DNA from: Rhizophagus irregularis
Lineage: Eukaryota; Glomeromycota; Glomeromycetes; Glomerales; Glomeraceae
Assembly: GCF_026210795.1 (NCBI RefSeq)
Contig: NC_089443.1
Coordinates: forward strand, 1,116,001-1,180,000
DNA: 64,000 nt
Direction of reading: 5' to 3'
The translations under genes were made by a program, and so were the position numbers. Positions within the stretch are counted from its first letter, which is position 1, and every line of letters starts with the position of its first letter. Positions 1 through 64,000 of the stretch are shown here, one piece after another. Below the pieces are notes generated by a model. The model ran no database searches. It saw only the letters and a program-made list of their open reading frames with translations, and was not told the origin of the DNA.

Positions 1-426
1 GGCTAATCTTATATATATAATATATTTACTGTACGTACTTATATGATTAAAAAATGGTAAATTCTATTTTTTCACATTAGTATTTGGTTTTATAAATAAT
101 ATAGAATTAATGTCTGAAATTTTATTTGTAGGATTTTCAATATCAGGTGTCAATTATGCGTACTACTCATATAAAAAGTCTCTGCGTACAGCTCATAGTA
201 AAAAAATTTACCGAATAATCCTTTTGAATTTTTTTCCCGTGAAATTCACACCCGTTATTTTTTACCTAATCCATGTAAAATTCCAAAAATTGTATCGACA
301 TTCAATGAATTTCTTCAAAATTGTCACCCGCAAATTTCAAAAATTATTACGATGCGTCTAAGTCACGGGCGCAGTATTATGTGGCGTTTTCGCCACCTGA
401 CCCCTATATATATATTTCTGGGTCCT
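1..426 (-). mobile_element. Partial TIR transposon (AGGACCCAGA family), right part
   Basis: The stretch ends at 426 with TATATATTTCTGGGTCCT, the inverted terminus also seen at 38881-39409 and 48096-48266. Its first 200 bases match the 38881 copy on the opposite strand (the text around 60-200 equals the reverse complement of about 38940-39110). The other end lies outside the window. It carries roughly 180 extra bases next to the terminus (about 210-390) that the 38881 copy lacks. No transposase is visible, so it is a non-autonomous element. Confidence 0.7.
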
Positions 427-1025
427 CATGAAACCATGATGTTAAATTAATTATCCAGACAATCACTTGAATCACTTTTAGTATCTTTTTTATAGATTCC
501 AGTTTCGAAATAGTGCAAGAGTTAATACCGTCATCAATGTAATTCATAATAATTAATGATATATTAAAAGTATATTAATAAATAGCAAATTATTTTTAAA
601 TCTTATGATGAGACTTTATGCAGTCATTTTTATTGTAAAAAAGAAAATCTAATGAACAAAACGAGGATACCTGTTTATTAAAAATTTATTTCGAAACTAG
701 GAATCACAGTAAAGTTTTCATAGTGAAAGTTGTTCTCTATTTAGAAGTGATATAATGGATATTTGGAAATGTTTATTGCATACTTCTCTATAAAATTGAT
801 AGGTTATGATAATAATAAAATTTTTTGATTTCTAATAATAGATGCGAAAAATAATTTTATGAAATCATATAGTGATGATAGGGGATGCTATTGTATAATT
901 ACATTTGTTAATTACATTTGTTTATGTTGTTAGTTGTGCCTTTTTTTTTAGAAAATTGTCCAATAATAATACTAATTATTCTAATAAATAATACGTTAAA
1001 AACATTTTAAAGGATTAAAAGATAT
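427..1025. other. AT-rich intergenic region, no gene seen
   Basis: No long reading frame, RNA gene or clear repeat is visible. It separates the transposon end from the 3' end of the minus-strand ORF at 1026. Confidence 0.6.
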
Positions 1026-1529
1026 TTAAGTTGACGAATTATTATTATTTTGATTATCAACAACTATTGAACAAAAACCATAATTTTCAAGAAGATGACA
1101 TTGTAAAAAGTATAAATCAAGTTTTTGATTTAAACTTGTTTCAAGATTTAATTTTTGATGTAAAGATAATAATGATGACTCATTACGTGATGAATTATTT
1201 AAAATTTCAACTTCACATGTTTCTTTATTCAATAAATCAACAATCTGAGAATATGTTAATAATCTGCATTTAATATGAAAACTTGCTGTCGAATCAGTTA
1301 AACACGAGTAAAAGAATGCGTGATCATAATCACGAGCGTCCGATGAATTTGCTTGAATCCTATCACATGTAATGTGATAAATATTGTTATCATTTAGTGG
1401 ATTATGAAAAAAATTCAGTTTTATGAGTTGCAAAGATTGTTGATGCTGTGTAGTAGTACTAGATTGTCCATTGATTTCGGAAGAATCACGGGATACATCG
1501 GAAATTACATTCTCTCGATCTTGAGACAT
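1026..1529 (-). CDS. Hypothetical protein, 167 aa
   Basis: I do not recognise a defined domain. The uninterrupted frame of 167 codons is long for this AT-rich DNA and uses a normal amino acid mix. It starts MSQDRENV, has a Ser/Thr/Gln-rich first third (about residues 10-35), then a denser segment around residues 48-105 with the phrases YHITCDRIQA and FHIKCRLLTYSQIVDLLN, and an Asn/Ser-rich tail. The pattern of an 'xITC' strand followed by a short helix recalls C-terminal segments common in uncharacterised Rhizophagus proteins, but this is a memory-based impression. There is no signal peptide or membrane segment. It may lack upstream exons. The start was chosen as the first ATG of the frame. 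Confidence 0.45.
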   Translation of the reverse strand: MSQDRENVISDVSRDSSEINGQSSTTTQHQQSLQLIKLNFFHNPLNDNNIYHITCDRIQANSSDARDYDHAFFYSCLTDSTASFHIKCRLLTYSQIVDLLNKETCEVEILNNSSRNESSLLSLHQKLNLETSLNQKLDLYFLQCHLLENYGFCSIVVDNQNNNNSST

Positions 1530-2187
1530 CGTCGTCGTCGAGAATATGCAGGTCCGTTCGTTGGTAAGAGGGAATTTATCGAATGGTACTGATTCATATT
1601 GTAAAAGTAAATGTCAGATTATTATTTGGACTTGTTCGATTTATAATAAAGATTTGGTATGTAAAAAAAAATTTTTAGATTCTATTCAGTGTTGATTTTA
1701 GTTTATTATAAAAAAAAATATTTTAATAACGAAATTAGTTAGTTTGTGTCAATTTTTAAAATTTCTTTTTATAAGAATCTAAAAATTTTTTTGTACTTTG
1801 ACCCATTTGTAAAATATTTATAAATTACCAATTTTTTTTTCCTTTTGAAAATATGTGCCTGAATAAGGATAAAAGTGTAAGGTCTATATATAATTAATTT
1901 CAGCTTATCATTACCTAAAATAAGAATTATTTGTGTACTGAGAAATAAAAAAAAAAAATTTCAAAAGTACTTTGTCTAGTCTCCTGTAGAAAGAACTAAA
2001 ATATTCTAGTAATTTCGAATAGATGATCTGGTTTAATTTATAAGTTTTCCAAGTTTTGAGGCGTTTGAACACGTAAGTTGCCGAACTTCTATTTAGAAAA
2101 TTTTCTAAGTCACGAGAAACGGAAAATTTTGTTGCCGAGCACGTTTAAAGAAAATAAGTGTACTTTCGCAGTATCTTATTATATTGT

Positions 2188-2357
2188 GTAAAAAAATCTA
2201 TCCATTTTTTATATTCCCATCTTTTTTCCATAAAAGGCTCATATTTCCGGAATTAATTACCCTATATCATAGAATTTATCGAATTATTTACCTTTTCTGT
2301 GGCTGGATCCGTAGTTACGGAGTTTTTACAGAAATAACGGATAATAATTTTTATAGT
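2188..2357. mobile_element. Old diverged inverted-repeat element (CCCTATAAA-type)
   Basis: The ends GTAAAAAAATCTATCC and the reverse of TTTTTATAGTG form degenerate inverted repeats. The inside resembles the 200-bp elements at 15276 and 31580 (phrases TATATTCCCAT, TTCCATAAAAG, GGATCCGT). It is present in both copies of duplication I (also 9418-9593), so it predates that duplication. Confidence 0.5.
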
Positions 2358-2683
2358 GATAATATACATGATTAATAATGCTGAGAAAGTACTAAAGTCT
2401 ACGTAATCGGCAACAAAATTTACCGAATATTCTGTGGCTAACTGGCTAATGTAAATAAAGAATGTTCGATCGGCAAAATCATTTCATGAATCACGATAAA
2501 AATGGAAATTTTAACAAAGCGAAACCTGCATTGACTGCGTTCGAAACTTTAAAATCATATTCATATGAATTATTTAATAAAGATGGCTTTTTTATTAGTC
2601 AGCCAGCATTATACTATACTGCGTTAAAAGAATAGAATTTATGGAACAATAAAATAATATGATTACAATAACGCTCACGGTAC

Positions 2684-2692
2684 ATAAATGCA
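2684..2692. other. Unoccupied target site ATAAATGCA
   Basis: The single 9-bp ATAAATGCA here sits at the exact place where the second copy carries ATAAATGCA on both sides of a 243-bp element (9841-10101). It is the pre-insertion state of that site. Confidence 0.85.
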
Positions 2693-2982
2693 AGAATTAA
2701 GTTGCTATTGATCTGCGCACACGTTACACAAATCACAAGAAATTCTCTCACGAACGTTTTCCTTATTGATTTTAATCTAATCACGTGTAATGATAGATTA
2801 CCAAAGTGTCGGTAAATATCTAAAAATATGATCAACAAAAAGAGTGAATAAAAAATTTTGTTTAGGTGAATTTTATGCTTTTGAAGACATTATAGTAGCA
2901 ATAAATTCAAGTCTTTATATTTTACGAGGCGTCCTTAAACGTACGTGAGTTTAGAAGTTATGCAGCACGTGAAAGCGTTAAC

Positions 2983-3297
2983 GTCTTAACCTACACCCCG
3001 GTTCAGGATCATTATCCTAGACCCCGGGGGTTCAGATAAAGCAAGCTAGACCTCCTTCTTTTTTTAGTAAAAAATTAATTACCAAAATTGTACCTTATTT
3101 TTTTAAATAAACATTTTTTTATCACGTATAATACTGTACACTTTTCTTACCGACGAAATAAAATATTATTATATTTATACTTAGGATGCTATAACATAAA
3201 GATGCCAATTTAAAATGATACGGTATTTCTTTAGTTTCTTCAGAACTCTTTTAAAAGTTAACGAGAGGAGAGTAGAATTTTTTTTAGTTTTTTCTTT
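2983..3297. other. Intergenic, no gene seen
   Basis: Contains a short GC-richer stretch with two ACCCCGG-like runs (about 2995-3030), possibly an old transposon end, then AT-rich DNA. Confidence 0.4.
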
Positions 3298-3437
3298 GAG
3301 AGCAATAACTAACAAGCACATTTGTTGAACCTTTATATTTACAATAAAAGAAGACGAAGTTTTTTTTTTTTTGAGAGCAATGACTAACAAGCACATTTGT
3401 TTGAGCCTCTATATTTACAATAAAAGAAGACGAATAC
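3298..3437. repeat. Tandem duplication, 75-bp unit, two copies
   Basis: GAGAGCAATAACTAACAAGC at 3298 recurs as GAGAGCAATGACTAACAAGC at 3373. The units include the shared phrase ATATTTACAATAAAAGAAG and differ in the poly-T run. The second unit is truncated at its end. Confidence 0.85.
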
Positions 3438-3751
3438 TGCTTATTCTTAATGGAACATTTTTCTTTTATATTCAAGAGGTATTTTAAATAAATATTAAAG
3501 GAATTTGTGGATTATACTATTTATTTACATACGTTAAATTTCTTAGTGCTGTTGTAAATTTTTGGGATATAACACTTTTAATTAACTTATTCTCTCCTCT
3601 TGGGCTGTGAGTTGGTTCCAAAAAGTGTTTTATTTTTTCTTGAGTATTTTTTTATATTAATTATTTACTTGATGTATTTGAAATAAAGAAAATATATTTT
3701 GGTAAAATATAATGCATCGATTAAACATAATTACAATATATTAAAGTAAAA

Positions 3752-4545
3752 TTACGTATTACTATCTTTATGAACATAAAATCCAAATTCAACACTATCG
3801 TTCATAACATTTTTTGCCATATCCAAAGGAATACCTCCAAGATCCTCTGCAATAAGCCTAATCGCAGTTTCAGGTACCAAAACTTGGACTAAATACTGTG
3901 ATGAGAATTATGGGGCACAAAGGTTTTCGGTAAATATTTTAGGTTGAACAAACATTTCAATCAAAGTCTTTAAGTAACTTCTAAACCTTTAGGCCCATAA
4001 TATCCAGGCTAAAAATTGTGAATAAAATTTATTAAAATTAAATTAATAATATTAAACGAAAAAATGATAATTTTAGACTTACTTGAAAAGATTCAAAATA
4101 ATTGATTTGATATAGTAATGGATGACCCACTTTTGATTTACCTATTTCTTGAATTCTTTTAACTGCATCTACACGAAATTCACTATGACGTTGACCTTTT
4201 ATAATTTTTAGCAAATCTGACTTCAATTCTGTAATTCGATTAGATAACTTTGCAAAATCTATATATATAATGGATATCCTTTTTCAATCCCACAGGGAAT
4301 GATTGTTCCTTCACCTTATGAACTAGACAAAACTCATATTGTTCAACTATAGTACGAGCCGATTCTGTTATATAAATTAAGTTAATCATTTTATTAAAGG
4401 GATTTTATTTAAAATATTGTAATACTTACTTGTTCCCGTTGAGATATCATTTAAATACTCTGAAACTTTTGATGGTAATAGATTTGGTAAAGTTTCACCA
4501 CAATAAGGGCATTCAATATTTTTGTCTTGATCATTTTCTTAATTT
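3752..4545 (-). pseudogene. RTC4-like domain protein, degenerate
   Basis: On the minus strand the segments read in order as a protein resembling the C-terminal domain of restriction of telomere capping protein 4. They are CPYCGETLP (about 4490-4515), then after an intron (GTAAGT near 4434; acceptor AACAG near 4370) EFCLVH, then GIEKGYP, SDLLKIIKGQRH (about 4200), a second intron (donor GTAAGTC near 4078; acceptor near 4010), PGYYGPKG, and finally VLVPETAIRLIAED ending in VHKDSNT and a stop at 3752. The frame changes near 4310, a TA-repeat expansion near 4262 shifts it again, there is another shift after PGYYGPKG, and an in-frame TAA interrupts near 3915. The gene is therefore broken. The family assignment rests on motif memory (CPYC, PGYYG, VPE..I.LI.ED) and is likely but unsearched. 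No matching 5' exon is seen upstream of 4545. Confidence 0.65.
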
Positions 4546-5099
4546 AATGATTTTTAAATATACTAACCATTAATATAAAGGATCAGATGCATGAACATTT
4601 AAAAATACATTTACCTAAATTTAATTTATTAGAAAGAAAATCAGGACTTTACGAAAAGCCCTTCTCTTTGACCTATATGGGGAAGGTTTTTTGATATAAT
4701 TATATATAAAAAATTATCACATTATACACTATTACCGATATTACATATTACATACTATTAATAGTATATATTAATTGTAATACAAATTTTTTTACTAATT
4801 GCAAAATTTATTTTATAAATACTAGTTAATTATGAAATTCATTGTGCAATATTTTGTACAATATATATGTAAATAAAAAATTGTGAAAATATTATAAAAA
4901 ATTACAAGATTCATCGAAAAATGTATTATAATTACATATTTTAAAATTAGTTAAAAAAAAAAAATTAATATTAAATCACATATTGTCAGAAGTGTCGTAC
5001 TATATATTTTCAGATACAAAATACCTTGTACAAGGCAATGTTTCAAGTATTGTACAATATATTAAGAAAAAATTAGTGATATTAGCAAAGTAAGTACAT
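4546..5099. other. Intergenic, no gene seen
   Basis: AT-rich DNA between the RTC4-like relic and the end of the inverted duplication. It holds only short TA-rich runs and TACAAT-type palindromes around 4850-5060. Confidence 0.5.
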
Positions 5100-5147
5100 C
5101 AAGTTAGCACTTATAAAAAATCCCAAACTTCAAAATCTGCAGGTCTA

Positions 5148-5624
5148 TTAACTACGAACAAGAGCAATTTCACAGGCTATTAGTTCAACATTAGGTGGTT
5201 GTACATGATGTCCAATTCCAATTTTAATAGCGTATGACGTAGGCAATTCTTTTGGTGCAGTGTATTTCTGCGTTGTAGAAAATGCAGTTCCGGCTTTAGT
5301 CGGACAAGTGGCTCCAGGTAATGAACAAATATCCACAACAAGGGGATCTCCTATGGGTTGTTTCACGACATTATCGATGAATGCAATACTAAGAAAATCT
5401 CCAGTGACAATGTCTTTTTTCATTGTTCCTTTAATGTCAAACGTTTCTTCTGTTCCAGGAACGACAGGATCAGGTGTCACTGTTACATCGAGTCCCACTA
5501 CATCTGGTGGCAAACCGGGACATGGTTGAATTTGAATATCTCTTTTTTCAAGTGCAAGTGGTGCTGCATTGACCGCAAAAAGTGTAGCAAATAAAACGAA
5601 TGTCAAAATAAAAATTCGGCTCAT
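5148..5624 (-). CDS. Secreted ML-domain (NPC2-like lipid-binding) protein, C-terminally shortened copy
   Basis: The 158-aa product has a signal peptide (residues 1-20, MSRIFIL...AVNA), a propeptide APLALEKR ending in a Lys-Arg Kex2 site, then an MD-2-related lipid-recognition fold. The family's cysteines are visible at CPG, the DICSLPGATC pair and the ACE near the end. ML proteins bind sterols or phospholipids outside the cytosol or in vacuoles; the ligand here is unknown. Compared with its paralogue at 18291-18803, the last 12 codons are lost: a 2-bp deletion just before the shared CCTGCAGATTTTGAAG text brings in a stop (ending VRS instead of a tail ending VWDFL). Its upstream TATAAAAG is also mutated to CATAAAAG (about 5711-5717). 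The gene may be decaying or simply weakly expressed. The start matches the paralogue. Confidence 0.85.
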   Translation of the reverse strand: MSRIFILTFVLFATLFAVNAAPLALEKRDIQIQPCPGLPPDVVGLDVTVTPDPVVPGTEETFDIKGTMKKDIVTGDFLSIAFIDNVVKQPIGDPLVVDICSLPGATCPTKAGTAFSTTQKYTAPKELPTSYAIKIGIGHHVQPPNVELIACEIALVRS

Positions 5625-6130
5625 GATTACTTAAATTTTCTTGTAGTTAGATTTTTATTAAAATAAATGTTTTTTATTTATTTTTTTTTCGGATTAAATC
5701 AGTTACTTCTTTTATGAGAAAAAAACAACAACCAAAAGATTTACTTTGTTTCATCTTCATTTTTCTTCATATTAATTTTATTAATTTGCAAATCTAGAAT
5801 CTTAGAATCGATTATCATCATTACTCTACCAACCATGTTAATCATGATGCTGGGAAGAAAATCATACTAAAATAATAATTATGTATTACTACGTTGGATA
5901 TCTTAACTAATTTCGTTTTTTTTTAAAAAAAAACTTTTAGACATCTTCGGTCGTTATTTCCTTAGATAAAAAAGCGGCTGTGCTTTATTTATAACATAAG
6001 TTTAAGAAGTAATGATGAAATTTCAGCCGCCAGAATTTAAAAAAGGATATGGGAGTGTAGAAATTTGGGAATACAACTAAATTAATATATTTCAGGGGCT
6101 TGTATTAAAAAAATGGAAATAAAAAACAGA

Positions 6131-6785
6131 GGACAATTTTTATTTTTATTTTTATTAATGGGTATCAGTTAGGAACCTAACATGACGCGAATTTAAGTAG
6201 AATATTACATACAAGATCAAAATTGAAAACATACTACTAAACTACTATCGCTAAAATAATCTGGTGGATATAGGGATCGGAAAAGATTCGATTAAAATCG
6301 AAACTATCGAAAATCGATAAGAATCGATTTTAAATCGAATCTCGAATAAAAATCGAATCTACTTATTGTGGCGCAGTTTCGTTAATTTGACCGTAAATTA
6401 TTATTTGTTCATAATAGTTAATTTTGGCCAAATTCATAATTCCGCCCGCGAATCACGTGACGAAACACAAACTTCCTAAAAAGGAAATTTTATCTCCCAA
6501 TAAAATTCAAGTTTCCATCGCACAAGGTTGTACAAATTTCCAAAAAAGGAACTTTGTTCGTCGATCACTGTAATTTTTTGTAATCACGTGATATGTGTTT
6601 AAACACACCTATTATAAATAGTATAAAAAAAAATCGGTATTTGCGAAACGATTAATCGCGATTAATCGATTTTAGAATCGATTCTAATAATGGGAATCGA
6701 TTCCAATCCCTAGGTGGATACATACTAGGAAGAAGGCCTATTGTGAAGAATACGTGCAACAAAGCAAAAACCCACAAAAAAAACA
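6131..6785. mobile_element. Insertion relative to the other arm, itself carrying a hAT-like MITE
   Basis: The other arm joins the text around 6125 directly to CAGGGGATAAC (17650-17690, reversed). Here about 650 bp intervene. Both junctions read AAAAAACAG or nearly so, which could be a target duplication, but the low complexity makes this uncertain. No coding sequence is visible. Confidence 0.5.
6271..6712. mobile_element. hAT-like non-autonomous element with 8-bp target duplication
   Basis: The element begins TAGGGATCGGAA and ends TTCCAATCCCTA as an inverted repeat, and is flanked on both sides by GGTGGATA (6263-6270 and 6713-6720). The subterminal regions are packed with ATCGATT and AATCGAA motifs in both orientations, typical of transposase-binding subterminal repeats. 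It is 442 bp long with no ORF. The 8-bp duplication and TAGGG ends fit the hAT superfamily. Confidence 0.8.
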
Positions 6786-6829
6786 GGGGATAACAATGCC
6801 ATAAGTTTCATTTTAAATTAATTTCAAAT

Positions 6830-7330
6830 GAAATTGTGTGGGATCACAGAATCCTGATGATCGACAACTAAAATCCTGACTGGAATGAGTTTGAGATATA
6901 CTGTACATAGTCCTTTTAGTTAAAATAAAAAAATTTTTCCTTTTAATTTCATTAATAATATAGTAACGTTAGTTAAATTGCATTAATATTAATAAAATTT
7001 GTAAACAATTTGTATTGGTATTGATAAAATTTACAAATATTTTCGTTAATACTAATTAAATGATTCAAATTATATATTGGATAAATTAAGACCCGATACT
7101 GCGCCGCGTATTTTTAAAATTATTTGTTTAATTAGAAATTTATAAAATTTATATAATTTTTTTTTTTAAAAAAAAAAATTTTGGGATTTTGACCATCAAG
7201 AATTTTAACTGTCAGAATTTGACTATCGGGATTTTGTTTCAACCGGGATTTGAGTTTATCAGGATTTTGATGTTGGAATTGTAGACTGTCGATATTATGG
7301 TTGTCAGGAATTTGTGGTAAAACCCATTCT
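6830..7330. repeat. Dispersed repeat with 'AATCCCGACA' phrases (copy in left arm)
   Basis: Read on the minus strand, 7330-7190 contains short spaced phrases such as AATCCTGA, AATCCCGG and AATTCTGACAG about every 15-25 bases, then an A/T-run palindrome and the text GCGGCGCAGTATCGGGTC. Related stretches occur at 16310-16770 and 17060-17195. The function is unknown; it is probably the body or terminus of a transposon family. Confidence 0.6.
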
Positions 7331-7754
7331 GATTTACAAATGATAAATGTATAAAATAAACTTAGATGTTGAATAATATCTTCGATTCTTGATTGAATAC
7401 TTCAATATTTTTCATTTTTTAGTTTCTATTTTACATTCTTTTTCCACGTCACCTATCTTTGCAATAAAAATAAAAATTAAACAAACGTTTAAACAAAAAA
7501 TTCTTTTTTATTTTCAAATGTCTTTTCTTCTATAATATTATCACTTTAACGTTCAAGTAATTGATATAATTGTTAAGCAATAAATAAATAACTTTATTTT
7601 CCTGAAAACATTTATTCAGTAAAAAATGATCAATATATTATAAGCAACAAGACAAATTAAATAAATAATAAAAATTAGCTAATTCAAAAATTTTTCTAGA
7701 AAAGATTCTTCACGTATTTAGTATAAAAACAATAAAATAAACAAATGTAATAAA

Positions 7755-7848
7755 TAATATTTCGGCAAACGCCCATACGACGAAATTGCTTCGGTGAAAT
7801 GTTCATACGGCGAAACGGCTTCGGCGAAATGTCCTGATACCCAAAATT
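7755..7848. mobile_element. Fragment of GGCGAAAT-type inverted-repeat element
   Basis: TTCGGCGAAATGTCCTGATA near 7825-7845 and several TTCGGYGAAA phrases match the ends of the complete 157-bp element at 17397-17553. The boundaries of this copy are unclear. Confidence 0.45.
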
Positions 7849-7874
7849 ATACGTAGATCCATGTAGGGAATGTA

Positions 7875-8537
7875 CACTCCCCGGTAAAAAGTCTCCGACC
7901 ACCCTAAAATCAATAATGCCAGGGTTTTTTAATAAAAAATTTTTCATTTATATTAAACTTTATAGTGAAAAACCCTAATTTGAAGTGTTTATTTGCTTAA
8001 TTGTTAGTAAAATTTCGTAGAAATATTTAATTTTCATGGTGGTAAAAAATTTGACTTTTTAACCAGGACAGATACAACAAAACTGACGCCAGAACTTGAT
8101 TCTTTGACATAAAAATAGCTTATGGGCCAAAAATCAGGACGATTGGATCAGCAGTTGTTAAGAAATCCACCTCTAAAACCCATGAATTTTTACGAATTTC
8201 ATATGTAAATCATCATTTTTACCGATTTTTGATGATTTTCAGATGTGGATTTCTTAACTGCTGATCCAATCGTCCTGATTTTTGGCCCATAAGCTATTTT
8301 TATGTCAAAGAATCAAGTTCTGGCGTCAGTTTTGTTGTATCTGTCCTGGTTAAAAAGTCAAATTTTTTACCACCATGAAAATTAAATATTTCTACGAAAT
8401 TTTACTAACAATTAAGCAAATAAACACTTCAAATTAGGGTTTTTCACTATAAAGTTTAATATAAATGAAAAATTTTTTATTAAAAAACCCTGGCATTATT
8501 GATTTTAGGGTGGTCGGAGACTTTTTACCGGGGAGTG
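7875..8537. mobile_element. Foldback Tc1/mariner-like element with about 300-bp inverted arms
   Basis: Arms 7875-8178 and 8237-8537 are nearly perfect inverted repeats (small gaps, e.g. an extra GTT in the left arm near 8158) around a spacer of about 60 bp. The outer ends read TA-CACTCCCCGGTAAAAAGTC and its reverse complement, each next to a TA dinucleotide (7873-7874 and 8538-8539), as expected for Tc1/mariner insertion. No transposase is inside; the whole element can fold into one long hairpin. It is absent from the other arm of the large inverted duplication. The minus-strand frame over the left arm is not a gene. Confidence 0.8.
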
Positions 8538-9417
8538 TACATATTTCTGATTTTTGACCAACTATCCTGGATTATTGAACATTTACCCTGGATCCTCATT
8601 ACCAGGGATGATCATTGAATTTCTACACGGCTACATCCATTTCTACACCAGATGTTACATATTATTGGTCACGTGATATATCACATTTTTAAGGATATTA
8701 ATTATTAGTTTCTAATTATTAGATCATAGGATAACTCAAGCAATATTTTATACAACGTTTTTCATCAATAATAATATAAGAAATTTTGCGAAACGTTTTC
8801 TTATATTAAAACACTTAAAAAACGGTTGGCGATATTTTAACTAGAAATATGCGTGTTGGTAAGAGGGAATTTATTGAATGGTACTGATTCATATTGTAAA
8901 AGCAAATGTCAGATTATTATTTGGACTTGTTCGATCTATAATAAAGATTTGGCATGTAAAAAAAAAATTTTTAGATTCTAGTCAGTGTTGATTTAGTTTA
9001 CCGTAAATTTGTGTCAATTTTTAAAATTTCATTCTATAAGAATCTAAAAATTTTTTTTACTTTGACCCATCAGTAAAAAATATTTATAAATTACCAATTT
9101 TTTTTTCCTTTTGAAAATATGTGCCTGAATAAGGATAAAAGTGTAAGGTCTACAGTATATATAATTGATTTCAGCTTATTATTACCTAAAATAAGAATTA
9201 TTTGTGCACTGAGAAATAAAAAAAAAATATCAAAAGGTCTTTGTCTAGTCTCTTATCGAAAGAACTAAAATATTATAGTAGATTCGCCAAGTTTTGAGGC
9301 GTTTGAAACTATGTAAGTTGCCGATCTTCTATTTAGAAAATTTCCTAAGTCACGGGAAAGGGAAATTTTTGTTGCCGAGCACGTTTAAAGAAAATAAGTG
9401 TACTGTAAAATATACTC

Positions 9418-9593
9418 GTAAAAAAATCTATCCGTTTTTTATATTCCGTCTTTATTCCATAAAAGACTCATATTTATGGAATTCCGGAATTAATAACCTT
9501 ATATTATTATATCACGTATTATTTACCTTTTCTGTGACTGAATCCGTATTTTACGGAGTTTTTACAGAAATAATGGATAAAATTTTTATTGTG
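9418..9593. mobile_element. Old diverged inverted-repeat element (second copy)
   Basis: Same element as 2188-2357, carried along by duplication I. The ends AAAAAAATCTATCC and TTTTTATTGTG are degenerate. Confidence 0.45.
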
Positions 9594-9849
9594 ATAATAT
9601 ACATGATTAATAATGCAAAATTTGCTGAGTATTACGTGGCTAATGTAAATAAAGAATGTTCGATCGGCAAAATCATTTTATGAATCACGATAAAATGGAA
9701 ATTTTAACGAAGGGAAACCTGCATTGACTGCGTTCGAAACTTTAAAAATATATTCATATGAGATGAATTATTTAATAAAGATGGCTTTTTTATTAGTCAG
9801 TCTACATTACACTGTACTGCGTTAAAATAATTTTACGTACATAAATGCA

Positions 9850-10092
9850 GAGTGCTACGGAGATGAGTGGTGTAGGGCCAAGGAGATGTGTAGTGTATGG
9901 TCCCCTATGTGACAGTTTACACAGGTGATAAATAACACGACGGGCCAAACACGTGATTTTGAGTGGGCCGAAATGCTATTAATCACCTGTGTATGGTTCA
10001 CACCCCTTATTTTACACACTGTTACACACTGCTAAATATCACCATACACCACACAAGTGGTCGACCCTACACCACTGGTATTCGTCTTACCG
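9850..10092. mobile_element. 243-bp MITE with 9-bp target duplication (Mutator-like)
   Basis: The element begins GAGTGCTACGGAGATG and ends ATTCGTCTTACCG. Just inside, the inverted repeats share AGTGGTGTAGGG and GTGTATGGT. It is flanked by ATAAATGCA at 9841-9849 and 10093-10101, and the duplicated segment shows the same site unoccupied (2684-2692). A second 243-bp copy lies at 52838-53080. A 9-bp duplication with long inverted repeats fits the Mutator superfamily. There is no coding sequence. Confidence 0.88.
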
Positions 10093-10408
10093 ATAAATGC
10101 AAGAATTAAGTTGCTATTGATCTGCGCACACGTTACATAAATCATGACGAAGTTTTCCTTATTGGTTTTAATCTAATAATCACGTGTAATGTAGATTATC
10201 AAAGTATCAGTAAATAAAAACAAAAAGAGTTCACTTTGAAACTCCTTTTGCTGCAATTATCTTTTCAATTTGAATAAAAAATTTTGTTTAGGTGAATTTT
10301 ATGCTTTTGAAGACATTATAGTAGCATTGCCATAAGTAGCTATATTTTACAAGGCGTCCTTAACGTACATGAGTTTAGGAGTTATGCAGCACGTGAAAGC
10401 GTTAACGT

Positions 10409-10726
10409 CCAGTTCGTATGTTAATATCATACATCATGTAGGATTACGAACATTTGTACTGATAAGATTAATTTACACGTGAGAAAATATTTAACTGTAA
10501 TAATGGCTTCGGTTTATTATAGATTTAAAAAATAATCGTGCAGTATTAATTTTGATCATAATCTGCCGTACATTCGGTCCATATTAATTTATCAACTATG
10601 ATGGTACGAAATTTCTATTAGTGTTCAAATTTCTGTTCATTTTAAAAATTATTTAAATGAAATATTATATATAAAATTGCTGTGGTTATCTAATTTGCAA
10701 TTAACATCTTACTACTATTAATAAAT
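10409..10726. other. Intergenic, possible promoter of a small exon
   Basis: AT-rich DNA. A TATATATAAAATT run about 60 bp before the ATG at 10727 could be a core promoter. Nothing else is recognised. Confidence 0.3.
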
Positions 10727-10774
10727 ATGTCATCATCAGAGTTGAAAATGAATGCTGAAAAATATAAAAAACAG
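10727..10774 (+). CDS. Candidate first coding exon (16 codons)
   Basis: ATG opens a 16-codon frame, MSSSELKMNAEKYKKQ, that ends exactly at CAG followed by GTAATG, a plausible 5' splice site. The low hydrophobicity and Lys/Glu content look protein-like. I could not find a convincing following exon in the AT-rich DNA downstream, so the gene may be a fragment or chance. Confidence 0.25.
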
Positions 10775-12335
10775 GTAATGATAATTTTTTTTTTTAGAAG
10801 AATATTAGCATATATATAGAACTATTTATAAAAGATGCCGTGCAATTGAGCCAAAATTTTTGTACGTACACTTTGCATTATTTCTCCAGAACGGAATTTA
10901 TTATGTATGAAAAAATCCATTTTTAAAATTTTTCCGAAAATATAATTGAAGAACTAAAATGAACAATAATAAATATGAAAATGTAGTTCAATACTATAAT
11001 AAAGTGTTGATTTTCCTATAATAAATTATTGTAATCATTTTATCTAATAAGCGAAAACAAGGAAATACAATAAAATAACCTTGGAAGTAGACGAATTTCA
11101 TCCAATGCACAGATACCAGCAAACAACTAATTTTTTTTGCGGTGAATCTCATTGTTTCATGTATTAAACTACTGCTGTACTGTAGCTAATTACCCTCATA
11201 TATATGTCGCGTGATCTGCAAAACAATAAATAATCATCATAAAATAAATATCGGAGACAATAACTTTTTCCTATTTGGTAATCTGTTGTATCGATGGCAT
11301 TTATATATTTTTCATAAATCATAAAAAAAAAATTATTTTTAACGCATGTTACGAGTATGTTACGCAAAATTTCAGATGATGTGGCTGAAATAACAAATAA
11401 AAATAATAAATAAATTTTTTTTTTTTCGCAACCTCCTTTATTATATTTAATGAAAAAAAAACTGAAATAAAAAAAATTTAGATCTTTTTATTAAATATCA
11501 AATGAAAAAAATTTTTTTTTTTATTAAAAAAATAACTATTTTCTGGAATGTAAGAATGAATAATAAAAAAAATCCACTCTCATCATATTCTTTTAGAAAA
11601 ACTTTAATTTAATAGAGAAACTTCTTACATTAATTAAAAAAAAATCAAAAAATATTTCTCATCGAATTTCATGCACCTCGCATTTTTTTTTTTTGATTAA
11701 GCCCCAATTATCACTCATCATAGTATAAAAAACTTGATATGTTTTTCCTATTTTGTATTTCCTGCGCATTGGTTCCTACAATTCTTTTATTTTATTTTAC
11801 CATGAGTATAAAACGCTTTTTTGGTTGGATCTGCTTAGCCAAAATAGGAAAAAATTTCAGTGAAAGTTTATTTCTTATTTCTTAGATAGCCTTAAATATA
11901 GATTAGGATTTCTACTCCATTTAGATCAAAATTTTTTGTTTGTAATAAATAAAAATTATCTGATACTTTTTTTGGAAAAAAAATCATCTTATCATTTCCA
12001 CTTAGGAATGATACGTGGCAGTGCAGTATTTAACCTGTTGTAAAAAAAATGCCATACAACCAACCTGCTTTTTACTTGTAAGTTAAGAATTATTTCTTTT
12101 TTTTTCTATTTCTTTTTTTTTTTAATAACATCTTTTTTTCGTATAATCTTATTTTTCATGGATAAATAACATGAAAAAACTTTTTCTTATTTCGCAAATA
12201 TATATTTGTATTGAAAATGATGGTAATGATGAAAAAAAAATTTTTTTTTTTTGAAAGAATTTGAAAAGGGTATATAAAAAAGTATTGCCTATTTTTTACC
12301 ATTCAATTGTTCACTTTGCTAACAAAATTCCCACT
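10775..12335. other. AT-rich non-coding stretch
   Basis: Dominated by poly-A and poly-T runs (11400-12260) with no sustained frame. TATATAAAAAAG at 12271-12282 may serve the short ORF that follows. Confidence 0.4.
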
Positions 12336-12440
12336 ATGCCTACTAAAATCTCAACTATTACCTACGTACATGATTCTACAGAACGTCAGATTCAAAATTA
12401 CATGGTCAAAAAAAATCATAGCAGTTTCAAGAACTGGTGA
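12336..12440 (+). CDS. Short ORF of 34 codons behind a TATA-like box
   Basis: MPTKISTITYVHDSTERQ... runs 34 codons to TGA. It lies 55 bp after TATATAAAAAAG and a pyrimidine-rich leader (CAATTGTTCACTTTGC), the arrangement seen at other genes here. No domain is recognised. It could be a truncated gene start or a chance frame; no following exon was found. Confidence 0.25.
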   Translation: MPTKISTITYVHDSTERQIQNYMVKKNHSSFKNW

Positions 12441-13429
12441 TATTAAATGATATGACCAACATAATTTATCTTAAGGTCAAGGCTTTTATTCCATCTGACT
12501 GAAATACATCAACCCAAATTGACAATTTTGAGACATCATATTTTTAAAAATAAAGTTTGTGGGATGTTCTGGGTGGTACTCTGTAAGTATCCAAATTTTT
12601 CAATATACGAATGATTATCTCTTCCTTTTCTGATTTTGCCTCTTAATAATGAAGATAGATGGGCGAAAGGAACTTCTTGTATATATATATATATACAGAA
12701 GAACAGAAAGTATTTCCTCAGGTAAAGAAGGAAACCTGGTATTAGTTTTCTTACCTGTTTCATAACTAGGGACTCTTAAATTGTGAATGTTTGGGTTGAA
12801 GGACAAGAAAATGTTGGGTATGTGTTGTTGTAAGGGTAAGTAATTGATGGTCATGTACAGTATTCAAGAGGCTTTTCGTCTTAAACATAATAAACAATAA
12901 GTAATGACTCTAATATTATAATTGTCTATTACTTACAATCTTTATTACTATTTTTATTTTCAGTTTGTTTCATAACAACTTATTATTACATATTACAGTA
13001 TACATATTCTAATAAATTTGTATATGCATTTTATTACATAAAATCCCTAATAAATTAAAATAAATTGACTAATTTGTAAACGTTTGCCTAACAATCTGCA
13101 TGTTCCTACCTCTAACCTTAATTGTTGATCCACAACTTTTTTTATTAATACTTTCATATTAAATTTTCGTAACAATTCTTCTACCGTCATACCTTCCTAG
13201 TATAACGTGCGTGGCATAGGTACTGGTGATAAAGTACTGGCTAGTTAAGAAATGAAAATCGGGTATCAGAAAAAAATTACTAATGATCGATGGCAAATTT
13301 GCACCAAAAGCATATATGAATTCTTTGCAGTTGACTCATGGATCACGAATTAAAACTTTTGATCAATACTTCCAAGTTTATTGATCATATACCAGGACCC
13401 GAGCTTAGTATGAACCAAAATTTGGGCAG
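12441..13429. other. Intergenic, nothing recognised
   Basis: Less AT-rich around 12540-12860, with possible decayed coding sequence on the minus strand, but no assignable protein. A TA microsatellite sits at about 12679-12694. Confidence 0.35.
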
Positions 13430-13810
13430 GTCCTTCCTTTTTTGGATAATTCCAGGTGGTATTATGTAATATATATTACTCATCAGAAAATGTGGCTCAA
13501 AATATTGAAAAACGTGACAAAAATTCTTTTATACACACACATAATTCACTCACCCCATTTTTACATTATTATTTAAAGTGGCTTTGCTCTTCAACAGTAA
13601 ATTTAACATGGCGCAATACAGAAAAACGTGATAAAAATACTCTTGTACACCTCATCATTTATAATAATATGAAAAATATAATTTTAAAGTACTTTGAAAT
13701 ACGTACTATTATAGAAAATTTTCTTATATAAACACTGAGAAAACGAAGAAAAAATTTCTTCCAAAAAAAATTAATAAACAACTGAGAAATTAAAATTATA
13801 AATAACACAC
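13430..13810. repeat. Promoter-proximal repeat with 'CGTGGCAAAAATACTC' units
   Basis: Two or more diverged units of the type '...GGCGCAATACAGAAAAACGTG(G/A)(C/T)AAAAAT(A/T)CT...AAAGTGGCTTTGCTCTTCAAC' lie head to tail. The block recurs at about 15180-15742, split by the 200-bp element at 15276. Inverted fragments occur at 26684-26775 and 27088-27155. It directly precedes the peptide-precursor locus. Confidence 0.7.
13725..13733 (+). promoter_or_regulatory. TATA box of the peptide-precursor gene
   Basis: TATATAAAC lies about 90 bp before the ATG at 13820. The same octamer core lies about 85 bp before the kinase ATG at 33445, and TATAAAAG lies at a like distance before the ML gene at 18291. The duplicated copy near 15630 reads TATATACGT, so its box is damaged. 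Confidence 0.45.
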
Positions 13811-13819
13811 TAATTAATC

Positions 13820-14109
13820 ATGCAATTAACATACTATCTATTGTTGATTTTCGTCTTTACTATTACTTTAGCGAGTAAATAATCTAATCTTTAAAAAAAA
13901 AATTCTCTTTTTATTAATATTAATTACTAAATGAATTTTTTAATAATAATTTGATTCGTTACTGACATACATAGATGCAGCACCACTAGGACATAGTAAA
14001 CGTGATGCAGAAGCAGGTGAATTTTACATTCACAGCAGCATTTAATGATAAACGTGACGCGGAAGCATGGTGGGACTTTACCCATGATGTAACAAGTACT
14101 TTGCAATAA
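13820..14109 (+). CDS. Kex2/Ste13-type processed peptide precursor (pheromone-like), frameshifted between two units
   Basis: Exon 1 (13820-13874) encodes MQLTYYLLLIFVFTITLA, a clear signal peptide. A 100-bp intron (13875-13974; donor GTAAAT, TACTGAC branch-like motif, acceptor CATAG) joins it to exon 2, completing the cleavage site as ANA|APLGHS. Then follow Lys-Arg and Asp-Ala-Glu-Ala (13998-14015). A second KR-DAEA unit follows at 14050-14067, then WWDFTHDVTSTLQ and TAA at 14107. KR is the Kex2 site and X-Ala pairs are substrates of Ste13-type dipeptidyl aminopeptidase, as in yeast alpha-factor precursor. The first frame runs only to TAA at 14043-14045 (41 aa). The second unit is one frame away: 34 nt lie between the DAEA codons and the second KR. 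Aligning the units shows two single-base gaps in unit 1 near 14016 and 14020; with them both units would read WW[N/D]FT. It may be a recent pseudogene, an allele or a sequencing error. The secreted peptide role is inferred. Confidence 0.7.
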
Positions 14110-14839
14110 TAAATAAGTTTTGACCGATGTAAAACTAATTTTTGTGTTTAAAATATGTAAATTTAATGAGAAATAAAGTAATATTGTAGTAATCATATTT
14201 AATTTAGAGGTTTTTTTTTTAAAAAAAATTTATTCATTACAAAGTTGCCACTAGTATTAGCAAACACTACTGATCCACTACATTTGATAAAGCATTTTAA
14301 TAAAAACGCTTACTGTGATAAACTCTTACCTACAATAGGAAATTAATTTGTAAAAAACTAATAAATTACCTTTTACCGATCGTGCTAATTATGACAGTCT
14401 TTTAGCTGTAAAATAATTAAATTAAATGAGTAAGTCGCTAGGTGAAAAAGTGTTGACTGGATTAGTTGTACGCAAAATATCCCATTGTCCATGATATATA
14501 TGTCAACCTACTCGATTAGTCCTGTCATTGCACAATGATCTCGATAAAAAGATTGATCATACTATTAGTTTTCTTCATGTATTGGATCCATCCTTTAACT
14601 ATTATAATATTCTTTTTATCGGTAGCTTTGTATATTTCGAACTTGATGCAATGATAAAACAAATAAAAATAATAAATAAAAGCAACTAATATACATTTCA
14701 CATACATAATAAACAAATAAAACATATAATTTATACATAGGTAGTAAAATCATTCTTATTAATTTATTCTATTCCACCTGTTTTATAATTTTAAAAATCA
14801 ATGAAATCATTTCTATTATAATTTTTTTTATTTAATTTG
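14110..14839. other. 3' flank of the peptide locus, no gene seen
   Basis: AT-rich DNA. Text near 14150-14190 (ATATGTAAATTTAATGAGAAAT) resembles 15015-15040 downstream of the second, decayed copy. Confidence 0.4.
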
Positions 14840-15000
14840 AAATTTACGATTTTCATGTGGAAAACTGCGGATGCAGGAAGATTACGGTAAATGTAATGCC
14901 AGAAGATGCTGGCTTTGTTGATTTTATAAAAAGCAATATTTTATTATTACATTTAAAACAAGCACTTGTGCAATATTTGACACGTAAATAAAATATTTTA
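14840..15000 (+). pseudogene. Possible decayed second copy of the peptide precursor exon 2
   Basis: AAAACTGCGGATGCAGGAAG aligns with the AAACGTGATGCAGAAG of the intact-looking unit. It is followed by a GAAGATGCT...GTTGATTTTATA segment that reads PEDAGFVDF in one frame, comparable with RDAEAWWDF. Downstream, CAAGCACTTGTGCAATA parallels CAAGTACTTTGCAATA. No signal-peptide exon is visible and stops interrupt the frames. Similarity is modest, so this call is tentative. Confidence 0.35.
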
Positions 15001-15275
15001 TAGCATTTTAATAATATAAATTTAACGAGAAATGTGTAAATCGAATTTTGTCTTTTTTTGGTTTCATTATATTTGACACCAATCAAATTAATAAAATGTG
15101 TTTAAATTACATTACTTAGTAAAATGTATCATAGTATATTATCATTAAAACTTTTGATTCATATTTCAAGTTACTCAATTGTTCATTCCATACCAATTTT
15201 AATTGAACATTTATGGCGATATATAGAAAACGTGGCCGGCAGAACTACTCTCATACATCTCATTAAAGTGGCTTC

Positions 15276-15475
15276 CCCGTAAAGAATGTTGATCCGTGTT
15301 TTATATTCCCATGTTTTTCCGTGAATGTATCATTTTCATGGAATTTATAACCTTAAATCATGGAAAATTTCATCTCTTTAACACGGATATCCGTAAATGT
15401 ATCATTTTCACGAAATTTTTGTGAAAAATTCACGTAGAAATAATAGAAATATTTGGATAAAATTTTTTTATAGGG
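15276..15475. mobile_element. 200-bp CCCTATAAA MITE (Harbinger-like, 3-bp target duplication)
   Basis: Read on the minus strand it begins CCCTATAAAAAAATTTTATC; the other end is CCCGTAAAGAATG. It matches 31580-31778 over its length (200 against 199 bp, opposite orientation). It interrupts AAAGTGGCTT/TGCTCTTCAAC, which is uninterrupted at 13576-13596. The flank suggests a TTT target duplication with one mutated base. Confidence 0.75.
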
Positions 15476-15742
15476 TTTTGCTCTTCAACAGTAAATTTTA
15501 ACATGGCGCAATACAGAAAACGTGGCAAAAATACTCTTGTACAACCTCATCATTTATAATAACTCCGCATATGAAAAATGTAATTTTAAAGTACTTTGAA
15601 GTACGTACTATTATAGAAATTTTCTTATATACGTGTAATCACTGCTGAGAAAGTAATTGCTTCCAAAATAATTAACAAACAACTGAGAAATTAAATATAA
15701 TAAATAACACACTAATAAATCATACAGTAATAAAATGCATAT
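15476..15742. repeat. Second copy of the peptide-gene upstream region, ending at a lost start codon
   Basis: Collinear with 13581-13825, including GGCGCAATACAGAAAACGTG, TACTTTGAAGTACGTACTATTATAG and the AATAACACACTAATAAATCAT leader. Where the other copy has ATG-CAA, this one has ATACAG, and similarity stops. The right arm of the large inverted duplication begins immediately after. This copy therefore lost its coding part. Confidence 0.7.
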
Positions 15743-15962
15743 TTCTTGTTAAAATGTTGCTTAATATAAAAAAAACATTTCTTATATTATTATTGATGAA
15801 AAACGTTGCATAAAACATTGCTTGAGTTATCTAATAATTAAAAACTAATAATTAATATCATAAAAATTGAATCCCTTGTTATCTGAGATATGTCAATTTG
15901 AAGTTTTAACGGAAATTTCCTTAAAATGTGAAATATCACGTGACAGATAATATGTAATCTGG

Positions 15963-16112
15963 TGCCCTATAAAAAAGTTTGTGCTAAATTTTTGGTTAAT
16001 CATACGATATTTGTTCGAATTTTATATTATTTTTTAGTACAAATTTCGAATAAATGTTGTATGATTAGCCCGTTTGGCACAAATTTAGCACAAACCTTTT
16101 TTATAGGAGTGT
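15963..16112. mobile_element. 150-bp hairpin MITE
   Basis: CCCTATAAAAAAGTTTGTGC near 15965 and the reverse complement of GCACAAACCTTTTTTATAGG near 16107 form inverted ends. The repeat continues inward for about 60 bp (TTAATCATACGA / TGTATGATTAG). There is no ORF. Target duplication is not clear. Confidence 0.65.
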
Positions 16113-16309
16113 AGAAATTCAATGATCATGTTTACATCCAGGGTCCAGGGTAAATGTTCAATAATCCAGGATGTTAATCCAGGGTAAATATCCTAGGTCT
16201 ATCCAGGTAGTTGGTCAAAAAGCCCGGGTAGTTACCTTGGATTTTTGATCAGTACGGCGCTTCATAGTTTAGAAATACGTGGAATTCCATATTCCCATGG
16301 GTTTACCAC

Positions 16310-16770
16310 AAATTCCCGACAACCACAGTCTACAATTCCGACACCAAAATCTCGATAAACCCAAACAAAATCCCGAGTCACAAATTCTGACAGTTAAAAT
16401 TCTTGAAGGTTAAAATCCCAAAGTTTTTTTTTTTTAAAAAAAAAAAATTATATAAATTTATTACACAAATAATTTTAAAAATACAGCGGCGCAGTATCGG
16501 GTCTTAATTTATCCAATATAATTAAAAATATAATATGAATTATTTGATTAGTATTAACGAAAATATTTGTAAATTTTAGCAAATTGTTTGCAAATTTTAT
16601 TAATATTAATGCGATCCCAAAAAATCCCGACAACCATAATATTGAAAGTCTATAATCCTGACACCAAAATCCTGACAAACCCAAATCCCGATTGAATCAA
16701 AATCCTGACAGTCACAGATCCCGATAATCTAAAATCTTGACAGCCAAAATCCCGACTGAGATTAAGGTTG
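16310..16770. repeat. Dispersed repeat with 'AATCCCGACA' phrases (right arm)
   Basis: Two clusters (16310-16430 and 16615-16760) of spaced phrases AATTCCCGACAACC, AAATCCTGACA, AAATCCCGA, separated by a T/A-run palindrome and CAGCGGCGCAGTATCGGGTC. A third, inverted cluster is at 17060-17195. Confidence 0.6.
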
Positions 16771-17396
16771 GTTAATTTAATGCAATTGTTTCTGATTTTG
16801 GAAGATAAAGGATAATTAGTAATCTAGTAATAATATACTGTACACTTTCCTTTCAATTAAAATAAAGAAAATTTTTTCATTTTTATTGTAATTTTTTTAT
16901 TAAGTATATTATTATTTATTTTTTTTTCTTTTAAAAAAAAATGAGCGAGGTTTGTGAGCTTGTACCATCACAAAAGGGAAAAATATTTTGATTATATTGG
17001 ATAAATTTAGACCTATTATTGCACCACAGCATTTTTAAATTAATTGAAATTTTTATTTTTTTAAAAAAATTTCGGGTTTTTAACTGTCAGGATTTGTGGC
17101 TGTTGGGATATCATACCGGGATTTGGGTTTACCAGGATTTTGGTGTCAGTATTGTAGACTGTCAGTATTATGGTTGTCGGGATTTTGTGGAAAACCCAAA
17201 TTAACTAACATTACTATATTATTAATGAAATTAAAAGGAAAAGTTTTTTATTTTAACTAGAAGGACTATGTACATACAGTATATTACTAAATTACTAATC
17301 TTTTGAAATTAGAAACAATTGCATTAAAAATTAACTAATCTCAAACTCATTCCAGTCAGGATTTTAACTGTTACTATCAGAGTATATTTTTAGAAG

Positions 17397-17553
17397 GGTA
17401 TCGGGACATTTCGCCGAAAGCCATTTCACCGAAAATAATCTTTGGCCTGGGTTATTCATAATGCTGCATAATGTTGGCCCTATTTTTCGACAAAACGTTC
17501 TTTCGACAAAACGTTCTTTCGACGAAATGGCTTTCGGCGAAATTTCCGTCACC
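17397..17553. mobile_element. 157-bp MITE with perfect 9-bp target duplication
   Basis: It is flanked by TTTTAGAAG on both sides (17388-17396; 17554-17562). The ends GGTATCGGGACATTTCGCC and the reverse of GGCGAAATTTCCGTCACC are inverted, with a 20-bp exact inner inverted repeat ATTTCGCCGAAAGCCATTTC. It has an internal duplication of CGACAAAACGTTCTTT. It has no ORF. The 9-bp duplication suggests a Mutator-like transposase. A fragment is at 7755-7848. Confidence 0.85.
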
Positions 17554-17808
17554 TTTTAGAAGGATCATCAGATCGGGCACATAACCTATTCTGTCAGGGA
17601 TTTTTGGGAGATCCCATTTTGAATGACACTATTTCATTTAAAATTAATTTAAAATGAAACTTATAGCATTATTATCCCCTGTTTTTATTTCCTTTTTTTT
17701 TTATTTTAATTTTTTTATTTTTAAATTCCATGCTTTTTTTTTTTAATACAAGCCCCTGAAATATATTAATTTAATTGTATTCCTCACGTGATCTCAAATT
17801 TCTACACT

Positions 17809-17877
17809 ATTTTCCCTAATGCGGACCAAAAAGTCACGTGTCCGAGCTTTTTTGATGGAGTTACTGGGGGAGTTTTA
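17809..17877. mobile_element. 69-bp micro-insertion flanked by CTACACT
   Basis: CTACACT occurs at 17802-17808 and 17878-17884. The left arm has a single such heptamer (around 6034, reversed) and no intervening DNA. The insert contains CACGTG and a CCGAGCTTTTTTGATGG segment that resembles 63046-63066. It is probably a very small MITE. Confidence 0.6.
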
Positions 17878-18196
17878 CTACACTCCCATATCCTATTTTA
17901 AATTCTGACGGCTGAAATTTCATTATGTTATAAACAAAGCACAACCGCTTTCTTATCTAAGGAAACAACCCGAAGATGTCTAAAAAATTTTTTTTTAAAC
18001 AAAAACGAAATTAGTTAAGATATCCAACGCAGTAATACATAACTATTATTTTAGTATGATTTTCTTCCAACATGATTGATGTATAGTATGATGAATAATC
18101 GTCTATTCTAAGATTCTAGATTTGCAAATTAATAAAATTAATACGAAGAAAAAGAAAAGATGAAAAAAGTAAATCTTTTGGTTGTTATTTTTTTCT

Positions 18197-18204
18197 TATA
18201 AAAG
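18197..18204 (+). promoter_or_regulatory. TATA box of the ML gene
   Basis: TATAAAAG lies 90 bp before the ATG at 18291. The paralogue's equivalent is mutated. Confidence 0.45.
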
Positions 18205-18290
18205 AAGTAACTGATTTAATCCGAATTCAAAAAAAAAATAAAAAACATTTATTTTAATAAAAATCTAATTACAAGAAAATTTAAGTAATC

Positions 18291-18803
18291 ATGAGTCGAA
18301 TTTTTATTTTGGCATTCGTTTTATTTGCTACGCTTTTTGCGGTTAATGCAGCACCACTTGCACTTGAAAAAAGAGAAGTTCAATTTCAACCATGTCCCGG
18401 TTTGCCACCAGATGTAGTGGGACTCGATGTAACAGTGACACCTGATCCTATCGTTGCTGGAACAGAAGAAACGTTTGTCATTAAAGGAACAATGAAAAAA
18501 GACATTGTCGCTGGAGATTTTCTTGGTATTACATTCATCGATGTTGTCGCGAAACAACCCATAGGAGATCCCCTTATTGTAGATATTTGTTCATTATCTG
18601 GAGTTACATGTCCAATTAAAGCCGGAACTGCATTTTCTACAACGCAGAAATTAACTGCACCAAAAGAATTGCCTACATCATACGCTATTGGAATTGGAAT
18701 TGGACATGGACAACCACCTAATATTGAACCAATAGCCTGTGCATTTGCTCTTGTTGGTGATGATAATGGGCCTGCAGATTTTGAAGTTTGGGATTTTTTA
18801 TAA
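18291..18803 (+). CDS. Secreted ML-domain (NPC2-like lipid-binding) protein
   Basis: Single-exon frame of 170 aa. Residues 1-20 form a signal peptide ending AVNA. APLALEKR follows, giving a Kex2 site at Lys27-Arg28. The mature part is a beta-rich MD-2-related lipid-recognition domain with four cysteines at about 35, 100, 107 and 150; by family analogy 100-107 and 35-150 would pair. ML proteins carry sterols or phospholipids (NPC2, fungal phosphatidylglycerol/phosphatidylinositol transfer protein); which lipid is bound here cannot be read. The tail GPADFEVWDFL is complete, unlike the paralogue at 5148-5624. A TATA box lies upstream and there is little 3' homology beyond the stop. The coding region is the most conserved part of the duplication arms, which suggests it is under selection. 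Confidence 0.88.
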   Translation: MSRIFILAFVLFATLFAVNAAPLALEKREVQFQPCPGLPPDVVGLDVTVTPDPIVAGTEETFVIKGTMKKDIVAGDFLGITFIDVVAKQPIGDPLIVDICSLSGVTCPIKAGTAFSTTQKLTAPKELPTSYAIGIGIGHGQPPNIEPIACAFALVGDDNGPADFEVWDFL

Positions 18804-18820
18804 GTGCTTTATGTAACTTA

Positions 18821-20045
18821 TAACTTATTTTTTACACGAATCTTTAATTAATAACAAGTAAATTAATTAGTTAATTAATTAACAATAATTTTATTTTTAT
18901 TTTATTTTAATTTTTTTTTAAATAAATAAATAAATTCTTTTTTTTGCGGTTTAAATATTTTAAATGTAAAATATTTTATAAATATTATCTCGTTGGTACC
19001 CGGTATCCGAAAAGCCAATTAAAACGCGTCAATACAAAAAAAAATATTAAATTTAGAAAGATAATTTTGTGATCGTATAATATAATCACTAAATTTTCTA
19101 GGCATTATACTGTACTATACAGATGCTATTATTTTTAAGTACTGTGTTCTTACTTATTTTACCCAAAAAAAGATATATGCAGTTTTTGAACTAGTGCTTT
19201 ATCCGAATGTATTATATACCGTATTATTTAGATGATCAGCGAATAACCTGACACTAATTCGAAGCTCCAATCGATCCAAACCGAGCATTTAGATCGTTTA
19301 TAAAAAAAGAATTTTTAAAACATTTAAAGATTTATTCTTATGCATGAGAATCTAGGAATTTTCTCAACTATGGAGTATACGGCGCAATTGTGGCAACTGA
19401 TCTACTAAATATATTATTTACTGTAAATTATTATTTGCGTCTACATAACCAAGAATACAAAATTATTTTTAAAATGAAAAGTTGACTTGATTTCTTTATA
19501 ATGGAATTCTATTTTGAATGCCAAAAAAGTATTCTCTTCTACTTCGGTAATATAAAGTATAAATTAGTTGAGGTTTTGGGATATTGAAAATTTTAAAAAT
19601 ACTAATAACGCGGACCAATGAGTTTGTTTAAATAGAAAATTTTAGTATTATAATGTAATACTAAGTAAATTAAAGATGGTTACAGCAGTTTTTTGTTTAT
19701 AATTATGAATTTAATATAGGTAATAATTAGTTAACAAAAATTATATTATAGTACGGGGTGAGAGTAATATCACTTATTTTGAATATATAGTAAAATAGTA
19801 CTGTACGGTACTACAAATTTGGACAGACGTTCGAAATTTTTTTTTAAATTTTTCCACTATTAGAAATAAATTATTATTTTCTGTATGAATAATTTTACAT
19901 CGTAGCGTCATGTGATAGAACTTTCGATGTTACAATTACATAATATTTGAGTAACATAATTGATCTGATTAATTTATATATTTGTAATGTAATGATTTAA
20001 CGTTTTGTTTATTATATATTTGTCATAAATATCTCCTTTTAATCT
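18821..20045. other. Intergenic, nothing recognised
   Basis: AT-rich, with only short direct repeats such as CGAAAATTCAAA (in the 20260-20300 continuation). No frame of note. Confidence 0.45.
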
Positions 20046-20137
20046 TTACTGCTTTGAAGAAGAAAAATAATTGTAATTATGAATATTCCGATGTTGAAGA
20101 CTTTCCAATTGAATTGATAAATTCTGAATTTGAACAG
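20046..20137 (+). CDS. Candidate coding exon fragment
   Basis: The frame ...KKKNNCNYEYSDVEDF.. ending in INSEFEQ runs into CAG/GTTTAT, a possible 5' splice site. The composition (Asp, Glu, Pro, Ser) is unlike translated junk around it, but no start or following exon is clear. Confidence 0.25.
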
Positions 20138-20618
20138 GTTTATATAATTATTATGACTTTATGAGTCAATTTTATTATTATAGAGCTGAATATTATTAAA
20201 GGAATAGATTGATATATTTATATTTTTAACATAAAGTATTTTATTAAAAAACAAAACATGTACGAAAATTCAAAATTGTACGAAAATTCAAAGTCATACG
20301 AAAATTTATAAAGCATTCGTACGTTAATAGTATAAAAAAATTTATCTGCTAGAAACGTACGTACGAACAAAAAGGATTAAAAGTCCGTCTGAATTTGTAT
20401 TATCGTACAGTACTACTTTACTTAATACCTCTTATTTTAACATGGTTAATGGATGATTGGTTAAAATTTGCCACGTAAGTGGCAAAATTTATAACCGATC
20501 ATTCATTAATCCATGTTAAAATAAGTGAGATTACCCACGTACTATAATATGTATTAAATTATAATATTAGAATAATATAAATTATATTGTATTATCTTTT
20601 GCTGCCCAACCTTCTATC

Positions 20619-21310
20619 ATGATCATTTTTTTTATTTTTTGTCTCCCATCATTTTTCACCTCCTATTACTTCTCATTATTCCATTCTTTTCGTCTCCTAT
20701 TATTTTCTATTACATCTTTTCATTTTCCATTATTTCTTTTTCTCTCCTGTTTACTTCCCATCATTTCTTTTTGTCTCTCATCACTCCTTTTCGTCCCCAT
20801 CACTCCTTTTCGTCTCCTATCCTCTTTATCTTTTTAATCACTCACCTTCATCTCCTATCATGTCTTATTTCTCCTTTTTGTTTCCTAGCACTTCATTACT
20901 CTTTTTTACTCCCTTTCATCTTCTATTACTTCTCATTATTTCATTATTATTTTATTTTTTTATTAGCATCTTTTTTCTTGATCATTGTAATTTACTTTTC
21001 TTTATTTGTATCACTTCATTAAAAAATAAATACAATGTTTTTTTTCTTTAAATTCGTAAATGTGTGATTTAAATTTTAATATTTGCAAATAAAATATCAT
21101 TAGATAAGATTATTTTGAATAAATACGTTTGCTAAAAATTTTTTTTTAAATAGATCTTTGCGATAAAATTTTTAAGTTTAGCTGATCAAAAATTAGCTAA
21201 GTTTGAAAAAATCAGCTGTCAGCCGATTAATAAATTTACTCTTTATATATTGTACATCATGTGCCATGTGGCATATCGACGTTTAGCAATTCCCAATTAT
21301 GTTTACAATA
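20619..21310. repeat. Direct segmental duplication II, copy 1, with pyrimidine minisatellite (partner 36420-37110)
   Basis: 20640-20990 is a C/T-rich array of diverged units of about 20 bp (type TCTCCCATCACTCCTTTTCG). It is followed by a shared flank including TAATTTACTTTTC, AAATACAATG, AATATTTGCAAATAAAAT, and TATATTGTACATCATGTG. The long plus-strand frames across it only translate the repeat (Ser/Phe/Leu-rich) and are not genes. Confidence 0.8.
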
Positions 21311-22176
21311 ATGTAGCTATTTATATTAATGATTTGATGTTTGAGTGTAGAATGATATTCGGATTAATTAAGGAATTGTGAAAAAATAATTATCAATAAA
21401 AATTGATTGATTTTTTAGAAGTATTTTCGAAAAAACTTTAATATTAGGCCACACAAATTCAATTTTTCGGTTCACGTAACATTGAAATTTAAAATCGACC
21501 CGGGGACCCAGGGTTTATTGTTTATTAGTAAAAAAGTTTATATATAAAATCATGACATTTGATTGGTTGACTTTTAAAAGGGAGGAATTTATTTTCGCCT
21601 GAAAATCTTGATATATGAAAACTTTGATTAATAATATGTAGTTTGTCATCAATGTAATTATTAAAGTAAAAAGTCATATAATAGATTGTTAACATTTGTA
21701 TAATATAATTTCAATTCTTCTATCGCAACATTAAGGTGGTCAATCAAATTAAATAAATACTAAATATATAAATAAAAGATTCAAATAATTGAAGTATTTG
21801 TAAAAAAGATGATTATGGAAAAAAGTTCCTGGATTCCTGGGGGCAGTCCTAACCTATACCGATTTCTATCTTTTACCAAGGGTCTTCATTAAGGTTGAAA
21901 GTCAACTTTGTCTTATTGAATTTTTGGTATCAATGTATGAGTGCAATATACGTAATCTAGGCACTAAAAAACTCAGCAAGAATGGTATCCACTACGAAGA
22001 TGGTAGTCAGCCATTGAAAAAACATCTCTTTCGACAAATTTTTTTAAGGAATAAAAGTTTTTTCATACGCCATTTAAATCTCTTAAAGACAACACTCTTG
22101 AAATTTTACATCATATCGTAAATCGTTGTACGGTAAAAAGAATATTACCTACTTTAAAGCATATGCAGTAATTGTA
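21311..22176. other. Intergenic, nothing recognised
   Basis: AT-rich. The frame near 21924-22121 (MVSMYECNIRNLG...) is short, without a recognisable domain, and is not called as a gene. Confidence 0.35.
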
Positions 22177-22235
22177 TGTTATTGAACGGGCGTCAAAATA
22201 TCGGCCGAAGGCCGATATAGCCCCGTTCAATAACA
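22177..22235. repeat. Perfect compound hairpin (possible short MITE or regulatory hairpin)
   Basis: TGTTATTGAACGGG pairs with CCCGTTCAATAACA; nested inside, ATATCGGCC-GAA-GGCCGATAT forms a second perfect stem. Strong GC-rich stems are unusual in this AT-rich setting. Confidence 0.75.
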
Positions 22236-22734
22236 ATATTATTATACGTGATATTAGGATTAGTGCGTGTGCTAATATAATTATATTGTCGATCATCATT
22301 AAAAATATCGGGCATGATAACAAAAATATCGGTACAATGAATTCCGCACAATCCTAATGAGCGTGTAATAATAAATGATTATGATATACTTAATAAAATT
22401 GGTGGCTTGCGTAGTTTGTGTCTGTCTCCTATTATAATTATAAGTTGTTAAAAGTTAATTATAATTATTCATATGAATAAAAAGATGTATATAAAGGTAA
22501 ATACGTCATGATTAGGTAATTAAAAGCTACAATATAACCATACGTATTGATATTGTTGAGTAATTGATTAATTGATTGCAGATATTGATATCATTTGATG
22601 ATTGTACAACAAAAAAAATAATATTTATACAGTTCTTTTCTTTTTTTTTAATACATATTTCTCCTCCATCTCTTTCGTTCCTCCTTCAAACACAACTAAA
22701 TACTTTTTTTATAAATACTTTTTTTTCAAATAAA

Positions 22735-22937
22735 TATCTAACAAATACCTTTTTTTCACACGCAAATAAATACCTTTTTTTCACGCGCAAATAAATACAA
22801 TAAATACTTTTTTTTTCACGCGCAAGTGAATACCTTTTTTTCACGCGTAAGTAAATATCTTTTTTTCACGCGCAAGAAAAATACCTTTTTTTTCATGCGC
22901 AAATAAATACCTTTTTTTCACGCGCAAGTAAATACTA
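22735..22937. repeat. Minisatellite, unit about 28 bp, roughly seven copies
   Basis: Units of the form AAATACCTTTTTTTCACGCGCAAGT vary in the T-run and in GCGCAA/GCGTAA. Each unit carries CACGCG. The array ends at AAGTAAATACTAAGACGG. Confidence 0.85.
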
Positions 22938-23204
22938 AGACGGAAAAAAAAGATATACCAGCATCAAGAACTGTATTTACTGCCTTTGGACAACATATGG
23001 GTAATGAGTTTCATTAGCTATTAAAAACTTGTTTGTAAGTGAAAAACCATTCTAACTAGTTTAGACGTTTTGTGGTTCTTGCCAAATTTGGTACCTACTG
23101 TATTTACGATACTGCAATTTTATTACTGTTATCATTCTTCCTTTGGTTACGCATCGCGAATATTCACTTGTTTTCACTTCTCAATAGAGCTCGTATAGGA
23201 AGTA

Positions 23205-23354
23205 ATGAATACTCAAAATACCGCCGAACTTACCACTCTGGAAAACTCTTCTCTTGAAGCCTCTATTCACGCTCCAGCTTCTGGTTCCGTTTCTTCTCAT
23301 TCTCCTGCGGATCCCTCTTCTACTACTAGAGTTCCTTCGATAGGGACAAGCTAA
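23205..23354 (+). CDS. Possible 5' end of a LINE ORF1-like or other coding region, 49 aa
   Basis: MNTQNTAELTTLENSSLEAS... is Ser/Thr/Pro/Ala-rich, with codon choice and GC content clearly above the surroundings. The frame stops at TAA 23352. A consensus donor GTAAGTAT follows at about 23389 and an acceptor AAAATAG at about 23867, after which GVLTLVPGEILTSYAIMAIN reads open. The disordered N-terminus is typical of retroelement first ORFs, but I cannot prove the class. Confidence 0.35.
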   Translation: MNTQNTAELTTLENSSLEASIHAPASGSVSSHSPADPSSTTRVPSIGTS

Positions 23355-24180
23355 CACTAAACGAGGCTAGGTCATATCATTGAGTGGTAAGTATAATTAT
23401 AATAGTTTGCCGGATGGACGTATGTGTAGGTGTAACACTGCAGGGTTCACTGAAAGTCTTCCGGATGGTGAACTGTTATAATTGACATAGGGGTTTATGT
23501 GCTCGTAGTACGTACCATTTGCTACAGGCTAGTAGCTATCTGCTTTTGTGCACAAAGTCATAGCTACAATGATGCCATATAGGTGATCCCCAAGCTGATC
23601 CATATGGAAGGGAAGGCCAGGTTCCCGTTGGAAATGACACATATCTCCTATGCCATGTCACTTACTTAGTAATTGTTATTGAATACTATATGAGTCCATT
23701 TACCATAGATCCTATGTTGGCCACATGGGTGTCCTGGGGTTCCCTGCTTAGGCATAATTAACAGGGTGGTAAACCTCATATGGTATGAGGTGATAGTGAC
23801 TAAAAAATTTTGTAAATTTTGTAGGGCATGTATCAAATCATTTTTTCTTTAAAATAGGTGTCTTAACGTTGGTGCCAGGTGAAATTCTTACTTCTTATGC
23901 AATTATGGCTATTAATCAGGGTAATTCTGAAGGGCAGTTGAAGATGTGAACTGGGATATAGATTTTTACTCCCATAGACAAATAGAACTTTTCAATTATA
24001 GAGTTTTTCTTCTCTTTTTAGTTTTATTTTTAGTTTTTTTTCTTTTTATTCTTGTTGTTTTCTTTTTTCCTTTTAATTATAGATGTAACTATTTTTTCTT
24101 TTTCGTTTCTCATTCTGTTTGATGTTACATTTAATATCGACTTAAATATGTAGCTTTTTATTTAAATAAAAAAAAGATAA
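23355..24180 (+). mobile_element. Retroelement-like remnant, GC-richer, ending in T/A-rich 3' tail
   Basis: 23400-23800 is markedly GC-richer than its surroundings (GCCGGATGGACGTATGTGTA, CACATGGGTGTCCTGGGG). The end is a T-rich then A-rich 3' tail (TAAATAAAAAAAAGATAA) similar in style to the LINE relic ending near 42340. It probably combines the 5' and 3' parts of a LINE with the middle lost. Confidence 0.4.
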
Positions 24181-25418
24181 TACATTTATTACATTCATGA
24201 TATCTTTATAAATAATTGGATTTGAGAAAATTTTGTGTATAAGAAGCTATAATGCTATATAGTGCGTATATACAGTATGATAATAAAGTACACAGACATA
24301 ATTGTATTAGTGTAAAAAATATATAAACAATGGCTATCATCAAGATATGACTAAAAAATATTTATTCTTTATTTTAGAATTTAAGCTGTATGTAATAACT
24401 TTATTCATATAAAAAAAAAATATTTCGTAAATGCTAAAAAAAAATGAAATATATTTCATGAAAAAATTTTCAATAATTCAGGTTTGAACACTCTATATCG
24501 TTCTTTTTCTTCTTTCAAAATAAACGTTCCATTAAACTAGTTAAACCATATTCTTGAATATACCAACTTGTAGCATAAATAAATATGGTAATAATTGAAG
24601 CCTTAAATTCTTTGATTAAATATACACAAAAATCCATAATGTATCTGAAGAATTATTAATCATGGCTGATTCAAATGATGTGACTTGTATAAAGTGAATA
24701 AGTGAATAAGTGAAACGAAAAAATTTGAAAAGATATAATAAAGCAACAAGGATTTTAAATTAAATCATTTTTATTAAATGAATAATATAAGTATTTAAAA
24801 ATATGAATATTTACTAACTCATCTAAAAAATATTTTCTGGTAGTATATTGTGAATACACTTATTTGAATATGATGCTATTTCCTTTACATGTGTAAACTA
24901 AGAATGTGTTTATAGATTTAAAAATTTAGAGTTGTCAAAATGACTAATAATTTAATCATGAAAAAATCACATGATCATGATTAATAAAAATAGACTTTTC
25001 GTGAACTACTCATATTGGTGGCAATAATGGCATCATAGCATCAGTATCCACAAGTATTTCCTAACTGAATAGTATTGTAATCTTGCACAATACAAGTGTT
25101 TGACAATATGAATAATTCTTTTTTTTTACGGAAAGTTCCCTAAGTAACGTCATTTTGACTTTTTTTTTTAGGTCAGTTATCATATTTCAATATTAGCAAA
25201 TGCTGCGGCTTGTTGAACTTGGTAATCAGAGGAAATAATTTTTATTAGTTAAAGATTAACTCAATTATTTCTATTATTTCTATTAAAGTGCACTAGTCCG
25301 TATCAGATTCCAAAAAAATGTTACCTTATGAAATTAAATAAATTAATGCAATTTATAGTACGTTTTCACAATTTTATTAATCCCAAAATTCTTTGTATGT
25401 CATACAGTATGAATAAAA
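24181..25418. other. Intergenic, nothing recognised
   Basis: Uniformly AT-rich; no frame or repeat supported. Confidence 0.5.
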
Positions 25419-25800
25419 TTAGTTAATTGTTGAACCATCTGAAATGATCTCGCTGTATAACCTGTAAATTTCATTCATTGATGTGATGCCAGATATTCTC
25501 TTTGGAAATTCATGTTTAAAGAATTCATTCGATGAATATGTTTCCAAAAGATGATTTTTAATCACTTTTGGATTAATAATTTCCGCTTTAAAACAAAGCG
25601 AACGAAAGTTGACAAGAAATCTAGTGGCATCATCTTCATCTCCTTGGAAACTCATTTGATCTAATCTATACTTGCAACAATTTTTATATATTTCAAAAGT
25701 GGAATGAGTTTAAAGGGCCTTTGAAAGTTCATTTATTCATTGGGGATAGATATTGGAGAATCAATATTTAATTTACATAATTTCAAAATATCTCTTTCTT
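25419..25800 (-). pseudogene. Uncharacterised coding relic (FQGDEDDATRFL type)
   Basis: The minus-strand frame reads EIYKNCCKYRLDQMSFQGDE..., continues through FLVNFRSLC, LLETYSSNEFFKHEF and MNEIYRLYSE, and stops at 25419. Upstream (25720-25800) a second piece LDKERDILKLCKLNID lies in line but is separated by a stop and a frame change, so the gene is broken. The acidic helix-rich sequence has no domain I can name; a gag-like origin is possible. Codon composition indicates former protein coding. Confidence 0.4.
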
Positions 25801-26683
25801 TGTCTAATATTATTAAATCACGTTATATTTTTAGTTTCACAAAAAACTGACGAATAAAGAATTGTGGCACAGTTATTTAGTGCGTTCAGTTTCGTTTTTC
25901 CAAGATATTTCGTGAAAAAGCGTGTGAATCAATGATCATTATGACCAACGAAACGTTTTTGATATGAACATAAATATTATTATTGTAAAATTCATAAAGA
26001 ATGTTTTTGGGTACGAAGTTGAATAGACTTAAAGATAATTTATTAAATAATCTTATACAATTTTTTATAAAAAAAAAAATTTCGTAATTCTAATTTAAAG
26101 AAAAAATTATTATTTTACGTAAAAATATTATTAATTCCGTATAAAATTCGCTTAATAAACTTCAAATATGAAAATTCTTATATATATAATTTGTAAAGGT
26201 GAACTGATGAATAATAAAAAATGTGGTTAACGTAAAAATATCATCAGACATGATAATGATGACTAATTAGTAAGATTTCATTACGATGTAAATGATTGCT
26301 CTGCGTCTGCGTCACGATTAATAATCCGTTAATCCCATGGGATAAAGACGCTATCGTCCTCACCACGTTTATAATTTAGTCGGTGCTGCGTCTGTTTCAA
26401 TAATGAATTTAAAAGAATCCTTAATATTAATATGAATATATGAATAAAAAAAGAAAAATTTCTTTTATAGTTTATTTACCCGTAAAACAATAGTAAAGAC
26501 GATAATCAAAAATAAGTATTTAAATTTCATTATTGATTTGTGTGTGTTGTATAATTTTTAGTTCGTTGTTTATTAATGTGTTTAAAGGAATTTTCTATCC
26601 TCTTTCAAAAAGTATTTATTAGGAAAATTTTTCTATAATAACATGTATATTTCGAATTATTTCACAATGAAGGCGAAGTAAAG

Positions 26684-26775
26684 GCGGCGTACAAAAGTAT
26701 TTTTGCCACGTTTTTCTATATTGCGCCATGGCCATGCTGAAATTTACAATTGAAGAGCAGAGCACTTTAAGTTAA
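26684..26775 (-). repeat. Inverted fragment of the 13430-13810 repeat
   Basis: The reverse complement reads GCTCTTCAATTGTAAATT...GGCGCAATATAGAAAAACGTGGCAAAAATACTTTTGTAC, matching 13590-13650. A second diverged fragment is at 27088-27155. Confidence 0.65.
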
Positions 26776-27579
26776 CTAGGAAAACGGAAACCGTTGAGGG
26801 TCCATCGCTTAATACGTTTACATACATATATAAATGGTTACACAAAATGTGTTGCTAAAAATAAAGCGTTACAAAAAATGTGATACAAACATAAAAGGAA
26901 ATAAGCGGGCTAAATTATAGTGACGTAGGTGGAAGGAAGGAAAAATACATGGGTTAAACCGGTACTGCAAATCTAGTTCCGTACAATAAATAGTCCTTCG
27001 CTACGCTCCGGACAATAATGAGGAAACGCAGGATTTTGATGTCAATAATTACTATTTTGTTTAATTAACGAGGGTGAAGCAAAAGAGACGTATGAGAATA
27101 TTTTTGCCACGTTTTTTACATTGCACCACAATCGGAACGAACAGTGCCACTTTGAATTAATAATGATGATTTCTAATTTATTTTAGAAAAAAAAAAGAAT
27201 AAATAAATAAGGTAACTAAGATCAGGAAAGTATAACTCGTTTCTTTTATCTAATTATTCATTTCACAGCCACATAAACGGAAAAAAATGGCTCATAATCA
27301 TTAAAAATAAAAAGGTTATTGGATAATTTAATCGTATCAACACGTAATTTGTCAAAAGGTACTTTAACGAGGACCTCATTTTAGCGAAATTGATTATAAT
27401 ATTTGCATATTGTTCAACTTATTACTATCTATACAAACAATTTATCACGTAATCCCCGTCGCACTAAGTGTCACTCATGATCACCTTCATACTAATTTTT
27501 AAAAATTGCGAGTGATTAGCTGAGTTTATAAATGACCGGGAATCTTCGTTTAGTTATTTCCCGGTCTCATATAGATAGC

Positions 27580-28060
27580 CGGGAAATTACTAATTTTAGT
27601 TTTAAAATAGTTAAAATAGTTAATATTTAATGAGTAACACGCTCCAGGAGATTACCCATTTATTTCCAACTCCCCATGAAATAAATATTTAATACTAATT
27701 CTTACCTAAATCATGTAAATTCATATTGAAAATTGGTATCCGGATTTTTGGATAGCAAAAATAAATTTTCAATATAACCAAACTATTATCATTTTGTTAG
27801 TAATTTAACAATAAAAACCGTTAGTTTATCATTATTAATATAATAAAAAAAAATTTTTTTTTCTTGTTATTAATGCATAGTCATTTATATTTTACCATAA
27901 TTGTTATTTACGGCGTCGTGAAAACATAGCCGGAAATTTCTAATTTTAGTTTAAAAATAGTTAATCACATGTTAAATTTTAATGAGTGACACGCTCCCGC
28001 TCTAGGGATTACCCATTTATTTCCTGAGAACCCTACTCCCCATGAATAAATAATATAAAT
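27580..28060. repeat. Local direct duplication (27580-27710 and 27928-28060)
   Basis: AGCCGGGAAATTACTAATTTTAGTTTTAAAATAG...ACACGCTCC...GATTACCCATTTATTTCC...CTCCCCATGAA occurs twice about 350 bp apart, the second copy with small insertions. Confidence 0.75.
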
Positions 28061-28584
28061 CGATTCACTGTAAAGTATACTTCAAAGTGACATCTTTATT
28101 ATAAAAAAGGTACTACGATTATTTCAATCTTATATAAAGATATAATATTACAATTAAAGAGAATATAAACATGAAGAGAGATGTTCGATGAATAGAAGTT
28201 TTTTACTATATCTGTTATATTATTATTATTGATTTGTAATTGTGATGCTGGAAACAAGTATTATTCTAAATTTCTAATAACAGCATATAACAGCATGTTC
28301 CTGAAGAATTGGAAGATTTCAAGATATTTTACGGTATGGAAATTTTCTAGAGACCTTGTAATTTCTCATTAAGTTCTGATTTAGCAAGGACATGAGTCAT
28401 TAAACTTTAGGCTTTTAATAATCTAAGATTGCTTGCGTAAAAAAAATTTCTCTAATAAAGCCACGAAAAACATTGATGAATGCATGAACTGGAAATTCTA
28501 AATTCTAATACAGTAAATATACCAGTGTCTCTCGAAAATCAAAAAAGTTTATTAAGAAACTAATCAATGAAAGAAGTATATTTA

Positions 28585-28780
28585 TATGCATTTGGAGACA
28601 AGGTTTAAAATTCAATTTTCGTGAAGAATTTTTATCGAGAAATACCTCTAACCATCCAATCAATATAACTTCAAAATAAATTAATATTAGACTTTTAACC
28701 AATATTTAAATCATTCAAAAACGACAAAGGGAGTTGAAAAATATTAAATATTATTATGATAATAAGAAAATTAAAGATAT
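28585..28780. repeat. Dispersed repeat shared with 63168-63335
   Basis: ATTTATATGCATTTGGAGA, AACTTCAAAATAAATTA and TTAAATCATTCAAA recur in the same order and spacing at 63168-63335. It may be an old coding relic; no protein was identified. Confidence 0.6.
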
Positions 28781-28877
28781 ACGTTGAATGATGTATCAGG
28801 ATTTTATCAATCACAATGAATTGTAGGAAGAACAATTCGCAAAATATAATTTAGGTTATCATAATCAATTGAAAATA

Positions 28878-29210
28878 CAGTCAACTCTTCTTATGACGAA
28901 TTTTGATATAACGAATTTTACAATATAACGGATCTTCAGTGTGGTACAGATTTTCAATAAAAAAAATAATCTCATTATACCGATGCATACCGTTTAACTT
29001 ATAAACCGTATATGAAAAAAAATGCCAACGAATTTTTTTTTTCAATATAATGAAGATACTGTATTTGTGTAACTTACGTTTTACATTATAAAATACAATT
29101 ATTATACAATATACCATAATATACCAAAATTACGAATAGTCCTACTATAACGAAGGCCTGATGCCCTGGGATCAGCCCGTCGCCCACTTCGTTATATTAA
29201 GAGTTGACTG
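28878..29210. mobile_element. 333-bp pogo/Tc1-like MITE
   Basis: It begins CAGTCAACTCTTCTTATGACGAA and ends in the inverted ACTTCGTTATATTAAGAGTTGACTG. CAGT ends and a left-hand TA fit pogo-type elements; a right-hand TA is not preserved. Repeated TATAACG/CGTTATA motifs lie inside. No transposase ORF. Confidence 0.65.
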
Positions 29211-29452
29211 CAGAATAAAACCTTTGAATGAAATATGTCAGAAAAGTTTTTGAAATTTATAAAAAATTAACTAGTAATTTGACATGTTAAATCTAAAAAT
29301 AACCGGTATTTATGAACGCATATAGTGATTTTCCTACCCAAATTAAAATTCATCGAATTATTAATTTTCTTATGATATTTTTAGTATTTTTGAGAAATCT
29401 TTTTTTTTTCTTTATATTAACTATAAGACTCTATTTTATATTAAAGCTGACA

Positions 29453-29700
29453 CGGACTGCGGACCAGACTGATCCTATAACGTTCCTATAATTTTGGTCC
29501 TATAAATCGGTCTATTAATTTATGTCATACACAAAAGCGGGCCGACAATAAAATTTGGCCTGAATTATCCAAGGACCAAAAATTGTTATAGGATCATCGG
29601 TCCTATTGAAACCGATCGGTCCAGTCCTAGTATATCAGTCCAAATCAGTCCTTAAGACCGGACTGCGGTCCTGGCGGTCTGGAACGGACCGTTAACATCC
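29453..29700. mobile_element. Probable hAT-like MITE rich in GGTCC motifs
   Basis: The right end reads AACGGACCGTTAACATCCCTA, typical of hAT termini; the left end CACGGACTGCGGACCAGACTG is inverted to GGTCTGGAAC/GGACTGCGGTCC but appears eroded. More than ten GGTCC/GGACC motifs in both orientations fill it. Both flanks carry GCTGA. Confidence 0.5.
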
Positions 29701-30360
29701 CTAGCTGAGTATCAAGAAACATGATAATAACAAAAAGCATAGAAAAGGAAAGGCACGTAATGATAGTAGCAAACGGGAGGTTTTGGCAGAAATTTTGGCT
29801 ATGTCGCAACAGCAGTTAGCGTTAGTGTAGTACTAGTAGATAGAATTCTTTTCACTCCATGTAGTGCTTTTAGCACGTGGAATGTTTGTTGCTTTTTTAT
29901 TTTTTACTTTATGTTAAAATTAAAATGTTTTTTAAAAGTTTACATTTCACATCTGTCATTATTTATGTGTAGCGTGAAGCAAAGAAAAATATGGGTTATT
30001 CAATGAAGGGCAACTTGACCAATTTTGTCCCGTACCTTTAGACAAAAATGACAGGCAAGATAATTCTGTTAGGGGATTAGGGTTTAATATATAGAATCGA
30101 CAGTTTTTCTTCTAGGCGTTAGAAGATATATCTATAAATTTTACAACCTCTGTACTTGTCTAAATAAATAAAATGGTCTTAAATTGATTGTTGCTCATTT
30201 TACAATGAAATCAATATGTTAATTCACTTATAACCTTATAAAATATTTCTTGTGCTATATGATAATATATTTTTATATTTGTAAGAACCTTGAAATAAAC
30301 AATTACTAATATAGTAACCACAACCGTACATCAGATGTGATACTATGTGACAAAATTTAT
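29701..30360. other. Intergenic, nothing recognised
   Basis: Slightly less AT-rich around 29740-29830; no frame supported. Confidence 0.4.
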
Positions 30361-30477
30361 AATCCTAATCCCTTAACCCTAATACTAACCCTAATCTTAA
30401 CCTTAATCCTAACTCTAATCTTAACCTTAATCCTAACTCTAATCTTAACCTTAATCCTAACCCTTATCCTAATCTTA
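30361..30477. repeat. Interstitial telomere-like array (degenerate CCCTAA)
   Basis: About twenty hexamers of the type CCCTAA, CTTAAC, CCTAAT, CTCTAA follow one another, with an 18-24-bp higher-order pattern TCTAATCTTAACCTTAATCC repeated three times. Confidence 0.8.
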
Positions 30478-31579
30478 ATTTAAAGAACCGGCATATAAAT
30501 TCGGCTACCATTTTTTCCGAACGAAGCTATATAACGATAAGTTCAATGTGATTAAGAGATTTTATTATCGAATTTTAATTACAAATATTACGATATATTT
30601 GATATATTTGATAATGAAAAAGGAAAAAAAAATTTTCTTTGATTATATGATAGTATAACTATTTTGACGTACAAAGAAAAGTTTGACCGGTCTATGCCGA
30701 ATCGGGTCTAAATAATTTAAGAAAAGAATGCCAGATTGCATCATAATGAAAAACCAGGGGTATGTCATTTATTAGTGAAAATATACTTTTTGTATTACAC
30801 ATTTACATATTAATCGTTAGAATGTAAAATATAAATTTCCAAAAATGATTTTTAAAAAAAGAAAAATTTGCAAAAAATTGATAAATAAATAAATAAATAA
30901 ACCGATTTTTTAATAAGAAAAAAAAATAAAAACTTTGATGAGGTAAATTAGGTTTATTAGAACGATTATTATAAGTAATCGACTTAGCACGTTTTCTAGG
31001 AATCATTTAATAATTTGGCTGTTCCAACTTATTGTTTGTTTAACGTCCGGATTTTCTGAGAGGTTTGAGAATTTTTAATTTTATTAAACAAACTAAACGA
31101 AACCAAACATAATAAAAATTTGGGAAATTTCAGAAAAACGTAATTTAAATTTAAAGGGGCATTTAAAACATATATGTTGTTAAAATTTATATTTTTTAAA
31201 AAACAGAGGGAGTTACGTACGTACGTTAATATCGTGCGGATAGTAAGCACCCCGAAAGTAAGCACCTCTGCTGGACAGATTTTGACCAGAATTATGAGGA
31301 TCTTAGCTGGCATTAAGCGCAAAAAAAGGGACGGCACGTGATCTAAATGACTCATCAAACGACAACATTGCCGATCAAGTAAAAATTAGTCTGTGTCTAG
31401 GCCCCTGCAATAGCTGCTGATTTAATACAATGGGAGTTGCCTAGTACAACATTAAACCAATGTTCTTTATCACACCCAACTAGGAAATAGTTTTACGAAA
31501 AGTTTCAGAATATGTTATAATTTTTAAATACCCTGCTAGCTGTGAAATTTAACCTAACTCTGTACCAACACTTTTCTTA
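30478..31579. other. Intergenic, nothing certain
   Basis: Contains a GTAAGCACCCCGAAAGTAAGCACC direct repeat (about 31245-31270), perhaps a transposon end. The minus-strand frames across 30803-31358 lack recognisable content. Confidence 0.35.
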
Positions 31580-31778
31580 CCCTATAAAAAATTTTTATCC
31601 GAATATTTCCATTATTTCTCCGTGTCTTCCGTAAAATTCCGTGAGATGATACATTCATGGATATCCGTGTTAGCGAGATGAAAATTTCCATGATTTAAGG
31701 TTATTAATTCCATGAAAATGATACATTTACGGAAAAACCATGTAAAGATATAACACACGGATCAGATTTTTTACAGGG
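31580..31778. mobile_element. 199-bp CCCTATAAA MITE (Harbinger-like), TTA target duplication
   Basis: CCCTATAAAAAATTTTTATC starts it and GATTTTTTACAGGG ends it. TTA flanks both sides (31577-31579; 31779-31781). It aligns in reverse with 15276-15475. A TWA duplication is the hallmark of PIF/Harbinger elements. Confidence 0.8.
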
Positions 31779-31798
31779 TTAACTCGGGCCACGTTCGC

Positions 31799-32045
31799 AT
31801 CTTGTGAGCCTCAGAACTAATGTAAGAAAGAGATAGATTACGAGATACAATTTTTGGAATGTAGTAGTAATTAAAGGTGACGTAAGAGTAATTGCTAAAT
31901 TTATATATGTATTTATAGTGAGGGATAGTAGCTCTATATAAGTTATCTCATTAGTTATTATTAGGTACTAGTTTATAGTGTTAGTTCAATCAATAAAAGC
32001 AAAAAAGGTTACATTAATGTGATGTTCTAATTTTAACTTAAAACA
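31799..32045 (+). mobile_element. Possible solo LTR (weak)
   Basis: From TGTGAGCCTCAGAACTAATG through a TATATAAG box (about 31935) and AATAAA (about 31993) to AACTTAAAACA, this resembles a retrotransposon LTR in layout. A target duplication could not be found. Confidence 0.25.
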
Positions 32046-32131
32046 CAATAAAGTCCTTATGTGAAAAAAAAAAAAATTATTATTCAAATTTATAAATCTT
32101 TGATGAGATCTAAAATATATTTTAAGAATAT

Positions 32132-32235
32132 CCTATAAAAATTCTCCGGGAGAAAACTCCGATAAATGATCATTGTTTTAGTTTTTATTCAAAGAAAAAA
32201 CATGTGATAAATTTTCTAAAAAATTTTCTATAAGG
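32132..32235. mobile_element. Short MITE of about 104 bp (partner 57246-57348)
   Basis: CCTATAAAAATTCTCC and TTTTCTATAAGG are inverted ends; the inside shares AACTCCGATAAATGAT and CATGTGATAAATTTTCTAAAAAATTTTCT with 57246-57348. Confidence 0.65.
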
Positions 32236-33354
32236 ATGAATCTGAAAGTAATTTAACCGCGCCTCTTTTCCAAAATATTTGATCTCAAACATCTCAACGG
32301 ATTCTATCAGCTATTAAAAAGTCTTTTATCTCGACGGATCTCAAAAAAAAACATCTTCTTATGACTGATGTTCATATGCTTACGATGACTCATTTATGAT
32401 TCATGAAACATATAACGATAATGAATTTACAACTACGAAAATTATTTACTTTTATGCAAAATGCTAATCCTTTTTTGTAATTATTAAATTATCACAAAGA
32501 AAATTTTTTGTGACCGTTAAAAAAAATGAAAATTTTTTTATAACGATACAAAACACCGTAATTAAATAAAATAAAAGTTTTATATTTAAGAATAAATAAT
32601 ATAATAAAACTATAATATTGTATTTTTTTTAAATATATTTCATCAAGAAATTTATATATATTTATTACTAATTAATTATTATGTTTTTTTTTTAAAGGAT
32701 TATTGCGTAATCATTTTATTTATGTAAGATTGCAAAATAAATTTATACTAGTGTTACCCACCCAGATTAACTAGATATGACCAATGGAGATTAATTATTA
32801 ATCAAATTTTACTAACATGATAAATTTGATAGTCGTTAAAAAAGTGATTTTTATTTTTCCCAAAATGTTCTAATGAACATGATAACTAAATGGTATTATT
32901 ATATGTTTTAAAAAAGGCTAATGCTATGATTGTCAAGGAACATTTTAATGAAAGAAAATTTTTTCTGAGAAAAGATTGGATTTTTTATTACATGTACCGA
33001 CTTTTTCTTAATATAATCCGTGAAAAATTGTTGAAAGCATAAAGCATAAGACAAACATAAGACTATATGTGTGTATATGCACTATACATATAAAAATGGC
33101 GAGGCTAGTGTTGACACATTACCCATAAAAATTTGTGCAGCCATGCATATGCGCTCCTATATGTGAAATAAATGAAAATATCCGTGCTCTCCACTGTCAA
33201 TCACATGCTCGGAAATCGCAGATCTTACGTCAAAATTAGTAACGAAAAAAATATATATCTCCACAAAAAATAATTAAAAAAACCCGAAAAATAATTTTTT
33301 ATTATTATTGTTTATATCAACGATATTTGTTTTCGCAATTTTAATTTTGCTCAT
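32236..33354. other. Upstream region of the kinase gene
   Basis: AT-rich; no gene seen. The last 100 bases before 33445 are the likely promoter. Confidence 0.45.
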
Positions 33355-33363
33355 TATATAAAC
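33355..33363 (+). promoter_or_regulatory. TATA box of the kinase gene
   Basis: TATATAAAC lies about 85 bp before the ATG at 33445, identical to the box before the peptide precursor at 13725. Confidence 0.45.
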
Positions 33364-33444
33364 AAGTTTCAAAAAGTAAAAATTATAATTTTCTTATTAA
33401 TTCGTATACTAATAACCACGATAACTTTAATTCAATAATTTAAA

Positions 33445-34844
33445 ATGCAATATAATATTAAAACAAATATAAAATGTCCGGAATGTGGCCAAAATTACAC
33501 CAACGAAAATTTTTATTATTGTAAACCATGTAACTCGGCACATTTTCATAATAACTTTGCTCAATGGACCAGTGGTGATTTGAGTATCAATAAATTGATT
33601 CAAAATTCTCAACTTAACGCAACTTTTCAATATGAATTAATTGAATGGATTGAATATTCAAATCTTGAAAATGTTGAATTTGTTGCTCACGGTGGATTTG
33701 GAAGTGTATATAAAGCCATTTGGAAAGATGGTCCAATTAATACTACTAGTCGTGCTCACCCTTGGGAAATCAAAAAATCCAGATGGAATCGTGATAACAA
33801 CAAGGAAGTCGCAATAAAAAAATTCCGAAATGCGACTGTGAGCGAGTTTTTGGATGAGGTAAACAATTTATATAACTAATATGTAAATAAAAGATCACAC
33901 AATCTAATATTTATATTATTATATTACAGATCAAGAATAATTTGTCACTAAATTTTGCAGCATATTGTAATGTAATTTATGGAGTAACTTGTGATCCTCA
34001 CGATAATAAATATGCTATTGTCATGAAATACCAAAATTTAGGTAATTTGAGGGAATCTATTAAAAAAGATCACATTCTGAATTGGAGGCTGATTATTAAA
34101 ATCCTTCATAATATCAGCTATGGATTAAGTACAATTCATAGAGAAAATTATTGTCATGGAGATTTCCAAACTAGTAACATTTTGCTTGAAAATTATGGTA
34201 ACTATCTTGGCCCAGTAATTTCAGATTTTGGTCTTTGTCGTCCTGCAGATCAAAGTTCTATAGTTAAGACAATATATGGTGTCTTGCCATTTATAGCACC
34301 GGAAGTTTTACGTGGTATAGAGTTTACCAAAGCATCAGATGTTTATGGGTTTGGATTTGTGATGTTAGAAATAATCTGTGGCAACGTACCTTTTTCTGAT
34401 AAGGATTATGATATTCACTTAGCTCTGAAAATTTGCAAGGGAGAACGTCCACCAATTCCAGAATATACACCTGAGCCATATGCTGCCTTGATAGAACGCT
34501 GTTGGGATCCTATTCCTACCAAACGTCCAACGGCTCAAGAATTGTATAGGCAAATTGGAGACTGGGATACAATTTTAAGTAAACTTGAACTCAATGATAA
34601 ACAGATTGCAATAAAACTAGAAATTGAAAAAGAATTTAGCCAGGAACGGGAGGACAGATGGAAAGCACGATTATCAGAATTAACTATAAATCCACATCCT
34701 CTGAAACATTCACAGAATTTTCTCACCAGTAAACGACTTGAATACTCCAAGCAACTCAATCAACTTCTTGATAAAAATGACACTAGTACGTTGTATTTTA
34801 TTTTGTACTTTTATAATTGTTTGGAAATAATGTCTGTAAACTAA
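33445..34844 (+). CDS. TKL-type protein kinase with N-terminal zinc-ribbon-like motif (two exons, 442 aa)
   Basis: Exons 33445-33858 and 33930-34844 join in phase 0 across a 71-bp intron (GTAAAC...TTACAG) that leaves 442 codons. Residues 11-29 hold CPEC...CKPC, a zinc-binding pattern, followed by a QWTSGDLSINKLIQ linker. The kinase domain spans about 74-345: glycine loop AHGGFGSVYKAIW (81-93), VAIK lysine at 125, hinge VMKYQNLGNL, catalytic HGDFQTSN (Asp216, Asn221; the usual Lys after the Asp is Gln), DFG 237-239, APE 261-263, DVYGFGFVMLE, and the CW...RPT motif. The C-terminal tail EREDRWKARLSEL... is shared by many Rhizophagus kinases as I recall them. All core catalytic residues are present, so activity is likely. 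The substrate is unknown. An insertion of about 25 residues sits between beta 2 and beta 3. Confidence 0.9.
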
Positions 34845-34879
34845 CAATTTAACTATTAATAGCATACACTCGGCAATTT

Positions 34880-35165
34880 GATATGTCCCTATGTCTCCCT
34901 AAACTAAAAACTAAAGAAGAATTTAGCCAGGAACGGGAGGACAGATGGAAAGTATTATCAAAATTTATAAATTCACATCCTCTGATTCTCGCCAATAAGC
35001 GACTTGAATATTCCAAGAAACTCAATCAACTGAATGACACTAGTACGTTATATTTTATTTTATACTTTTATAATTTTTGAGAAATAAGATCTGTAAACTA
35101 ACATTTTTAATAATATTAATAGCATACTACACTCGACAATTTGATATGTCTCTATGTCTCCCTAA
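34880..35165 (+). pseudogene. Tandem duplicate of the kinase 3' end
   Basis: GAATTTAGCCAGGAACGGGAGG recurs here about 288 bp after its place in the kinase gene (34629). The C-terminal frame (EFSQEREDRWK.. RLEYSKKLNQL.. STLYFILYFYNF) and the 3' flank (ATAGCATAC..ACTCG.CAATTTGATATGTC) follow, with small deletions. It has no kinase domain and lies beyond the stop codon. It could only be used as an alternative last exon. Confidence 0.8.
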
Positions 35166-35229
35166 AGTATTAGATAATTATGTGTAATTTATACCATAGA
35201 AAAAATTCGTTTCAAAACTATGGAAGTTG

Positions 35230-35760
35230 TACAATGATGACCGGGTTAATTTGACCCAACTCGACTTATAGATCGGGTCGGATAATTTTAAATGACCCGT
35301 GACCTGCATGGCCCGACCCGACGGGTCTTTCCTTGACCCGGGTTTTGACCCGGATTGACCGGATGTTTTTAACTCTGGTCAAATTATAATATCGGCTGAA
35401 TTAACCCAGTAGTGGTTATTAGTAAAAATAGTAGATAGAAACTAGAACAGAGCTAATAATCAAATTAATTTCTTTATTAAATATTGATATTAGCTTGATT
35501 AGTAATATTTGTATTCAATTGTTAACCTTATCATGTAAAATTTTAAAGTTAGTTAGTAAAATTGCTAAAATTCGAATTTAAAGTTGGTGGATCTACTTAA
35601 CAATTTTACTGATATTACAAAAAATTTGAATAACCCGGATTATACGAGTTAACTATGCTCGGGTTGAGTCAGAGTAATGTTATAAAAATATGTGACCCGA
35701 TCACTTACGAGTCTCGCTTTTTTTGTTTAGGTCGGGTCGAATATTTTCTCCTTTCATGAA
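35230..35760. repeat. GACCCG-rich repeat region, possible eroded hAT-like element
   Basis: CCGGGTTAATTTGACCC, GGTCGGATAA, GACCCGACGGGTC, GACCCGGGTTTTGACCCGG occur at 35240-35360 and again, inverted, at 35635-35750 (GGTCGGGTCGAATATT). The motif clusters at both ends suggest subterminal transposase sites around an AT-rich core. Exact termini are not seen. Confidence 0.45.
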
Positions 35761-36419
35761 CAGGTGATCAATCAACAAATGGATATATCAATATACCATG
35801 ACAAAAAATTTTGCATAATGTTACCACCGATTTTAGCGTTTGGTTAGGTAGTAACAGAAAAATAAATAAGGAATCGCAAGGTAATATGACGTTAAATGTT
35901 AGGTGTTAAAGAAAATCGGTTAGTGTATGCGCAAATAATGGACAATTGATAAATGAATAATAAAGTAATTAAAACGTGTATATTAACCTGTTTATAATCG
36001 GACATAAATTGTGTATAAGCAATAAAACGACATGTAACCAAAGGCAATATAAGATAATGAACATTTTAAAGAAATAAATGAATTGTAATAAATCGGAAAC
36101 AAACAGGCGGGTTTATTAACACTTAAATAAAATACGATATTACTGCCTTTATCGGCGCTCTGTAATATTCGTATATCTATCTTATGAAAATAAAACCTAA
36201 GGACTTTTTCACTCTCTTCCTAAAACCTTTACCATCGGCTGTATATATATCGTCTGAAATCTGGTACGGATTTGCTTATCGGACAAATTTAGCATCCGTC
36301 CAACTTTTCCTCTCGGCCAAATTCGCCGATCAGACGATTCTGTCTGTTTATTAAGCCTCCTTGATCTTAGCCACCCAGCCACCCATCGCTAAGCCTCCGA
36401 TTTTCCGTCTATACGCCCA
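35761..36419. other. Intergenic, nothing recognised
   Basis: Moderately GC-rich around 36200-36400 with CGGCC/GCCGA phrases (TCGGCCAAATTCGCCGATC), perhaps a transposon flank. Confidence 0.35.
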
Positions 36420-37110
36420 ATACCCATCACTTCTTTTTGTCTCTTATCACTCCTTTCCGTCTCCATCATTTCCTTTTGTATCTCATCATTTCTTTTTTTC
36501 TCTCGTCACTTCTTTTCGTCTCCCATCATTCCTCTTCGTCTCCCATCACTTCTTTTCGTCTCCCATCTCTCCTTTTCGTCTCCCATCACTCCTTTGCATC
36601 TCCCATCACTTCTTTTCATCTCCTATCACTCCTTTTCATCTCCCATCATGTCCTAGTTCTCCTTTTTATTTCCTATCACTTTTCATTGCTCTTTTTTACT
36701 CCCTTTTATCTTCTATTACTTTCCATTACTCCATTGTTATTTCATTTTTATTAACATCTTTCTCCTTGATCAATGTAATTTACTTATCTTTTTTATTTAT
36801 TGTTATTGTTTTTTTTTATTTGTATCACTTCATTAAAAATAAATACAGTGATTTTTTTCGAAAATGTGTGACTTAAATTTTAATATTTGCAAATAAAATT
36901 TCATTAAATAAGATTATTTTGAATTAAATATGCTTGCAAAAATTTTTTTTAAAATATCTTAGTTCACAATAAAATTTTAAGTTTAGCCGATCAAAAAATA
37001 ACTAAGTTAAAAAAATCAGATTAATAATTTACTCTATATATTGTACATCATGTGACATATTTGAAAAAAAACCCAGGCGATGAGCGACGTTTAGCAATCC
37101 CCTTATATTA
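36420..37110. repeat. Direct segmental duplication II, copy 2 (partner 20619-21310)
   Basis: Pyrimidine-rich array of TCTCCCATCACTTCTTTTCG-type 20-bp units (36430-36690), then the same flank as 20950-21310. The 171- and 105-residue frames through it are translations of the repeat. Confidence 0.8.
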
Positions 37111-37169
37111 TTATTTGATAATAATATTTGATTTTTGCTATTTTATCATTATTTAAATATAGATTGTAA

Positions 37170-37862
37170 ATGGATACTATTAGTGTTTATGACTCTGATA
37201 TTACAGTTGATGACACAGTTTGTTCTGTTGTTAATGAAAAAGAACAAATCTCTGCGAATAATTTGAGGTAAAAATAAATTTAAATTTACCTTACGTTCTG
37301 TACCTTATATAAGGGGAGTAATGTAAAGTAAATATAATTGACTTTGCATTCCGAGGGGAGTAACGTAAATTGACCTAAAATAGTAACATTACTTACTTAG
37401 CCAATTTCCGTTACTCACTTACTACCTGCCATAAAAAAACCAAGTCTAAGCCTAAGGATAAAAAGAAAAAAAAATGAGTCTAAAAAAGCCCTATTGTCAA
37501 ACCTAAAGATAAAGAAGAACCTTACATTGAACCCAAAGTAAAAAAAGAGAAACTCTCCCAAAAACCCCCCTGACGTTGAACCTAAAAATAAAAATTGACG
37601 TCAAAGTCATCAAACCTAAGATATAAAGAAAATTTTCAAGTAAAAAAACTCCCATCTCGACAAACCTAAGAAAAAAGTACAAGTCCAAATTTAAAGTCTC
37701 TGAAGTACAAATTCTCCAACGTCAAACCTAAAAATAAAAGAGAACACAGACTTGCCATTAAAGTCAGTAAAGATAAAAAGGAAAAATAACTAGTCTAACA
37801 AAACATGAAGAATATAATATAAGTCCAAAAGAAGAAGTCTCATTCTAATCTTGCTGAACTGA
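37170..37862 (+). pseudogene. Relic of a Lys/Pro-rich repeat protein
   Basis: A 33-codon frame starts MDTISVYDSDITVDD and ends at TTGAG/GTAAAA, which could be a splice donor. About 170 bp on, 37430-37860 encodes, in shifting frames, phrases such as KSKPKDKKKKK, VKPKDKEEP, IEPKVKKEK and EPKNKN, that is, KPK-D/V-KK units about every 15-20 residues, broken by several stops and shifts. The composition suggests a former basic, disordered protein. Linkage of the two parts is inferred. Confidence 0.4.
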
Positions 37863-38589
37863 AAAAAATCATATTAAAATTTACACTTTACCTTACATAA
37901 AAGGTAAAAAGGTAAGCAGTGAATTATACAATAGATAATAATACGCGTACTTCTTTTGACTTAAATTACTTAAACTAAACATTTATAATAAAACTTGACA
38001 ATAGCAAGTAGCAACTTACATATAATGGCTTGTTTACATCTATATAAAGATAACTCTTTCTCAGGGGAGCGAAGCTATCATATGTTTATAATAAATAAAA
38101 AAACAAATCAATTTTGTCTGACGTAAATATGACCTCAAATTTTTATTAGCCACGCATCACATGATTTGTACGATCTCTTCACTTCTTTTTTTTTTTATTA
38201 ATCACCTGAAAAGCAGTCCCTATATTATATGGTAGAGGTTCTGCACCTATAAGGGGAAAGCTATCGCTGTAGTAACAAAAAGGACTATGCTTCAGTAAGG
38301 TGAATTATTAGAGAAAAATTAAGAATGAAAATTTTAAAAAATATTTGCTAATGAAGGTAATGAAGGTCATTCTATGTATAAAGTGTTAATTTATGAATAT
38401 TTTTTATATACAATTATTGATAATTTTTATGGTTACAATAATAATGTACATTTTATGGAACTTAGAAAATATAATTTTTCAATTTATGAACATTTGGATC
38501 TTAAAAAAGACAATTTTATAATTCCTTTTAATTTACAAACAAATAATGATTATATGGTCAAATTATGCTATATTATGTATAATTCATGA
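37863..38589. other. Intergenic; one weak frame
   Basis: A 71-codon frame at 38374-38589 (MYKVLIYEYFLY...) is Tyr/Asn/Phe-rich as expected of AT-rich DNA and has no domain. I do not call it a gene. Confidence 0.35.
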
Positions 38590-39905
38590 TAATGTGTTTT
38601 TATAGGGCGACTCATACTATAAAGGAGATAGTACACGTCTCCTGTATCGTTAGTCAGTTAGTGTTAGATCGTCCAATGAAGGGAGGACCAATCGAAATAC
38701 CTAAAAAGACTTATAGCCGCATACCCGAAAATTGCGTTTTCGAAAGTGATAAAAATCAGGTCTTGTAAAATTTTGACTTACTACAAGTCGCAAAAGGATC
38801 TGGAAAACACACTTACGGCAGCCGCACAATAAGGAGAAGCAACAAAATGATCTTTTCGAACGTTAACAAATGGAAAGAGGAGGACCCAGAAATATATATA
38901 TAGGGGTCAGGTGGCGAAAAATTTTTTTACTATGAGCTGTACGCAGAGACTTTTTATATGAGTAGTACGCATAATTGACACCTGATATTGAAAATCCTGC
39001 AAAAATACGCAAATAAAATTTCAGACATTAAGTTATTAATTATTTTATCATGGCTTCTATATTATTTATAAAACCAAGTACTAATGTGAAAAAATAGAAT
39101 TTACCATTTTTTTAATAATATTTTTCTAAAATTTCACTTTTTAACCCTTAGAAATTTCTTTCAATTAATACTAAATATTACAATGCGGTTAATTAAATAA
39201 GTACATACAGTAAATATATTATTTATATAAGATTAACCCAAATTTAGGCTAAAAATACGCAAACTAATTTTTTACATATAAAAATTTTGATAAAAAATAC
39301 GCAATCTTGATGACCTAACTATAGATGAAAAATTCTAAAATTGTACGCAAATCAATATGATAGCGACGCATCTGTGTACCCTACCCCTGTATATATATTT
39401 CTGGGTCCTGAAAGAGGCATCTTTTCGAGAAACAATAAAGAAATTTATCGTTCGGATTGGTGGACTCAGACAAGATCCAAGGACGTCATGAATGGGCCCT
39501 AGACGGACTCTTAGAAAGGAGGAGAAATTAAGGGAAGAAGATACTGTACATCCTTCGGTCGAACCGGAAGAAGTCGTAATTGACTTTCGGGACGATCAAC
39601 AATCACGTGACCTCGAGGAGAATGACGATATGTTGAGCAAAATAGAGGATGACGAATCGGACGCGGAGGTATAGACAAATCGACCCATCGCTAAATTCCA
39701 CAAAAAAACCAAGGGATTTCCTGACAGAGGAAGACGTGATTGAATATATTAATGAATGTAGAGTGACGATCTTTGAGAAGTGAGCCGTTAGTCGTACGAT
39801 CGAAATGCTTATGATATGTTGGCCACATAGTTAGTAGTAGAGGAAGTGGAAGTTAAGAAAGAACTCATACCGGCTTTCATTCCTCATTCCAACAAAATTT
39901 CAACA
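38590..39905 (+). pseudogene. GC-richer coding relic, interrupted by a transposon at 38881
   Basis: Outside the inserted element, the sequence is GC-richer than its surroundings and reads in long open pieces: LDRPMKGGPIEIPKKTYSR (about 38650-38760), then after the insertion ASFRETIKKFIVRIGG, MGPRRTLRKEEKLREED and an acidic stretch ending DDESDAEV (39492-39674). Stops at about 38766, 39488 and 39672 break it. I cannot name the protein; the alternation of basic and acidic segments would fit a retroelement gag or integrase-type relic, but this is a guess. The transposon joins at TGGAAAGAGG/CATCTTTTCG. Confidence 0.4.
38881..39409. mobile_element. 529-bp TIR element (AGGACCCAGA family) with 8-bp target duplication
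   Basis: Ends AGGACCCAGAAATATATATA and its inverted copy; GAAAGAGG flanks both sides (38873-38880 and 39410-39417). No transposase. Related copies lie at 1-426 and 48096-48266. The duplication length fits hAT-like transposition, though the AGGACCC end is not typical. Confidence 0.85.
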
Positions 39906-40479
39906 AAAGAGTAATAATAGAATTAAATAAATAATTTACCATCTATTAAATAATTTTTTAATAAAGAATTTAGTAAGAGATTGAAGAATTTGACGCCAAT
40001 AATCAGAAGATGGCGAATCGACTTGCGAAAGAAGATAAAACGAAGAGGGTGAACAAGGAAGAATTGAAGGAAAGACCGCGGAAATTTAAGGTTATCAACG
40101 GAAAGAATTAGTGTTATCGGGTGTGTTTTCAACTAAATTTTAGAATAGTCTTCGTGTATGTGGTTTTTTGCTAACATCGTAGATAGTCAGTAGTAAGATT
40201 TTATTTCGTTACAACAAATGTACGTGAAATCAAACTAAATAGCAACATGGCCATCATTACAAATTTTTTTATTTTTGGAGCAGTTAATTTATTTTTTGGT
40301 TCAACAGTATAAAGGAGATTAACTGTTAGTTTTGGTACAATAACTGACTAAAGGTGAGGGTCGGTAACTTTGTTTGTAGTTAGGAAGTATAACAGAAGTT
40401 TTTGTATAACAGGAGTGGCATCTATTTGATGTTCACGAATGGCAGTTTCATAATTTTTTCTTTGTATAAGTTCTGCATC
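39906..40479. other. Intergenic, nothing recognised
   Basis: No supported frame; AAGAAGATAAAACGAAGAGGG near 40030 may continue the relic before it. Confidence 0.35.
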
Positions 40480-42360
40480 TTTTACAGATAAAATTTAACG
40501 ATTTACTAAAAAAAAAAGATCGTCCAATATTCACTTCTTTAAAACATTTTCGTTCCCTCAGCAAACTACATATTACTTACAAAACTTTAGCATACAATGA
40601 TTATTTAGTTAGAACTAATTCTTATAATATTCCTTCTTCAATCACTAATAATAATAGAGTTTCCTTAAAATCACTTTGTGAATTTTATAATATGTTGTTA
40701 ATTAGACTTATTTTACCGATTTCTTTACGTACTGATTTTTTCTTTTATTCACTTCAATTACAATTTGTAGATAATCTAGAATTTTACGCTTATAAAAAAT
40801 GAATTCAATATAACAAAAATGGGATATGGACATCGCAATTACATCACATCAGAAATATTTATGTATGAAGAAATATATCATAATGTTACTGTAAGCTTTT
40901 TGAAAATCAGCGGCGATAAATACTAAATCTGGTTGCTTACCGAATCTTCTAATATCAACCTTACGCATAGCTGATAGTGGGTGGACTAGTTCCGCGAGAG
41001 CGGAAACGATAGCAATATTTACAATATTCCCAAAAATAGCCAACCAACCCCTAGACGCTTACAAAATTGAGTAATGGTTTGCCATGGCAATGAATCAAAT
41101 AATTGGCTTCTAGTTAAAGTAAAATCTCATTACGGTAATTTATTCAACGAACAAGCAGACTTATATATTTGCAAGAGAAGGTTTAACAAAAACAGTATTC
41201 ATCAACATCAACAAGTTGGGCTTTACCAAAGCAACTCCGCACTATACAATGAGATCACAACATTACAATTGATCGTATCATTCGCAGAACATTAAAAATG
41301 GTTGTTGACAACGAGTATTTCCAAGTTCATCTTGTAACCATAAAAATCTAGACATCATCTAACGAAATTGTCTTCACAACCCGATTAATTGGAAATGATC
41401 ACAAGCATAGATTAACTACAACCCTACCGAGCAAAATTAATAGTTGGCGCATTAAAGCTTCGATTCTTTCTTTTCCAACATTAGACATACTTAATCGAAA
41501 TTTCCCCGACCTTTTGAAAGGCCTCAACTTATGTTCTATGTGTAATTTAGAGTTGAATCCAACGAACATCTATGGAAATGTCGCAACGTACTAAATCTTC
41601 TGATACCTATCTTCAATAAACATAGAGACAAATTAATAACATCAGTCAACGATACTGTATCTCTATTTCAGCTTTTTTAATGGACGAAACGATTTGAACA
41701 CTATTACTGATGACCGCCCCTTAATGGTTTTCCTTCTCAATTTTATATCGGAAGAATTAGTCGCTATTTTTATAGCACACTTTAACTCGCAAAAAACATT
41801 AATAAACTTTTTACTTATTTTACTTATAATTCACATATGGATATTTATTCAACGAAGTTGGAAGAGTCGAAATACCTCCTTTAGACAGTGAAAATTCAAC
41901 AATGGTATCTCCAAAAATTCTTTTTAAAAACTTCGAACGTAAAAGACCAGTGGAAGACCTTGTTATCAGAAGATTCATATAGCTATCCGAGCCGTAGAAC
42001 ATATTCCAATAATTGGTGTTATTCTAATCCGCATAATGATTTCCGTAATCCTCCTGATTCCACTTTTTTGATTTTTCTTTAAATTCTTCTTTTATTTTTC
42101 TTTTTTTTCGCATTTTGTTAATTTTTAATTCCTCTCCTTCCCAGATGACAGACATAGCGTCGTACTAGTTTCTCTATCTGCTATGGAAAGCTTCTTTTAG
42201 ACAAAGAGGAGTCCTGTATGGGATGAGCGGTTTTTATTAGTGTATTTAGTCAATGTATTTTTACCTCTTTTACTCTATATCTCTACATATAATTGATCAA
42301 ATCGATAACTCTAAATAAAGATAAATAAAAATAAAGTTACAATGTTATACGACTATGCAC
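40480..42360 (+). pseudogene. LINE-type retrotransposon relic with RNase H domain
   Basis: The clearest part is an RNase H domain at 40960-41190: WTSSARAETIAIFT (the strand/helix bearing the conserved Glu), and LLVKVKSHYGNLFNEQAD (His and final Asp of the active site), separated by about 20 codons and one stop. The preceding 40520-40800 reads LKSLCEFYNMLLIRLILP..., plausibly the connector after reverse transcriptase. Following pieces to about 42080 (LFNEVGRVEIPPL; YSYPSRRTYSN) fit a C-terminal region, with many stops and shifts. It ends in a T-rich then AATAAAGATAAATAAAAATAAAG tail (about 42310-42340). The reverse transcriptase itself is missing, so this is a 5'-truncated, decayed LINE copy. 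Confidence 0.6.
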
Positions 42361-42442
42361 ATTTTTATACGCGTTATAAGTAAAAATGTAGTCAAGTGCG
42401 GTGTAGCCCTTCTATATAATTCAATTCCTTTAGTAAATATAG

Positions 42443-42481
42443 TAGCGACAAATCGCACCAGCGATAAATGATAATTTTCTT
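42443..42481. repeat. 39-bp exact repeat shared with 62579-62617
   Basis: Starts TAGCGACAAATCGCACCAGC and ends TAATTTTCTT. It is identical at both places while the flanks differ. It contains two GCGA/TCGC arms. It may be the conserved terminus of a transposon family. Confidence 0.65.
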
Positions 42482-44161
42482 AAATAAATTATATTATTGA
42501 GTTGCATTAAAAATAATTGGATAAAATGAATCAATCTAAGATTTCTTAAATACCTAAAATATTTAACATAAAAAGCTTTATATTTTTATTATTATTTTGT
42601 TTTTTAAACGTTATCTAATATTTAACCTACTACTGTATCTATCAAATCTATTCACTAGATTAAGTAAATTTTTTTTTTTTATAAATTCTAGAATTGTCAC
42701 TATTTTCTATAGATAAGTGATTCAATTGAATTCATGTCTCCTGAAATGGCCATTCCAATAAACCGGTATTATTTGAATTATGTGAGACCAGAATTATTTA
42801 ATCCTTGATCATGTGTGAAGACTTTATCGTCATATGTCGTGACTTTTTTTTCATGCGGTATTTCTGGAGAGTGAGTTCCATAATAGTATTATGTAAGACT
42901 TTAAATCATGAAGACAATTACTCCGCACAATGAGCAAGTTGATAAAGAAAAAAATACTTTTTTAGGAAAGGAAAAGGTTTGGAATATTCAAATCCGAATT
43001 TTTAATTTTTTCAAAAACGAAAAAAAATAATTAAAACTTTTTTGGATAAATTAAAGAAATTCATTTAAATAATGTGATTAATAAAAAAAAAACATTTACA
43101 ATGTAAAAGTTTCCCCATTTATATTGTATGTATGATTCAATTATTCTTATTATTCTTTCTCTTTCTCTTCTTTTTTTTTATTTACTCTTCAAAAATCATT
43201 CAAAAAGAAAAAAATAATAATAACGCGATTTTTAAAGTATCACAGATGACCAAATTGCTTTGTTACTAATAATTCTGGTTTTTAAGTTTTTTTTTGTGCA
43301 AAAGAACGGACGGGTGGAAATTCATAAAAGTTTGTCTATGTATTCATGGTTACACTAAATTAGAATCAGGATTTGTCGTAGGATATATAAAATTACTTTT
43401 TTTTATATGACATAATATAATCAAAATTAGATAAGCTCTCTTATTCTCTTATTTTCTTTATTTTCTTAGCAAGAAATTTTTTTTTAAAAAAAAAAAAACT
43501 CCGAACTCCGTTGCGATCTCAACTGTAAAATTTCAAAAACAAGTCCGGTAAAGGAATAAAGTTTTTAAACAACAAAATTTAGTTCTGCTGTCTGTATAGT
43601 AAACCAATTTTACCTTTTTTTTTGAAATTAAAATGAGTCGTTTATTACGTTATATATTATTATAATATAATATAATCTATAATCTATAATATAATAATAT
43701 AATTATATAATATATATATACAGTATATATATATTAGTATATTTTATTTATTTAGGAAATTTATACGCGCAGCTTATGTGTTTTCAGTAAATATGTTGAT
43801 GAATGAAAGGTTGGTTTAATAAATAGAATAACGTTTTACATTTATTCGCAAACGGAAAACTTGTTATAGCACTTTATAAATCATTTTAATATATATAACG
43901 GCGGTTATTTCAAGTATTCATATTTTATTACAGGAAATAATAAATCATATTCATCTCCTTGATGGAGAATTAAAGTATAACTATATCATAGATAAAAAAA
44001 AATGGTAATATCTTAAATAAACAGGGGAAGATACATACAATAATAATACAAGATGTTTGAAAAATAAAAAACGAATCGATATTACGTAATTGATGGAATA
44101 AGAAGATACATATAGTACATTTATTTATTTTTCTATTTTAAATGGTTATAGTTTGATATAA
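42482..44161. other. AT-rich intergenic region
   Basis: No gene seen. A TA/TATA microsatellite-like block lies at 43650-43740. 44080-44160 is homologous to the 3' flank of the small gene at 54642 (inverted). Confidence 0.5.
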
Positions 44162-44344
44162 TTAACGAAAAGAAAATCCGTTGAAAAATTGAGCAATTAA
44201 TAAAACATTTGCACTTTGCCCAGGAAAGTTCGCGGTAAGCCTCGATGTATTTCCATTATTAATTGGTACGTTAAGTCGAGAATGTTTTCTTATGATTCTT
44301 TGTTTTCTTAGTTGTTTCTGTCTTTTCTGAAAAGGCACTTTCAT
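44162..44344 (-). CDS. Small basic protein, copy 1 (60 aa)
   Basis: MKVPFQKRQKQLRKQRIIRK... has a strongly basic first third (Lys/Arg/Gln), a central NVPINNGNTSRL segment and a hydrophobic end LLIAQFFNGFSFR. The 54642-54818 copy aligns over the full length with mostly conservative changes and no indels. Upstream DNA is also shared, including CCTCCTTAA and TATACAAA just before the start. Here the ATG lies two codons upstream of the position used in the other copy, where this copy has GTG. A minus-strand frame continues 60 codons further upstream but is low-complexity and not shared. I know no family for it; a basic amphipathic peptide is all that can be said. Confidence 0.6.
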   Translation of the reverse strand: MKVPFQKRQKQLRKQRIIRKHSRLNVPINNGNTSRLTANFPGQSANVLLIAQFFNGFSFR

Positions 44345-45629
44345 TTGTATAATATGTATATTAAGGAGGAGATAAAAAAAAAATATAATATACGGTACGT
44401 AAGAGATAAAAAAAAGATACAGGAAAACGATGTATTTATATAATTCCTGTGAAAAATTTTTTTTTAAAAAAAAAGTGAAAAAAAAAAATTCTGCATAACA
44501 CACGGATTTAATTGGTTCAAAATTAGAAAACAAATCTATTTTTTTTTAAAAAAAAAAAATTGTTTCATTATTTCAATAATTTCGTGGAATAACTTTTTTT
44601 ATTATATTCTTTCAAATTTAATTTTAAACAAAAAAGAAGGTTTAACAATACTAGAATGCCTTTTTATGTCGATCTTAATGAATTATATATTGATAAATCC
44701 AAATTCCAACACGTTTCTGTTATGTATTGCATATTTGTGGAACCAGTTATTTTTATCTCCAAAATTGATTTGTTATTGATGCGCATGATATGAACTAGTT
44801 TATATGTGATGAATTTTAAATATTTAATAATTTTTTTTTGTATTATTTTCTTAATGTAAAATGCTCAATTGTTTTTGTTACACGTTGTTTGGCAACAAAA
44901 ATTTTTTAAAGTAAAGAAAATCGGATTACAATACCCGATAATGTAAAATTTTCCTCTAGAAGTTTTTGGATCCGTGCAAAAATAATTTATCATATAATAT
45001 TATAATAATGTAATATTCTATTATTTTTTGATTACAGTATATTATTATTGCATTAAGATCATCAAGCTGAATATCTTGAGGTTCTTATGACGTAATAGTA
45101 CCAAACTTGAAACTACTTCCCGTGTACAAAAAAAAAAAAAAATTTAGACACTTTCTAAACAAGGATCTGTTGTGATAGAAACCTTCGTGATAGACGCGTT
45201 AGATATTTATGTTTCTTTAAATCAGATTCCAGAGTTTTTTTTACATTGTTAAGTTTCTATTTTAGTCCCATCAAAACAAAGCAGATTCGCTTAGGTCCTT
45301 AAAGTTATACTTACAAACCTCTTATTGGTTTCATTGAATAGATAGCTTAAGGAAAAGGAAATGGAAAATGGTACTATAAATAGTCATTACGATTTATTCA
45401 TTCACATTTAGAAATATAAAACAAATAATAAGTTGGCATTTATATTATTAAAATTGGCGTTCGTATTATATATTTTTTTTAATACGACATATACGATATG
45501 TTCATTTTAATGTATGATTTTTATCTTTGTGATAACTGATAACAAAATAATAAAATCTTGATGGGCGCAATGCAGTGCGACGATTTTATTTTTTTGCATT
45601 TTTTTAATGCTTATATTCAAATCCGTCCA
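44345..45629. other. Intergenic, nothing recognised
   Basis: 44345-44450 is the shared upstream region of the small gene; the rest is AT-rich without a supported frame. Confidence 0.45.
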
Positions 45630-46340
45630 AATGAGTATGAGGCTGTGTAATATATCAGTATTCTTTTATATAATAAGTTGTCATTAAGTGAATTAATTTA
45701 TAATATATATATATATTTTTTTTTTTTTTACTAAAAAACTTTTTGATGATACAAATGATACAAACAAAAAGAATGCTCAATATCATTCAATTGTTCTTTG
45801 AAACAAATAGAATTTGAGCCATTTTTTTTCTAGGATTTGTGATTTTTTTTTTCTAGATTCATACTAAGATTTATTATGTAACATAAAAAGATAATTACAT
45901 TTGTGTCACGTTCCTCTTTCTTTTGAGATGATTTTTTTTCGTTTTACTTTCAAAAATTCATTATCAGGCCTTTTTTGGATGATGATTTGACCCGCATAAT
46001 ATATTTTAGAATAAGGGGGTCAAGCACCGGGAGAATCCAATCCGATATTTTTGCAAAAATCAAAGATTTAAGCTTAGTAATACAGTTATCTAAATAAAGA
46101 TCTGGTCTTTTTTTTTTGTTATGACATATAATTCATATGATTCACATAAATTGGGGCAACTATCTAATTCCAGATATCAATCAGACATCGTGCTTATGAA
46201 CCAATGAGATTACTACCTCAAAAATTCCCATGTTTAGCATGCTTAATGAAATAAGAAACGGAAACACAATAACCCGAACCGTTAAAAAAAAAACGATTCA
46301 GACAAAGAAAAAAGAAATTGATCATACCAAAGGTACAGTA
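45630..46340. repeat. Direct segmental duplication III, copy 1 (partner 51708-52470)
   Basis: GAGGCTGTGTAATATATCAG through GGGGTCAAGCACCGGGAGAATC, AGATATCAATCAGACATCGT and ACTACCTCAAAAATTCCCAT is collinear with 51708-52470. The kinase relic lies just downstream of this copy only. Confidence 0.85.
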
Positions 46341-46424
46341 CATACAGTAACTATTTACTTTGTATAATTTTTTTAGCTTTCGAAAATTTTTTAGCTTATT
46401 TCCTTTTTATTATATTATAGTAGT

Positions 46425-47269
46425 TGATATGTTGTGGGGGCCTCGAAAGAATCCATTCCGAGGGAAAAATTTAGGAAATCTCCACTCGTATTGTTGACAT
46501 AGGTCTTCATGGTATTACAAAAGATCCGACATCCAATTATATGATTGTGATGAAATATTACGAGAACGGAAACCTTTATCAATATCTTAATCATTGCAAC
46601 GGAATTCTTTCCTGGAGAGATATGATTGATATGCTGTGGGGAATCGCTGGAGGCCTCGAAAGAATCCATTCTGAAGGAAAAATTCACGGAAATCTTCACG
46701 GAGGAAATTTACTTATCGAAGACGAAAAGGTATCTACAGATGCTCGTATTGCTGACGTTGGTCTTCATGGACCATGTAATAATGACATAAATAATGGTTC
46801 AATTCAAAGATATGGAGTTTTACCATATGTCGCGCCAGAAGTTTTACGTGGCGATAATTATAATACTGCTTCTGATATATATTCATTTGGTATAGTTATG
46901 AATACTCTTGCAACTAGAAAAAGACCTTGGTATAATAGAGCGCATGATATTAATTTGGCAAAAGATATTTGTGATGGTAAAAGACTTAAAATTCCTGATG
47001 ATACGCCTAATTTTTATTCAGAATTAATGCAACAATGTTGGGATAATGATCCAGAAAAACGACCAACTGCATCCTATTTAAACGAAAAATTTGGAGAATG
47101 GATTATATTAATATGTGACGATCCAAATCCTTCAAAGATTTCAGACGAAAACTCCGTTGCAGAAGAAAAAAGATGGAGGAAAATTTCTCAATTGTCAAAA
47201 AAAATTTTTCATCCGGAAATACATCCCGAAGCGTATTATTCAAGTATTTCTTTGCATTTTCAAATATAA
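46425..47269 (+). pseudogene. Truncated, rearranged pseudokinase (TKL-type), C-lobe open
   Basis: From 46541 the frame is open for 242 codons: VMKYYENGNLYQYL hinge, IHGNLHGGNLLIED catalytic loop, ADVGLHGP at the DFG position, YVAPEVLRG, DIYSFGIVM, QQCWDNDPEKRPTA, then a basic tail. The catalytic Asp of HxD is Asn and DFG is DVG, so it would be catalytically dead. The N-lobe is absent. Instead 46425-46520 is a second, deletion-ridden copy of the catalytic/activation segment (DMLW, LERIHSEGK, RIVDIGLHG) joined directly to GITKDPTSNY; the frame is open from about 46476 after a TAG. The relatives at 58050-60410 share GNLHGGNLL. Confidence 0.8.
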
Positions 47270-48095
47270 GATATTATTATTGCATATTGAATTTAATAAA
47301 AAACAAATTTTTATCTTCATATTATTATTATTGATTATACTATTTTACTATTTTATATATTTTTTTACGAGATTAACGAAAAATATTATTTGATTTTATG
47401 TAACCTAGAAAAAAAAAATGAAAAACATAGAAAGGCATTTAAAATTTCCTATTTTAGATGGTGACAGCCAAAACTTTATTACACTGTCGCAAATATCATG
47501 TCGCTCTTGTTTCATCAGGTACTATTTTCTTGTACCATATATTGTTTACACACAAGTGGTATAAGAAAATATATCGTACAAAGTATAAGAACGATACATT
47601 TGCTACTGTGTCAATGTCTGACATTGTTTTGATATATTTTTCGAGTTCATAGTTGGAGCCCCGAATAATATTACACAAATTGTGCTAAATTTTGCACAGA
47701 AATTTTGCTAGTCGAAATAAGGAGGTTCCGACTTATATATAATAAATAGGCCTGTTCACTTATATATGATCGTTCCATTTGTGAACGATCAGAGCAGCTA
47801 ATAATTTCGACTAATGTGACATATTTCAATTAAATGATAAAAGGAATTGCTAATTGGTCATTTGAATTAGGAATCGGGATCGATTCTGAAAAAGTTGATA
47901 ATTTATTAGAATCAAATCCGGAGTTTGGAGAGCTGTCTATAATAATAATAAATATGGAAAATTTTAATTAATTTACTCCATTTAGTCATCAGACAGATGA
48001 AAATGTAACATAATATGCATATGAACCTGTGTAATGACTATATATAGCGGTGATTGCAATATCTAATAAATCATAAATCTCGACATTGGCGTAAC
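47270..48095. other. 3' flank and intergenic DNA
   Basis: No gene seen. Short inverted repeat GATCGTTC-N7-GAACGATC at about 47768-47790. Confidence 0.45.
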
Positions 48096-48266
48096 AGGAC
48101 CCAGAAATATATTCCTTTTATAGATAATTTTTGATAATGCCAGTCAGAATTTTATTTCCTATTATAGTAACCGACTGATATTATCATAATTCCGGCCCTG
48201 AAAAAATGCGTACAGCTCAGTAAAAAAATTTTCATCACCTGACCTATATATATATTTCTGGGTCCT
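48096..48266. mobile_element. 171-bp AGGACCCAGA-family element
   Basis: AGGACCCAGAAATATAT and its inverted copy bound it; the inner CGTACAGCTCAGTAAAAAAATTTT matches the 38881 element (reversed). No target duplication is visible. Confidence 0.7.
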
Positions 48267-49420
48267 TGATTTATAATAGCTGTAATTTTTATTTAAAATA
48301 TTGCAGACATAAGATTAAATAAAAGTTTATCTGCTAACTTTTCATTTATTGAGAACATAAGTGAGAACATAGTTATTATTATAAAATTGTGTAAAGGAAA
48401 GGAAGGTTGTCAATGGAAATAATTACAATTTAGCCTAGCTACAGATCTTCAGCTAAAAAACGTTAAATATTACGTTTTTTCCAGGAACGGAAATAATACA
48501 CAGTTAGCGCTTGTATCCAAGAAAGCGAAACATGTTAATATAAGAATTACCCGAATGAAATGTTTATTTATCAAATACTTACCACTACTTAAATAAAAAT
48601 CTTCTACCTTAATTTGAGAATGTCAACTCAAATGGGTCTAATTATTTGGAGTCTGACAATCTTATAAACTTTAATGACGGAAATAGCTTAAAATGAATGA
48701 TTTTTTTGATCCATGCAACGTAAAGTTATATCCCCATACACTTTATAACTGTAATAATAAAATATTATCTCTTATTTTTATATTTCTCTGAAAACAAACG
48801 AACAACTTTTACAAACCAAACACTCAAACTAGATTGTGGATTCGATCCACCCTCGAGAACTTAGCTAAAATTATGCTAAAAATAAGTCCTAGGATTTAAC
48901 TCCGTTGATGTGACATGGCTTGATGTTCTGTTTTATTAGTTTTTAAAATTTACTTATAAATGTATTTTTCGTGGAATCTTTTAATAGTTTAATTTTGGGC
49001 CAAATTAAGGAAAAAACGAAAGCACTAAACTAAATTGTAATTGTAAGGTTAGAAGAAATATTGTGTGAATTTATTACAAATTAAACATAATGGTTCGTTT
49101 ATTTTACGTCAATGGAGATAAGAAGAAATACTAAAGATGGGAGAAGTAATAAGGAATTTACTAGTTAACAAAAAGTGGAATAAGGATGTAACGTCATATT
49201 ATGGAAAATATTGAAAAAGTGCCGTATTTGTAATAGATCTTGTGTCGTATATATTAAGTGACTAATTTTTTTTATTGTAATAAGGGAAATGTCGAATATT
49301 GAATTTTCTTTTAAAGGTAGAATAAAAGATAAACAGGAAAATATAGTCAAACCTTGACCGATAGAATTTCCTTGTCCCATATAACATGTACCGATATTTT
49401 AAGTTACGCTAGTATTACTT
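48267..49420. other. Intergenic, nothing recognised
   Basis: No supported frame or repeat. Confidence 0.45.
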
Positions 49421-49429
49421 GGCCAACAC

Positions 49430-49577
49430 GGGCGTCCTTAACGTACAGTGAGGGTGTACGATATTAACGTACAAACTGGCCAGAGTTTAGGAGTTATGCA
49501 CTTGCACGTGATAGCGTTATCGTTAATTCTGGCCGGTTTGTACTTTAATACACCCTCATTGTACATTAAGGAACCCC
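49430..49577. mobile_element. 148-bp MITE with perfect 9-bp target duplication
   Basis: Flanked by GGCCAACAC (49421-49429; 49578-49586). Inverted ends of about 50 bp: GGGCGTCCTTAACGTACA and the reverse of TGTACATTAAGGAACCCC, extending through GAGGGTGTA, GTACAAAC and GGCCAGA. Core phrases GAGTTTAGGAGTTATGCA and GCACGTGA also occur at 2930-2981 and 10345-10408, so that site carries a relic of this family. The 9-bp duplication fits Mutator-like transposition. Confidence 0.85.
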
Positions 49578-49586
49578 GGCCAACAC

Positions 49587-50689
49587 TAACAATTTGGCTG
49601 AAGTTAATAAAATTTGAAATTTTTGCGCCATCTTAATTCCGGTCAGAATTACATTTTAGAATTACAATCTGGCCCACATTATGGTCCCAATATTTTTCCA
49701 ATATCGGTACATCAAAAGTTTGACTGTAGCAACATATTAAGATTCATTTCTTGTTTAATTATTCTATTAAAAGTGCCTTCATTGGACATTATTGATATTA
49801 TTGGAATTTACTAAGAACTTCGAATTTCGTTAATATTGTAGAAAAACTCTGCATATCGTTTGTGCATTCCCACTGATTATCATTTTAGTTGATCTACCCC
49901 AAATATCTTTTTACTATATCTGTAAATTTCCAATAATCTGTGTACTGTACCGAAAGTGAAAGAAATTTAATGATGCAAAAGAAATCGCATACGATTTCCT
50001 TGGAAAAAACAATTTTTTATCACAATTTCCCCAAGTTCATAAATCTATGTAGCGAAGGAAAAGAACGCTCAATTTATCACACATCGAATTTTGAGATAGA
50101 ACATTCTGATGATGTTCTAAATAGAGATCGTCATCAAACCTTCGAAGCATCGAAAATAGAAGAATAAACATTTGTGTAATTGGTTGCGAAAAAAAATCCA
50201 GGCAATTTATATGTCCAGCCAAAAAGTTTAATTCCTCGTAGTGGTTTCCCTATAAGTTCTTGTAGGAATTTATTTGAAATGTCGGAACAACTACAATAGC
50301 TAATTGGAGTGATAATGGACTTTATTACTCGGATGAACGACATTTGTAAAATAGAAAGAAAAAGAAATTATTTACAATATATCGAGATAAATATCATTAT
50401 TACATACAACTAACTGAAAGTTGCGCTGTGATATTAATCTGGCCGCTGAATATTGCCTGCACTATAATGCGTGTCAAATGTTTCACGTTTTGGTATTACA
50501 AAGTTAGTTACTATGTAGAGTATTATAAAGATTCCTGTTTTCATATAGGAATATTTGGCTTGTCTGTATAATCTAACAGCTTTCGATCCGTATTTGGAAT
50601 AGTCTACTATTTTTTTTTTTCGGATATTCGGAAAGAACGGCTTTACCATCCAAATAAAATATCCGAATTAGGATCATCCAGATGATTTT
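49587..50689. other. Intergenic, nothing recognised
   Basis: Several 60-75-codon frames on both strands overlap and none has recognisable content. Confidence 0.4.
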
Positions 50690-51610
50690 ATTAGTTTATC
50701 CGGATAACGGAAATGAAACATCAACCTGTAGCCGCCCAAAATACTAAAAATAACCATCTGAATTTCTATTTAAAATTTTCATTATCTTTGAATACCACAT
50801 AAAGGTGCTTTTTTTGCTGATCTAACATTTATGCATAATACATGATACTAAATGTAACAAAGTAACTTTGATTTTTTTTATTTTTATTTTCATTTAGATA
50901 ACTTTATCGAATATCATATTAGTTGTTAATATTTTGTATAACATTGTTCAAGTTTCAACCCGATTATGTAAATTGAAAAAAGGCTTATCTTTCAAAAAAA
51001 AAAATAATAATTAACCCATCCATTCAAATATAACAAAAGGGTAAAAATCATTTTAATGCTTTCACACTTTCACACACAAACCCTGTTTCGGAATAAGTTT
51101 TCGGTTAGTTTAGTTACTATGTGGCATACTTTAGTATCACATGTGCCAATATTTTACATGTTTTCATAATTCTAATTTGGTCACTAGTACAAAAGGGCAA
51201 ACCATTGTAAAATAAATATTATTTATAAGAGTTTCACATGAACAATCACGATAAATAAAAAGTAAAATTGACTCGAACCTACTTTCATGCTTTCATGATT
51301 ATGCTAATTAATGCTATTTTTAGTAACTTTGTTACAGTAAAGTAAGGCGTAGTAATAAAGAAAGGGAGAAAATTAGTATCGCGCACCATAGTCCGATAGA
51401 ATCACGTAATCATAATAAAAATATTTGTCAACTTGTGTCACACTTCCACATTTTTCATTTTTTATTAAGTAAAAACCTAATTGTCACCCTTACATGTGTA
51501 ATTTCTTAATGTCGTAATTCTGGCTAAAATTACCCCGCTTTAGAACAAAAAAATTGAATGATTTTCAGTGATCAACGACGGTGACTCAATTGAATTATAA
51601 ATAATGAATT
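50690..51610. repeat. Direct segmental duplication IV, copy 1 (partner 55150-57690)
   Basis: Shared markers in order: CCTGTAG.TGCCC/CGCCC, AAAAATAACCAT, GTAAATTGAAAAAA, CC.GTTTCGGAATAAG, then AGTAATAAAGAAAG...CGCAC and GTCGTAATTCTGGC. Copy 1 has the unoccupied ATG site (51056-51058) of the 1.5-kb element. Confidence 0.75.
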
Positions 51611-51707
51611 GGGGAAAGATAATAAATAATTTAAATTACAAACTTACAATTCTTTTCATTTAATTTTCATTGATAGATTCGTACAAACAAAATCAGATTT
51701 ATATACA

Positions 51708-52470
51708 CACCCGATGAGGCTGTGTAATATATCAGTATTCTTTATATAATAAGTTAATTAATTTATAATATATATATTTTTTTTTTACTAAGAAAATTTT
51801 TGATGACACAAACAAAAGAATACCCGATATCATTCAATTTGAAACAAATAGAATTTGAGACATTTTTTTTCTAGGATTTGTGGATTTTCTTTTCTAGATT
51901 CATTCTAAGATTTAATATATAACATAAAAAAAGATAATTACATTTGTGTCACGTATCTCTTTATTTTGAGATTTTTTTTTTCAAAAATTCATTTATCCGG
52001 CCTTTTTTGGATGTGACACGGAGCCTTAAAGATTTACAAATATATCGTTCTTAACCTGTGCGATGTGATTTTAATCCGCATAATAAATTTTAGAATAAGG
52101 GGTCAAGCACCGGGAGAATCAAATCCGATACTTTTGCAAAAATCAAAGATTTAAGCTTAGCTGTTAGTAATACAATTAGATCCGGTCTTTTTTATGTTAT
52201 GCCATATAATTCATATGATTCACATAAATTGGGGCAATCATTTAATTCTAGATATCAATCAGACATCGTGCTTATGAACCAATGAGATTACTACCTCAAA
52301 AATTCCCATGTTAAGAATTAGCATGCTTTGAAACGGAAACAATAATCCGACTGTTAAAATAAAAAAAAAGGAATTGTGAATCCGAAGAAATAATAAAAAC
52401 GATTCATAATCAGAAAAATGACCAAGACAATGAAAAAAGAAATCGATTATATCAAAGGTACATAACTATT
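51708..52470. repeat. Direct segmental duplication III, copy 2 (partner 45630-46340)
   Basis: Collinear with 45630-46340, with a 50-bp extra stretch around 52010-52060. Confidence 0.85.
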
Positions 52471-52837
52471 TTCTTTGTATAACTTTTTTATCTTTAGAAA
52501 ATTTTTTAGTATTATAGTAGTTATTTGATTATTTCCTTTTATTAGATTATAGTATTATATTAAACATGTATTAAACCCTTTTACGCCGATTTTAACTTTC
52601 ATTAGACTTTTATTTGGCTTTCATTGATCTCATTACTTCTCGGGCTTATACTCCGCAACGAATCATTGGAATTTAATATATTAAAAGGAGTGAAATCTAA
52701 ATAAAAGATGTTTATTAATATTTTGAGGAAGAGATAAATAAATTGTAGATGACCTTTGATAAAATTCTTAGTGTTAATGACACGTAATTAATAACTAATA
52801 ACTTACTTTCAATATTTTAGTAAAATGGAGGTAGATT
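52471..52837. other. Intergenic, nothing recognised
   Basis: 52560-52680 is slightly less AT-rich; no assignable protein. Confidence 0.4.
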
Positions 52838-53080
52838 GAGTGCTACGGAGATGAGTGGTGTAGGGTCAAGGAGATGTGTAGTGTATGGTCTCCTATGTGA
52901 CAGTTTACACAGGTGATAAATAACACGACACGCCAAACACGTGATTTGGAGTGGGCCGAAATGCTATTAATCACCTGTGTATGGTTCACACCCCTTATTT
53001 TACACACTGTTACACACTGCTAAATATCACCATACACCACACAGGTGGTCGACCCTACACCACTGGTATTCGTCTTACCG
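52838..53080. mobile_element. 243-bp MITE, second copy, with 8-bp target duplication
   Basis: Same length and about 97% identical by eye to 9850-10092. Flanked by GGTAGATT (52830-52837 and 53081-53088). The near identity of two copies 43 kb apart suggests recent mobility. Confidence 0.88.
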
Positions 53081-53088
53081 GGTAGATT

Positions 53089-54641
53089 TATCATATCCCT
53101 AACTTTCTATTATACAATGATGTTTTACAAACCTTATTTTATTGGAAGGTGGTATGTGACGTAAAGGATCGACGAATAAAAAGTTTATAACTACCGAAAT
53201 AATCATCCGGATCATGTGCGGCAACAACATTTTTTTTATAATTTTAAGGTGTGCCCCGTAATTGCGGAATTTGCATTATTTCACGGATATCATTGATTTT
53301 CACTTCTGCGCCGTGAAAATCATGATATTGGTCTTTATTTTTTAAGCAATTGATCAAAATGTAATAATAGTAAAGTTTAACGACTTTTTTTTCTTTTTCT
53401 TACAAAAAAAAAAATTTGTTTCCAACATATAGAAGATCATGACAATATTGTGAAAAACACCATTCTTGCTCTTACCTATATTTGTACAGGACGGGTATTT
53501 CGTCAAATAATTTTGATAATATAAATTGAAAGGCATAGGCATACATGTATATTAGCTTTTGTTGCTTAATGCAACCTACGTTTAAAGTTCTTTATATATA
53601 ATATATATAAACACATTTTACGTATAAAAAAAACTTTTTGAAAATTATAACTTAAATCCTACGCTTTTGGTCTAAATTACAAATAAATCATCCAATTTAT
53701 TACAAAATAAAACTTCATTAAATTAACCGCTAACTATAAATACGTAACTATTTGACTATATCGATAGTAGATACTAAAATTCGATAAAGAAATTACCGAC
53801 AATAAATTTGATGCATAGATCGGATGATCCGACATACCGACAATAGTTTATGCACACTCATTCTGAAAATTCCTGTACTAAGTTCAAAAAGTTCTATCAT
53901 CAATAAAAAAAAAGATTCGGATCAAGATATGTGAACTTCATATTTGGATCATGCATAAAAAATTTTCAGTGTTAATTGTCACACCTATATTGTATAATTT
54001 GTATTATGCATTGGTGTGATGTGTAAATCATATCCTTGCATAAAAAATTTTTTTTTTTAAGTTCAATTTGGTACTATAATTGGCGACTACTTTATGTATA
54101 ACATAGTCTTACATAAGAAAAATCATTTAACTATTTTTGAAAAGAAGGCATGTAATTTTGAACAACATTTCACAAAATTCATGAGTATGATACTTGGAGA
54201 AGAAATACTTTATTCTGCGCCACGCTTAATTAAATTTTATAATAATAATTGGGTCACTTAATGATTTTATTGTTACATTTTAACATCTATTGTTTGGATC
54301 TATTATCAATCATTATCTATATTCTATACGTAGTTTTGTGTAATTTTAACATTTAAATATTATATAAATACGTCGTTTTCTTTTATCCGTCTTCCACCGA
54401 ATTTTAAAAAAAAATTTTTTTTCTAAAATCTTGATATATACACCTCATTTTCCTTTCTCTCATTTCTTGATTTTTTTTTCCTTTTTTTTTTACTCTTACT
54501 TTTTTTTTATATAATATTATTATATATATATAATATCTTATATCTTTTTATCTCTTCTCTAAGTATACGTATATTAAATTTATATATTTTTTTTTTTACC
54601 TCCTCCTTAAACCTTATTATACATATATTATACAAACGAAA
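53089..54641. other. Intergenic; upstream region of the small gene
   Basis: AT-rich, with an imperfect ATATCATTGATTTTCAC hairpin at about 53285-53330. 54540-54641 is shared with the upstream DNA of 44344 (CCTCCTTAA, TATACATATATTATACAAA). Confidence 0.5.
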
Positions 54642-54818
54642 ATGCCTTCACAAAAAAGACAAAAACAACTAAGAAGACAAAGAATTATAAGAAGACATTT
54701 TCGATTTAACGTACCCATTAATAATGGAAACACATCGAGGCTTATCGCGAACCATTCTCAACAAAGTACAAATGATTTATTTATTGCTCAATTTTTCAAT
54801 GGATTTTCTTTTCATTAA
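54642..54818 (+). CDS. Small basic protein, copy 2 (58 aa)
   Basis: MPSQKRQKQLRRQRIIRR... with NVPINNGNTSRL in the middle and FIAQFFNGFSFH at the end. It aligns without gaps to the 60-aa product at 44162-44344. Differences are mainly Lys/Arg swaps and synonymous or third-position changes, which argues for a real, constrained product. A pyrimidine-rich leader with CCTCCTTAA and TATACAAACGAAA precedes the ATG in both copies. The neighbourhood is duplicated DNA with transposons; no functional partner is apparent. The function is unknown. Confidence 0.65.
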   Translation: MPSQKRQKQLRRQRIIRRHFRFNVPINNGNTSRLIANHSQQSTNDLFIAQFFNGFSFH

Positions 54819-55149
54819 CTTTATCTTATAGCCTATTAAAAAAAAATAATAAATGTACTGTATGTATCTTCCATTCATTATATAGTAGCATCGATTCATT
54901 TTAAGATGACCATTTTTTCTATAATATAGCCTCACTTTAACAGTTCAACTTCTCTTTAAGATAATAGGTATAGTTTATGATTTCTTTTAGTAAAATATGT
55001 ATACTTAAGAATAACAACTGTCAAGTATATTAAAATAGTTTATCTAGTACTATCATAACAAGTTTTCAGTTTGCGAAGACATTATTGTTTGCGCAATCTG
55101 GTCACGTGAATATGAACGTTGAAGGCACGTGATACTGGACGTTTGGTTA
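54819..55149. other. 3' flank, no gene seen
   Basis: 54830-54900 (GTACTGTATGTATCTTCC) matches, inverted, the 3' flank of 44162. Confidence 0.5.
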
Positions 55150-55524
55150 TTACAAAAATTACGGAATCGAAGCATTAACCTGTAGTTGCCCCAAAAGTAA
55201 TATGTTCTTTCATTTATATGCTTAAATGTTAAAAATAACCATTTTAATTTCTATTTAAATTTTGTTATTTTGTGGCTCATTATCTTTGAGTATTACGTGA
55301 AATACTACATAAAAATAAATAGTGCATATTATTATGCATGATACATATAACCTTATCGAAATATCACATTAATTTTGTAAATATCCTTCATGATTGTGTA
55401 AATTGAAAAAAAAAGCTTATTTTTTTTAGAAAATAAAAATAAAAAAATAAACCCAGCCATTTAAATATGACAAAAAATAAAATCCTTACTAATACTATTT
55501 TTTTTCTTGCCCATTTTGCTAATG

Positions 55525-57068
55525 CCCTATAAGAAATATGTATACGGAAAGGATACGTTTTGTATACATTTTATGTACGTTTCTATAGATTCCGCATACA
55601 AATTCCGTATATTTAATAAGCAATTCATTTTTGAACATTTTTTAAAAAAACTAATGTATACGAAATGTATACGGAAAAAATTAATCATACGGAATGTATA
55701 CGGAATTTTTAAACTTAATATTTTTAGAAAATAATTTTACAAAAATCTCGTATCATAACACGAGATCACGTGATTGTTTATTGTTTTGTTATGATACGTT
55801 TTTTGTTTTTTATATAAACCCTTACTTTGATGAGTTTGATCTTCCGATCTTCTTTTCTGTCTTTCCCTTCCTTCTCTTTTCTCTTGTCTTATTTTTGTTA
55901 TTTTTTCTAAATTTTTCTTCTTTTTTCGTTACCCCCCTTTTAAAAAAAAATTTTTTTTTTCGTACTTCACTTTAAAAATTTTTTTTTCGTCACTCCCTTA
56001 AAAAAAAAATTTTTTTTTGATTTTATTCTTTATTCCCACTATTCCCACTCTTCTTTTTTGTAAAAAAAATTTTCTTCTTTCTATTTCTATTTCCTCTTTA
56101 TAAAAAATTTTTTATTTTTCTAACTTTGACGTCCTCCCTTTAAAAAAAAAATTTTTTTTAACTTTCCTACTTCGTTACCCTCTTTTTAAAAAAATATTTT
56201 TTTTTGATTTATTCTTTATTCCCCTTTCTTTTTTATTTATATATATCCCTTTTTTTATTTCATAGGCCAGCAGATTTTTTTTTGTGAGAAGATTCAGTTT
56301 CTTTTTTCTTTTTTGTAGATCAGTTTGGGAGTCCTTTCCTTTTTGTAGGATTGTTAGGATTTTTTTTCTTTTTTAGGTCAGTTCAAATTTTCTTTTTTTT
56401 TTTGTAAGTTGGGTTCAGATTCTTTTCTTTTTGTAGGTTGTTTCAGTTTTGTTGCTTCAGAGTGTAGGTCAGTTTTGGATTTATTTTGTTGTTTTGGTTT
56501 CTTTTTCATCAGTTGCTTCATAATTCTTTCATTTATGTAGGTCAGACATTCTGAAGTTCTCTTTCTTTTTTTGTAGGAATGCTGACCTTTGGTGACTTGG
56601 ACGATTGCAGATACTATATGAAGGGGGGTTTTGTTTCCAATTAAGTTAGACGTTCTTATGTTTCTTTTTTTTGTTTTTTTTTAGGTTGTTTGACTCCAAA
56701 TGAACCTGAACTTATAGATAATTTTGATTGCAATAGGTGGTTTTAATGAGGAGGGAATTTTCATAATGTATTTGTATTTTGTTTATTTTTTATTTTTAAT
56801 AAAGTAAAATTAGATTTATGTAAATATAATTATAGTAAACTGTAATACAAATAGTAAATTCAGTGACCAAATCGTATAAATTTCGTGATAAAATCAGTGA
56901 TCAAATCATGTAAATTCCATATGAATTCCGTGCAAATTCCGTATCCAAACCATATTTTTAGTGATACGGAATTGTGCATTTTTCCGTATCCTATTATGAT
57001 ACGTTATTTCTAAGGAAAAAAATCGTATAAAAACTTTATAAAAAACGTATCCCAATTTTTTTATAGGG
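55525..57068. mobile_element. 1.5-kb non-autonomous CCCTATAAA element, ATG target duplication
   Basis: Begins CCCTATAAGAAATATGTATACGG and ends CCAATTTTTTTATAGGG; ATG flanks both sides (55522-55524; 57069-57071), and the duplicated segment has a single ATG at 51056. Terminal parts are rich in GTATACGGAA and GATACGGAA palindromic motifs. The core (55780-56760) is T/C-rich and includes the A-run/T-run array. No transposase frame is seen. Confidence 0.75.
55930..56215. repeat. Array of A-run/T-run palindromes
   Basis: Five or six diverged units of about 40-50 bp of the form 'TTCGT(C/T)ACTCCCTTTAAAAAAAAATTTTTTTTT'. Each unit is a pyrimidine stretch followed by an A(7-10)T(8-11) palindrome. Predicted to be stiff and nucleosome-poor DNA. 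Confidence 0.75.
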
Positions 57069-57245
57069 ATGAAACTTTCAGTTCATCCACAAACCTGTTC
57101 GGAATAAGTTTAGTCATGTGGTAAACTTATATGATAACACTTTACATGCAACTAGTACAAAAGGGTGAATGTTCAATCGCTATAAAAAAAGTAAAGGACT
57201 TACTTTCGTCCTTTCATTCTCCTGTGATTCCTATGACAAATTAAG

Positions 57246-57348
57246 CCCTATTAAAATTTTCTGAAAAAAAAAACTCCGATGAATGATAGTTTTTATTCCA
57301 AAAAGAACTCAGGCATGTGATCAATTTTCTAAAAAATTTTCTGTAGGG
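57246..57348. mobile_element. Short MITE of 103 bp (partner 32132-32235)
   Basis: CCCTATTAAAATTTTCTG and the reverse of AAATTTTCTGTAGGG bound it; shares AACTCCGATGAATGAT and CATGTGATCAATTTTCTAAAAAATTTTCT with the 32132 copy. Confidence 0.65.
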
Positions 57349-57698
57349 AGGGCAATTAATTCTATTTTCAGTAAACCTTATTTATATTATAAAATTGAAA
57401 AATAAATTATATATCATACAAAAATAAATTGATGTTTTCGATAAATATAGGTAACAAAGAAAGTGTCTAGGCGGGAGCTTATACTATACGGCATAGTACA
57501 ATAGTAAAGAAAGGAAGATGATGATTATCGCACATCATATTCACGGCTAAAAATAATCTACTATCATAATTTAAGAATGGTCAATTGGTAACGTGACTTT
57601 ATGACGTCTAATTGTCTTAATGCCGTAATTCCGGCCAAATCTATCCCGACCTCTTTAATTAATCCAAATCGACGATAGACAAAGTACTACCGTCGTAA

Positions 57699-57998
57699 AT
57701 GATCAAATTTAGCTACAATGGATTCACAGCAAAAAATATCACTTTGAATTTTCAACCTTTATTATACCTTTTATTGATACATTCATGCAAGGCAGCAAAG
57801 CTTAAAAATCATAATCCACTACAAAATTTGTTAGTCGAATTTGTTGGTCGAAATCACATTGCTATTTCCTTAAATAGAATAGTTCAATCTTATTCAACAA
57901 ATATATCTGTAAAGTCAATAAAATCAGATCAAATCATTAAAAGTTTAGAAGGTAAGGAAGATAAGAAAGGGTGTCAATTTGCGTCAGATGTCAGTTGA
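57699..57998 (+). CDS. Hypothetical protein, 99 aa (weak)
   Basis: MIKFSYNGFTAKNITL... continues 99 codons with a mixed composition (FVGRNHIAISLNRIVQ) more protein-like than random translation of this DNA. No domain, signal peptide or paralogue is seen in the window. It lies just upstream of kinase pseudogenes but in unrelated sequence. It could be chance. Confidence 0.3.
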   Translation: MIKFSYNGFTAKNITLNFQPLLYLLLIHSCKAAKLKNHNPLQNLLVEFVGRNHIAISLNRIVQSYSTNISVKSIKSDQIIKSLEGKEDKKGCQFASDVS

Positions 57999-58049
57999 CA
58001 CTTGAAGCAAGAAATATATATATATGGATATTTTTACGCTATGCAATTT

Positions 58050-59430
58050 CAGAATCTTTCGAAATGGAAGAGGCATCTTGTCAACAATGAAATGCTTTTA
58101 ATCCGAAAGAATTAGAAAACTGAATAGAGTGTAGTAAACCTAGTATTTCTTTTGGATGGTGCAAGGAATGTGAAGCTAATTCCATGAAAGAAAATTTTCC
58201 TTATTGGACGTCTGGAAATGAAGAGATTGATAAGTTAATTCAACATACTCAAATTAAACGCTACTCAAGTTTGTGATTACTTGGAATGGATCCCTTTTGA
58301 GAAATTTGAAATGGTTAAATATATCGGTAAGGGTAGATTTAGTAGTGTTTACTCAGCTCTTTGGATGGAAGGACCTAGATGGATTTGGGATGATGGTGCA
58401 CAAGAAAGGACTCGAGCTGGACCAATGAATGATGCTTTAAAGCTTCTTGATAATTCACAAAACATTTCAACTTAATATATTTTTTCAATCTTAAAGAGGA
58501 TTTTATTGTACAATTACTTTAAAGTAAATAAATAGTACTCTAATCTATTAACAACAAGCCTTAGTAAAGTTAACGCTAATTTTAGGCATGTGATAATCTC
58601 AAAATTTATAATGCCGGACCGAACTATGAAACGTTGATAGTAATTCTGGCTGACACTATAAATTTTGATAATCGAGTACTTTATTCAAAGTTAACTTGGC
58701 ATATCACAAATCATGTCATGTCTATAATCTGCTTCATTAGCTGGAACGTTTGGTATTACAAAAGATCTAACATCAAGTTATATGATCGTAATGACTTTAT
58801 CAATATCTTGACCATCATTGCAACGGAATTATTTCCTGGAGAGATATGATTGATATGTTATGGGGGAATCGCTGAAGGTCTTGAAAGAATTCATTCTGAA
58901 GAAAAATCCATGGGAATCTTCACGGAGGAAATTTACTTATCGAAGATGAAAAAGTATCTGCTCGTATTAGTGATGTAGGACTATATGAACCATGTAATTA
59001 TGATAAAAGTAGAAGTCAAATATATGGGTCCTACCATATGTTGCACTGGAATTTTTACGTAGCAAAAATTAAAGTGCTGCCTTTGACATATATTCATTTG
59101 GATACAGGTATAATAGAGCTCATGATATTAATTTAGTAAAGAATAAACGTGATGATGAAAGATTCGAAATTTCTGATTTTACGCCTAATTTTAATTCAGA
59201 ATTAATGTAACAACGTTAAGGATAATGATCCAGGAAAACGTCCAACCGCATCCTATTTAAATGAAAATTTAGAAGAATGGATAATTTTAATCTGTGATGA
59301 TCCAAATCCTTCAAAAATTTCAGACAAGAATTCTATTGCAGAGGAAAAGAGATGGAGGAAATTTCTCAATTGTCTAAAAAATTTTCATCCGGAAGTACTG
59401 TACATTCCGAAGCACTTTCCATTCAGATTA
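58050..59430 (+). pseudogene. TKL-type pseudokinase gene, degenerate copy A
   Basis: Reads in order: ECSKP..FGWCKEC zinc-ribbon-like motif with upstream stops, FPYWTSGNEEIDKLIQ linker, a one-base shift, EWIPFEKFE, glycine loop IGKGRFSSVYSALW (58330-58370), ALK near 58437, then after a presumed intron FGITKD..SYMIVM, shifted LERIHSE, GNLHGGNLLIEDE, SDVGLYEP, YVALEFLRS, DIYSFG, NRAHDINLV, RPTASYLNE and the same tail as 47100-47200. At least six stops or shifts. HxD is lost as in 46541-47269, so the loss predates the copies. Confidence 0.8.
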
Positions 59431-59499
59431 TCCTCATAATTATTAAATTATATAATATTAGTTACATACAGTATATGATGTAATTATAGTAGATTTTCA

Positions 59500-60410
59500 G
59501 TACTGAAAATTTTAGTAAAATGGAAAAGATTTATCATGCCAACAAGGAAAATTTACCCGAGAAAATTGAAAGATGTGGTAACACTCTTTTTGGACGGTGT
59601 TTGCGCCTGTGATTGCTATAATTTGAAAGGATGGTGCAAAAGTATGGACTCGAGCTGGCCAATGAATGTCGCTTTAAAGCGTCTCGATAATTTACAAAAC
59701 ATTTAAAACATTTCGAATTTTACGAATTTTACATTAAATCATGTAAATTACTATTTTCAGTAATTTTGACCAAATTTATAGAACCAAGTTTTAACGCGTG
59801 ACTTTACTACGGAACACTACGCTAAGATTGTCATTTTGCTACTGTAGCTTTTATCTGGAATATTTGGTACTACTTCGATCGTAATGAATCTTTGTCAATA
59901 TCTTGACCATCATAATGTAATTCTTTCCTGGAGATATGTTATGGGGAGCGAATCACTGAAGGTCTTGAAAATCTATTGGAAGAAAGTTACTTATTGTATC
60001 TAAAGATGCTCGTATCGGTGATATGGACCATGTGACTATGATGGAAGCATATTGGTATACTAAAAAATGGAGTTTGGTTAGTTTTCAATATATGGGATGT
60101 GAATCACCATGATTAATCTAGTTTTTGATATAGACCTGATTATTAATGCAGACATGAGACCAACCATATATTGCACCGAAAGATAAAGATCCTGGAATAA
60201 TAGATAGAGTACAGTACATGATATTAATTTGGCAAAAGATTTATATAGATTCAAGGCGATGATAATCCGAAAAAATCAGGAAAATGGATTATTTTAATTT
60301 GTGATGATCCAAATATCCAAATCCTCTGTTGCTGAAGAGAAAAGATGATGGAAGATGCTTTCCAAATTGTGTAAAAGGTACGTCCCAAGACATATTGACA
60401 CATAATTATA
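59500..60410 (+). pseudogene. TKL-type pseudokinase gene, degenerate copy B
   Basis: More eroded head-to-tail copy: a glimpse of RTRAG(P)MN and ALKRLDNLQN (59640-59700), then the hinge region text AATCTTTGTCAATATCTTGACC, MLWG, KDARIGDMD, ENGS-like and the tail GEWIILICDDPN (60270-60310) with SVAEEKR. Large deletions remove the activation segment and helix F. Confidence 0.7.
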
Positions 60411-60529
60411 AAATAAATTTTTACTTATATTATCGAGATATTCAACTTAATAACTAACAATTTATTATTATTTTTATAGATAGTATGCAAATTTAATTTC
60501 CACAACCATGATTTACATGATTAATGTAG

Positions 60530-60720
60530 AAGTCGAACCGTTTAGTAAACTATCAAGACGTTTCAAAGCAACATTCATTGGCCCTGCTCGAATCCATTCT
60601 TGTGTGTCGTCATCTCAAATTTATCTATGCAACTTAGAGCCGAGTAGAAGCCATCTATCCTTATCAACTCTGCCGCAAGTTTAGGTAGTGTATCTTAAAA
60701 GATATATTACTCCATATTAT
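60530..60720 (-). pseudogene. Inverted kinase N-lobe fragment
   Basis: On the minus strand 60640-60530 reads DDTQEWIRAGPMNVALKRLDSLLN, equal to the pre-beta-3 region of copies A and B. It retains the intact-looking VALK lysine that copy A spells DALK. It is only a fragment. Confidence 0.65.
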
Positions 60721-61554
60721 CAGACGAGCATTCTATTGATAAAAAAATGATTAAATGATACAGAAAATTAGTTTCTATTGTTACAGTAAACAAACCAAAG
60801 ATCCAGGGATGTCGATCCGGGCTACCATGAAATTATCGCCCTTGAATTAATATATGCTACACAGTAACAAACATGAAATTTTTCAAAAATTAAAATTTTT
60901 TTTTTTTTAATAAAGGATAAAAAATACTTTACGTGAACGATTTTTATCAATACATCAATAAACAATGAAAAAAATGTAGGATTCAATAAATAAAAACATG
61001 TATACGTAATAGTCAATTTTAGCATGCAAAAGTTAAAAATATAACGTAATAATAGCCATTTTAGAAGTAGTATATTACACAAATTAATAATAATTGTTTG
61101 TTACCCGGTTCCAGTGAGGAAAAAAAACAAAGTTCATATGAATATTATTATTAATGTTACAATAATGTTCATTATATTACATAACATATTAAAATTGTTG
61201 TTTTGATAGATCATATTGAATTATAACAATGAATATATTAAATATAGGATTTTTTTTTTTATCGCTATGGCGAGTCCTCAACTGTCACGTGTTTAGCAAA
61301 TGTATCATGTGATTTTATTGGTTAAAAATATAGCAATAAATTGTACGAATTAATTAATTAGTTCTTAGCATTATGGTATTAATACATTTTTCTATACATT
61401 TTATACATTTTTCTATTAATGTCTTATTATACACTCTAAGTAATTACCCCAACAGATTGTTCCACCAAATGTTATAGTTATACTTCTTATTCCTAAATAT
61501 AATAATAAGGTCAATATAAAGAAACAAAGATGTAAGTAAAAATTGACACCTGAT
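60721..61554. other. Intergenic, nothing recognised
   Basis: The 86-codon minus frame at 60822-61082 is Phe/Ile/Leu-rich, AT-driven and not called. Confidence 0.4.
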
Positions 61555-61951
61555 TATTACCTTGTAATTCTTTTGATAATGGCCAACTTTCCCACATTTC
61601 CTGCAATGTCGTTGATTTCGTGTTTTAGGTTTGGGAATTTCAGTGGATGACTTAAATCTTTTGGTACCTAAGGGTCATTCTTTGCCACATCTCTTTTTTG
61701 GATTTTGCAAGTGTCCTTAGTTGAATTGGATTCGTAGGTGCGTCCATGAGAACAGATATATGAACGGCGCCAGATGACTTCTCCATCGCGAAGTACACGA
61801 TCTTTGATAACACGAAATCCTTGTTGGTTGGCCCATCACTTATAAAACCTTCGCACTCCTCCCACGACCTAAATCTTTTTCCTGAACATAGTAATACATG
61901 GTCATTTTCATTAGATAAAATCATTACGTCATTACTGTCATCTACAAAAAA
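61555..61951 (-). pseudogene. MULE transposase remnant: FAR1-like domain joined to a zinc knuckle
   Basis: Minus-strand pieces read: after a TTTTTTGTAG acceptor, MILSNENDHVLLCSGKRF and SWEECEGFI, a one-base shift near 61838, then WANQQGFRVIKDRV, RRSYICSHGRTYES (FAR1-type DNA-binding domain of Mutator-like transposases), KRDVAKND, another shift, and RHCRKCGKVGHYQKNY, a CCHC zinc knuckle whose last Cys is Tyr. The whole DDE catalytic core that should lie between the two domains is missing. It is a collapsed deletion derivative. Several MITEs in the window have the 9-bp duplications that such a transposase would make. Confidence 0.75.
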
Positions 61952-61978
61952 AAGAATAAAAAAGGATAAAAGGATTAG

Positions 61979-62176
61979 AAACCTAAACCAACTATCCTTA
62001 CCCTAACCCTAAGCTACTCCAAATCAACATCATTTTGAAGCCAAAGTTTCTAAACCTAACCAACTATCCTTACCCTAACCCTAAGTTACTCCAAAGCCAA
62101 CACCATTTTAAAGCCAAAATACCTAACCTAACCAACTATCCTTACCCTAACCCTAAGCTACCATGAAGCCAAACAT
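61979..62176. repeat. Minisatellite, 72-bp unit, nearly three copies, with telomere-like core
   Basis: ACCAACTATCCTTACCCTAA starts at 61987, 62059 and 62131, exactly 72 bp apart. Each unit contains CCCTAACCCTAAG, then a CCAACACCATTTT-type spacer. The third unit breaks off at AGCTACCATGAAGCC. Confidence 0.9.
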
Positions 62177-62251
62177 ACCATGTGTAAAGTCTGAATTTTT
62201 AGCAGTTTCGACCACTTCTTCCATAGGGTAGTTTTTACATTCAATATAACG

Positions 62252-62434
62252 AAAGAAAAGGAAGGTTTACATTCAATATCAGTGAAAAAAAAGTGTGTTT
62301 GTGTATAAAAAAGAGTGTTTGTGTATAGTTAAACTGAGAGAGAGAACAACCGTGACAAAAGAAAAGGAAGGTTTACATTCAATATCAGCGAAAAAAAAGA
62401 GTGTTTGCGTATAGAGAGAGAACAACCGTGAGAA
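62252..62434. repeat. Tandem duplication of about 105/77 bp
   Basis: GAAAAGGAAGGTTTACATTC...AAAAAAAAG.GTGTTTG.GTATA...GAGAGAGAACAACCGTGA occurs at 62252-62355 and 62358-62434. The first copy has an internal repeat of the GTGTTTGTGTATA part. Confidence 0.8.
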
Positions 62435-62578
62435 ATACTGATCGATTTGATAATCAAAAAGCTTAATAATGATTACAGCACGTGATTATAGTATTTTACA
62501 TCATTACACTCGATTTACATAATTACATCAATACATCATTACACAATAAATATTACAGATCACATGACAAATGGGGAC

Positions 62579-62617
62579 TAGCGACAAATCGCACCAGCGA
62601 TAAATGATAATTTTCTT
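62579..62617. repeat. 39-bp exact repeat shared with 42443-42481
   Basis: Second copy of the TAGCGACAAATCGCACCAGC sequence; flanks unrelated. Confidence 0.65.
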
Positions 62618-63167
62618 TCTTTTTATTATTTTTATCACACGATAAATATTAATATTTTACGTTTCTTTGAAATTTTTAAAGTTTGTTTTAGCAAGTATTA
62701 AAGTATTTATATATATTAATTTTATATATTTTGGCTTTTTGTATAAATAGCACCTTTTTTAGTTAGGTATATGTTACTTTATCAGTTATACAGCAGAGAA
62801 TTTTAAAAATAAAGAAAAAAAAAATTTTTATTTTATAAATATATAAAGTAAAAATTTTTCTGTATTGTTTACGGTATTATTCAATAAAAATATAATAAAA
62901 CTATTTAATACTTAAAAATTTTATTTTTATTGATTTTTTTACTTAAATATTAAAAGTCGGAATTTTTTCGCGATTTTTTTTTTCAAAATGTTACACGAGA
63001 TCAACCAATCAAAATTTAGACGCCACACTTTATATCACGTACCCGAGCTTTTTTTGTTGGTTACGCTGAGGAGTTGGGTCATTTAAGCTTTTTCAATGAT
63101 CCAAGATTGTTACCTAAAAAACTGAATTCAACTATTAAGGAACTAACTAAATAAAGAAAACAAAATA

Positions 63168-63335
63168 TTTATATGCACTTGGAGATAAGGTTTGAAATTC
63201 TTCAAATTTCGAAAAGTAAACTAGCTATCCAACCAAAAAGAACTTCAAAATAAATTAAGACCAGACTTTAACCAATTTTTAAATCATTCAAAGATAATTA
63301 ATAGAGTCAGAAATATTAAATATTATCTGTTTAAC
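63168..63335. repeat. Dispersed repeat shared with 28585-28780
   Basis: Same ordered phrases (ATTTATATGCACTTGGAGA, AACTTCAAAATAAATTA, TTTTTAAATCATTCAAA). Confidence 0.6.
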
Positions 63336-63606
63336 TGATTTGACATGTAGATTTCAAAAATAACCAGTATTTTTGTAAATATACGAGAAATAGAAGTGCA
63401 AGTGAGGGTTAAAAATAGACCAAAAGATTTCAATGCTGGATGTGAATTTCTCCAATTTGTACGAAACGCTTTTCCTATGAATTCGATTTCTGAATATTAC
63501 TCGTTTAATTTTGGAAATTGAATTACTAACGAGTAAAAACTTTTATAACAAAAGTACTACATAAATGACCAATAAAGACTGCATAACATTAACGTGGTTC
63601 TTATTC

Positions 63607-64000
63607 TTAATTTATTAAGGACTTGAGTTGCGTTTCTAATTTAATTTTTTCCTCTTGCTTATACAGAATATCTCTAATTTCTTCTTCAGTTAATTCGTGT
63701 TTTTCAATCAATTTTCGTCTAATTTTTTCAAGTTCTTCGGAAGCATGGCCATCGTTAGTTAGAATAACATTTTCTTGTTTTTTCAAAATATTATCTATTA
63801 AAAGCTTCCCTCTTTTACCAAGATCATGTTTTTTATCAATTTTATTAACTAATTCACTTATTTCGGTTTGTTGAGTTTGAATTTGAGAAAGCAAACCACT
63901 TATTTCCTTTTTTTCTCCATTTAACTTATCAATAAATTCCTCTTTATTTTTTATTTCATTATTAAGTGCAGTAATTTTCTTCTCATTTTGTTGTTTGAGC
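63607..64000 (-). CDS. Coiled-coil protein, C-terminal part (runs off the window)
   Basis: The minus-strand frame is open from the window edge to TAA at 63607, 131 codons. It is Glu/Lys/Gln/Ile/Leu-rich with heptad-like spacing (NEIKNKEEFIDKLN, QTQQTEISELVNKID, LEKIRRKLIEKH, LTEEEIRDILYKQEEK), typical of a long coiled coil. A break DLGKRGKLLIDN lies mid-way. The start lies outside the window, so the full domain structure is unknown. It may belong to any of many filament, tether or kinase-tail proteins; no name is justified. Confidence 0.6.
   Translation of the reverse strand, partial: LKQQNEKKITALNNEIKNKEEFIDKLNGEKKEISGLLSQIQTQQTEISELVNKIDKKHDLGKRGKLLIDNILKKQENVILTNDGHASEELEKIRRKLIEKHELTEEEIRDILYKQEEKIKLETQLKSLIN

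Follow-up and report, generated by a model that had tools for sequence, protein, structure and literature searches.

The window, the whole 64,000-nucleotide stretch of Rhizophagus irregularis DNA analysed here (C15:1116001-1180000), carries at 13820–14109 a locus that is fairly probably a paralogue of a large gene family resembling KEPs (Kex2-processed repeat proteins), whose secreted peptide precursors would be cut by Kex2 and trimmed by Ste13, and encoding a 41-residue precursor of the peptide GEFYIHSSI, with a second unit left as a relic in a possibly decaying copy. Its kinship to the family can be read from the sequence, as can the signal-peptide exon and the intron, the KR site with its X-Ala dipeptides, and the upstream region that it shares with other members; gene models with a common exon-intron plan support the family reading. 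The single window copy is of minor weight; it is the family that matters, because little is known of peptide signalling in arbuscular mycorrhizal fungi.

Gene structure and reading frame of the window copy

Exon 1 (13820–13874, forward strand), identified by direct reading and by its fit to the family pattern, consists of 18 codons plus the first base of the next codon and encodes MQLTYYLLLIFVFTITLA, an open and hydrophobic stretch that was judged by eye and from its relatives to be a signal peptide. It is followed by a 100-bp GT-AG intron (GTAAATAA...ATACATAG; 13875–13974, forward), which is backed by an alignment with the paralogues L003, L004, and L005, which have an identical donor and, at the equivalent position, an acceptor. 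Splicing from 13874 to 13975 yields MQLTYYLLLIFVFTITLANAAPLGHSKRDAEAGEFYIHSSI, then TAA at 14043–14045, and exon 2 (13975–14045, forward), read directly in the frame of exon 1, gives NAAPLGHS-KR-DAEA-GEFYIHSSI. Unit 1 (13998–14015, forward) comprises a Kex2-type site, KR, with predicted cleavage (13998–14003), and the dipeptides DA and EA directly behind it, an STE13 signature (X-Ala/X-Pro after KR); the predicted peptide GEFYIHSSI is translated from 14016–14042 (forward). The signal-peptide exon, the 100-bp intron, and two KR-DAEA-coding stretches had all been placed at these positions by an earlier note, and the direct reading agrees with it. The window has a G+C content of 21–39% in 1-kb steps.

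The KR-DA[DE]-[AP] DNA pattern occurs in the 64-kb window solely at the two unit sites. Unit 2 (14050–14067, forward), another KR-DAEA, starts 52 bases from the start of unit 1, so the two are not in one frame, and GEFYIHSSI and its stop precede unit 2. Since unit 2 lies in another frame behind the stop, the Trp-rich 13-mer that had been proposed as the mature product could not arise from a transcript spliced 13874/13975. One continuous two-unit frame with the proposed intron is likewise ruled out by the stop at 14043–14045. A frame-restoring second intron of 19 nt between the units (14017–14035) is thought unlikely, the introns of the 29 chosen relatives being 67–127 nt long.

The closest relatives of the window copy are L003 (C17), L005 (C9), and L004 (C15), a decayed copy that has lost its start codon. 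Upstream identity, with gap columns excluded, is 85.8% to L003 and 89.9% to L005, and the homology to both extends about 600 bases beyond the window copy's stop. The corresponding reading is NAAPGNY-KR-DADAEALNY-KR-DADAQWWDLPMM-stop in L003 and NALPQDHERSEL-KR-DPDLPMM-stop in L005. The out-of-frame tail of the window copy (14068–14109, forward; WWDFTHDVTSTLQ and a stop TAA at 14107–14109) corresponds to WWDLPMM-stop in L003 and DLPMM-stop in L005. It is one base longer than the tails of these sisters, and WWDFTHDVTSTLQ thus passes their stop into their 3'UTR. Given DLPMM-stop in two sisters, the Trp-rich 13-mer is, as far as the alignments indicate, an out-of-frame reading into a former 3'UTR.

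The frame differs from the sisters at two places, the offset between units 1 and 2 being separate from the tail difference. The same 52-base spacing occurs in L004, from the first to a later KR site, and the unit offset may therefore predate the window copy. Exon 1 and intron identities are 88.5% and 88.5% to L003, and 78.8% and 92% to L005; exon 1 of the window copy thus shows no more conservation than the intron, consistent with weak or lost constraint. In a separate match, L034 (C15:1446205-1446243), which has no visible gene and lies about 6 kb from the decayed L004, is 95% identical over 39 bp to the 3' end of the window gene, with further similarity downstream.

These data bear on three other readings of the locus. 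It may be a plain pseudogene, a dead duplicate that makes nothing; this is a real possibility that falls somewhat short of probable, and it overlaps with the preferred reading, which allows for decay. It would account for the two frame differences from the sister genes, an exon 1 not conserved above the intron, the 52-base spacing held in common with a copy without a start codon, the two further copies in the window, both degenerate, and the many broken copies in the genome (12 of 57 modelled places are without an open signal peptide). However, the window copy is still open by the family criteria as a 41-residue precursor, with the design of L061 and L063. Alternative splicing could bring unit 2 in frame through either of two candidate acceptors, an AG at 13995–13996 (forward; exon 2 from 13997) or the AG of ATTCACAG at 14034–14035 (forward; exon 2 from 14036), giving a one-unit precursor KR-DAEA-WWDFTHDVTSTLQ and hence the 13-mer by another route. 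The frames from both acceptors are open, and ATTCACAG, directly before 14036, is the form that the acceptor takes in L019, L022, L053, and L063. But both lie 3' of the acceptor that the relatives use, the one at 13997 has no AG counterpart in L004, and the sisters' tail is a different one, ending in DLPMM-stop; this route is considered unlikely. That assembly or sequencing indels mask a two-unit gene like L003 is very improbable: one of the frame differences does sit in a short T run, but the first offset lies outside any homopolymer and L004 has the equal spacing.

In the preferred reading, that of a family member with one unit in frame, the transcript would be spliced 13874/13975 and translated into the 41-residue precursor MQLTYYLLLIFVFTITLA / NAAPLGHS-KR-DAEA-GEFYIHSSI. 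The signal peptide would take the precursor into the secretory pathway, a Kex2-type protease may cleave behind KR, and a dipeptidyl peptidase may then trim DA and EA, releasing GEFYIHSSI. The second KR-DAEA would be a relic thrown out of frame by small length changes, at a locus that may be decaying. At best, the window copy would make a one-unit GEFYIHSSI precursor of the design of L061, L063, and L020.

A dispersed family with a shared 5' part

The genome searched comprises 146,748,485 bases in 32 contigs, and all genome-wide search counts are lower bounds. The KR-DA[DE]-[AP] DNA pattern was found at no fewer than 117 sites in 146.7 Mb (100 of the 117 listed) versus 0 for the reversed pattern, the 27-letter exon-1/donor pattern with up to 3 mismatches at 49 sites or more versus 1 for its control, and an upstream box of 33 letters, three mismatches allowed, at 40 or more versus 0 for the reversed box. 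A chance origin of the motifs was rejected on these pattern controls (117/0, 49/1, and 40/0). DNA searches returned at least 38 genome matches to the window gene, itself included, and at least 53 to the upstream query 13570–13818 (40 of 76 candidates scored). The window locus, which has the upstream region, exon 1, the intron, and a KR-DA unit in common with its paralogues, belongs to a family of about 50 loci. The members have upstream DNA in common, their signal peptide is nearly fixed, and they carry an intron together with Kex2-type sites and dipeptides of the X-Ala/X-Pro kind, but their peptides are very different.

The shared upstream region of the window copy (13570–13819, forward) is supported by the genome search and an alignment of 35 copies. 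It contains the conserved box (13610–13642) and a putative element, TATATAAA (13725–13732), which we take to be TATA-like. Two further copies occur in the window. One, at 15467–15720 (forward), has 84% identity to the upstream region, and its similarity ends roughly 25 nt past the start of an exon 1 that is degenerate and lacks an ATG. The other, L032 (26438–26727, reverse strand), has exon-1/intron similarity at 26438–26530 and the upstream box at 26695–26727; its exon 1 is one base shorter than the family form. An upstream block of about 80 bp recurs further 5' in several copies (upstream of L003, L004, and L005, and at 13500–13650 in the window), as if it were a regulatory module present two or more times. 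A 132-bp upstream piece is also found at L078 (C26:1589581), L079 (C14:4409227), and L080 (C4:750055), all equally similar (77%) and lacking a recognisable exon 1; these pieces perhaps lie inside another dispersed repeat.

Gene modelling, with as many as 6 substitutions allowed, covered 57 places, of which a few are certainly spurious, and an open signal peptide was missing in 12. Twenty-nine precursors were hand-picked as open, which meant an open signal peptide, a GT donor, an AG acceptor, and at least one KR unit. Exon 1 has 17 codons in 27 of these 29 and takes the form MQLK[HY]LLLIF.FTI.LA or MKFK[CY]LLLIF.FTI.L[AT]; the donor is GTAAAT in 24, and the introns are 67–127 nt long. Exon 2 often starts with NAAP, DAAP, or NAEP, followed by KR-DADAE or KR-DAEPE units. 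The peptide parts range from long EAYGY arrays (L009, L014, L025) and EDFN arrays (L027) to Trp-containing ends (L019, L053, L064) and very short ends (L061, L063). One or two KR are present in 16 of the 29 precursors, and six have a single KR, as does the window copy. Ala or Pro occupies the second position after KR in 112 of the 144 segments of the hand-picked set (shuffled mean 35.6, maximum 49 in 500 shuffles), and in 52 of 58 within the subset of 25 that have no more than six KR. A Pfam scan assigned no family to L003, L053, or the window copy. For the EAYGY-type L014 and L012, Antistasin scored above the cut-off with no single stretch passing, and weaker hits fell below their cut-offs; all were taken as artefacts of repeat composition.

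Several loci depart from this plan. L006 (C7:4446055, forward) and L007 (C7:5327196, forward) are near-identical and have the family upstream region, exon 1, and intron; their exon 2 is without KR and carries two Cys (NAAPFDPNNKMASDVDCISTDFENCYRITGAV), so the cassette would seem to carry a different kind of product too. In L056 (C20:1819500-1820800), a family member, exon 2 runs on as a longer open frame that includes an NNCEH stretch, and Pfam gives a weak LRAT hit below the cut-off (E 0.012). Other Kex2-type repeat frames, for which the pattern scan showed no family exon 1, are L046 (C3:3197000-3198400), with long HDYKDYDDYYNKYDKY units, L043 (C1:7315900-7317400), with PYRGGGGQ units, and L057 (C20:1899300-1901000), with a KRQEE array behind EAYGY units.

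Mean pairwise identity among the 29 precursors, with gaps counted, is 0.81 for exon 1, 0.54 for the intron, and 0.51 for the 110 bp upstream, versus 0.47 over the 60 nt that open exon 2 and 0.30 for its last 45 nt. With gaps excluded, exon 1 (0.827) and the intron core (0.836) are alike; of 406 pairs, 178 have the higher value in exon 1. What suggests selection on the signal peptide is therefore the exon-1 pN/pS of 0.42 (27 sequences), which has a wide range (codon bootstrap 0.18–0.91, 60 replicates), together with the scarcity of indels, and not identity above that of the intron. The case for constraint on the family signal peptide is thus a modest one.

Fifty-two pairs have introns at least 80% identical, 50 of them among the chosen precursors and two with the window copy. 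These pairs average 0.91 identity in the intron, 0.73 over the 320 nt upstream, and 0.46 in exon 2, this last value counting gaps and being lowered by unequal array lengths; over the next 200 nt it is 0.53, near the shuffled mean of 0.49. In 13 of the 15 pairs within the subfamily of L023, L050, L051, L052, L053, and L061, homology is lost inside exon 2 and picks up again further along. The two exceptions are L052/L053, which aligns throughout, and L023/L050, with nothing behind the stop; for L050/L053, the gap in exon 2 is partly spanned by a 70% block. Across 19 loci compared, any block past the query's stop was found in 24 of 171 pairs, a scarcity that recombination of the 5' part would explain too. 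The family thus combines a 5' cassette kept alike by conservation or homogenisation with a peptide part that varies much more; for the variability of exon 2, fast divergence and recombination both fit.

The pattern allows a wider proposal, which is offered tentatively and is, in our judgement, rather doubtful. The roughly fifty dispersed peptide genes may be built on one 5' cassette, made up of the upstream region, the signal-peptide exon, and the intron, with a fast-changing exon 2, and the shared box might permit their joint switching, for strain recognition or for tuning to the host plant. Such an arsenal behind a conserved cassette would be analogous to the precursor families from which amphibian skin peptides and those of cone snails derive. 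That genes so alike at the front encode peptides so unlike is of real interest in itself, and with the exon-1/donor motif and the upstream box the family can be listed simply for any strain and the timing of its expression examined.

Processing genes and the possible role of the peptides

Candidate processing genes are present in the genome. A Kex2 candidate on C32 has a subtilase exon followed by a P-domain exon; by eye, an upstream frame at this locus opens with a signal-like stretch, and a downstream one contains a stretch that resembles a membrane segment. Two loci have DPPIV_N exons and are candidates for a Ste13-type peptidase. With these candidate genes and the many relatives in the same genome, the earlier proposal of a Kex2/Ste13-style secreted-peptide precursor, or its relic, gains ground, and the 13-mer product falls away from it. 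The gene structure first noted is, on these comparisons, real and supported by the family, and its key product was mis-read.

The family might represent mating pheromones like alpha-factor, whose plan of signal peptide, KR, and X-Ala/X-Pro dipeptides it follows, and the genome has one gene for a STE3-type receptor. However, the peptides number in the tens and are mutually unlike. The genome gave no match to a STE2-type receptor (PF02116), a weak argument since no control genome matched in the same search either. A 2013 study (PMC3834313) reports STE3 and STE6 from Rhizophagus but no genes for peptide pheromones, and a co-inoculation study (PMC7490403) reports that pheromone genes were not upregulated. 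A mating role is accordingly held to be quite improbable. Cyclised RiPP precursors of the ustiloxin type are a still more remote reading; the cores contain Tyr and Trp, and the cyclisation of R. irregularis KEPs has been raised in PMC6339444, but UstYa (PF11807, DUF3328) had no match in the genome, in a search in which no control genome matched either. The role favoured here is one in signalling, between the hyphae of the fungus or where they meet the plant, rather than in mating, because the family peptides are many and mutually unlike.

Comparison with known peptide precursors

Part of the gene kind has been described before. In a survey of 250 fungal secretomes, Le Marquer et al. (2019, PMC6339444) report that R. 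irregularis has many KEPs that bear STE13 signatures and contain Tyr-rich peptides, so the earlier note's word "unlisted" holds only in part. The word retains some force in that the survey rule, as set out there, demands at least three repeats between Kex2 sites, and the window copy has one exon-1-frame unit. Of the family, L009, L014, L025, and L027 satisfy this rule, whereas 16 of the 29 precursors, with one or two KR, would be missed by surveys that apply it. The words intron and promoter are absent from the main text of PMC6339444. The strings AYGYKR, KRDADAE, KRDAEPEA, and YGYKRDA do not occur in the main texts of the literature searched, nor was a later paper on this peptide family recognised in that search.

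Among other known systems, Umemura (2020, PMC7329392) lists a KEP type, #108, from Rhizophagus, Diversispora, and Trichomonascus; it is compared here by its description, which has Rhizophagus KEPs without a nearby DUF3328 gene. The SP7-like and other Kex2-type repeat proteins of the same species (Kamel et al. 2017, PMC5293756), also compared by description, are likewise secreted with predicted Kex2 sites, and one group of these repeat proteins is described there as expressed mostly in planta. Yeast MF(ALPHA)1, as outlined in PMC6339444, resembles the window family in its secreted precursor, KR cut, and EA/DA trimming, a likeness of plan; for a STE2-type receptor, the partner of an alpha-type precursor, the genome gave no match, nor did any control genome. 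The nearest counterparts are the R. irregularis KEPs of the 2019 survey, which, as that paper describes them, have in common with the window family the signal peptide, the KR sites, the X-Ala/X-Pro dipeptides, the Tyr-rich peptides, and the species itself. The window locus is probably a degenerate member of this already known kind of gene.
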